DNA from: Merismopedia glauca CCAP 1448/3
GTDB taxonomy: Bacteria; Cyanobacteriota; Cyanobacteriia; Cyanobacteriales; CCAP-1448
Length of the DNA stretch: 39,038 nucleotides
Assembly (NCBI RefSeq): GCF_003003775.1
Contig: NZ_PVWJ01000041.1
Span: 1-39,038, forward strand
Reading direction: 5' to 3'
Made by a program: the position numbers and the translations under genes
Part shown: positions 1 through 39,038 of the stretch, piece after piece
Position numbering within the stretch: position 1 is the first letter of the stretch
Layout of the letters: every line of letters begins with the position of its first letter
Notes under the pieces: model-generated
Told to the model about the DNA's origin: nothing
The model's database searches: none
What the model saw: the letters and a program-made list of their open reading frames with translations, nothing else

Positions 1-55
1 AAGTTGTAATTACGATCGCTCTCTGACTAAAAGCGTTAGCTTTAGTTACACATAA

Positions 56-92
56 TGAAGTCAGAAGTTAAGAGGTCAGAAGTCAGAAGTTC
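56..92. repeat. Heptamer repeat array (GTCAGAA type)
   Basis: This short tandem array is built from AGAAGTC-type heptamers with a few changed units (gaagtt, aagagg). It belongs to a family seen at five other intergenic places in this window. It lies about 200 bases upstream of the EF-G-like gene. It resembles the short tandemly repeated repetitive (STRR) sequences of cyanobacteria. The other sequence in 1-294 shows no gene that I can support. Confidence 0.75.
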
Positions 93-294
93 TCTGATGG
101 TAAATTGCAACCTACGCGCCAAAAAGCTTAAACCCCTAGAGAATTGATTGTCGTAAACCGCTTTGGCGATCGCAATGCAAGATCGAGATTTTGCCTTCGG
201 ATCGAGTGGTTGCTTAAATGAGAGAAAGCAAAAGTAAAGTAACCTGCTTCTTGTCGGATTTACCGCTTATTACCAGTAAAAAAGGGGTGAATTT

Positions 295-2340
295 ATGACC
301 GCAAAAGTAGTCAACGGCATCAGGAATGTGGCGATCGTCGGCCCTTATTTGAGTGGTAAAACGAGTTTGCTAGAAAGCATCTTGTTTGTCACCGGAGCAA
401 TTACCCGCAAAGGTAGCATCAAAGATAAGAATACCGTAGCAGATAGTACTCCAGAAGCGCGCGATCGCCAAATGAGTGTCGAAGTCAGCGCCGCTAGCAC
501 CGAATATCAAGGCTTGCAGTTTAACTTAATAGATTGCCCTGGATCGGTCGAATTTGCTCAAGAAAGCTTAAATGCATTGATCGGGGTAGATGCAGCCATT
601 GTAGTATGTGAAGCCGTGAGCGATCGCGCTTTAACTCTATCTCCCCTCTTCAAGTTCCTCGATGATTGGGAAATTCCCCACCTAGTCTTTATCAACAAAA
701 TGGATCGAGGTAGTAGCAGCTTCATGGATATGCTCCACGCCCTCAAAAAGGTGTCTAGCCGCCCCTTAATCCCCCATGAATACCCAATCGGTCAAGGAGA
801 AGAATTAGTCGGCTTTATCGACCTAGTAACGGAACAAGCATATCACTACCACCCTGGCGCGCCTTCAGATCCCGTTCCCATGCCAGAATCTTTAAAAGAA
901 CAAGAACACGCAGCCAGAGCCGAAATGCTGGAAGAACTGGCTAATTTTGACGACCATTTGCTCGAAGAACTGTTAGAAGAAATCGAACCACCCCAAGAAG
1001 AAATCGTGGGTGACTTGAAAATGGAACTGGGGGCGGATTTAATCGTCCCCGTTTTTATGGGAGTAGCCGAGCAAGATTATGGCGTGCGTACCCTACTCAA
1101 CGCTTTAGTTAAAGAAGCCCCAGATCCCGCTACCACAACCGAACGTCGAGGGTTAGTCCTTCACGCTGCAACTCCCCTAGCTCAAGTCATCAAAACTCAA
1201 TATACTCCCCAAGGCGGGAAACTCTCTTTAGTCAGGGTTTGGCAAGGTAAAATTACTGATGGCATGACCCTCAATGGCATGAGAATCGGCGGAATTTATC
1301 AGCTTCAAGGTCAGCAACAGCATAGTTTAAATGAAGCCTCAGCCGGAGAAATAGTCGCTTTAGGCAGATTAGACGGAATTAAAACTGGAGATACCCTCAC
1401 TACGGCTGGGAAGCAGCTAGAACACGAGTTACCGAGAGCAGAACAACTCAAACCCGTCTTTGCTTTAGCCATAACTCCCGAAAAACGCAACGACGAGGTG
1501 AAACTCAGCAGCGCTATAGGGAAAATGGTAGAAGAAGACCCCTCCCTAGCTTGGGAACATCACGGAGACACCCACGAAGTCATCCTCTGGGGACAAGGGG
1601 AAATTCACCTCCAAGTCGCCTTAGACAGGTTACGTCGCAAATATAATTTGCCCATGACGACTCATTTACCCCAAGTACCTTACAAAGAAACCATCCGCAA
1701 AACCGCTTCTTCAGTCCACGGACGCTATAAACATCAATCTGGCGGTCACGGTCAATTTGGAGATGTTTACCTAGATATTCAACCTTTACCACGGGGAGAA
1801 GGGTTTAATTTCCAAGAAACTATTGTCGGTGGTGCGGTTCCCAGACAGTATATTCCTGGGGTAGAAACTGGGGTCAAAGAATACTTACATCACGGTCCAT
1901 TGGGTTATCCAGTGGTAGATGTAGCTGTGACTTTGACTAACGGTTCGTATCATAGTGTCGATAGTTCCGAGCAAGCTTTCAAAAATGCGGCGCGCCTAGC
2001 GATGCAAACTGGAATGAGCAAATGCGAACCGACTCTATTAGAACCAGTTTGCCAAATTGAAGTCCACGCGCCTAATGAATTTACCTCTAAGGTGCTGCAA
2101 TTACTGAGTGGTCGTCGGGGACAGATTCTCGGTTATGATGGTCAGTCTGATTGGCAAGGTTGGGATAAGGTAACAGCCTATTTACCTCAAGCGGAAATGC
2201 ATCACTTCATCGTCGAGTTGCGATCGCTTACTATGGGGGTAGGTTTCTTTGATTGGGAATACGACCATCTCCAAGAAGTTCCCGATAAGCTAGCCGAAAA
2301 ACTCCTAGCGACTAATGGTAATGGCAATAATCATCGTTAG
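295..2340 (+). CDS. EF-G-like translation GTPase (FusA paralog)
   Basis: This 681-residue protein has the full elongation factor G layout: a GTPase domain with the P-loop GPYLSGKTS (residues 16-24), DCPG (80-83) and NKMD (134-137), then the EF-Tu-like domain 2 and EF-G domains III to V up to about residue 670. It is slightly shorter than canonical EF-G (about 690-700). The switch II motif reads DCPGSVEF where canonical EF-G has DTPGHVDF, so the catalytic histidine is a serine. This points to the divergent EF-G2-like group and not the housekeeping FusA. No rpsL, rpsG or tuf lies beside it, which supports a paralog. The start has a good ribosome site, AGGGGTGA, a few bases before ATG. Its substrate is presumably the ribosome; its specific role is unknown. 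Confidence 0.85.
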   Translation: MTAKVVNGIRNVAIVGPYLSGKTSLLESILFVTGAITRKGSIKDKNTVADSTPEARDRQMSVEVSAASTEYQGLQFNLIDCPGSVEFAQESLNALIGVDAAIVVCEAVSDRALTLSPLFKFLDDWEIPHLVFINKMDRGSSSFMDMLHALKKVSSRPLIPHEYPIGQGEELVGFIDLVTEQAYHYHPGAPSDPVPMPESLKEQEHAARAEMLEELANFDDHLLEELLEEIEPPQEEIVGDLKMELGADLIVPVFMGVAEQDYGVRTLLNALVKEAPDPATTTERRGLVLHAATPLAQVIKTQYTPQGGKLSLVRVWQGKITDGMTLNGMRIGGIYQLQGQQQHSLNEASAGEIVALGRLDGIKTGDTLTTAGKQLEHELPRAEQLKPVFALAITPEKRNDEVKLSSAIGKMVEEDPSLAWEHHGDTHEVILWGQGEIHLQVALDRLRRKYNLPMTTHLPQVPYKETIRKTASSVHGRYKHQSGGHGQFGDVYLDIQPLPRGEGFNFQETIVGGAVPRQYIPGVETGVKEYLHHGPLGYPVVDVAVTLTNGSYHSVDSSEQAFKNAARLAMQTGMSKCEPTLLEPVCQIEVHAPNEFTSKVLQLLSGRRGQILGYDGQSDWQGWDKVTAYLPQAEMHHFIVELRSLTMGVGFFDWEYDHLQEVPDKLAEKLLATNGNGNNHR

Positions 2341-2487
2341 CTCTGATAGTGATATGTCCCACCAGCCTAGCTGGAGCTTTTTCCCTCAAAATCCGAAGCC
2401 ATAGCACATCAAGTGAGTTTAATTAGATCTGGTAACTGCCAACCAGTTTAAATTAAGTATACAACCTGGCATTTTTGATGATTGGCG

Positions 2488-2533
2488 ATCGCTCTTTTTG
2501 ACTTGACCTCAAAAGGGGCGATTTATTTTATTT
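2488..2533 (+). terminator. Possible terminator after the EF-G-like gene
   Basis: An imperfect hairpin (left arm about 2488-2498, right arm 2511-2522, around 10 pairs) is followed by the T-rich run ttattttattt. It lies about 150 bases past the stop. The rest of the 352-base gap 2341-2692 is AT-rich and presumably carries the promoter of the next gene, but I see no clear -35/-10 pair. Confidence 0.4.
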
Positions 2534-2692
2534 GCTCTAAACTAATTAGGTATCTAAAATACTCATCACGTTAATTAACCTGACTCTTAGGGTACTCTAT
2601 GTAAGTGATCTTTACATTGAAGGCTCTCTCGTCTTCCGTTTAAACTATAACTACTTATATCGTGTTCAAGTCTAATTAATAACTATATTGCA

Positions 2693-4423
2693 ATGCGACC
2701 TCAAGTGATTCTGACGATTATTTCGGGTGAACTTCAAGGTAAGCAACTAATTTTTGATGAAACCACCAGTTATACAATTGGTCGCGCCAAAAACTGCAAT
2801 CTTTGCTTCCCAGATAATGATTTACACAATGGCATATCCCGCTATCATTGCTTATTAGAAATAGATCCTCCTCACGTTTATATACGAGATCTAGGTAGTA
2901 CAAATGGCACTATTGTTAATAATGAGTTATTAGGTCAAGGTGATTTTGAAGGAAATCCATTGTCTGACTCTCCAATTAATCATACAAACCACCAACTAAA
3001 ATCGGGTGATGAAATTAATATAGGAGATACAATCATCAAGGTAGAAATAGAATTACCAAAAGTAGAATCTACGCTTCAACTTTCTCCAGAATCTTCAAAG
3101 TCGAAAATACCTTCACTCAAAGCTTTGGCCATTAAAGGCATTAGTTGGTCTATTTTGGGTTACGGATTCACTCAGTTGCTTAGATTTGGTTCTAACATAG
3201 TTTTAACCCGTTTACTAACACCAAGTCTCTTTGGTCTAATGGGTTTAGTGAACATTATTTATCTTGGTTTAAACCTGTTCTCAGATTTTGGGATTAGGCA
3301 AAATATCATTCAAAATCCTAGAGGGCAAGAGCCTACTTTTCTTAATACAGCTTGGACTGTGCAAGTAATTAGAGGTATATGTTTATGGCTCCTTTGTCTA
3401 ATTGTAGCTGTTCCTGCTGCTAGTTTTTATAACGAACCTAAACTTGTGTGGTTAATTCCCGTAGTCGGTTTTAGTGCTGTTATCGCTGGTTTTAATTCTA
3501 CTTCCCTGGCACTAATGAATCGCAAATTAGCTATGGGGAAACTTACTCTCTTAGAAATTTTAGTCTACATAGTACAAGTCACGGTTATGATTGTATGGGC
3601 TAAAATTTCTCCAACTATTTGGTCTTTAGTGATTGGAGGGTTAGTATCAACTAGTATTAAAATGCTCGTTAGCCATTTTCTCATCCCTAATCAAAGAAAT
3701 AAATTTGCTTGGGACAAAACAGTTTTAAAGCAAATGTTTCGTTTTGGAACGGGGATTTTCTTATCAACCTTGATTGGATTTATGGCTACTCAAGCTGATA
3801 AAATTATTCTAGGAAAACTTTTTTCCGTGGAAATTCTGGGGGTTTATATCGTTGCTTTTACATTAGCTGATATACCCAGGCAAATTATTAGTAGAATTAG
3901 TAATTTTGTGATATTCCCTTTAATTTCCAAACAAGCAGATTTACCTCGCAACATTTTGCAAGCCAAAATTTTAAAACCACGTAGAATTTTCTTGATGGTG
4001 TCAGCGTTATCATTATCATTAGTCGTTGGATTTGGAGATTTATTTGTCTTGTTTGCTTACGATCGTAGATATCATGAAGCTGCTTGGATGGTCAGAATAC
4101 TATCTTTAGGATTATGGCATACTCTTTTATATAGAACTAGTGGTGCCACTTTAATAGCTTTAGGTAACAGCTACTATTATGCTATGGGCAGCTTTTTTAG
4201 CATGATTCTTATCACTCTGGGTTTACCAATATCACTTCATTTTCAAGGATTGTTAGGGGGAGTTATTTTAATATCTTTTGCAGATTTACCACAATATTTC
4301 ATCATAAACTACGGACTTTATAAGGAACGTTTAACTTATTTGTCGCAAGATGGTATCTACACAATTTTGTACTTAGCCTTATTATCTTTAACACTAGTTC
4401 TGAGAAATATATTTTTAAGTTAA
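2693..4423 (+). CDS. FHA domain fused to Wzx-type polysaccharide flippase
   Basis: This 576-residue protein is a fusion. Residues 1-118 form a forkhead-associated domain with the phosphothreonine-binding signature: G30-R31, S49-R50-Y51-H52 and S69-T70-N71-G72-T73. A polar linker (about 119-142) follows. Residues 143-576 are a polytopic membrane protein of the oligosaccharide flippase (MATE/MurJ-like, Wzx) family, with the typical start SLKALAIKGISWSILGYG and about 12 hydrophobic segments. The flippase part should move lipid-linked repeat units across the inner membrane. The FHA part should lie in the cytoplasm and could dock to a phosphorylated partner. The frame is continuous through the junction, so this is not two genes. 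There is no clear Shine-Dalgarno site before the ATG. It is the first gene of a forward run; the polymerase gene follows after 25 bases. Confidence 0.88.
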   Translation: MRPQVILTIISGELQGKQLIFDETTSYTIGRAKNCNLCFPDNDLHNGISRYHCLLEIDPPHVYIRDLGSTNGTIVNNELLGQGDFEGNPLSDSPINHTNHQLKSGDEINIGDTIIKVEIELPKVESTLQLSPESSKSKIPSLKALAIKGISWSILGYGFTQLLRFGSNIVLTRLLTPSLFGLMGLVNIIYLGLNLFSDFGIRQNIIQNPRGQEPTFLNTAWTVQVIRGICLWLLCLIVAVPAASFYNEPKLVWLIPVVGFSAVIAGFNSTSLALMNRKLAMGKLTLLEILVYIVQVTVMIVWAKISPTIWSLVIGGLVSTSIKMLVSHFLIPNQRNKFAWDKTVLKQMFRFGTGIFLSTLIGFMATQADKIILGKLFSVEILGVYIVAFTLADIPRQIISRISNFVIFPLISKQADLPRNILQAKILKPRRIFLMVSALSLSLVVGFGDLFVLFAYDRRYHEAAWMVRILSLGLWHTLLYRTSGATLIALGNSYYYAMGSFFSMILITLGLPISLHFQGLLGGVILISFADLPQYFIINYGLYKERLTYLSQDGIYTILYLALLSLTLVLRNIFLS

Positions 4424-4448
4424 ACTATCGTCTATTAAATTTGACCAA

Positions 4449-5783
4449 ATGAGTGTACTAACTTACTTAGCGATGTTTGGTTGGATTCCAGCTATTATAT
4501 ATCTTTTTCAAAGATACCAACCCCAAAAAGCGGTTATTATAGCCTTTATTGCTGCTTGGTTATTTTTACCAAAAGCAAGTTTTCCAGTTATAGGACTTCC
4601 AGACTACACTAAAATTTCTGCTACTTGTTACGGTATAGTTTTAGCAACTTTAGCCTTTGATATTCAGCGGTTTAAAAAAATTAGATTTAGCTGGATAGAT
4701 ATACCACTAATAGTTTTTTCCTTACAACCGTTTATATCATCAATTACTAATGATTTGGGTCCTTATGATGGTATATCTAGCAGCCTAGCTCAAATTGTTC
4801 GTTGGGGTATCCCTTATTTATTAGGTCGAATTTATTTCGACAGCCTTGATGGTTTAAAGAAGCTCGCAGTTGCTATATTCATTGGTGGTTTAATGTACAC
4901 CCCTTTATGCCTAATAGAAATACGTTTAAGTCCCATCTTACACCGTACAATCTATGGCTTTGAAGGAACAGGTAGAAGCTTTGTACAAGCAATCCGTTTA
5001 GGGGGTTATCGACCGTCAGTATTTATGGAGCATGGCTTAGCAGTTGGCATGTGGATGATGGCAGCTAGTGTAATTGGGATTTCGTTATGGAAAACTGGTG
5101 TGATTAAACAGCTTTGGAATATTGATATTAAGTTGTTCCTTATATGTTTGGTCGCTACATTTATCCTAGTTAAATCAACAGGTGCTTATCTTTTGTTTGT
5201 CCTCGGGTTATGTATTTTATTTTCTGCTTGGTATTGGCGCAATAAACTATTATTAATTATTTTTAGTTTGGCTATATGCTACTATTTATTTTTAGGTGCT
5301 AGTGGCAATATTACAACTGCAAGAATCGAGCAAATAGTAAGTTTTACTACTAGTCTAGTTGGTGAAGATAGAGCGCAATCACTAGAATTTAGATTGAGTA
5401 ACGAACAAATTTTAGGAGATAGAGCTAGAGAAAGGCCACTGACAGGCTGGGGTGGATGGGGCAGAAATCAGGTTTATGATGAGGCTACAGGTAAGCAATT
5501 AACTACCACAGATAGCTTATGGATCATCGCTTTTGGTACTGGAGGGATAATTGGATTAGTTAGTTTAACGGCTTTTATGCTGTTGCCAAGTTTAATGTTT
5601 TGTCTTCGTTGTTATCCTCCTGTCTCCTGGTCACATCCCAAAGTTGCTCCTGCGGCTACACTGGCAATTATCATGGTTTTATATATGTTTGACTGCATAT
5701 CAAACGCGATGATAAATCCTATTTTCACCCTTGCATCTGGAGGTATATCTGGTGTGGTTGTTAAACATATCAAAGATTATTAA
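4449..5783 (+). CDS. Wzy-like O-antigen/EPS polymerase
   Basis: This 444-residue hydrophobic protein has about ten membrane segments and a large soluble loop roughly at residues 285-355. It matches the O-antigen ligase/polymerase (Wzy, WaaL) pattern: low sequence conservation, a long periplasmic loop rich in charged residues, and a GWGGWGRN motif near the end of that loop. Its place just after a flippase and before an acyltransferase and glycosyltransferase favours Wzy polymerase over WaaL ligase. It would join repeat units on the periplasmic face of the inner membrane. Family assignment rests on topology and context more than on catalytic motifs. Confidence 0.75.
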   Translation: MSVLTYLAMFGWIPAIIYLFQRYQPQKAVIIAFIAAWLFLPKASFPVIGLPDYTKISATCYGIVLATLAFDIQRFKKIRFSWIDIPLIVFSLQPFISSITNDLGPYDGISSSLAQIVRWGIPYLLGRIYFDSLDGLKKLAVAIFIGGLMYTPLCLIEIRLSPILHRTIYGFEGTGRSFVQAIRLGGYRPSVFMEHGLAVGMWMMAASVIGISLWKTGVIKQLWNIDIKLFLICLVATFILVKSTGAYLLFVLGLCILFSAWYWRNKLLLIIFSLAICYYLFLGASGNITTARIEQIVSFTTSLVGEDRAQSLEFRLSNEQILGDRARERPLTGWGGWGRNQVYDEATGKQLTTTDSLWIIAFGTGGIIGLVSLTAFMLLPSLMFCLRCYPPVSWSHPKVAPAATLAIIMVLYMFDCISNAMINPIFTLASGGISGVVVKHIKDY

Positions 5784-5826
5784 CAATCGCTTTAAATAAA
5801 TTAAATATTTACCTCAGCATTAATTT

Positions 5827-6366
5827 ATGGAAACTGAAACTCACCAAATAACTATAGAATCCACTATTTCGGCTACCGAACCTGATTGGAGTCGGGAACA
5901 GCTAGAAAATTGGTGGCAACCAAGTCGGCAATTATTAAAAGCTATCCGAAAATATCAAAAATGGCACAATTCAGAGGGGATTTTAGCCAAGTTATTAAAA
6001 CGTGCATATGTCATTCCCTATCGTTTCTGGAGTATTGTCTCAGGCGCAGATATTCCTCTAAATTGCCAAATTGCTGGGGGGTTAAAATTAACTCATCCGA
6101 ATGGAGTAGTGATCCATCCAAAAGCTTCAATTGGACCAAATTGTTTAATTCTTCAGCAAGTTACAATTGTTGCAGGGGTGAATATAGGAGGACATGTAGA
6201 TTTAGGAGCAGGTGCGAAAATAATTCGTCCAGTAACTATTGGCGATCATGCTAAGGTAGGGGCTAATGCTGTGGTTCTATGTGATGTTCCATCTGGAGCA
6301 ACTGCTGTAGGAATACCAGCCAAAATTATTATCAAAAATTATGGAACTAGCGATTATAATACTTAA
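5827..6366 (+). CDS. Hexapeptide-repeat acyltransferase (CysE/WcaB-like)
   Basis: This 179-residue protein has a helical N-terminal part (about 1-80) and a left-handed beta-helix from about 85 to 172 built of hexapeptide turns (for example VVIHPKASIGPNCL, VNIGGHVDLGAGAKI, VTIGDHAKVGANAVV). It ends with the usual AVGIPAKII. This is the serine acetyltransferase-like group often found in exopolysaccharide clusters, where members acetylate a sugar using acetyl-CoA. True serine acetyltransferases are usually longer and sit in cysteine loci, so a sugar substrate is more likely here. The next gene starts inside its last 26 bases, which indicates translational coupling. Confidence 0.82.
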   Translation: METETHQITIESTISATEPDWSREQLENWWQPSRQLLKAIRKYQKWHNSEGILAKLLKRAYVIPYRFWSIVSGADIPLNCQIAGGLKLTHPNGVVIHPKASIGPNCLILQQVTIVAGVNIGGHVDLGAGAKIIRPVTIGDHAKVGANAVVLCDVPSGATAVGIPAKIIIKNYGTSDYNT

Positions 6367-7312
6367 TTATAAAACTCCAGATTTAGTAGTAGATTGCTTA
6401 TTTTCTCTTCAAGACCAGGAGGAAGTTAAACAAGGACGATTAATTGTCGTTGTAGTTGATAATTATTCTGGGGATGATTCAATTGAAAAAATCCAAAAGG
6501 CTATTGCTCAAAATAGCTGGGAAGAGTGGGTAAAACTGGTAGCTTCTCCGGTAAATTGTGGGTTTTCGGCAGGTAATAATGTAGGGATTAAAACTGTTAA
6601 TGCAGACGCATATCTACTATTAAATAGTGACACTATAGTTAGACCAAATACAGTTAGTGCTTTTCTTAATTGTCTATCAACACATCCAGAAGCTGGGTTA
6701 ATTAGTCCGAGGTTAGAATGGCCAGATGGAGAACCTCAGATTAGTTGTTTTCGCTATCCGACACCTGCCAGTGAAGCGATCGCCTCGGCTCGTACTAGTG
6801 TGGTCACGCAACTGTTAAAAAAATATAATGTACCAATTCCTGTATTTGATACTCCTCAAGAAGTAGAATGGACCAGTTTTGCTTGCGTGTTGATCCGCCA
6901 AAAAGTAATTGAGCAAATTGGCTATTTAGATGAAGGTTACTTCATGTATTTTGAGGATATTGACTATTGCAGGCGCGCGCAAGCTGCCGGATGGAAGATA
7001 CTACACTGTCCTGATGCTAGAGTTGTACATCTTAGGGGGGGTAGTGGTTCTGTTAAATCAGATTTAGCTACCCGCAAGCGTCCCAGAGCTTATCTCTACG
7101 CCTCTAGAGCTAGGTATTTCACTAAATTCTACGGTCAAGCCGGCTTATGGACGGCTAATCTTTTATGGATGGCTGGAAGAGCAATTTCTCTAGGACGGGA
7201 ATTAATTGGTAACAAGGAACCCCATATATGCGATCGCCAGTCTCAAGATATTTGGATTAACTTTTTACAGCCTTTAAAAGAACCAACATTACCGACAACT
7301 AAAAATTCATGA
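6341..7312 (+). CDS. GT2 family glycosyltransferase (rhamnosyltransferase-like)
   Basis: This 323-residue cytoplasmic enzyme begins with the GT-A signature IIILNYKTPDLVVDCLFSL. It has a nucleotide-binding NCGFSAGNN stretch, a DxD-like LLNSDTIV, and the acceptor-side motif FMYFEDIDYCRRAQAAGW. This is the WbbL/RfbF type of GT2, which often transfers rhamnose. It should add one sugar to the growing lipid-linked repeat unit. dTDP-rhamnose genes lie 4 kb downstream, which fits but does not prove the donor. It overlaps the upstream acyltransferase by 26 bases and the sulfotransferase by 4 bases (ATGA), so the three are likely one transcript. Confidence 0.85.
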   Translation: MELAIIILNYKTPDLVVDCLFSLQDQEEVKQGRLIVVVVDNYSGDDSIEKIQKAIAQNSWEEWVKLVASPVNCGFSAGNNVGIKTVNADAYLLLNSDTIVRPNTVSAFLNCLSTHPEAGLISPRLEWPDGEPQISCFRYPTPASEAIASARTSVVTQLLKKYNVPIPVFDTPQEVEWTSFACVLIRQKVIEQIGYLDEGYFMYFEDIDYCRRAQAAGWKILHCPDARVVHLRGGSGSVKSDLATRKRPRAYLYASRARYFTKFYGQAGLWTANLLWMAGRAISLGRELIGNKEPHICDRQSQDIWINFLQPLKEPTLPTTKNS

Positions 7313-8175
7313 GTAAGCTTCCTGACTTCATCATCATCGGTGCTATGAAGTCCGCTACCAGCACCCTCCACGAACAATTAGCCGCACAACCTGGCATCTT
7401 TATGAGTTCTCCAAAAGAGCCAAATTTCTTTAGTGACGAACCTCAGTATGCTAAAGGGATGTCATGGTACACTTCACTCTTTAAAGATGCTGCTGTAGGC
7501 GATCTTTGTGGGGAATCTAGCACTCACTACACTAAACTCCCAACCTATCCGAAAACGGTGACACGGATCTGGGAACACATACCAGATGTGAAAATGATCT
7601 ATGTGATGCGTCATCCTATAGATCGCTTAGTCTCTCAATACATTCACCAATGGACTCAACGGGAAACCTCAATAGATATCAATCAAGCTATTCAGCAACA
7701 TCCCGAATTAATCGCTTACAGCCAATATTCTCAGCAACTAGAACCATATTTTGCCACTTTTGGTCAGGGAAAGATCTTGCCTGTATTTTTTGAAAGACTA
7801 TTACACGAATCCCAAGAAGAATTAACTAGAGTTTGTCAGTTTATTGGATATGAAGGAAAAGCGGTTTGGAATTGGGAACTAGATGCTCAAAACGTCTCTA
7901 GTCAGAGGATGCAAAAAAATTCATGGCGAGATTTTTTAGTCGAATTTCCCGTTTTAAAAACAGTCAGGAAAAATCTCATTCCTCAAAGCTGGCGCGATCG
8001 CATCAAAAGTCTCTGGATGATGAAACAAAAACCACAGATTAATCCCGAGCAAATGACCTATTTAAAAGCGTTATTTGACAAAGATTTGGAAATTGTAGGT
8101 TCGTGGCTAGGGACAGAACTAGATTGCGATCGCTACAAACAAATCGTGCGATCGCGCTCTCTTAACTGGTATTAA
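7309..8175 (+). CDS. PAPS-dependent carbohydrate sulfotransferase
   Basis: This 288-residue protein has the 5'-phosphosulfate-binding loop IIIGAMKSATSTL (residues 8-20, K14) and the 3'-phosphate-binding segment MIYVMRHPIDRLVSQY (R101, S109). Both are hallmarks of the sulfotransferase superfamily, in the group of heparan-sulfate-type carbohydrate enzymes. SPKEPNFFSDE (residues 34-44) is also typical. It would move sulfate from PAPS to a sugar hydroxyl or amino group. Its start overlaps the stop of the GT2 gene (ATGA), so it is coupled to the polysaccharide operon. This makes a sulfated polymer likely. The exact acceptor cannot be read from the sequence. Confidence 0.88.
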   Translation: MSKLPDFIIIGAMKSATSTLHEQLAAQPGIFMSSPKEPNFFSDEPQYAKGMSWYTSLFKDAAVGDLCGESSTHYTKLPTYPKTVTRIWEHIPDVKMIYVMRHPIDRLVSQYIHQWTQRETSIDINQAIQQHPELIAYSQYSQQLEPYFATFGQGKILPVFFERLLHESQEELTRVCQFIGYEGKAVWNWELDAQNVSSQRMQKNSWRDFLVEFPVLKTVRKNLIPQSWRDRIKSLWMMKQKPQINPEQMTYLKALFDKDLEIVGSWLGTELDCDRYKQIVRSRSLNWY

Positions 8176-8176
8176 G

Positions 8177-8322
8177 CGAAGGAAGAAGGAAGAAGGAAGA
8201 AGGGAGAGAGGGGGGACAAGGAGGACAAGGAGGATAAGGGAGAGGGGGAAGATGGGGAGATAAGGAGGAATAAACTTAGATTTCCCATGCCCGATGCCCG
8301 ATGCCCGATGCCCGATGCCCAA
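8177..8322. repeat. Low-complexity purine tract and CCCGATG heptamers
   Basis: The gap between the convergent sulfotransferase and Wzc-like genes holds a purine-rich tract of repeated aggaaga and ggacaagga units (about 8177-8265), then four to five copies of cccgatg (8284-8320). The heptamer differs in sequence from the GTCAGAA family but has the same unit length. A spurious reverse frame through it reads as a repetitive peptide and is not a gene. Confidence 0.75.
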
Positions 8323-8339
8323 TCTCTACTTGCTTTTCT

Positions 8340-10658
8340 CTAACTTTTAAATTCAGGTTTTTCACCAATTCGATCCTCAACCAGTGGTTCTTCAGAAGCT
8401 ATTTCCAGTGAAGTTTCTTCTGGCAAATTAGGGTCGTTGTCTCTGATTGGCGTTCTACTGCTTGCCATTTTATTAACTACGATTCCCCAGAGTGGAAACT
8501 TATAGGAATTAATTTGGTCAACCACATCTACAACTACTGAACGGTGACTCTTCATCAGTGACACTACCAAAATTGCACCATCGACATGAGCAGATAGTAA
8601 ATTAGCATCTGGATGACTTGAAATGTCTGAAGAATCATAGATGACTAAATCAAAAGTGCTTTGCAGTTCTTTGACACAAGACTGCATATAAGTAGATTCT
8701 AGTAATCTACTTGAAGTTGGTGAAACTTTACCAGAAGTCAACACAAATAGATTATCCACCTGTGGGGATTGACCTGCTGGTAAAGGCGATCGCTGGATGG
8801 GATCTTTAGGAGCTAACCTGTTAGAAAGAATATCCGTCAGTCCGCGATCGTTTGGCAAATTCAATAACTCGTGCAAGTAAGGTAGCTGTAAATTTGCATC
8901 GACTAATAAAACTCGTTGACCGGCTGCTGCTGCCGCTTGTGCTAGATATAAAGCTACAGTTGATTTACCATCCCGTGCTTCTGCCGAACAGACCAACAAA
9001 GAGCGTAAAGGACGCTCTGGATAAAGAAATTTGAGCTTGGCATGGAGTAAGTCAAAACTTTGGACAAACTCTTTATTAACATAAGAGTTGTAGTTACTCG
9101 AATCAACTGGCTCTTTTAACACATTAGAGGTTGCCAAGTTGCGTAAATCGGGTCTGAACGGAATTTCACCTAATATTGGTAGTTTGGTTAGATCTTTAAT
9201 ATCTTCTGCGGTATAAAACTTGTTCCGATATCTTTCTATAGCCAACGCTGCCGCCAATCCTAGCAATAATCCCCCTCCAAAACCCACGAATAGTTTCTTT
9301 TTCGGGTCTATATCGTTAGGTATAGCATTGCCTTCACCATCTCTAGGTATTAATGGCGGAGAAACTAACTCCCAAGGAAATTGATTTTGAGCCGCTTGAA
9401 CTCTTAAAGTTTCTCGCTGGCTTAATAACTGATTCAGAATTTGAGTAGCACGCTCTAGTTCTACTTGTAGATCGCTGTATTGACGAGCTATAGCCGGAAA
9501 TTCTTGCGCTTGTAACTCCAAATTAGCTCTAGTTTGAGCTAGAACTTGGTTGCGGACTTCAAGAATTTGAATTTGATCGGCTGTATCCAGCAGTCTAGCA
9601 GTCAATCCCTGACGCAAATTGCTTTCGGGTTGCTGAACCCCATCTGACTGGGTTTGACTACCAACAACCTTTTGCTTTTGCTGATTGAGTAAAGATACTA
9701 ATTGATTTCTTTTAGATTCTAAATCTTGGATTTGAGGACTAGTGGGGAGGAACCTCGTCGATTCCACGGCAATTTGACTTTCTATCTGTTTAATTTGCGT
9801 AAATAAAGTTTGATATGTAGTATCTTGGGTCAAATTAGTGGCTGCGATCGCTTCTTGGGGAGTTAATTGTAGTTTCTTCTGTAAACTAGCATAAGTTGTT
9901 CTCAACTCTCGTAACTCTCTTTGTACATCTTGCTGTTGACTTGTAGCCGCACGAGCCTGGGTAAACAGTTCCTCTCCCCTGGTTCTAGGATCGGTTAGCT
10001 GGTATTTTTGTTGTAGCTTTTGCAGTTCTGCCTGGATCGTATCAACTCGCTTTCTCAAGTCTGGAATTTGCTCATCAATAAACTTAACCGCCTCTCCAAT
10101 TCTTGTCTTGCGTTGGTTGAGACTATACTCCAAAAATTTTTCTGAAGTCGTTTGGATCACAAAATCCGCTACTTCTGGATTTGTATCTTGGTAACTAACT
10201 TGAATAATCTTGGTTTGATCTAGTTTAGTTTTTCCAGATACCCGCTCTACCACCAAACCATATCTCAGTCTACCGAAGCCAAATGTGGGATATCTAGTTT
10301 TGACTTTTTCCACTATTTCTTTAAGTAGATCGTACCCTTGCAATATTCTTAATTGGGTGGCATAGTCTAGACCAACACTCTGGCTGCTGTCTCTAGCTCC
10401 ACCAGCTATAGTTGTCGGATCTGTAGCTCTGTCTTCTTTGGTTAGGGGTTCGACCAGTATTTGAAAGCCACCTTGGTACACTAATGGGTCGCGGGTTGCC
10501 CAAAACCAAGCTCCTAAAGTAGATAGACCAGTGATGCCTGCAATCAGTAAAGCGTGTCTTTGGAGCAGTCGGAGCCAGGGGCGAATGCTGAGTCCCTTTG
10601 GAGAAGACGATTTAAGATCGTCTTGTTGCTCTAATTGCCAGTCTTTTGCTGATTCCAT
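8340..10658 (-). CDS. Wzc-like polysaccharide co-polymerase with degenerate BY-kinase domain
   Basis: This 772-residue protein has a short cytoplasmic start, a membrane segment near residues 35-52, a Wzz-type periplasmic domain with long coiled coils (about 170-420), a proline-rich segment before a second membrane segment (about 455-470), and a C-terminal P-loop domain (about 535-730). It should control chain length and link the polymerase to export. Walker A is AEARDGKST (K565), so nucleotide binding seems possible. Walker A' reads LLVDANLQLP (D587, N589), where BY-kinases have DxD followed by R. Walker B reads VIYDSSD (D675), where DTPP or DSPP is usual. The C-terminal tail (about 730-772) has no tyrosine, so the usual autophosphorylated cluster is absent. 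It converges on the sulfotransferase gene and is divergent from rfbC. Confidence 0.87.
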   Translation of the reverse strand: MESAKDWQLEQQDDLKSSSPKGLSIRPWLRLLQRHALLIAGITGLSTLGAWFWATRDPLVYQGGFQILVEPLTKEDRATDPTTIAGGARDSSQSVGLDYATQLRILQGYDLLKEIVEKVKTRYPTFGFGRLRYGLVVERVSGKTKLDQTKIIQVSYQDTNPEVADFVIQTTSEKFLEYSLNQRKTRIGEAVKFIDEQIPDLRKRVDTIQAELQKLQQKYQLTDPRTRGEELFTQARAATSQQQDVQRELRELRTTYASLQKKLQLTPQEAIAATNLTQDTTYQTLFTQIKQIESQIAVESTRFLPTSPQIQDLESKRNQLVSLLNQQKQKVVGSQTQSDGVQQPESNLRQGLTARLLDTADQIQILEVRNQVLAQTRANLELQAQEFPAIARQYSDLQVELERATQILNQLLSQRETLRVQAAQNQFPWELVSPPLIPRDGEGNAIPNDIDPKKKLFVGFGGGLLLGLAAALAIERYRNKFYTAEDIKDLTKLPILGEIPFRPDLRNLATSNVLKEPVDSSNYNSYVNKEFVQSFDLLHAKLKFLYPERPLRSLLVCSAEARDGKSTVALYLAQAAAAAGQRVLLVDANLQLPYLHELLNLPNDRGLTDILSNRLAPKDPIQRSPLPAGQSPQVDNLFVLTSGKVSPTSSRLLESTYMQSCVKELQSTFDLVIYDSSDISSHPDANLLSAHVDGAILVVSLMKSHRSVVVDVVDQINSYKFPLWGIVVNKMASSRTPIRDNDPNLPEETSLEIASEEPLVEDRIGEKPEFKS

Positions 10659-11240
10659 AAATCAATGACGCTTGCTAAATGTAAGAATGTTGCTAGTGAG
10701 AATAACTTTACACGAGACTTTTGCGCTGCTACTTTTGGGGATTTAGTCTATTTTTTGAGCATTGATTGACTGACATTTCTACAATTATCGACAATTAAAA
10801 TTTCCAATAATTATATAATTGCTACTTCAATTTAAGATTAAATGTTTAACCAGACATCACTTGATGAAAATAATTCATCACCTCAATATTGTAGGTAAGT
10901 ACTCCTACTATAAACTGGGTTATATTGTGTGGACTACTCACTAAATATATTCTCTAAATCAAGGATGACACAAACTATAAGAAAGTGTCATCTTCTAGCA
11001 AATCTGTGACAAAGCCTATCTTCTCGTGGCATAACTAGGTATTAGGATAATTCCTCAGCGAATCAGCATCTAAATTGGGTATGCAAGAGATTTGGAACAC
11101 AGCTATCAAGCCCTCTCCTCTGTTTTTGAAGCTCCTGGAGCCATACCCAGATAAAATTTAAATGCACCACAACTTAGCTCTAGGTGCGTGTTAGCTTAAA
11201 GTTGCCAATTGTAGTCATTTAATTCTTAAAGTAAAGAGGT
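10659..11240. other. Divergent intergenic region between the Wzc-like gene and rfbC
   Basis: This 582-base AT-rich gap separates two divergently transcribed genes and must hold both promoters. I find no coding frame, no strong hairpin and no repeat array. The rfbC start has AAAGAGG almost touching its ATG, a spacing too short for a normal ribosome site. Confidence 0.5.
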
Positions 11241-11786
11241 ATGAAAATTATCCCGACCAAGATTCCTGATGTGTGGATTATAGAACCGCGAGTATTTGCT
11301 GATAATCGCGGATTTTTTTATGAAAGCTATAATCATAGAGAATTTACCCAAAAAATAGCTCCGGATATTCAATTTGTCCAGGATAATCACTCTCGTTCTG
11401 GAAACGGTGTCTTACGGGGACTCCACTACCAGATTCAGCAACCCCAAGGGAAATTAGTCAGAGTCATAACTGGAAGTGTGTTTGATGTTGCGGTTGACTT
11501 GAGAAAAAGTTCTCCAAATTTTGGCGACTGGGTGGGGGTAGAGTTAACGGCTGAGAATAAACAGCAGTTGTGGATTCCTCCTGGGTTTGCTCATGGCTTT
11601 CTAGTGACTTCACCAGTGGTAGAAGTATTGTACAAAGCGACCGATTATTATGCTCCTGAGCATGAAAGATGCATTCTTTGGAACGATCCAGATATTGGGA
11701 TTGATTGGTCGGGAATTGGCGAGCCAATTCTCTCTGCTAAAGACCAATCTGGTCAATTTTTACGGGAAGCAGAGGTATTTTCGTGA
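11241..11786 (+). CDS. rfbC: dTDP-4-dehydrorhamnose 3,5-epimerase
   Basis: This 181-residue cupin enzyme converts dTDP-4-keto-6-deoxyglucose to dTDP-4-keto-rhamnose. Family signatures are clear: EPRVFADNRGFFYESY near the start, the catalytic histidine in VLRGLHYQ (H62), and the substrate-binding run WIPPGFAHGF. The length is normal for RfbC/RmlC. Its stop overlaps the GTG start of rfbD by four bases, so the two are translationally coupled. It opens the forward rhamnose block. Confidence 0.96.
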   Translation: MKIIPTKIPDVWIIEPRVFADNRGFFYESYNHREFTQKIAPDIQFVQDNHSRSGNGVLRGLHYQIQQPQGKLVRVITGSVFDVAVDLRKSSPNFGDWVGVELTAENKQQLWIPPGFAHGFLVTSPVVEVLYKATDYYAPEHERCILWNDPDIGIDWSGIGEPILSAKDQSGQFLREAEVFS

Positions 11787-12685
11787 ATCGTATTTTGCTA
11801 ATCGGATCTGATGGACAATTAGGACAAGAACTCCAAGAAACTTTAAAGAGGGTAGAACTATTCCCAGTCAACCGTCAACAATTAGATTTGAGCGAACCAA
11901 AGAAGATTAGAGAACTAGTTGAGGAAGTCCAACCACAGATTATTATCAACGCAGCAGCTTATACGGCTGTAGACAAAGCGGAAACTGAACCGGATCTAGC
12001 TACTTCAGTTAATGGAACCGCTCCCACCATCATGGCACAGGTAGCCCAAGAGCAAAATGCATTTCTCATCCATGTTTCGACCGATTATGTATTTGATGGG
12101 ACGAAAAGTACTCCTTACGTTGAATTAGACTCCACAAATCCACTCAATGTTTACGGTCATTCCAAGTTGATGGGAGAACAAGGAATTCAAGCTCACACAG
12201 ATCGATACATTTTACTGAGAACTGCTTGGGTTTATGGAGAATTTGGGAAAGCTAATTTTGTCAAAACTATGTTGAGGTTATTTGGAGATAAAGAGGAGGT
12301 AAAAGTAGTCGCCGATCAAGCTGGAACTCCTACTTGGACTGGGGATATTGCTGAGGTAATAGCTAAGTTGAGCGATCGCATTGCCGAAAATTTGGGTGAT
12401 GCAGCCAGATTACAGTCTCTTGCAGGCATTTACCACTATACCAATAGTGGCATTGCTAGTTGGTATGACTTGGCAGTAGCTATATATGAGGAAGCTGAAG
12501 CTTTAGGCTTACCGATGAAGTTACAACGCCTGGTTCCCATATCAACCCCAGAATACCCAACCCTAGCTCAACGTCCAGCATATTCAGTCTTATCTAGTCA
12601 AAAAGTATCTTCCTTACTTTCTGGTTATCCACCCCAGTGGAGACAGTCTTTGAGAAAAATGCTCGTAGGGTATATAAGTAATTAA
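11783..12685 (+). CDS. rfbD: dTDP-4-dehydrorhamnose reductase
   Basis: This 300-residue short-chain dehydrogenase reduces dTDP-4-keto-rhamnose to dTDP-rhamnose using NAD(P)H. The N-terminal Rossmann motif is GSDGQLG (8-14). The catalytic pair is Y124 and K128 in YGHSK, preceded by VSTDYVFDG (98-106), a family hallmark. The start is GTG, in the GTGA overlap with the rfbC stop; that overlap and the immediate MNRILLIG beginning fix the start. Length is normal. Confidence 0.96.
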   Translation: MNRILLIGSDGQLGQELQETLKRVELFPVNRQQLDLSEPKKIRELVEEVQPQIIINAAAYTAVDKAETEPDLATSVNGTAPTIMAQVAQEQNAFLIHVSTDYVFDGTKSTPYVELDSTNPLNVYGHSKLMGEQGIQAHTDRYILLRTAWVYGEFGKANFVKTMLRLFGDKEEVKVVADQAGTPTWTGDIAEVIAKLSDRIAENLGDAARLQSLAGIYHYTNSGIASWYDLAVAIYEEAEALGLPMKLQRLVPISTPEYPTLAQRPAYSVLSSQKVSSLLSGYPPQWRQSLRKMLVGYISN

Positions 12686-12761
12686 GGAAGAAGGAAGAAG
12701 GAAATAAAGTAGTTATTAGACGGGTGGAAACAGTTAATTCAGTTATTTTCAGGACTCTATT

Positions 12762-13835
12762 ATGAAAGCACTGATTCTTTCCGGTGGTAAGGGTACGAGA
12801 TTACGACCTCTAACTTATACAGGTGCGAAACAGTTAGTTCCCGTCGCGAATAAACCGATTCTCTGGTATGGGATAGAAGCAATTGTCGCTGCTGGAATTA
12901 CCAATATTGGGATTATTATTAGTCCAGAAACTGGAGGTGAAATTCAAAGCCAAACTGGAAATGGCGATCGCTTTGGTGCCAAAATCACCTATATTTTACA
13001 ATCAGAGCCAGCCGGTTTAGCTCATGCTGTCAAAATCGCTCAGCCTTTTTTACAAGATTCTCCTTTTTTGATGTACTTAGGAGATAATTTAATCGAAAGC
13101 CAACTGCACGATTTATTGGCAAAATTTCTGCAAAAAGATTTAGATGCTTTGATTTTATTGCGTAAAGTTGATAATCCTAGTAGTTTTGGGGTAGCTACAG
13201 TAGACGCACAAGGTAAAGTTTTACAGCTAGTCGAAAAACCCAAAAATCCCGCATCTAATTTGGCGTTAGTGGGAGTTTATCTATTTTCTACAGCTATACA
13301 TCATGCAATTAGTAATATTCAACCTTCTGCTAGAGGAGAATTAGAAATTACTGATGCAATTCAGTTCTTGCTGAATAACCAAAAAATGGTAGAAGCACAT
13401 CAGCTTGAAGGTTGGTGGTTAGATACTGGGAAAAAAGACGATTTGCTTGCAGCCAATCACATTATTTTAGACTCTCAGTTAGAAACTGATGTAAAAGGCG
13501 AAATAGATGCCAATTCTCAAATTATTGGTCGAGTCCAAATCGGTACTAATTCCCAAATTATTAACTCAACTATCCGAGGACCTGCCATTATTGGTGAAAA
13601 TTGCTATCTGGAAAACTGCTTTATCGGTCCTTATAGTAGTATTGGCGATCGCGTCACTTTGATCGAAGCAGATTTGGAACATAGTGTGATCTTGAAAAAC
13701 TCCAAAATAGTCAAGATCCAGCAAAGAATAGTAGATAGTGTGATTGGACAACGGGTTCAGCTTACCCTAGCTGAACGACGACCAAAAGCACTCAGATTTA
13801 TGCTTGGGGATGACTCACAAATTGAATTGATATAG
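12762..13835 (+). CDS. rfbA: Glucose-1-phosphate thymidylyltransferase, long form
   Basis: This 357-residue enzyme makes dTDP-glucose from dTTP and glucose-1-phosphate, the first step toward dTDP-rhamnose. The nucleotidyltransferase signature LSGGKGTRLRPLT is at residues 6-18, with EKP and WLDTGKKDDL further on. From about residue 245 the protein carries a left-handed beta-helix (NSQIIGRVQIGTNSQI and similar). This makes it the long form (StrD-like), not the 290-residue E. coli RmlA. It follows rfbD after 76 bases that include an aggaaga purine repeat. No rfbB (4,6-dehydratase) is in the window, so that step must be encoded elsewhere. Confidence 0.9.
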   Translation: MKALILSGGKGTRLRPLTYTGAKQLVPVANKPILWYGIEAIVAAGITNIGIIISPETGGEIQSQTGNGDRFGAKITYILQSEPAGLAHAVKIAQPFLQDSPFLMYLGDNLIESQLHDLLAKFLQKDLDALILLRKVDNPSSFGVATVDAQGKVLQLVEKPKNPASNLALVGVYLFSTAIHHAISNIQPSARGELEITDAIQFLLNNQKMVEAHQLEGWWLDTGKKDDLLAANHIILDSQLETDVKGEIDANSQIIGRVQIGTNSQIINSTIRGPAIIGENCYLENCFIGPYSSIGDRVTLIEADLEHSVILKNSKIVKIQQRIVDSVIGQRVQLTLAERRPKALRFMLGDDSQIELI

Positions 13836-14198
13836 TAGAAAGTAGTAGCCTTAGAAGGTCGGTAAGACACAGGAAGGAGGAAATAGTTAATATCTACCAA
13901 TTAATACTTAACACTCCACAATCAACCGCAAAATTAGGGTTTTAATATATCTCCTTTCTAGGAGAATTGCTAGATTAAAATTAGTAGTTGGGGAATTTTC
14001 CCCTAAGTTAGGGAAAATTGTTGATAGTATAGGGTTAAAACCACCCAATACCAAACATTTATTTGAGCTAAAATAGATCGATAAATAAAATAGGGTGAAA
14101 ACTCTGGGGCAGACCTGTGTGAAAATTTAAGTTATAACACTAATTATATCTTATATCCATTAATAGTTTTAAAGCGCGATCGCACTACCAACTTAACT
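13836..14198. other. Intergenic region with hairpins
   Basis: This 363-base AT-rich gap holds two small inverted repeats: tctcct/aggaga near 13951-13966, and aattttccc (13994-14002) pairing with gggaaaatt (14011-14019) across an 8-base loop. The second could end the rfbA transcript, but no T-run follows it. A HIP1-like site lies just before the next gene. I see no open frame worth calling. Confidence 0.45.
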
Positions 14199-14975
14199 AT
14201 GTATCAAGAAAAAATAACGATCTTAAATGTAGATATAGACAATATATCACAAGATGAATTGCTGAGAAACTTAACACTCAATGGTGGAGTTGTTTATACT
14301 CCCAATGTCGATCACTTAGTTAGGTTACAGGAAGATGTAGAGTTTTCTATAGCTTACAATATGGCTACTTACAGAGTATGTGATAGCCAAATTATTATGT
14401 ATGCTTCTAAATTTTTAGGTACACCCTTGCGAGAAAAACTGTGCGGTTCCGATTTATTTCCCGCTTTCTATAACTACAATAAAGATAATCAAAATGTCAA
14501 AATATTTCTGCTTGGTGGTAAAGAAGGAGTAGCTAAAAAAGCCCAACAAAATATTAATCAGAAAGTTGGTAGAGAAATAGTTATAGCGGCTCATTCTCCC
14601 TCATTTGGATTCGATCAAAACGAGGAAGAATGTCGTGAAATCATTGAACTGATCGAGGCTTCTGGCGCAAATGTCTTAGCTATAGGAGTGGGGACTCCTA
14701 AGCAAGAAAAGTGGATTTATAAATATAAGTCAATGCTCAAAAACATAAAAATAATTTTGGCTATTGGTGCCACAGTTGACTTTGAAGCAGGTAATATTAG
14801 AAGAGCGCCAAAATGGATCAGTAATATTGGTTTAGAGTGGCTATATAGATTAGTTAGAGAACCGAAGAGATTGGGCAAAAGATATTTATTAGACGATCTA
14901 CCTTTCTTAGGGTTAATCATCAAGCAAAAACTTCAGGGTGCTGACGAAGATCGCAGAAGTCGAGAAACTTTTTAA
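14199..14975 (+). CDS. WecG/TagA/CpsF family glycosyltransferase
   Basis: This 258-residue protein matches the GT26 family throughout. It has the N-terminal TPNVDHLVRLQED segment, CDSQIIMYASKFLGTPLREKLCGSDL, the glycine-rich FLLGGKEGVAKKA, GVGTPKQEKWIYKY, and the C-terminal GLEWLYRLVREPKRLGKRY. Enzymes of this family add an N-acetyl-mannosamine or related sugar to a lipid-linked first sugar, at the cytoplasmic face of the membrane. Here it probably adds an early sugar of the polysaccharide repeat unit. The exact donor is unknown. Its stop lies only two bases from the end of the convergent GT2 gene. Confidence 0.92.
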   Translation: MYQEKITILNVDIDNISQDELLRNLTLNGGVVYTPNVDHLVRLQEDVEFSIAYNMATYRVCDSQIIMYASKFLGTPLREKLCGSDLFPAFYNYNKDNQNVKIFLLGGKEGVAKKAQQNINQKVGREIVIAAHSPSFGFDQNEEECREIIELIEASGANVLAIGVGTPKQEKWIYKYKSMLKNIKIILAIGATVDFEAGNIRRAPKWISNIGLEWLYRLVREPKRLGKRYLLDDLPFLGLIIKQKLQGADEDRRSRETF

Positions 14976-14977
14976 GA

Positions 14978-16162
14978 TTAATCTCTTTGAGTGCGAATCC
15001 AGATTTTTTGGGGCTTTACTAGAAAACGAAGGTATAAAGGAATTTTTTGGAGCATATACACCGGAATAAAGAAGAGTTTGCTCAGTTGTAATTCATCTCT
15101 CGCAAATTTAGCCCAAGTCATGATAATAGAGCTAAATAACAGCAATCCAGCGATAGAAGATAAGATAATTGGACTCCAGATTCCTCCCAAGATACCAGCA
15201 AATAGACTTAAGCTAGCGATCGCCAGCCACAAAAATGTTAGTAAAGAAAGCGGTGGTACAGATAAATCTAATGCCATAGTCAATAATTCCCACCTTTTTT
15301 GTTTAATAGCCTCTTTGACTAACTTGGGTGACTGGGTAAGAATAATTTGGAGATGACCGTGTTCCCAACGGGTTTTTTGGGTTACCGTAGCTTCTTGCTG
15401 CTGAGGTAAACGCCCCTGTACGACAGTATCGGCACAAAAAATGGTTGAATGACTACATATAGCTAAGTCTACACCAAGCTGCATATCTTCAACTATATTA
15501 CCGCTAGCTAACGGAGCTTGGCTAATTACTGACCAAGGGAAAGCCATACCTGTTCCCATCAAAGAACATGGTAAACCTAGTTTTCTTAAACCGAAAGGAC
15601 GTACTAAATTCTTGACTTTAAAGGCAAATGCTGAAACCTGATTTGACAAGCTAGAGTTGGGAGGAAATGCCATTAAGTAAGTAGCTTGTACGGGTTTCTG
15701 GCTAACTTCTGCTAGGGTAGCGATTTTTTCAATAGTTTCTGGAGATACGTCGCAATCAGCATCGATAATGACGACCACTTCGGGAGGATCGGCGGCTAAA
15801 TATTGGATACCATAGTCTAGAGCGTATCCTTTGCCCTTTTTCTCTGGATCTTGTCTTTCTACAACGGTAGCACCTAAATTGCGGGCGATCGCCGCAGTTT
15901 CATCTTCACAGTTATCAGCTACCACTACTAATCGATCTATAGCCGTTAATTGCGGTTGAATTGCCTGCAAAGTTGCCGCAATTCCACTAGCTTCGTTATG
16001 TGCTGGTACTAAAACGGCAATCTGCGGTCTTTGAGTGCTGTCGTCAGAATCTTCGGATTTACCAGGTAATAGTGCTGCGAAGCACTCAATAGACAAAACT
16101 AAGATGGGAACTAGTACAGTTGTAGCTCCAATTAATAGAAATATATCGATGATTTTCCACAT
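14978..16162 (-). CDS. Processive-type GT2 membrane glycosyltransferase
   Basis: This 394-residue protein has an N-terminal membrane segment (5-31), a GT-A domain with AVLVPAHNEASGI (49-61), VADNC, the DxD-type motif DADCD (134-138), ED (225-226) and QKTRW (262-266). These are the D, DxD, ED and QxxRW set of cellulose or hyaluronan synthase-like enzymes. Two or three membrane segments follow (about 290-360). It may polymerise or add sugar at the membrane. It faces the opposite way to the wecG-like gene. It is 32 bases downstream of the zinc-ribbon gene, so the pair may be co-transcribed. Many cyanobacteria carry such enzymes outside polysaccharide loci, so its link to the cluster is uncertain. 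Confidence 0.85.
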   Translation of the reverse strand: MWKIIDIFLLIGATTVLVPILVLSIECFAALLPGKSEDSDDSTQRPQIAVLVPAHNEASGIAATLQAIQPQLTAIDRLVVVADNCEDETAAIARNLGATVVERQDPEKKGKGYALDYGIQYLAADPPEVVVIIDADCDVSPETIEKIATLAEVSQKPVQATYLMAFPPNSSLSNQVSAFAFKVKNLVRPFGLRKLGLPCSLMGTGMAFPWSVISQAPLASGNIVEDMQLGVDLAICSHSTIFCADTVVQGRLPQQQEATVTQKTRWEHGHLQIILTQSPKLVKEAIKQKRWELLTMALDLSVPPLSLLTFLWLAIASLSLFAGILGGIWSPIILSSIAGLLLFSSIIMTWAKFARDELQLSKLFFIPVYMLQKIPLYLRFLVKPQKIWIRTQRD

Positions 16163-16194
16163 AAAGTCTTTGAAAGATAAATTTGGTGTACGGT

Positions 16195-16575
16195 TTATTC
16201 TTCTAAAGTCTCTACGGGGACTTCAATAGCTTGTATATCGATGGTGTCGGGTGGAGTTAATCTCTGGAAATGATTTTTCTCAATTTGTAGAGGTTCACCA
16301 CAATTTGGACACTGAAATGAATTAGTTTTAAATCCAGTAAACTCATAGCTACAGACAGGACATTTATCTGCTACCAAGTTGTTTTGCCACCACCAACTAA
16401 CCCCAAAAAAAATAATTACGGGGGCAATCAATAAAACTATGGTTAAAACCAAAAAAGACTTGACTAGCCAACCTAAACCAATTGTCCCTAACAACCAGAT
16501 AATGGCGATGAGAATCAGCCACGGTTTCAAACCAGAAAGATTAACGTGAAATAGTTTAGTGGTATTTTGATTCAC
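16195..16575 (-). CDS. Membrane protein with C-terminal zinc ribbon, unknown function
   Basis: This 126-residue protein has two hydrophobic segments (about 18-38 and 42-63), then a zinc ribbon with CPVC (72-75) and CPNC (89-92), and an acidic C-terminal tail. The soluble end likely faces the cytoplasm. The start is GTG with AGGAG seven bases upstream, which supports it. I do not recognise a named family. It lies just upstream of the GT2 gene on the same strand. Confidence 0.75.
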   Translation of the reverse strand: MNQNTTKLFHVNLSGLKPWLILIAIIWLLGTIGLGWLVKSFLVLTIVLLIAPVIIFFGVSWWWQNNLVADKCPVCSYEFTGFKTNSFQCPNCGEPLQIEKNHFQRLTPPDTIDIQAIEVPVETLEE

Positions 16576-16807
16576 GGAACATCTCCTCGGTGCAAATGAA
16601 AGCCGTCATATTTCGATCCTAGTGCAAATTTTAATCACAATTAAGATAATTTAAAGCCTACCAAGGTGTTGCCAGCTATCAAGACTGCAAACAACTTAGT
16701 AGGCGCGATGTCTATCTGGAAAAATATTGCCTTAATTACCTACAACTAAGCCTTGTCTGGGGAAAACCGCATTCAAGCTTATGGTTGTGGACTTCCCAGC
16801 AATTTCT

Positions 16808-17290
16808 CTAAAACAGACCCAAGGTTAAGGATTTGTCAATTGGGAGAGTCGCACCAATACCCATCCAGATGGTCACTAGAGTTCCAAATAGGAAGATAGA
16901 CATAGCTAGAGGACGACGGAAGGGGTTTTGAAACTTATTGACGCTCTCAATAAACGGAATCAGCATCAAACCTAGAGGAATCGCTGTTTGCAGCGCAATA
17001 CCTAGCAGTTTGTTGGGCACAACCCGTAGAATTTGGAAAGCTGGATATAAATACCACTCAGGCAGAATTTCTAAAGGAGTAGCAAACGGATTAGCTGGTT
17101 CGCCAACTATAGCTGGATCTAATACAGCTAGTGCTACACAGCAACCGAGAGTTCCTAGCATCACTACAGGGAACACATACAACAGGTCATTTGGCCAAGC
17201 GGGTTCGCCATAGTAGTTATGACCCATGCCTTGAGCTAGTTTAGCGCGTAAATCAGGATCTGAAAGATCTGGTTTTTTAATAATCGACAT
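16808..17290 (-). CDS. petD: Cytochrome b6-f complex subunit IV
   Basis: This is a 160-residue subunit IV of the cytochrome b6f complex in the thylakoid membrane. It helps form the plastoquinol-oxidising site with cytochrome b6. The start [41 protein letters not shown] is nearly invariant in cyanobacteria, and it is the reason to choose the ATG at 17290 over one 24 bases upstream. The PEWYLYP motif of the quinol-oxidation site is present. Three membrane segments are visible. It follows petB on the same strand after 160 bases. Confidence 0.97.
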
Positions 17291-17363
17291 CTGGATTTTT
17301 TCTCCTCGATCCAATTAAATCGGCAGGTTGAGGTGGGGTAAAATTTCCCCGTTCCACAACCCC

Positions 17364-17405
17364 ACTTCTGACTTCTGTAGAGACGTAGCACTGCTACGTC
17401 TCTAC
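17364..17405. repeat. Heptamer fragment plus perfect palindrome in the petB-petD spacer
   Basis: A reverse-complement heptamer fragment (acttctgacttct, 17364-17376) is followed directly by a perfect inverted repeat: arm gtagagacgtagca (17377-17390), one centre base, arm tgctacgtctctac (17392-17405). On the transcript of petB-petD this would form a 14-pair hairpin. Related palindromes are at 33215, 34891 and 38290, with a decayed copy near 20920. Confidence 0.88.
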
Positions 17406-17450
17406 GAATGACTTCGTTTAACTCCCATCCCTTTCTGCAAAGCTTAAAAC

Positions 17451-18119
17451 TTACAAAGGACCAGAAATGCCTTGCTTGCGGATCATGATGAAATGTAACA
17501 GCATGAATACAGCGATTAACCAAGGCAAGACGAAGGTATGTAAGCTATAGAAACGAGTGAGGGTGGCTTGACCAACACTAGCACTACCACGAATTAGTTC
17601 CACCATTAAAGGACCAACAATGGGGACAGCTTCGGGTACACCAGAGACGATTTTAACGGCCCAATAACCTACTTGATCCCAAGGTAGAGAATAACCAGTT
17701 ACTCCGAAAGATACGGTAATGACGGCTAAAATTACACCAGTGACCCAGGTTAACTCCCGTGGTTTTTTAAAACCACCAGTCAGATAAACTCTAAACACAT
17801 GAAGGATCATCATCAGTACCATCATGCTGGCAGACCAGCGATGGACAGAACGAATCAACCAGCCAAAGCTGACATCTGTCATCAGGTACTGAACTGAGTT
17901 GAAAGCTTCCGCAACGTTCGCTTTGTAGTAGAACGTCATAGCAAAGCCAGTGGCAAACTGGATTAAAAAGCAAACTAGAGTAACTCCCCCTAGACAATAA
18001 AAAATATTTACATGGGGAGGGACGTACTTGCCGCTAACATCGTCGGCTAGAGCCTGAATTTCTAAGCGTTCGTCAAACCACTTAAAGGCTTTTGAATCAG
18101 TTACCTGCTTTGTAAACAT
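17451..18119 (-). CDS. petB: Cytochrome b6
   Basis: This 222-residue protein is the haem-bearing core of the cytochrome b6f complex. The four axial haem histidines are in place (H93 and H107 in IRSVHRWS and ILHVFRVY; the other pair in [11 protein letters not shown] and LLHFIM). C42 in FYCLGG corresponds to the cysteine that holds the extra covalent haem. PWDQVGYW, conserved near the quinone site, is also present. Numbering is seven residues above the 215-residue reference forms, matching other 222-residue cyanobacterial PetB. The gene is divergent from the CtpA-type protease gene across 293 bases. Confidence 0.98.
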
Positions 18120-18412
18120 GAAGCAAAAATTCCTGGGAGTCTATGGTTGGGAAAAATTTACCAGCCCCTCCAAGGAGGGATGTGTTATTTGTCTTTAACT
18201 GGGATAAGTTTGAAGTAAAGTTTAGTGACAAACTCCCTCATAACTTAATTTCCCTAACTCTCAAATTTACCAAACTCTTGCATAGTCGGCTACTCAAGGG
18301 CAGGGAATTTGTGGATGTAATCACGAATCTGTCAGGTAAATTACTCCAGATATACTCAGTTACTCTACAAAAAATGTAACATAGCTCGAGAGGGGGAATT
18401 CGATCTTAACCT

Positions 18413-19675
18413 ATGCAAAAGCGAGCTACTTACATTGTTATATTTACCATTTTACAAATCCTGGTCTGCTTTGGCTTATGGATTTCTCCAGCTATAGCCT
18501 TTACTGAAGACGAACAGTTATTCATGCAAGCTTGGCGGATCGTGAGTAATGCTTATTTAGATGAGACTCTCAATCATCAAAATTGGTGGTCAGCCCGGGA
18601 AAAAACCTTAAAACAACACCTGGATAGTCGAGATGCAGCTTATCAAGCTATTGATAAATTATTAGCTACTTTAGATGACCCATTCACTCGTTTTTTAAGA
18701 CCAGAACAATATCGCAGTTTACAAGTAAGTACTTCTGGAGAGTTGAGTGGAGTTGGTTTACAAATTGGTGTGGAACCAACCACAGGTCAAATAGAAGTCA
18801 TAGCAGCGATAGCTGACTCACCAGCAGCCGTGGCGAGGATTCAGAGTGGCGATCGCATCTTGAGCATCGATCGCGTTCCTACGGCTCAAATGACCCTCGA
18901 TGAAGCCGCTAATAAAATGCGGGGTGAAGCTGGAACTTCCGTTCATTTGACGATTGAAACCCCAAATCAAGGCGCTAGAAGTGTAGATTTAGTGCGATCG
19001 CGGATTGCTCTCAGTCCAGTGGCGGCTAAACTCGTTACAGTTGAGGGTGGAAAAGCAGTAGGTTACATTCGTTTGAGTCAATTTAGCGCTAATGCTCCAA
19101 TTCAAGTCAAGGAAGCTATCCAAGACTTACATAAAGAAGGAGCCAAGGGTTATATCCTAGATTTACGCAACAATCCTGGGGGTTTGCTGCAAGCAGGAGT
19201 CGAAATTGCTCGCCTGTGGTTGAATAATGGCACAATTGTCTACACTGTCAATCGTCAGGGTACTATCGGTAGTTTTGATGCCAGTGGCACAGCACTTACC
19301 GATGAACCATTAGTTCTGTTAGTAAATCAAGGCAGTGCTAGTGCCAGTGAGATTTTAGCAGGAGCTTTACAAGAAAACCATCGAGCTAAATTATTAGGCG
19401 AAAAAACGTTTGGTAAAGGCTTGATTCAGTCTTTGTTCGATCTTCCTGATGGTTCTGGATTAGCAGTTACAGTTGCTAAATACGAAACCCCCAACCACAA
19501 TGACATTCATAAATTGGGTATCACTCCCAATCAAATTGTCCCTCTATCTTCACTACCCCCAGATCGAGTCGCGACTGAAACCGATCTTCAGTATCAAGCT
19601 GCGCTTCAATTGTTAGAAGCAGAAGTATTGAGTGAAGTCAGTTCTCAGAAATTAGGACTTATGCATCTTAAGTAA
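18413..19675 (+). CDS. ctpA: Carboxyl-terminal processing protease (S41, CtpA/B type)
   Basis: This 420-residue exported serine protease has a signal peptide (about 1-29, ending SPAIAF), an N-terminal helical region, a PDZ domain (about 105-190) and the S41 catalytic domain. The Ser/Lys pair is S310 in GSASASEIL and K335 in TFGKGLIQ, 25 residues apart as in the family. CtpA removes the C-terminal extension of the D1 protein of photosystem II in the lumen. Cyanobacteria carry several paralogs (CtpA, CtpB, CtpC). The position next to petB-petD fits ctpA, but the paralog name is less sure than the family. A GAGGGGG stretch lies about 17 bases before ATG, too far for a normal ribosome site. Confidence 0.92.
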   Translation: MQKRATYIVIFTILQILVCFGLWISPAIAFTEDEQLFMQAWRIVSNAYLDETLNHQNWWSAREKTLKQHLDSRDAAYQAIDKLLATLDDPFTRFLRPEQYRSLQVSTSGELSGVGLQIGVEPTTGQIEVIAAIADSPAAVARIQSGDRILSIDRVPTAQMTLDEAANKMRGEAGTSVHLTIETPNQGARSVDLVRSRIALSPVAAKLVTVEGGKAVGYIRLSQFSANAPIQVKEAIQDLHKEGAKGYILDLRNNPGGLLQAGVEIARLWLNNGTIVYTVNRQGTIGSFDASGTALTDEPLVLLVNQGSASASEILAGALQENHRAKLLGEKTFGKGLIQSLFDLPDGSGLAVTVAKYETPNHNDIHKLGITPNQIVPLSSLPPDRVATETDLQYQAALQLLEAEVLSEVSSQKLGLMHLK

Positions 19676-20207
19676 TAAGCAAGTGGGCATAATTAAACCC
19701 AAAATAGCTGGTAGGGGCGGGTTTAAGCTGTTAAGCAGATAAACTTGGTAGTTGAGACTGACAAAGGAGAAGGAGAGATGGAGACACACAGAGGGTTTGA
19801 GAAGGATCGAGCTATTTCCAAAATATACAAAAATATACAATTTAGCGGCGATCGCAGCTTATCTAGGATTTATAGGGTTTAACAGTTATAGACGTGGTAT
19901 ATCGCATCTCTACTTAGAGAAAACCTGCCCAGTCTACAGCCTTTAATTACGCCGCTTTACTTAGTTTGTTCCCAATTATTTTGACTATACTCCACACCCC
20001 ACACCCAGTCACCATTTCAAGTTTCTTGTCACCGCCGTCATTCCCAAAACCCTTCATTAGTGGAAAAAGAGTGTTACATTACTTTTTATGCTGAAGAACT
20101 TTATTTTGCAGAATGTATTAACTTTAAATCAGCTATAGACGCTATATCAGGGCAGGTTGAAGGGTTAGGATGCAAATCGAATTAGGGTGGTGCTAGAGAC
20201 TAGAGGC
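19676..20207. other. Intergenic region, no supported gene
   Basis: This stretch of about 530 bases holds only short frames. One of 64 codons (19752-19946, forward) has no recognisable feature. I see a gtaggggcgggttt fragment, a doubled aaaatatacaa, a pyrimidine-rich cacaccc tract near 20000 and one HIP1-like site. No clear terminator follows the protease gene. Confidence 0.4.
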
Positions 20208-20759
20208 ATGGATGCGGCAGAATTATTAGTAAGTTATCAAACAGGAAATAGAAATTTCAAAAGAGCTAAATTGGCAGGATTAGACTTGAGTGGTTATAAC
20301 TTAGCTGATATCGACTTAGAGGAAGCTAATTTAGAAGGAGCAAATCTGGCTCAAGCTAATCTTGAGGGATCGTTTCTTTACCGAGCTAACCTCAATCATG
20401 CCAACTTGAAAGAGACGATTTTTAGCCGTGCGGAGATGTGGGAAATCGATCTAGGTCAAGCTAATTTGAAAGAAGCTAACCTATACATGGCAAATCTGAA
20501 AGGGGCGTATTTGTGGAAAGCTAATTTAGCTATTGCTAATTTAAGTGAAGCTTTCCTCAAAAATGTGAACTTTGTTCAATGCGATCTGTGGCGAGCGAAC
20601 TTGAGAGAGGCTAACCTCAGTGGTGCTAACTTAAAAGGTGCTAGCTTGAAAGCCGCAGCTTTAGAAAGAGCCAAATACAACGAAAGTACCCTTTTTCCTG
20701 AAGGATTCGAGCCAGATAGTGCTGGGATGCGTTTCGTATCTGATATGCGTTTGGTTTGA
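20208..20759 (+). CDS. Pentapeptide-repeat protein
   Basis: This protein of about 183 residues starts MDAAELLVSYQTGNRNFKRAKL, the usual lead-in of cyanobacterial pentapeptide-repeat proteins. It then runs through about 22 A(N/D)Lxx units (EANLEGANLAQANLEGSFL and onward) to about residue 160. The repeats form a right-handed quadrilateral beta-helix. Function in this family is rarely known, and I assign none. The frame extends seven codons upstream to GTG, but the ATG at 20208 matches relatives and has an AGAGG just before it. Confidence 0.87.
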   Translation: MDAAELLVSYQTGNRNFKRAKLAGLDLSGYNLADIDLEEANLEGANLAQANLEGSFLYRANLNHANLKETIFSRAEMWEIDLGQANLKEANLYMANLKGAYLWKANLAIANLSEAFLKNVNFVQCDLWRANLREANLSGANLKGASLKAAALERAKYNESTLFPEGFEPDSAGMRFVSDMRLV

Positions 20760-20842
20760 TTTCAGTTTTCGCTAATCTAAAACTAAGCTTAATTTTGATA
20801 CCAACGTCAGACTAAGTTTGCTATGATGATTAGTCTAAATTG

Positions 20843-20914
20843 GGGTGACTAGCTCAACGGTAGAGCACTGGACTCTTAATCCATCGGTTGCGGGTTCGAT
20901 TCCCTCGTCACCCA
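20843..20914 (+). tRNA. tRNA-Lys (anticodon CTT)
   Basis: This 72-nucleotide cloverleaf has the acceptor stem GGGTGAC/GTCACCC, a D arm gctcaacggtagagc, anticodon loop CTCTTAA with anticodon CTT, a 5-base variable loop and T loop TTCGATT. The discriminator is A and CCA is not encoded. Two C.U mismatches are visible: the first pair of the anticodon stem (C27.U43) and the second pair of the T stem (C50.U64). It reads AAG lysine codons. Confidence 0.9.
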
Positions 20915-20919
20915 TTTCT

Positions 20920-20948
20920 CGCAAACGTAGCGATGGTACGTCTGTACC
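20920..20948. repeat. Decayed copy of the 29-base palindrome family
   Basis: The sequence acgtagc, then a short centre, then tggtacgtctgtac follows the pattern of the palindrome at 34891-34919. The right arm is nearly intact and the left arm is changed. It lies six bases after the tRNA. Confidence 0.5.
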
Positions 20949-20952
20949 TAAA

Positions 20953-20984
20953 TTAGGAGGAAATGCGATCGCATTTCCTCCTAA
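20953..20984. terminator. 32-base perfect palindrome, possible bidirectional terminator
   Basis: A perfect 16-base inverted repeat has no spacer and is centred on a HIP1 octamer (20965-20972). The arm is ttaggaggaaatgcga. It lies between the tRNA and the end of the convergent COP23 gene, so it could stop transcripts from both sides. No long T-run follows on either strand. Confidence 0.5.
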
Positions 20985-21002
20985 GCGCTCGAATACTGAT
21001 TT

Positions 21003-21827
21003 TTAGCGGAAATTCCCCGGATTTAAACGGCGATTGCTTGGGTTATTAGCTGGCTGAGCAGTTGTTTTTTTGCCTTTGACCTTAACTCCATTCCTCAAAC
21101 CTGAACCTGTACCGCCATCTTGAGGATCTAAGAAAGCTCTTAAATCGATAGTAGATCTACGGGCGCGAGTGCGGTTAGTCGTTTTACCTCCACCAAGGAG
21201 ATCGTTGAGGACATTAGAACCACCTCTACCAGTGTAAGTATTAACCCCAACTGTAGATTGACCGCTATCAGCTACGCTCAGATTTTCAAAAATGCGATCG
21301 CGAGTTGCGATGGGATCTTGACCTGTAGGAACAGTCAATACAATTCGGCTAGGGCAATCTGAAGTTCTTTCGGTAGTGACACAGATAATGTTGTAGCCAT
21401 TTTTAACATCAGTCCGCATTTCCAGCAATCCTTCTGGGCGATAACTTTCTAGACGTTCGGCAATACTAGTACAGCGCCGGAAAGCGGTCCATCCTCCTCC
21501 CATACTTCTGGGAGTTGCCCAAGGATAAGCTTCTCCAGGACGACTTTCAGGATAGTACATGACTGTGTAATCGCCGTTAACGTACTGACAGGCAAACCTT
21601 GTGTTACCGTTAGCAGCAGGAACCGAATTGCCAGAATCGGGATAAGAACTACCGGAGTCTGGGTAGGGATTAGGGCTATTGCCATCAGTATTGACGATGA
21701 CATCCCTTTGAGCGATTTGTAGTGGTAAAGATTCAGCAATCGCACTACTTGAACTAACGAGTAGAGCTATGGCTAGAGCGAAACTACTTCCTTGGCTAAC
21801 AGTAGAATTAAGCATTGGTCGTGACAT
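21003..21827 (-). CDS. COP23-domain exported protein
   Basis: This 274-residue protein has a signal peptide (about 1-31, cleavage near SSAIAES), a linker rich in Pro, Ser, Gly and Asn (about 42-72), and a COP23 domain (about 75-195): TRFACQYVNGDYTVMYYP, WTAFRRCTSIAERLE and DVKNGYNIICVTTERTSDC. The domain is named after the circadian oscillating 23-kDa protein of cyanobacteria. Paired cysteines in the domain suit a periplasmic disulfide protein. The C-terminal third is basic, low-complexity and of unknown use. The gene is divergent from crtR. Biochemical function is unknown. Confidence 0.85.
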   Translation of the reverse strand: MSRPMLNSTVSQGSSFALAIALLVSSSSAIAESLPLQIAQRDVIVNTDGNSPNPYPDSGSSYPDSGNSVPAANGNTRFACQYVNGDYTVMYYPESRPGEAYPWATPRSMGGGWTAFRRCTSIAERLESYRPEGLLEMRTDVKNGYNIICVTTERTSDCPSRIVLTVPTGQDPIATRDRIFENLSVADSGQSTVGVNTYTGRGGSNVLNDLLGGGKTTNRTRARRSTIDLRAFLDPQDGGTGSGLRNGVKVKGKKTTAQPANNPSNRRLNPGNFR

Positions 21828-22215
21828 TGAATTTGCCCTCCATGAACACCCTAAAAATGGCGACAGTCAATCTAGTTTAATTTTGGTAGCTAGGTGAATA
21901 GTTCGGGGTGAATTGACCACCTAGTAAGCTTTTAAGCTCAAATACTAGCACCAGTTACCGACTTTCATTTCTATCTATCTGATTCATAAATCTTTATAAA
22001 TCAGTGTCGGTATCGTATACTACGGGGATACGAGCAATACCTGGGAAACCACAGTCCTAGGATAGTAATCTCCTCTTTTTTTGTTTTTGGGATTAACCCA
22101 ATGAAATTAGGAGATAGCACGAGTCAGGGTATGGAAACCTTATACTGCTCTAGATAGTATGTTGACGGTTCTACCTCATACCAAGTTCCCGTAAACTTAA
22201 GGAGAAAAACTATCG
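21828..22215. promoter_or_regulatory. Divergent promoter region between COP23 gene and crtR
   Basis: This 388-base gap must carry promoters for both genes. I see an inverted repeat ctaggtg/cacctag separated by about 21 bases near 21890-21925, and AAGGAG about ten bases before the crtR ATG. No convincing -35/-10 pair stands out. Confidence 0.4.
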
Positions 22216-23133
22216 ATGTTGGAGGTACAGCCGCCGCTGACCGTTCCTAGAGAATTCCTCGGCCCGCCCAGTGGCTTCAACCCCACGCTAGTCATGTTCT
22301 TAGCAGCCTTAGTGTTGGTGGTAATTTCTACTAGTGGTTATTGGCTGTGGAATTGGCCTGGGTGGTTTTGCTTTTCGATCAATATTTTGGCTTTACACAT
22401 GGCAGGCACGATAATTCACGATGCTTCTCATAATGTAGCTCATCACAACAAAGTGATGAATGCCATTTTAGGACACGGTAGCGCCTTAATGTTAGGTTTT
22501 GCCTTTCCAGTGTTTACTAGAGTCCATATGCAGCATCATGCTAATGTGAACGACCCAGAAAACGATCCCGATCATTTTGTATCTACTGGTGGTCCTTTAT
22601 GGATGATTGCGGCACGATTTTTTTATCATGAAATATTTTTCTTTAAGCGGCGTTTATGGCGAAAATATGAATTATTAGAATGGTTTTTGAGTCGTCTATT
22701 TGTTGCTACTGTCATTTTTGTCGCTTGGCAGCATGGCTTTTCTAGCTATATTATGCATTTTTGGTTTTGTCCAGCTTTAGTTGTAGGTCTAGCTTTAGGT
22801 CTATTTTTTGACTACTTACCCCATCGCCCCTTTAAAGAGCGCGATCGCTGGAAAAATGCCCGTGTTTATGCTAGCCCTTGGTTAAATATCATGATCTTGG
22901 GGCAAAACTACCACTTAGTTCATCATCTGTGGCCATCCATTCCTTGGTACAAGTATCAAGGAGCTTATCTAGCAACTAAACCTCTGTTAGAATCTAAAAA
23001 TTGTCACTTGTCTCTAGGGTTATTTGAAGGTAAAGACTTACTGCATTTTCTCTATGACTTATTCTTAGGAATTCGAGTTCACAAAAAAGAATGTTTTAGA
23101 AGTCAGAAGTCAGAAGTCAGAAGTCAGAAGTAA
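22216..23133 (+). CDS. crtR: Beta-carotene hydroxylase, CrtR type
   Basis: This 305-residue membrane di-iron enzyme of the fatty-acid-desaturase superfamily has histidine boxes HDASH (68-72), HMQHH (104-108) and HLVHH (233-237). The surrounding sequence (THN-rich HNVAHHNKVMN, NDPENDPDHF, FFDYLPHRPF, LWPSIPWYKYQGAY) matches CrtR. It adds hydroxyl groups to beta-ionone rings to make zeaxanthin and related carotenoids. AAGGAG supports the start. The last 11 codons (RSQKSEVRSQK) are a read-through of the GTCAGAA heptamer array, so the natural C-terminus was probably near HKKECF or has been replaced. Confidence 0.93.
   Translation: MLEVQPPLTVPREFLGPPSGFNPTLVMFLAALVLVVISTSGYWLWNWPGWFCFSINILALHMAGTIIHDASHNVAHHNKVMNAILGHGSALMLGFAFPVFTRVHMQHHANVNDPENDPDHFVSTGGPLWMIAARFFYHEIFFFKRRLWRKYELLEWFLSRLFVATVIFVAWQHGFSSYIMHFWFCPALVVGLALGLFFDYLPHRPFKERDRWKNARVYASPWLNIMILGQNYHLVHHLWPSIPWYKYQGAYLATKPLLESKNCHLSLGLFEGKDLLHFLYDLFLGIRVHKKECFRSQKSEVRSQK
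23098..23132. repeat. GTCAGAA heptamer array overlapping the crtR 3' end
   Basis: Four and a half copies of the AGAAGTC heptamer run from inside the crtR coding region to its TAA stop, which lies at the array edge. It is the longest unbroken array of this family in the window. Confidence 0.92.
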
Positions 23134-23258
23134 AATGCGATCAAATCAATGGTTCAGCCTTAAATTTTGTCCTAACCTTGGCTTCGAGGGCTATAACGGT
23201 AATTAACGGTTAAAAAATTAACTCTACCCACTTGATTGACAATTCACCATCCATCTTC

Positions 23259-23295
23259 GCCCCGATGAAACTGAATTCATGCGGGGCATTTTATT
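23259..23295 (+). terminator. Rho-independent terminator between crtR and aroH
   Basis: The arm gccccgatgaa (from 23259) pairs with ttcatgcggggc (to 23287) with one bulged base and a short loop, followed by attttatt. It lies between convergent crtR and aroH and best fits the forward transcript. Confidence 0.75.
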
Positions 23296-23302
23296 GGGTC
23301 AT

Positions 23303-23698
23303 TTAAGCACAAGAGCCAGAAATTTCAGAATAATTCAAATCTTCTCTCAGGGATGCAGCTTCTCTCAGGTAAATATGCTTCACGGGAGCGCAATCTAGAG
23401 GCAAATTGATATGGATCAATAAACGGATACAAAGAGGCATAGCTCCTTCTACGTGCATATGCTGTACGTCTAACAGGGGTACTTGCTCCCAACCAAAACA
23501 CTGACGGGCTATAGCCGCCGGAAACACAGCATCTAGATCTTGAGTGGCAGTAAAAGTCGCACTAATGATGTCGTCTGGATCGATTTGATTTCTCTGTTGT
23601 AATTCAGTCAATAATTCGGTTACAGCCTCCTGGATTGCCTTATATGTATTCGCTGAGGCGGTAGTTGCCCCTCGAATCGCTCGAACTTTCCAATCCAC
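23303..23698 (-). CDS. aroH: Chorismate mutase, AroH class
   Basis: This monofunctional chorismate mutase of about 131 residues converts chorismate to prephenate for phenylalanine and tyrosine synthesis. The AroH signature is complete: WKVRAIRGATTASANT, SATFTATQDLDAVFPAAIAR, PLLDVQHMHVEGAMPLCIRLLIHIN and HIYLREAASLREDL. I chose the GTG at 23698 because GGAGG lies eight bases upstream; the TTG two codons earlier is only two bases from it. sppA lies upstream on the same strand, and the two may share a transcript. Confidence 0.92.
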   Translation of the reverse strand: MDWKVRAIRGATTASANTYKAIQEAVTELLTELQQRNQIDPDDIISATFTATQDLDAVFPAAIARQCFGWEQVPLLDVQHMHVEGAMPLCIRLLIHINLPLDCAPVKHIYLREAASLREDLNYSEISGSCA

Positions 23699-23728
23699 AC
23701 GCAATTCCTCCGCAAACAGCTAAAAAAT

Positions 23729-23740
23729 GAAGTCAGAAGT
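23729..23740. repeat. Short GTCAGAA heptamer fragment
   Basis: The sequence gaagtcagaagt, just over one and a half units of the heptamer family, lies in the spacer between sppA and aroH. Confidence 0.6.
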
Positions 23741-23778
23741 AAAAAGATTACTATTTTGGTGATGGCTATAAGTTTGGC

Positions 23779-24600
23779 TTAGGGTTTATACATCCATAAA
23801 GGTAGTCCTTGGCTAGAAAGTTCAAATTCTAACCAATCCCAACCCGGAAATAGGCTGGAATTAGATGGTATTTTGCCTTGTACTAATCTATTAACCAAAG
23901 GTTTACGTTCTTCTAAGTTATAGCACTCTGTTTTCTCAGGATCGAGTCCTGCTAGTTCCGCCGCCCAACGTCTAGCATCTTCTTCACTACCTAGCTTATC
24001 CACAATACCTAAACCAAGAGCTTGCTCGCCACTGAAAATACGCCCGTCAGCAAAGCTTTTCACAGTTTCTATTGGTAAATTTCGAGATTCGGCGATGGTA
24101 GAGACAAACTGATGATAAGTAGAATCGATCAAGGCTTGCAGAATTTCTTGTTCTTGGGGGGTTAATTCCCGATCAAATGACAAAATGTCCTTATAAGGTC
24201 CAGATTTGACGACTTTGAAGGAAACGCCCACCTTATCTAACAGCCGCTCAATGTTGTTAGAGCGCAAAATCACACCGATACTGCCAGTAATTGTCCCAGG
24301 ATTAGCGATGATTTTTTCGGCACCCATGCCAATATAAACACCACCGGAAGCGGAAATATTGCCAAAACTAGCGACTATTTTCACTTTTTCTCGCAACCGT
24401 TTGAGAGCCTCATATATTTCTTGGGAATCTCCCACCGTGCCACCAGGGCTATCAATTCGCAATAATAAAGCGGGAAATTTCTTTTCTTCGACGGTTTTTA
24501 AAGCTTCTAAAACCTGTTTGCGGGTCGCTCCGGCGATCGCGCCACTAATCTCAACTCTAGCTATTTGTTTTTTAAATTTACGCTTGAAAGGCCAAATCAT
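23779..24600 (-). CDS. sppA: Signal peptide peptidase SppA (short form)
   Basis: This 273-residue serine protease of family S49 cleaves leftover signal peptides or membrane protein fragments. It has IARVEISGAI, RIDSPGGTVGDSQEIY, VASFGNISASGGVYIGMGAEKI and NPGTITGSIGV. The catalytic pair is probably S85 in SASGG and K137 in GPYKD, spaced 52 residues as in Bacillus SppA. The start MIWPFKRKFKK is typical for cyanobacterial SppA, so I take the ATG at 24600 and not one 54 bases upstream. There is only a weak N-terminal hydrophobic segment, so membrane attachment is uncertain. Confidence 0.92.
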   Translation of the reverse strand: MIWPFKRKFKKQIARVEISGAIAGATRKQVLEALKTVEEKKFPALLLRIDSPGGTVGDSQEIYEALKRLREKVKIVASFGNISASGGVYIGMGAEKIIANPGTITGSIGVILRSNNIERLLDKVGVSFKVVKSGPYKDILSFDRELTPQEQEILQALIDSTYHQFVSTIAESRNLPIETVKSFADGRIFSGEQALGLGIVDKLGSEEDARRWAAELAGLDPEKTECYNLEERKPLVNRLVQGKIPSNSSLFPGWDWLEFELSSQGLPLWMYKP

Positions 24601-24768
24601 GAGGTACTTCTGTGTCTGGACACGATAACATTTGGATCTTTCTCTAGTTTGCACGATCGAGAGACTTTATTTGGCATGGAGTAGCGATCGCTAAGGATTA
24701 ATGCTTACCGAATTGTAAATTTTTGGTTACAATATTAAGATACAAATCATCAGCAGCAGTCGCAGCTT

Positions 24769-25839
24769 ATGCAACTCAAGCTTTCTGCATCTTCTTTTCC
24801 TAATCTATCACCGTGGTTAATTGCCCCATTTTTCCTCTGGGGAACGGCGATGGTAGCTATGAAAGGGGCGGTTCCCAATACCACGCCCTTATTTATGGCA
24901 GGATTTAGGTTGCTACCTGCGGGAATTTTGGTTTTGCTGGTAGCTAACTGGCTCAAACGTCCTCAACCTCAAAGTTGGAAAGCTTGGCTGGGAATCGGCT
25001 TTTTTGCCTTAGTAGATGGAACATTATTTCAAGGTCTTTTAGCGGAAGGGTTAGCCAGAACTTCGGCGGGATTGGGTTCTGTGATGATTGACTCTCAACC
25101 TCTAGCTGTGGCATTACTTTCTAGTTGGTTATTTGGGGAAGTAATTGGCTCATGGGGATGGTTGGGGCTAGGTTTAGGAGTACTGGGAATTAGTCTGATT
25201 GGTTTACCCGATGAATGGGTATTAAATTTGTTACATTTGGGTGCAAATTCAACTCCTGTGGCTTGGTCAGAACTATTTGCTCACGGTGAATGGTTAATGC
25301 TACTTTCAGCCTTAGCAATGGCGGTGGGTACGGTAACTATTCGGATGATTACCAAATACGCCGATCCGATTGTGGCAACTGGCTGGCATATGATCTTGGG
25401 AGGGTTACCCTTATTTGCCATGTCTGGTGTCTGGGAATCAAACCAGATCTCCTATATAGATGTTTCGGGTTGGATGGCTTTAGTTTATTCCGCTATTTTT
25501 GGCAGTGCTATCGCTTACGGTCTATTTTTCTATTTCGCAGCTAATGGTAACTTGACTAGCTTGAGTTCTTTAACTTTCTTGACTCCCATCTTTGCAATTT
25601 TGTTTGGTAATCTGTTTTTATCTGAAGAACTTACCACAGTTCAATGGGCAGGAGTAAGTTTAACTTTAGTCAGCATTTATTTAATTAATCAACGTCAAAT
25701 GATTGCTAGTAAGTGGCATCAAGTTCTTCATTGGCTATCACTCAATCAATCATTTAGAAGCAGTTTAGCCTCAAATTCTAGAGATATAGATAATAACTTT
25801 AATCCTGTATCTGTACAAGTTCAAGAGTCTGAGTTTTAA
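24769..25839 (+). CDS. DMT-superfamily transporter (EamA domains)
   Basis: This 356-residue inner-membrane protein has two EamA domains with about ten membrane helices. The first has PFFLWGTAMVAMKGAVPNTTPLFMAGFRLLPAG; the second has SAIFGSAIAYGLFFYFAANGNLTSLSSLTFLTPIFAILFG and ends FLSEELTTVQWAGVSLTLVSIYLI. A hydrophilic tail of about 45 residues follows, longer than in many relatives. Family members export metabolites or drugs. The substrate here cannot be predicted. Confidence 0.88.
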   Translation: MQLKLSASSFPNLSPWLIAPFFLWGTAMVAMKGAVPNTTPLFMAGFRLLPAGILVLLVANWLKRPQPQSWKAWLGIGFFALVDGTLFQGLLAEGLARTSAGLGSVMIDSQPLAVALLSSWLFGEVIGSWGWLGLGLGVLGISLIGLPDEWVLNLLHLGANSTPVAWSELFAHGEWLMLLSALAMAVGTVTIRMITKYADPIVATGWHMILGGLPLFAMSGVWESNQISYIDVSGWMALVYSAIFGSAIAYGLFFYFAANGNLTSLSSLTFLTPIFAILFGNLFLSEELTTVQWAGVSLTLVSIYLINQRQMIASKWHQVLHWLSLNQSFRSSLASNSRDIDNNFNPVSVQVQESEF

Positions 25840-25943
25840 ACCTAATTTACTAATCTAAGTCTGGATTTAAGATTAATATTTGCTCTCAATGTTTGTGGCT
25901 ATACCAATTCACATTCAAGATTTGTAGGTAGCAAGTATTTAGT

Positions 25944-26127
25944 AGACCTCTTGCATAAGTCACACGATTATCAATTATGAGTCTGACAATTAGCTATAAA
26001 TGAGTAATATCTGGCACAAATCATCAGCAAAAACAGTTATCAGTTTCCCAGATCTGCCATTCACCAATTTATCGTTACTCGTTACTCGTTACTCAAGTCA
26101 ATATGGCTTGAGTTTTGCAAGAGGTCT
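25944..26127. mobile_element. 184-bp MITE-like element with 12-bp terminal inverted repeats
   Basis: The left end agacctcttgca (25944-25955) is the exact reverse complement of the right end tgcaagaggtct (26116-26127). Direct AGT triplets flank the element (25941-25943 and 26128-26130), consistent with a 3-bp target duplication. It has no coding capacity. Inside are three cgttact heptamers (26073-26094) and a 7-pair hairpin actcaag/cttgagt (26091-26113). A sequence resembling its empty target occurs at 38331-38361. Confidence 0.72.
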
Positions 26128-26139
26128 AGTGATTTGGTA

Positions 26140-27147
26140 TTAGTTTGTATCATCAACATCACAATTACCTGAATCTTGTTCGTACTTGACTATAACTATA
26201 TAAGGCTCACCTATAACACTTTGCTCAAAATTGGCTGCCATAGCATCAGTAATTGCCTCTTCATCAAATACTTTATATCCAGAACTTTTAATAACTTCTA
26301 GGTAGTTGGGCTGCTTGTCTGGGTCGATCAAAACTGCTACTCCAACTTCACCATTTAGCTTTTTTGGACAAGCTATTTCTGGATAAGTTCCCTTCACGAA
26401 AACTTTCTGAAATTTGGTTGATGATATTTCTAATCTAGTTGCCCAATTTTGATAATTAGTATTACCAGCTTCGTCACTAGTATTACTGGAATTGAAGGCT
26501 AATTGAGTTGAGTCATTTTCTATAAGTGGAGTTGCTTGAGGAAGAGGATTTTCTAGCCAGTTATGGGTATTATTAGGCGTTTCCGACATCGGAGAGGCGG
26601 TAGTTGCTGGTTCTGGGTTGGTTTCCACTTCAGATGTTGGAGGTGGTGAAGATGTGGGAGATAACGTAACTGGAAACTTACCTAAAAATATTGGCTTTCT
26701 ATAAAGAGAGTAATCTGAAATCTTGGCGGGTGAAGGCTGGGGAGTAGCTAATTTTGGACTTGGAGAAGGAGAAGGATGGAGTGAGACTGATAAATTTAAC
26801 GAATCTGATTGAGTCCGTTTTGGGGGAATAGGGAAAACAGGTTGATAGAAAATAGCAGGTAGGGTATCTATAGAAGTGCGGGGTACAACTAAGGTTGGTA
26901 TGCGGCTTTGTTCGGTTGGGGTTAATGCCACAACTTGAATTGGACTAGGTAATTCAAGGCTAGGAGTGGTTTCAAAATCAGATATGTAGGACAGTAGTAT
27001 TAGTGCTAAGCCGTGAATACTTATGGAAGCCAAACCCGCCAACAAAGTGGATTTTCGCCCGAAGTATCCAGCAAAATGTCCCAAAATTGAGGTTTCCTTA
27101 AGTGATGGTGGGATGATTTGAGACTGAGGCGATCGCTCAAATAGCAT
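26140..27147 (-). CDS. TonB-like energy transducer protein
   Basis: This 335-residue protein has a short cytoplasmic start, one membrane segment (about 34-55, LLAGLASISIHGLALILLSYI), a long Pro/Ser/Thr-rich periplasmic linker (about 60-230), and a C-terminal TonB-type domain (about 245-320: YPEIACPKKLNGEVGVAVLIDP, LEVIKSSGYKVFDEEAITDAM). TonB proteins carry proton-motive energy from ExbB/ExbD to outer-membrane receptors. No exbB, exbD or receptor gene is nearby. TonB_C domains also occur in proteins with other roles, so transport of a ligand is not shown. The stop codon lies inside a sequence shared with 38343-38361. Confidence 0.8.
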   Translation of the reverse strand: MLFERSPQSQIIPPSLKETSILGHFAGYFGRKSTLLAGLASISIHGLALILLSYISDFETTPSLELPSPIQVVALTPTEQSRIPTLVVPRTSIDTLPAIFYQPVFPIPPKRTQSDSLNLSVSLHPSPSPSPKLATPQPSPAKISDYSLYRKPIFLGKFPVTLSPTSSPPPTSEVETNPEPATTASPMSETPNNTHNWLENPLPQATPLIENDSTQLAFNSSNTSDEAGNTNYQNWATRLEISSTKFQKVFVKGTYPEIACPKKLNGEVGVAVLIDPDKQPNYLEVIKSSGYKVFDEEAITDAMAANFEQSVIGEPYIVIVKYEQDSGNCDVDDTN

Positions 27148-27153
27148 AATAAT

Positions 27154-27187
27154 GAAGTCAGAAGTTAGAAGTCAGAAGTCAGAAGTA
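27154..27187. repeat. GTCAGAA heptamer array upstream of the TonB-like gene
   Basis: Four to five heptamers (gaagtca, gaagtta, gaagtca, gaagtca) lie seven bases before the reverse ATG of the TonB-like gene, so they occupy its 5' leader. Confidence 0.85.
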
Positions 27188-27291
27188 ATTATACCTCTGG
27201 CGAAACTAAAGCAAGATTGTCTCTGGGTAAGGATTCGATCTGATTTTCAATTAATAACCCAAGTTGCTAGTGATAAATTGGATGTACTCTT

Positions 27292-27466
27292 GGGGGATTG
27301 GGGACACGGGGACACGGAGAGGAAAATTTAATTAGCAATCAACCATCAACAATCAACCATCAACAATTAATAAACAAGTCAAAGATAGTAACTAGCAACT
27401 TACGTTAATAAGAGAAATAGGACTGTTCGGTGCTGGAAACGATTCCCGATTCCCGATTCCCAATCC
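27292..27466. repeat. Cluster of other short tandem repeats
   Basis: In the 391-base gap before the hydrolase gene there are ggggacac units (about 27296-27319), a doubled caatcaaccatcaa unit (27336-27366) and three gattccc heptamers (27441-27466). No gene is seen in this gap. Confidence 0.7.
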
Positions 27467-27538
27467 TCTGAAAAAATAGTTGTCAATTTGCATAGATCGA
27501 ATTTAAAATCCAAGTTCCTGAACTAATATTTTTTAGCT

Positions 27539-28237
27539 GTGTTACCAACTGTTATTTTACCTGGTTATCTCGAAAGTGCGATCGCATACCTAACGTTAGA
27601 GAAATTCTTGCAACAGCAGGGTTTTCCCACTGTAACTGTACCTCTACGTCGTCGCGATTGGCTCCCAACTGTCGGGGGGCGATCGATGATTCCGATTTTG
27701 CGACAACTAGATCGAGTTGTCAAAGAAATGTTAGCTAAATATGGAACCTCCCAAATTAATTTAATTGGTCATTCGGCGGGAGGTTGGATTTCGCGGATTT
27801 ACCTGGGAGAAAAGCCCTATGTAATTCACGGTGATGTCATGGAAGATGCCAATTTGTGGTTCGCACATCCCTATATTGCTTCTTTAACCACTCTAGGCAC
27901 GCCTCATACTAGTCTAGAGCGTTGGACGAGGAAAAACTTAGATTTTGTCAATCACGGCTATCCAGGAGCATTCTATGCCAACGTGCGCTATGTTTGTGTA
28001 GCTGGAAAATCAGTTTTCGGGCAAAGACGACGGGGAAGTTGGTTGGCTTACAGCAGCTATAAACTCACCTGCGGGGTGGGAAACACTTGGGGAGATGGAA
28101 TTACGCCAATTAATGCCGCTCATTTAGAAGGGGCTAACAACTTGATTATAGAAGGAGTCAAACATTCTCCACGCTCTCCAGGAATTTGGTATGGTTCCCC
28201 AGTCGTAGCCCCAGAATGGGTTCAATATTTGCTCTAA
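27539..28237 (+). CDS. Alpha/beta hydrolase (lipase/esterase-like)
   Basis: This 232-residue protein has the lipase-type nucleophile elbow GHSAGG (S79), an oxyanion-loop region near PTVILPGYLES, and SLTTLGTPHTSLERW, as in triacylglycerol lipase or PGAP1-like proteins. The acid and histidine may be the Asp in WGDGITPINAAHL and the His in GVKHSPRSPG. It likely hydrolyses an ester, possibly a membrane lipid; the substrate is unknown. The start is GTG, and the sequence begins at the first beta strand, so an upstream start is unlikely. No signal peptide is seen. Confidence 0.82.
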   Translation: MLPTVILPGYLESAIAYLTLEKFLQQQGFPTVTVPLRRRDWLPTVGGRSMIPILRQLDRVVKEMLAKYGTSQINLIGHSAGGWISRIYLGEKPYVIHGDVMEDANLWFAHPYIASLTTLGTPHTSLERWTRKNLDFVNHGYPGAFYANVRYVCVAGKSVFGQRRRGSWLAYSSYKLTCGVGNTWGDGITPINAAHLEGANNLIIEGVKHSPRSPGIWYGSPVVAPEWVQYLL

Positions 28238-28498
28238 GCGACTTCAGGCAGGTTTTTGGTGAGGAGATAGAAACGAAAAGTTAACAGGATATTAAGCATC
28301 TCCTAGACAATGCAGTCGCGATCGCAGTTAAATCTAATTTAGTTGGGTAAATTATTCGAGAGTCACCCATCTGCTTGACAAACACCACTCAAAATTTTGC
28401 TAGATTATGGTGACAGCATTCATCTAGTTTTGGCTCTTGACATTCAAACATCCTGGCTTACAGTGAAATCTTTAAGCTGCTTCTACTGATTAACATCC

Positions 28499-31156
28499 AT
28501 GTCCAAGCTCGTTATTGTTGAATCTCCCACTAAAGCTCGTACTATTCGCAACTATCTGCCCTCAGAATATCGAGTTGAAGCATCTATGGGGCACGTACGC
28601 GACTTACCTGCATCAGCAGAGGAAATCCCGGAAAATGTGAAGGGAGAAAAGTGGGCGCAGCTAGGAGTGAATGTAGAAGCTAATTTTGAGCCTTTGTATG
28701 TCATTCCCAAAGATAAAAAGAAAATCGTCAAACTGCTACAAGATGCTTTAAAAGAAGCCGATGAATTAGTTCTAGCAACTGACGAAGACAGGGAAGGAGA
28801 AAGTATCAGTTGGCATCTACTGCAAATACTAAAGCCCAAAATTCCGATCAAACGGATGGTATTTCATGAAATTACTCAAGAAGCAATCCGTAAAGCCCTA
28901 AAAGACTGTCGTCAGGTCGATGAAAAGCTAGTACGCGCCCAAGAAACGCGGCGGATACTAGATCGCCTGGTAGGTTACACCCTTTCTCCGTTACTTTGGA
29001 AAAAGATCGCTAGGGGGCTTTCCGCCGGAAGAGTGCAGTCAGTCGCCGTTAGGGTGTTGGTGAATCGGGAACGAGCGCGATTGGCGTTTAAACAGGGGAG
29101 TTACTGGGATTTACAAGCGCTGTTAGTCCACAAAACCCAGAAATTTGGGGCAAAATTAGTCACCGTCGCTGGTGTCAAAATTGCCACTGGTGCAGATTTC
29201 GATCCAGATACAGGTCAAATTATTGCTGGCAAAAAAGTTACCCTGCTCAATGAAGAAGACGCTAAAGCTCTGCAAGCACGCTTAATTGAGGAAATTTGGA
29301 CGGTTAAAGACATAGAAGAGCGTGCCGTTAACCGCAAGCCTTCCCCTCCGTTTACCACTTCCACCCTACAACAAGAATCCAACCGGAAACTAAGACTTTC
29401 CGCTAGAGAAACCATGCGGGTGGCACAAAGCTTGTACGAGCAAGGGTACATTACCTATATGCGTACCGATTCGGTTCATTTATCGGATCAAGCAATAGAA
29501 GCAGCGCGCAGTTGCGTGATGGAAAAGTATGGAGCCGAATATCTTAGCCCCAAACCCCGTCAATACACCACCAAAGCCAAAGGCGCTCAGGAAGCTCACG
29601 AAGCGATTCGCCCTGCTGGAAGCAGCTTTCGCACCCCCAGGGAAACTGGTTTAAACGGACAAGAACTATCTTTATACGATCTGGTTTGGAAACGCACCGT
29701 CGCCTGTCAAATGGCTGACTCCCGCCAAACTCACATCAGCGTCGATTTGGAAGTAGCGGATGCTGGATTCCGCGCCACTGGGAAACGGATTGACTTTCCA
29801 GGCTATTTACGGGCTTATGTAGAAGGTTCTGACGATCCTAATGCTGCTATTGAAGACCAAGAAGTGATCTTACCTCCTTTGAAAGCTGGAGATCATCCAG
29901 AATGTGAAAAACTAGAGGCGATTCCCCACGAAACCCAGCCTCCCGCCCGTTTTACGGAAGCTTCTTTGGTTAAAACTTTAGAAAGTGAAGGAATCGGTCG
30001 TCCTAGTACCTACGCCAGCATTATTGGGACTATAGCCGATCGCGGTTACGCTAAAATGCAAAGTCAGGCTTTAGTTCCTACTTTTACGGCTTTTGCAGTG
30101 ACTACCTTGTTAGAAAAGCATTTTCCCGATTTAGTTGATACCAGCTTCACCGCCAAAATGGAGCAAACCCTAGATGATATTTCCACAGGTGAGGCGCAAT
30201 GGCTCCCCTACCTCAAGAAATTCTATTCTGGGGAAACTGGGTTAGATACCTTGGTCAAGCAGCAGGAAAGTCAAATTGACCGCGCTCAAGCCCGCACCAT
30301 TGAATTGGATCACCTGGAACCTAAAATCCGTTTGGGGAGTAAAGTCCCCTATGTGGAATCAATTAATGGAGATGAAGTATTAATCGCTTCGATTCCGGCT
30401 GATTGGACTCCAGCAGATGCAGATCCAGAACGAATAGCTGAATTGTTGCGGCAAAAAGCTGAAGGTCCCGTAGAATTGGGCAAATATCCTGAATCTGGAG
30501 AATCAGTTTACTTTTTCAAAATAGGTCCTCACGGCCCTTACGTGCAAGTTGGGCAAAAAACCGAAGAGAATCCCAAACCTAAACGAGCTTCGATTCCTAA
30601 AACCCAGAATTTAGAAGAAGTTACTCTAGATACAGCCCTAAATTTACTCTCTCTACCCAGACTTTTGGGCAATCATCCCGGAACTGGAGGGAAGATTAAG
30701 GCGGCGATCGGTCCTTTTGGACCTTATATCGTTCACGAACAGGGGAAAGGTGAGAAAGACTATCGATCGCTCAAAGCTAGTGATGATATCTTTACTATCA
30801 CTCTAGAACGGGCGCTAGAATTATTAGCAGAACCGAAAAAAGGTCGTGGTGGTAAAAGTAAAACTGCGAAAGAACCTTTACGAACCCTGGGGAATCACCC
30901 TGATGATGAAGAAGTGATAGAGGTTCACGAAGGTCGCTATGGTCCATACATTAAGCATGGTAAAACCAATGTATCTTTGCCGAAAGATACAACTGTAGAA
31001 GAAGTAACTATGGCTACGGCTTTGGAATTACTAGCTACCAAGTCAACTACTCAAAAGTCTACTGGTACTCGAACTAAATCAACCAAATCAACCAAGTCTA
31101 AAACTTCGACCACAACTCGGAAGACAACCACTAAAAAAGCCGCAAAAACCTCTTGA
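28499..31156 (+). CDS. topA: DNA topoisomerase I
   Basis: This 885-residue type IA topoisomerase relaxes negative supercoils. It starts with the TOPRIM domain (KLVIVESPTKARTIRNYLP; DEDREGESISWH), followed by the gate domains, and has the active-site tyrosine Y320 in YITYMRTDS. The C-terminal part holds several TopA C-terminal repeat units (LGNHPGTGGKIKAAIGPFGPYI, LGNHPDDEEVIEVHEGRYGPYI). It has no zinc-finger cysteines, unlike the E. coli enzyme. The last 40 residues are a Lys/Thr/Ser tail that probably contacts DNA. The length fits cyanobacterial TopA. It converges on carA. Confidence 0.96.
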   Translation: MSKLVIVESPTKARTIRNYLPSEYRVEASMGHVRDLPASAEEIPENVKGEKWAQLGVNVEANFEPLYVIPKDKKKIVKLLQDALKEADELVLATDEDREGESISWHLLQILKPKIPIKRMVFHEITQEAIRKALKDCRQVDEKLVRAQETRRILDRLVGYTLSPLLWKKIARGLSAGRVQSVAVRVLVNRERARLAFKQGSYWDLQALLVHKTQKFGAKLVTVAGVKIATGADFDPDTGQIIAGKKVTLLNEEDAKALQARLIEEIWTVKDIEERAVNRKPSPPFTTSTLQQESNRKLRLSARETMRVAQSLYEQGYITYMRTDSVHLSDQAIEAARSCVMEKYGAEYLSPKPRQYTTKAKGAQEAHEAIRPAGSSFRTPRETGLNGQELSLYDLVWKRTVACQMADSRQTHISVDLEVADAGFRATGKRIDFPGYLRAYVEGSDDPNAAIEDQEVILPPLKAGDHPECEKLEAIPHETQPPARFTEASLVKTLESEGIGRPSTYASIIGTIADRGYAKMQSQALVPTFTAFAVTTLLEKHFPDLVDTSFTAKMEQTLDDISTGEAQWLPYLKKFYSGETGLDTLVKQQESQIDRAQARTIELDHLEPKIRLGSKVPYVESINGDEVLIASIPADWTPADADPERIAELLRQKAEGPVELGKYPESGESVYFFKIGPHGPYVQVGQKTEENPKPKRASIPKTQNLEEVTLDTALNLLSLPRLLGNHPGTGGKIKAAIGPFGPYIVHEQGKGEKDYRSLKASDDIFTITLERALELLAEPKKGRGGKSKTAKEPLRTLGNHPDDEEVIEVHEGRYGPYIKHGKTNVSLPKDTTVEEVTMATALELLATKSTTQKSTGTRTKSTKSTKSKTSTTTRKTTTKKAAKTS

Positions 31157-31185
31157 AGAGGTAGATGAACCGCTAATCAAGTTTA

Positions 31186-31214
31186 AAGTAGGGTAGGCAT
31201 TACTTACCCTACTT
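31186..31214. terminator. Hairpin between convergent topA and carA
   Basis: The arm aagtagggta (31186-31195) pairs perfectly with taccctactt (31205-31214) across a 9-base loop. A second small hairpin, acctct/agaggt (31148-31162), has the topA TGA stop in its loop. The 10-pair stem probably ends transcripts from one or both sides, although no strong T-run follows. Confidence 0.6.
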
Positions 31215-31335
31215 ACTGGGACGGGAAATTTCGTCGATCGCCCTGGTCAATCCACCAGTCCTGATTTTGGATGCAGCACAGTTTTACCTATCAGGGATTG
31301 GAGGTGAAAGTGCTAGAGTTTTGCCAGTAGTACAA

Positions 31336-32481
31336 CTAAGAATTACTCTGGCGATGTGCTTTCATCGCTTTGACAAATTTAGCAAACAGATAATCAGCAT
31401 CATGAGGACCAGGACTGGCTTCAGGATGATATTGAACTGAGAAGCAGGGTAAAGATTTATGCTTTAATCCAGCTATAGTTTGATCGTTGAGGTTCAAGTG
31501 AGTGATTTCTATGTTTTCACTCAAGCTATCAGGGGCGATCGCAAAACCGTGATTTTGGCTAGTAATCTCAACTTGCTGTTTTAATCCGGCTGGTTGATTC
31601 AAGCCGCGATGACCAAATTTGAGCTTAAATGTTCTCGCACCCAAAGATAATCCTAAAATTTGATGTCCCATACAGATCCCAAAAATGGGGGTTTTGGTGG
31701 CGACTAGTTCTTTGGTGGTGGCGATTCCTTCAGTGACTTCGGCTGGATCTCCTGGACCATTGGAGAGGAAAATCCCATCGGGGTTATATTTCAAAATTTC
31801 AGATGCTGGGGTATCAGCCGGAACAACTATTACTTTACAACCGTAACTGCTCAATCGTCGCAGAATATTGCGTTTTACCCCAAAATCAAGGGCAACTACG
31901 GTTAAAGGTGTATTTGGTGCTGCATCTATCCCAAATTCCCAATCTGGATTAGTGGATTCAGACCATTCATAAGTTTCTCTGGTAGTGACTTCTTTGACCA
32001 GATTCAATCCTTGCATACTCGGCGCAGATTGGACGTGGGCGAGTAACTCTTCTGGATCTAATATTTCTGTCGAAATGCCCCCGTTCATGGCTCCTACAGA
32101 GCGAATTTTGCGGGTTAAGGCTCTCGTATCTATCCCATATATACTAGGAATTTGGTGTTGCTGAAGATAATCTGGTAAGGATTGGGTAGAGCGCCAATTA
32201 CTAGGAGTGGTACAAATATTGCGGGCGATCACTCCTTGAATTTGAGGACCATTAGCTTCTTCATCTTCAAGATTAACCCCTGTATTTCCCAATTCAGGAT
32301 AGGTAAAGATGATAATTTGACCTTTATAACTGGGATCTGTGAGGACTTCCTGGTAACCCGTCATTCCTGTGTTAAAGACGACTTCACCAATAGCTGTACC
32401 AGAAGCACCAAAAGACCAGCCTTGATAATAACTGCCATCTGCTAGAGCTAACAATGCTGGTTGACGATCTAAAAGAGGCAT
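31336..32481 (-). CDS. carA: Carbamoyl-phosphate synthase small subunit
   Basis: This 381-residue glutaminase subunit releases ammonia from glutamine for carbamoyl phosphate, the precursor of arginine and pyrimidines. The N-terminal CPSase domain ([21 protein letters not shown]) precedes a class I glutamine amidotransferase domain with C270 in GICMGHQ, H352 and E354 in QYHPE. HRGLNQP and SQNHGFA are further family marks. Length is normal. The partner carB is not in the window, as is common in cyanobacteria. Confidence 0.97.
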
Positions 32482-32581
32482 ACAACTTAAAGATTTGGCG
32501 ATGGGGTGGCGGGTGTTATTATCGCATATGTGACAGCTAAATCACCTTTCTATTGGTCAAGGAGCGATCGCATAACTGCGA

Positions 32582-33157
32582 TCAAGGTTTCAGTTCTTTA
32601 ATCACCCGACCAGAGGTGGTAAATGATACTCCTTGCTGGAAACTGGTACTAATCATCACTGCTTCTACAATTGGCTCTGTCACACTTTTTTGCTCTGCTA
32701 CCCACTCCACAATAAAATTTGCTCCTGAACCTCCACTAGAATCTTGTTGAGGGATAAAAAATTCTGTGGTTGCTAGTGGAGCAAGCTGCAAATTACCCTG
32801 TGAGTGCTGTTTAATTAATTTTCCGGCTGAGTTGTAGTAGCGAGCAGAGCGAATTATAATCGGGTCAGTTAAGCTGGTGTTGCGAATGCTCAAGGTGACA
32901 CTAAGCAAAAATTGCTCCTGTTTATCGCCATGATAGATATGCGAGTAAACTGGAACTAAAATAGTTTGTCCTTTGCTGATGACAATTTGGTTAGATGTAA
33001 TTGATACACCTCCACCATCTCTAGCAATTCGAGTCAATGGTTCAACTGGAGGTGGCGAATTAGGGTTCTGAGATGATAGGTTACCCCTTGTCGTATCACA
33101 CGCAGTTAAGAGGATGAGACACATGACGGTTGTAATTGCTACTGGCTGGATCGCCAC
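32582..33157 (-). CDS. DUF3124 lipoprotein
   Basis: This 191-residue protein has a lipoprotein signal with lipobox LLTAC (C20). A domain matching DUF3124 follows: ISKGQTILVPVYSHIYHGDKQEQFLLSVTLSIRNTSLTDPI and ARYYNSAGKLIKQ, ending with PIVEAVMIST. It should be anchored in the inner or outer membrane facing the periplasm. Function is unknown. It follows the Spy-like gene on the same strand after about 160 bases that contain a palindrome repeat, so it may or may not share the ECF operon. Confidence 0.82.
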   Translation of the reverse strand: MAIQPVAITTVMCLILLTACDTTRGNLSSQNPNSPPPVEPLTRIARDGGGVSITSNQIVISKGQTILVPVYSHIYHGDKQEQFLLSVTLSIRNTSLTDPIIIRSARYYNSAGKLIKQHSQGNLQLAPLATTEFFIPQQDSSGGSGANFIVEWVAEQKSVTEPIVEAVMISTSFQQGVSFTTSGRVIKELKP

Positions 33158-33214
33158 TACTATTGTCCTCCGAAAACTTATACCAATTCTTGAAATTCAC
33201 GCTACAGACCAAAA

Positions 33215-33245
33215 TGTAGAGACGTTGCAATGCAACGTCTCTACA
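33215..33245. repeat. Palindrome of the 29-base family
   Basis: The core arms gtagagacgttgca (33216-33229) and tgcaacgtctctac (33231-33244) are perfect inverted repeats with one centre base, and one more pair extends them outside. It lies between the Spy-like and DUF3124 genes. Confidence 0.88.
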
Positions 33246-33316
33246 CACCAATTATGTAGCACAACAAAATGAAAATGGGATTAAATCATGCATCATGCTC
33301 TATGGGAACTCCCCGA

Positions 33317-33763
33317 TCACCGATGAGGACGTATCGACCTTTTTTTTGCCATAATTTGAGCCAACTTTTGCCGTTGACTAGGAGTTAAGACTTCTCGCAT
33401 CTCTAGTAAACTTTCTAAGCGCAGGTCACCTATCTGATTTTGCAAGTCTTGGACTTGATTGTGTTTGGCACGAATTTGACCAGCACTGGCATTACTTGCC
33501 ATAAGATTTTGGAATTGCTTATGAGCTTGTTTTAGTGATTGCTCCCGTTGAGCGATGCGATTTTTGTAATTCTGGCGAATTGCTTGCATCCGAGTCACTT
33601 GACTAGGGGAGAGGTTGAGAGCCTTAAATATTTCTTGCTCTTTATGTCCCATTCTCCCTGCTATCATAGGCTGAGCCTCTGTGAGAGCCGGAAAAGATAA
33701 ACTTCCAGCAGAAAATGCCGGAATTAAGAATAATCCTAATAAATAAAGTTTATTAAATTTCAT
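33317..33763 (-). CDS. Spy/CpxP-like periplasmic protein
   Basis: This 148-residue protein has a signal peptide (about 1-30) and a helical mature part with two LTxxQ-type motifs: LNLSPSQ (49-55) and VLTPSQRQKL near residue 125. These mark the Spy/CpxP family of periplasmic chaperones and stress sensors. The C-terminus is basic. It lies 11 bases downstream of the anti-sigma gene in what looks like one operon, so it is probably an envelope-stress component. Confidence 0.82.
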   Translation of the reverse strand: MKFNKLYLLGLFLIPAFSAGSLSFPALTEAQPMIAGRMGHKEQEIFKALNLSPSQVTRMQAIRQNYKNRIAQREQSLKQAHKQFQNLMASNASAGQIRAKHNQVQDLQNQIGDLRLESLLEMREVLTPSQRQKLAQIMAKKRSIRPHR

Positions 33764-33774
33764 TTTCGTAACTT

Positions 33775-34182
33775 TTAGCGTTTATACGTAGTTAATTGGG
33801 TAGAGGAAACATCATAATCTGTAGTTGGGTGAGAATCGAGCAATTCATCCGCTAAGACGGTGGTTGAAGTGCTACTAGTATCTTGAATCGTGGGTTCTTG
33901 AGACACAGCTTCCCAGTTTTCCGTCCAAAATTCCTCTACTTCTGCTGTTTCTACAGGTGCAGTTAGGGGAATGAAGAATTGAGTACCTACCCAAGTTAAG
34001 ACAGAACCTACCGCTATAGCAGAAGGGACAATCCATAAATATCTTCGGGAACGACTGAGACGGGGACAAGTAGCTACAGCTTGCATAATGCGCGCTTCTA
34101 GATCTGGTGCTGAGGGTGGAGAGACACCTTGATGTTGGCGCAAAAATTTGAGTAAAGTGAGGTCATCTTCGCGATCGCTCAT
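33775..34182 (-). CDS. Probable membrane anti-sigma factor
   Basis: This 135-residue protein has a cytoplasmic N-terminal part (MSDREDDLTLLKFLRQHQGVSPPSAPDLEARIM), one membrane segment (about 52-74) and an acidic periplasmic tail. It lacks the HxxxCxxC zinc motif of ZAS-type anti-sigmas, so assignment rests on topology and position. The ATG at 34182 overlaps the stop of the ECF sigma gene by four bases (ATGA), the classic sigma/anti-sigma coupling. An upstream in-frame start would run deep into the sigma gene and is unlikely. Confidence 0.78.
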   Translation of the reverse strand: MSDREDDLTLLKFLRQHQGVSPPSAPDLEARIMQAVATCPRLSRSRRYLWIVPSAIAVGSVLTWVGTQFFIPLTAPVETAEVEEFWTENWEAVSQEPTIQDTSSTSTTVLADELLDSHPTTDYDVSSTQLTTYKR

Positions 34183-34766
34183 AACTCTAGTCCTTGTTGC
34201 TTGAGATAGTCTCGCATATAACTGCGGGCGTGATATAGCCGCGATTTCACTGTTCCGACAGGAATACCCAAAATTTCGGCAATTTCTTTTTGGGGTCTTT
34301 CTTCTAAGTCGTGCAATACTAAGACACAACGGTGATCGAAACTCAGGGTTTGGAGCGATCGCTGCACTAAGTCTTGGTAGTGCATATCTTCAATTTGGGA
34401 GGAAAGGGATATAACTTGCAGGTTTTGACTCAATGCCTGTTTTTGAGTATAAAGCTGGTGCCACCTGCGTTGTTCGTCCGTAGCTACATTCCACGTAATG
34501 CGATATAACCAAGTGGAAAAATGGGTGGTTTGACGCAGACGCGGTAATCCTTTCCATACCCTGATGAAAACTTCCTGTACCAGATCGTCCAAGTTGGAAT
34601 TAGTCCCAAATCGGTAAAGGGTGGATCTGACTTTTTGCTGATAGCGTTTATATAGCAGACTAAAGCTGTGCTTATCTCCCTGTAAGCAGCGTTTAATCAG
34701 ACAGCTATCCGTAATTTGAGGATCTAGCTCCTCAGCAGGTAATGATTGCTCCGACAAGGTTGACAC
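34179..34766 (-). CDS. ECF-type sigma-70 factor (SigG-like)
   Basis: This 195-residue sigma factor has region 2 (about 30-105: DKHSFSLLYKRYQQKVRSTLYRFG, DDLVQEVFIRVWKGLPRLR, FSTWLYRITWNVATDEQRR) and region 4 (about 135-190: TLSFDHRCVLVLHDLEERPQKEIAEILGIPVGTVKSRLYHAR, with a helix-turn-helix). Regions 1.1 and 3 are absent, which makes it group 4/ECF. It resembles the cyanobacterial SigG type. It would direct RNA polymerase to stress promoters when released by the anti-sigma encoded just downstream. The Spy-like gene in the same operon suggests an envelope-stress signal. Confidence 0.9.
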   Translation of the reverse strand: MSTLSEQSLPAEELDPQITDSCLIKRCLQGDKHSFSLLYKRYQQKVRSTLYRFGTNSNLDDLVQEVFIRVWKGLPRLRQTTHFSTWLYRITWNVATDEQRRWHQLYTQKQALSQNLQVISLSSQIEDMHYQDLVQRSLQTLSFDHRCVLVLHDLEERPQKEIAEILGIPVGTVKSRLYHARSYMRDYLKQQGLEL

Positions 34767-35242
34767 GAATTCCCTTAGCCTTTTGGTGCAAAAGCGTTCA
34801 CTTTATATAGACGATAACAAATTAAAAACGGTTCAATCTCTTTTCTTTTGGGAGGAGCCTATAGCAAAAGTCAGAAGTCAGAAGTCAGTCGTACAGACGT
34901 AGCAGTGCTACGTCTGTACAGAAGTCAGAAGTTAAAACCAGTGGCTTCAATGGTTCCAGTCTTCTAGAGTCTCCTAACCTTGATGCGTACTGCTATATCA
35001 AGTTAATCTGTATGGCGATCGCATTAGGTTTTAAAACCAATAGGCTGAATCAGCCGTATATATTAAGTAAGGTAATCACAACTTAGCTTGAGAGTTCATT
35101 CCCCAAAATGAGCAAAAAGCTGACAGTTTTTGGTCTACAAGGTGAGTAGGAGGCTCTTACATAATTAATAGATAGCGATCGCTCCTATCCCTTAAAGTTT
35201 GGCGATCGCCCTTCATGTGTGGTAGGACAAAAGCAGTAAATT
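34767..35242. other. Divergent intergenic region between ECF sigma gene and TVP38-type gene
   Basis: This 476-base gap holds the sigma operon promoter on the reverse strand (a reverse TATATAAAG and a GTGAAC stretch are visible near 34795-34815, unproven), a heptamer and palindrome repeat at 34869-34933, and several HIP1 sites near 35177-35210. No gene is seen. Confidence 0.45.
34869..34933. repeat. Palindrome nested inside a GTCAGAA heptamer array
   Basis: Heptamers run from 34869 to about 34888, are interrupted by a palindrome with arms gtacagacgtagca (34891-34904) and tgctacgtctgtac (34906-34919), and resume as agaagtcagaagtt (34920-34933). The order suggests that the palindrome inserted into an existing array. 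Confidence 0.88.
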
Positions 35243-35980
35243 ATGCTGAAGGAACCTGTTATTAACCGCTTGGATGCCCGCAAAAAAAGGATTATTAGCT
35301 ATATTATGATGGGTTTTTCCCTAGCTATACTCATTATTTCGGCTAAATACCTGAACCTCCCCGAAATTCTCAGAAATTTGCTCAGGTGGGTCGATAGCCT
35401 AGGTAACTGGGGTCCAATCGCTTTTATTATCATCTACAATCTTGCCACCATTTTATTCATTCCTGGCTCAATTTTGACGTTGGGAGGAGGGGTGATTTAT
35501 GGGGTGCTATGGGGTTCAATTTATGTGTCCATTTCTGCGATTATAGGGGCGATTGTCGCTTTTACGATTGGGCGCTATATTTCTAGGGATTGGGTAGCTA
35601 AGCAAATGGCTCAACACCCTAAATTCAAAGCGATTGAAGAAGCCGTAAGTCGCTCTGGGATTAAAATAGTCTTATTGACTCGTTTATGCCCCATATTTCC
35701 GTTTAATTTACTAAACTACGCTTTTGGAGTCACTCAAGTTTCATTGAGAGACTATGTTTTAGGTTCTTTGGGGATGATTCCAGGAACGGTAATGTATGTT
35801 TATTTGGGTTCAATTGTGGGCGATTTAGCAATGCTTGACACTCCTGGAATGATGTCAACTAATCCTCAAACGGAAATGATGAAATGGGTAATTAATATTA
35901 TTAGTGTGGCGATGACTATCGCTGTTACTGTTTATTTAGCTAAAATTGCGCGTCAGGCTCTTGAACAAGAGGTAAAGTAA
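35243..35980 (+). CDS. TVP38/TMEM64 family membrane protein
   Basis: This 245-residue protein has about six hydrophobic segments and the core motifs of the SNARE-associated (DedA/VTT-related) domain: NLATILFIPGSILTLGGGVIYG (about 66-87), AFTIGRYISRDW, and LTRLCPIFPFNLLNYAFGVTQV. Bacterial relatives sit in the inner membrane, and eukaryotic VTT proteins are lipid scramblases. Activity in this protein is unknown. No operon partner is evident; the dihydrouridine synthase follows after 94 bases on the same strand. Confidence 0.88.
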   Translation: MLKEPVINRLDARKKRIISYIMMGFSLAILIISAKYLNLPEILRNLLRWVDSLGNWGPIAFIIIYNLATILFIPGSILTLGGGVIYGVLWGSIYVSISAIIGAIVAFTIGRYISRDWVAKQMAQHPKFKAIEEAVSRSGIKIVLLTRLCPIFPFNLLNYAFGVTQVSLRDYVLGSLGMIPGTVMYVYLGSIVGDLAMLDTPGMMSTNPQTEMMKWVINIISVAMTIAVTVYLAKIARQALEQEVK

Positions 35981-36074
35981 GTCAACAGTAGAAAAATACA
36001 TGAGCAAACGCCACTAAAATAGAGATATATATCCCTATTGCTGCGATCGCATCATTTGCAGATCGAATACCTGT

Positions 36075-37130
36075 ATGCTTTCCCTCTCTCCGACCTTACA
36101 AGCAAGACTCTCTACACCTTTAAAGATTGGCCATTTTGAGGTCAATAGCCGCGTGTTGCAATCTCCCTTATCAGGAGTCACCGATCTGGTATTTCGTCGC
36201 TTGGTACGCCGCTACGCCCCCGATTCGATGATGTATACCGAAATGGTGAACGCCACGGGGTTGCACTATGTCAAAGATTTACCCAAACTGATGGAGGTAG
36301 ATCCCAATGAAAGACCAATTAGCATTCAATTATTTGACTGTCGCCCCGATTTTCTGGCAGAAGCAGCCCAAAAAGCCGTAGCAGAGGGTGCAGATACGGT
36401 GGATATCAATATGGGGTGTCCGGTTAACAAAATCACCAAAAATGGCGGTGGATCGGCTTTATTGAGGGAACCAGACACCGCAGAGGCGATCGTGCGATCT
36501 GTTGTCGAAGCAGTGAATGTCCCTGTAACAGTTAAAACCCGCATTGGTTGGAATGACAACGAAATCACGATCCTGGAATTCGCCAAACGGATGGAAGATG
36601 CTGGCGCGCAGATGATTACAGTCCACGGACGGACTCGCGCTCAAGGTTATAATGGTTTAGCCAGATGGGAATGGATTCGCAAAGTTAAGGAAATTCTCTC
36701 GATTCCGGTGATTGGCAATGGGGATATTTTCTCGGTAGAAGCTGCAATTCGGTGCTTAGAAGAAACTGGTGCGGATGGGGTGATGTGTTCTCGCGGAACT
36801 CTGGGATATCCTTTTTTAGTCGGTGAAGTAGATTACTTTTTGAAAACAGGTATCGTTAAGACTCCACCTACACCCATTGAAAGATTAGAATGCGCTCAGG
36901 AACATTTGAGAGCCTTGTGGGAGTATAAAGGCGATCGCGGAGTGCGTCAAGCACGCAAACACATGACTTGGTACGCTAAAGGATTCCCAGGCGCGGGAGA
37001 ATTGCGCGGACAATTGAGTACTATTAATAGTGTCAATGAAGGAATCGAGTACATCGATCGCGCCATCGAAAATGTAGCTAACTCCTGTTGGGAAAAGTCG
37101 GAATCTGACGTGAGCGATCGCCAATTTTAG
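36075..37130 (+). CDS. dus: tRNA-dihydrouridine synthase (DusB/NifR3 type)
   Basis: This 351-residue flavoenzyme reduces uridines in the tRNA D loop using FMN and NADPH. The TIM-barrel signatures are clear: LQSPLSGVTDLVFRRLVRRY near the start, catalytic C115 in DINMGCPVNKITKNGGGSALL, VTVKTRIGW, ITVHGRTRAQGYNG and VIGNGDIFS. A C-terminal helical domain with ARKHMTWYAKGFPGA follows. The DusB (nifR3) type is most likely in cyanobacteria, but the exact target uridine is not readable from sequence. Confidence 0.94.
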   Translation: MLSLSPTLQARLSTPLKIGHFEVNSRVLQSPLSGVTDLVFRRLVRRYAPDSMMYTEMVNATGLHYVKDLPKLMEVDPNERPISIQLFDCRPDFLAEAAQKAVAEGADTVDINMGCPVNKITKNGGGSALLREPDTAEAIVRSVVEAVNVPVTVKTRIGWNDNEITILEFAKRMEDAGAQMITVHGRTRAQGYNGLARWEWIRKVKEILSIPVIGNGDIFSVEAAIRCLEETGADGVMCSRGTLGYPFLVGEVDYFLKTGIVKTPPTPIERLECAQEHLRALWEYKGDRGVRQARKHMTWYAKGFPGAGELRGQLSTINSVNEGIEYIDRAIENVANSCWEKSESDVSDRQF

Positions 37131-37267
37131 GCGGCGACTCAAAATCGTCAATTGACGATTTCTGCTGCAAGAAAACAATCTTCCTGAAGCCTGAAATGCC
37201 CATTTCACAATCAAAACAGGGGTGTAATATTAGTACAAGTGGTCACCTTAACAGCGATCGCCCTGCA

Positions 37268-38260
37268 TCAGTTCTGGATTTGTCCTGCTTTCCAAATACC
37301 TTCTAAGCGATCGCCGTTGGCATAAATATAAACTCCCTTACCTTCTTTATCGCCGTTTTGAAATTCCCCTTCATAGCGATCGCCATTGGCATAAACGCAT
37401 TTAGCCGTACCGCTTAACTGTCCGCTTTTGAACTGTCCTTCGCAGCGATCGCCGTTAGCAAAAGTGTAAATTCCTTGACCGTTGAACTTACCGTCGCCAA
37501 ATTCACCTTCATACTTGTTGCGATCGGCAAAGGTGTAAATTCCTTTGCCATTTGGCTTGCCATTAGCAAATCCGCCTTCATAGCGATTCCCGTTAGCAAA
37601 TTTTCTGACCCCAGTCCCTTGAAACTGACCGTTGGCGAATTGACCTTTATAAGTTCCATCTTTAGCAAAGGTAAATTCTCCAGTACCTGACGGCTGAGAG
37701 TTGTTAAATTCTCCCTTATAGCTGTTACCGTTGGTATAAGTACACACTCCAGTGCCGTTTAACTGTCCTTCAGTCACAATTCCGCTACATTTGTCTCCAT
37801 TAGAACGAATAAAGCTGCCTTTGCCTTGAGGATTGCCGTTTTGGAATTCCCCTTCATAGCGTCCGCCATTTGCCGAAATATAAGCGCCTGTTCCGTGAGG
37901 TTGACCTTTGAGAAATTGTCCTTCATAGCGATCGCCATCTGCATAGGTTTCGACACCTTTGCCTTCCATACTATCGTCCTTAAACTCTCCCTGGTAGCGA
38001 GTTTTGTCTGCAAAAGTATAGATGCCGATTCCTTGTTTTTTACCAGCTAGGAAATTGCCCTCATAGCGATCGCCATTTTTATAGTTGCACTTACCTTGAC
38101 CGTTGAGCAAACCGTCTTTAATAGTACCTTCACACTTACTGCCATCAGATAAAGTTATCGTTGCTGCTTGGGCAATTTGAGGATAAGCCGTCAAGAAAGT
38201 TATTTCTAAAGTAGCAGTCAGTAATAAAACGGTTTTAGATCTTAAATTGGCAAATATCAT
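37268..38260 (-). CDS. Exported MORN-repeat protein (12 full repeats)
   Basis: This 330-residue protein has a signal peptide (about 1-32, ending AQAAT). From about residue 42 it is only MORN repeats: twelve full 23-residue units of the form YEGxFxxGxxxGxGxxxxxxGDR, then a partial thirteenth (LEGIWKAGQIQN). MORN repeats form elongated beta-hairpin stacks that can bind lipids or proteins; in bacteria their role is mostly unknown. Repeats 1, 6 and 11 carry cysteine at repeat positions 1 and 16 in place of the usual residues. Five in-frame HIP1 octamers encode the GDR of the repeat junction. Confidence 0.9.
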   Translation of the reverse strand: MIFANLRSKTVLLLTATLEITFLTAYPQIAQAATITLSDGSKCEGTIKDGLLNGQGKCNYKNGDRYEGNFLAGKKQGIGIYTFADKTRYQGEFKDDSMEGKGVETYADGDRYEGQFLKGQPHGTGAYISANGGRYEGEFQNGNPQGKGSFIRSNGDKCSGIVTEGQLNGTGVCTYTNGNSYKGEFNNSQPSGTGEFTFAKDGTYKGQFANGQFQGTGVRKFANGNRYEGGFANGKPNGKGIYTFADRNKYEGEFGDGKFNGQGIYTFANGDRCEGQFKSGQLSGTAKCVYANGDRYEGEFQNGDKEGKGVYIYANGDRLEGIWKAGQIQN

Positions 38261-38289
38261 GACAAAAATTCCTTGTTTAATTATTTAAA

Positions 38290-38317
38290 GTAGGGGCGCA
38301 ACGCGTTGCGCCCCTAC
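38290..38317. repeat. 28-base perfect palindrome, GC-rich variant
   Basis: The arm gtaggggcgcaacg (38290-38303) is followed without spacer by cgttgcgcccctac (38304-38317). The ends match the gtag...ctac pattern of the palindromes at 17377 and 33216. It lies about 30 bases upstream of the MORN gene start, in its leader or promoter, and downstream of the TonB_C gene. Confidence 0.85.
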
Positions 38318-38330
38318 AAAGGATTAAAAT

Positions 38331-38361
38331 GTAGCAATAATTTAGTGATTTGGTATTAGTT
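38331..38361. other. Probable empty target site of the MITE-like element
   Basis: The stretch gtagcaataatttagt (38331-38346) matches the left flank of the 184-bp element (25928-25943) at 14 of 16 positions. It continues as gatttggtattagtt, identical to the right flank after the AGT. The two loci line up as an empty and a filled copy of one repeat. Confidence 0.65.
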
Positions 38362-38375
38362 CAACTCAGCCATCT

Positions 38376-39038
38376 TTATCCCCCAGAAAACCTAAAATTG
38401 ATTTTCAAAGTGCCTCTTCTACCTGGAGGAGTGAACTCCATCCTCATTGCCATTTTTACGGCTGCGTCATCTATCTTGGAGTTACCGCTACTATCAAGGA
38501 TAGATACTCCAAGTGGTTTACCTTCTGCTGTCACCTCAATCCGCACTACGGGAAACTTTTGATTTTTAGCCAATTTACCCTGGTATTTTGGGCGACAATT
38601 GCGAGTACATTGCACGCTTGCTGAATCGAGTTCTCCTCCTGAGTTATTTCCACCTCCATTACCAGGGGGCGCGTTATTAGCAGCTATATTCCCTGGATCG
38701 TCACCATTGCCAGAATTACTATTGCTTTCCCCACCTCCATTCAGATTGCCGCCGCCTAAATTGCCTCTGAAACTGCGATCGCCTCCCGAACGCTGTACTG
38801 AACCTCCACCGGAATTATTGCGGGCAATTGTCCGATTTCCGCCGACATTTCCAGGATTTTCATCGCCGCCATTACTCTCATTACCTGAGTTATTAGGATT
38901 GCCACCGCCTAAATTGCCTCTGAAACTGCGATCGCCTCCCGAACGCTGTACCGCACCTCCACCGGAATTATTGCGGGCAATTGTCCGATTTCCGCCGACA
39001 TTTCCAGGATTGTCATTGCCGCCATTACTCTCATTACC
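38376..39038 (-). CDS. TonB_C-domain protein with Gly/Asn-rich tandem repeats (5' end outside window)
   Basis: The reverse frame is open from the window edge to the stop at 38376 and gives the last 220 residues of a longer protein. It begins with two 51-residue tandem repeats (GNESNGG..NPGNVGGNRTIARNNSGGG.VQRSGGDRSFRGNLGGGN). A further Gly/Asn/Ser-rich linker and a TonB C-terminal-type domain follow (about the last 75 residues: CTRNCRPKYQGKLAKNQKFPVVRIEVTAEGKPLGVSILDSSGNSKIDDAAVKMAM). It likely acts at the cell envelope. The low-complexity linker is much richer in glycine and asparagine than the proline-rich linker of the other TonB-like protein. The internal GTG at 38615 gives a shorter frame but is not the true start. 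Confidence 0.8.
   Translation of the reverse strand, partial: GNESNGGNDNPGNVGGNRTIARNNSGGGAVQRSGGDRSFRGNLGGGNPNNSGNESNGGDENPGNVGGNRTIARNNSGGGSVQRSGGDRSFRGNLGGGNLNGGGESNSNSGNGDDPGNIAANNAPPGNGGGNNSGGELDSASVQCTRNCRPKYQGKLAKNQKFPVVRIEVTAEGKPLGVSILDSSGNSKIDDAAVKMAMRMEFTPPGRRGTLKINFRFSGG
38733..39038 (-). repeat. 153-bp tandem coding repeats
   Basis: Two copies (39038-38886 and 38885-38733) are almost identical for about 140 bases and stay in frame. Each carries a HIP1 octamer at the same place (38928-38935 and 38775-38782, exactly 153 apart). More copies may lie beyond the window edge. Confidence 0.9.

Follow-up and report, generated by a model that had tools for sequence, protein, structure and literature searches.

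Organization of the gene cluster and domains of the fusion protein

The window (the whole stretch of DNA analysed, 39,038 nucleotides in length) contains a single open frame of 576 codons, which starts with ATG at 2693, has no internal stop in its translation, and encodes an FHA domain followed by a Wzx-type flippase. Genes of polysaccharide synthesis lie next to it, the features being as follows.

2487..2523, plus strand: terminator-like hairpin, only a consensus match, in the gap that separates the EF-G-like gene from the fusion gene
2693..4423, plus strand: FHA-Wzx fusion gene, 576 aa in one frame
2693..3052, plus strand: FHA domain, residues 1-120 (Pfam core 27-111), assigned by profile, residues and family placement
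3053..3106, plus strand: linker, residues 121-138, with low predicted order at 121-131 and one threonine (T127)
3107..3109, plus strand: ATA codon (Ile139), the start-codon column in 12 of 18 aligned unfused orthologues
3107..4420, plus strand: Wzx/MOP flippase, residues 139-576, 44-53% identical to 18 unfused cyanobacterial orthologues
4449..5783, plus strand: Wzy-like polymerase (Wzy_C / O-antigen ligase), 25 bases past the fusion gene
5827..6366, plus strand: hexapeptide-repeat acyltransferase-like gene of the same cluster
6341..7312, plus strand: family 2 glycosyltransferase of the same cluster
7309..8175, plus strand: sulfotransferase of the same cluster
8340..10658, minus strand: Wzc-like chain-length / BY-kinase-type protein
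11241..13835, plus strand: rmlC, rmlD, rmlA (dTDP-rhamnose supply)

Beyond rmlC, rmlD and rmlA, genes for a WecG-type transferase and another family 2 glycosyltransferase were found. Judging from its genes, this is a Wzx/Wzy cluster for a probably sulfated, rhamnose-containing polymer. The G+C content of window positions 2500-6000 is 33-37%, versus 45-48% in the EF-G-like gene directly upstream, which would fit a different origin of the polysaccharide cluster.

The preliminary description of this DNA had proposed a continuous 576-codon frame uniting an FHA domain with a Wzx-type flippase, and Pfam analysis bore this out: the frame is uninterrupted, and its parts match the respective families at E=5.2e-17 and E=4.6e-50. 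The FHA match (PF00498; 62.5 bits, cut-off 20.7) covers residues 27-111 and profile positions 1-67 of 67, that is, a significant, full-length match within residues 1-118, the part that had been called an FHA domain. In the flippase part, Polysacc_synt_3 (PF13440) was matched at residues 170-462 (E=4.6e-50) and, overlapping with it, Polysacc_synt (PF01943) at residues 147-413 (E=4.5e-27); the top NCBIfam family was the MOP flippase model PRK10459 (residues 141-559, E=1.2e-38, under the model cut-off). No kinase, pseudokinase-like, ABC ATPase or ABC-2 domain was found in the fusion protein by Pfam. The domain limits suggested earlier proved about right, with the last FHA strand reaching to approximately residue 120, the linker occupying residues 121-138, and the flippase starting from 139.

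Residues G30, R31, S49, R50, H52, T70, N71, G72, and T73 are all present in the FHA part, and the subset named in the preliminary description (G30-R31, S49-R50-H52, N71-G72-T73) stands at exactly the positions assigned to it. The phosphothreonine (pThr)-contact motifs GR (G30 R31), SxxH (S49..H52), and NG (N71 G72) are kept, the motif being as given for FHA domains in a passage of PMC1262709; the roles of pThr-contact residues in Rad53 and Rv1747 are treated in parts of PMC5549992. The nearest solved chains by sequence were FHA domains as well, with CHFR at the top (E=7.1e-4). The motif ETTS at residues 23-26, which we take to resemble that of GarA/OdhI, lies inside the FHA domain; it is not a separate tail and was set aside.

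A full-length AlphaFold model built from 48 sequences had a mean pLDDT of 81.4. The flippase was well modelled, with ten-residue block means of 80-98 from residue 151; the first helix comprises residues 142-174, and residues 121-131 have pLDDT below 50. The top Foldseek match was WzxE (9g9n, E=1.2e-7, TM 0.77 by target length), MATE and MurJ chains ranking below it, and the flippase part is predicted to have the MOP fold. The FHA part was of low confidence, with some strands only, both in this model and in a single-sequence fold of the FHA domain alone (pLDDT 45.5, uninformative); it was poorly modelled because the alignment contained no FHA relatives, and the FHA assignment is therefore based on profiles and residues.

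Distribution of the fusion and structure of the join

The preliminary description did not regard this fusion as a standard architecture. In the genomes and loci examined, no second FHA-flippase fusion came to light: neither among the near relatives, nor in the draws of the order and the class, nor in 79 named loci. The fusion protein was searched against 60 near relatives, 388 genomes of the order, 388 genomes class-wide, and 36 genomes of another order; the first three sets include the source genome, the sets overlap, and the last one probably repeats genomes of the class draw and adds no new genome. Matches were obtained in 47 of the 60 relatives (E<=0.001), 223 of the 388 genomes of the order (E<=1e-20), and 94 of the 388 genomes of the class (E<=1e-60), the own genome being included in each count; the matches in 31 of the 36 genomes of the other order agree, none being a fusion. 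Only one other genome of the same family was among the matches listed, its flippase match being distant (23%).

In the order and class draws, where the best three first-look candidates per genome were scored, no listed match besides the own gene spanned both parts. Of the 144 flippase matches listed for the order (E<=8.8e-96, own gene excluded; some few are incomplete or close to the end of a contig), none starts before query residue 105 or lies in a frame longer than 522 codons, and the listed matches of the class start at query residue 119 or later. Frame length was considered too, because a single fusion might show up as two rows if its linker is long. Nine frames were fetched, eight of at least 505 codons from the class (G595, G392, G584, G673, G396, G563, G553, and G437) and one from the order (G340); by eye, none of them carries an FHA domain in the residues preceding the flippase, at most 106 in each.

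The scan of named relatives covered the best 80 of 561 confirmed relatives, corresponding to 79 loci, with records of the source organism possibly omitted. Early query starts among the matches listed were those of L127 (residue 65), L106 (74), and L171 (81). According to a flippase profile, only one of 81 strong frames among the 79 loci listed exceeds 77 residues ahead of the flippase (L105, 106 residues). Pfam found no FHA domain in the seven longest flippase frames of these loci, and a self-built FHA profile gave no match of the fused-FHA subfamily in the 79 loci; this profile is narrow, recovering no more than six frames from the FHA set of the own genome at E<=1. Among the 117 loci with strong flippase frames, the window gene occurs twice and one genome appears under two names. 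Viral contigs yielded one pattern match and no relative of the fusion protein. A search of titles and abstracts in the open-licence PMC literature found no paper on an FHA-flippase fusion.

The flippase part resembles unfused cyanobacterial Wzx/MOP flippases (Polysacc_synt_3) in sequence (44-53% identity to the 18 orthologues) and in its predicted WzxE fold, but differs from all those examined, to none of which an FHA domain was found fused. A homologue of the window Wzy is present in 36 of the 79 named loci of unfused orthologues, some of which are shortened by contig ends, and in 14 of the 79 the Wzy match starts at most 213 bases past the end of the flippase frame. The fused gene thus occupies the position that a flippase ordinarily has. 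Five flippase-like loci were recognized by Pfam in the own genome.

To analyze the structure of the join, the window protein was aligned with the 18 unfused orthologues, whose starts were assigned in this analysis. Twelve of them start exactly at the column of Ile139 (eleven with ATG, one with GTG). From residue 101 on, the first in-frame ATG, GTG or TTG of the fusion gene is a TTG at residue 145 (3125). By eye, no Shine-Dalgarno run is evident before the ATG at 2693 or in the 20 bases before this TTG. Two products might nevertheless be made, the flippase being translated also, or only, from an internal start (TTG 3125 or another codon), and a flippase starting at this TTG would be only about six N-terminal residues shorter than its relatives. 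However, the relatives' start codon is ATA here, no stop separates the two parts, and the bases before the TTG lack an evident Shine-Dalgarno-like run, so that we consider internal initiation very improbable.

The G+C content at the third codon position is 0.25 in the FHA part, 0.27 in the flippase part, 0.27 in the Wzy gene, and 0.43 in the upstream EF-G-like gene. No second copy of the fused FHA or of the flippase was found in the source assembly, and no second match to the fusion protein in the own genome at E<=0.001. These data bear on the possibility that two separate genes were joined within the contig as an assembly artefact, which might be suspected in a draft genome of 254 contigs, the fusion being found in one assembly only. 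Yet the join is in frame with an open linker, the third-position composition is alike in both parts and in the next gene, and the join lies 3.1 kb inside the contig. Since an in-frame, composition-matched join that has lost the old start is combined with the absence of a second copy from the assembly, a chimera is not expected, and we give this explanation hardly any credence. The fusion is real and, among the genomes examined, confined to one.

Origin of the FHA domain

The best matches of the fused FHA domain among the relatives are FHA-kinase proteins. It is 43% identical to the FHA domain of P0002, encoded in another genome of the same family, and the alignment shows that it has the GR, SRYHCLL, and PP motifs in common with the FHA-kinase family, as well as a long loop preceding the last strands. 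In a tree of 32 FHA domains, rooted at the midpoint and containing several long branches, the fused domain groups with 15 rows of the FHA-kinase family with moderate support (85/67), on a branch of its own outside the other 15 rows of this 16-row group; none of the 16 other FHA rows of the own genome belongs to the group. Taken together, the fused domain looks like a diverged member of the FHA-Ser/Thr-kinase family with its binding residues kept. FHA-containing STYKs of cyanobacteria were described in 2005 (a passage of PMC1262709). The kinases of the P0002 type have the same FHA subfamily and the same GR, SxxH, and NG residues; the partner domain is a kinase in them and a flippase in the fusion.

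Near-full-length FHA-kinases with at least 47% identity to P0002 were counted in 12 of 100 genomes, from the matches listed. Only the first 39 codons of such a gene are left in the own genome (C54:4269-4385, or about 2270-2386 on the minus strand of C54:2000-8000); they are intact, after which similarity stops. With 56% identity to P0002 and 46% to the fused FHA, the remnant is closer to the former, and excision of the fused domain from the remnant kinase gene is not supported. A 589-codon kinase frame occurs farther along the same contig. In another genome, an FHA frame of 132 codons that belongs to the FHA-kinase family lies near a contig end (G003:C86, L233:3010-3405); it is possibly part of a kinase gene truncated there, the best kinase piece being found from base 1 of C101.

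This history can be read in a different way, namely that the fusion is a chance, lineage-specific event and its FHA domain a tolerated passenger with little or no effect on export. The single occurrence is consistent with this, as are the relatives' flippases, which stand alone in comparable clusters; moreover, the FHA-kinase of the family is mostly lost from this genome, so that the old signalling partner may be gone. On the other hand, the binding residues are kept despite only 43% identity to the P0002 domain, which suggests continued selection: in a passenger that has diverged so far they should have decayed, provided that the fusion is not recent. We consider a passenger role unlikely, though a serious alternative to the control by Ser/Thr kinases discussed below.

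Possible control of polysaccharide export by Ser/Thr kinases

The own genome contains 53 Pkinase matches (52 of them over the cut-off), 17 FHA matches (the fusion included), and 5 PP2C_2 matches; the window's contig has no Pkinase or PP2C_2 match. Threonine phosphorylation and its reversal are thus available in this organism. Besides the fusion, its FHA proteins include one with two FHA domains, an ABC ATPase and ABC-2, an Rv1747-like architecture (L175:1103-3514, minus strand, C6), one with a PrsW intramembrane protease domain (L173:1821-3470), one with PAS-GGDEF-EAL (L183:1887-4454), and one with a kinase; FHA domains on membrane and signalling proteins are therefore common in the own genome.

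In MOP flippases the N-termini are cytoplasmic. Wzx proteins move the building blocks of sugar chains outward across the membrane, while FHA domains normally recognize phosphate groups, in particular on threonine, that protein kinases have attached. The reading that we favour, with moderate confidence, is that of a Wzx-type flippase of lipid-linked oligosaccharides with an FHA domain gained in its lineage, most likely docked to pThr, whose export activity would be under Ser/Thr kinase control. A Wzx flippase of a Wzx/Wzy pathway would have acquired an N-terminal FHA domain in the source lineage, and this domain, by analogy with the N-termini of MOP flippases, would be placed in the cytoplasm, facing the kinases. 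It would most likely dock the flippase onto a threonine-phosphorylated partner, candidates being an autophosphorylated kinase, a phosphorylated protein of the cluster (e.g., the Wzc-like one), or T127 in its own linker. Docking would bring the flippase to the sites of synthesis or keep it away from them, and export could thereby be switched on, switched off or positioned by Ser/Thr kinases, the effect being undone by PP2C phosphatases. Here we infer pThr binding as such, the partner, and the direction of control. Kinase-gated or kinase-recruited polysaccharide export, as proposed in the preliminary description, is a plausible hypothesis and reasonable in its outline. Several points speak against it: the fusion occurs in one genome only, conservation of a fused state being the usual sign of function; the support for the FHA placement is moderate (85/67); kinase and phosphatase matches are absent from the window's contig; the FHA models are poor; and the ATG at 2693 has no evident Shine-Dalgarno run. 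The single occurrence limits our confidence.

The FHA domain might also act as a scaffold which holds together a complex of the flippase with Wzy, the Wzc-like protein or itself, with no phosphate-dependent switching. FHA domains are protein-interaction modules, and possible partners are encoded nearby; however, the canonical pThr-contact residues are present, which a phosphate-independent scaffold does not need, and we regard this explanation as improbable. Returning to control through pThr, its more specific version, in which the flippase has its own pThr reader and Ser/Thr kinases directly gate or place the export of lipid-linked sugars apart from the BY-kinase (Wzc) cycle, is put forward only tentatively, as one possibility.

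The combination of an FHA domain with Wzx is a new one; the kind of control is already known. MviN is a MOP flippase. According to a passage of PMC12599244, the tail of mycobacterial MviN, when phosphorylated by PknB, recruits FhaA, which results in inhibition of peptidoglycan synthesis. The likeness consists in a MurJ/MviN-type membrane protein placed under Ser/Thr kinase control via FHA, and the difference in that MviN bears the phosphorylated pseudokinase tail and the FHA domain is separate, whereas in the fusion the flippase itself bears the reader. Rv1747, described in parts of PMC5549992 as an FHA-bearing ABC exporter tied to Ser/Thr kinase signalling, likewise has FHA on a membrane exporter, but exporters of this type are ABC transporters with two FHA domains, and the fusion has one FHA domain on a MOP flippase. 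Fusions of FHA to VanZ-1 lipocone domains, reported in a part of PMC12419801, similarly place a cytoplasmic FHA domain on a membrane protein of envelope-polysaccharide metabolism, although VanZ is not a flippase.

If the proposed control is true, the fusion would be a mirror image of mycobacterial MviN-FhaA, and FHA-based control of MOP flippases, known in trans for MviN, would have arisen again in another form. The many Ser/Thr kinases of cyanobacteria would also be connected directly, and in a testable way, with one defined step of export, and laboratory work would gain a module for making further flippases responsive to kinases. To our knowledge, the timing of the export of sheath, capsule or released polysaccharide in cyanobacteria is little understood.

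The preliminary description had also paired the fusion with the nearby Wzc-like protein, whose tyrosine tail is missing. The observation itself holds, there being no tyrosine in the last 40 residues of the window protein; its significance is weak, a missing tail being usual beside unfused flippases. Among the 79 loci with unfused flippases, 20 Wzc-like frames were listed, of which 17 near-full-length homologues were counted, two distant frames (24-25% identity) and one of 456 aa being left out. Tyrosine is absent from the last 40 residues in nine of the 17 and occurs there no more than twice in 15, while the remaining two have 3 and 4; the three uncounted frames have 3, 3, and 6. The idea of FHA as a substitute for the missing Wzc tyrosine tail is weakened by these counts: tail-less homologues are common in clusters with no fusion, and there is therefore no sign of FHA standing in for the tail. 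BY-kinase activity or its control in Wzc-like proteins of such cyanobacterial clusters may differ from that of Wzc.
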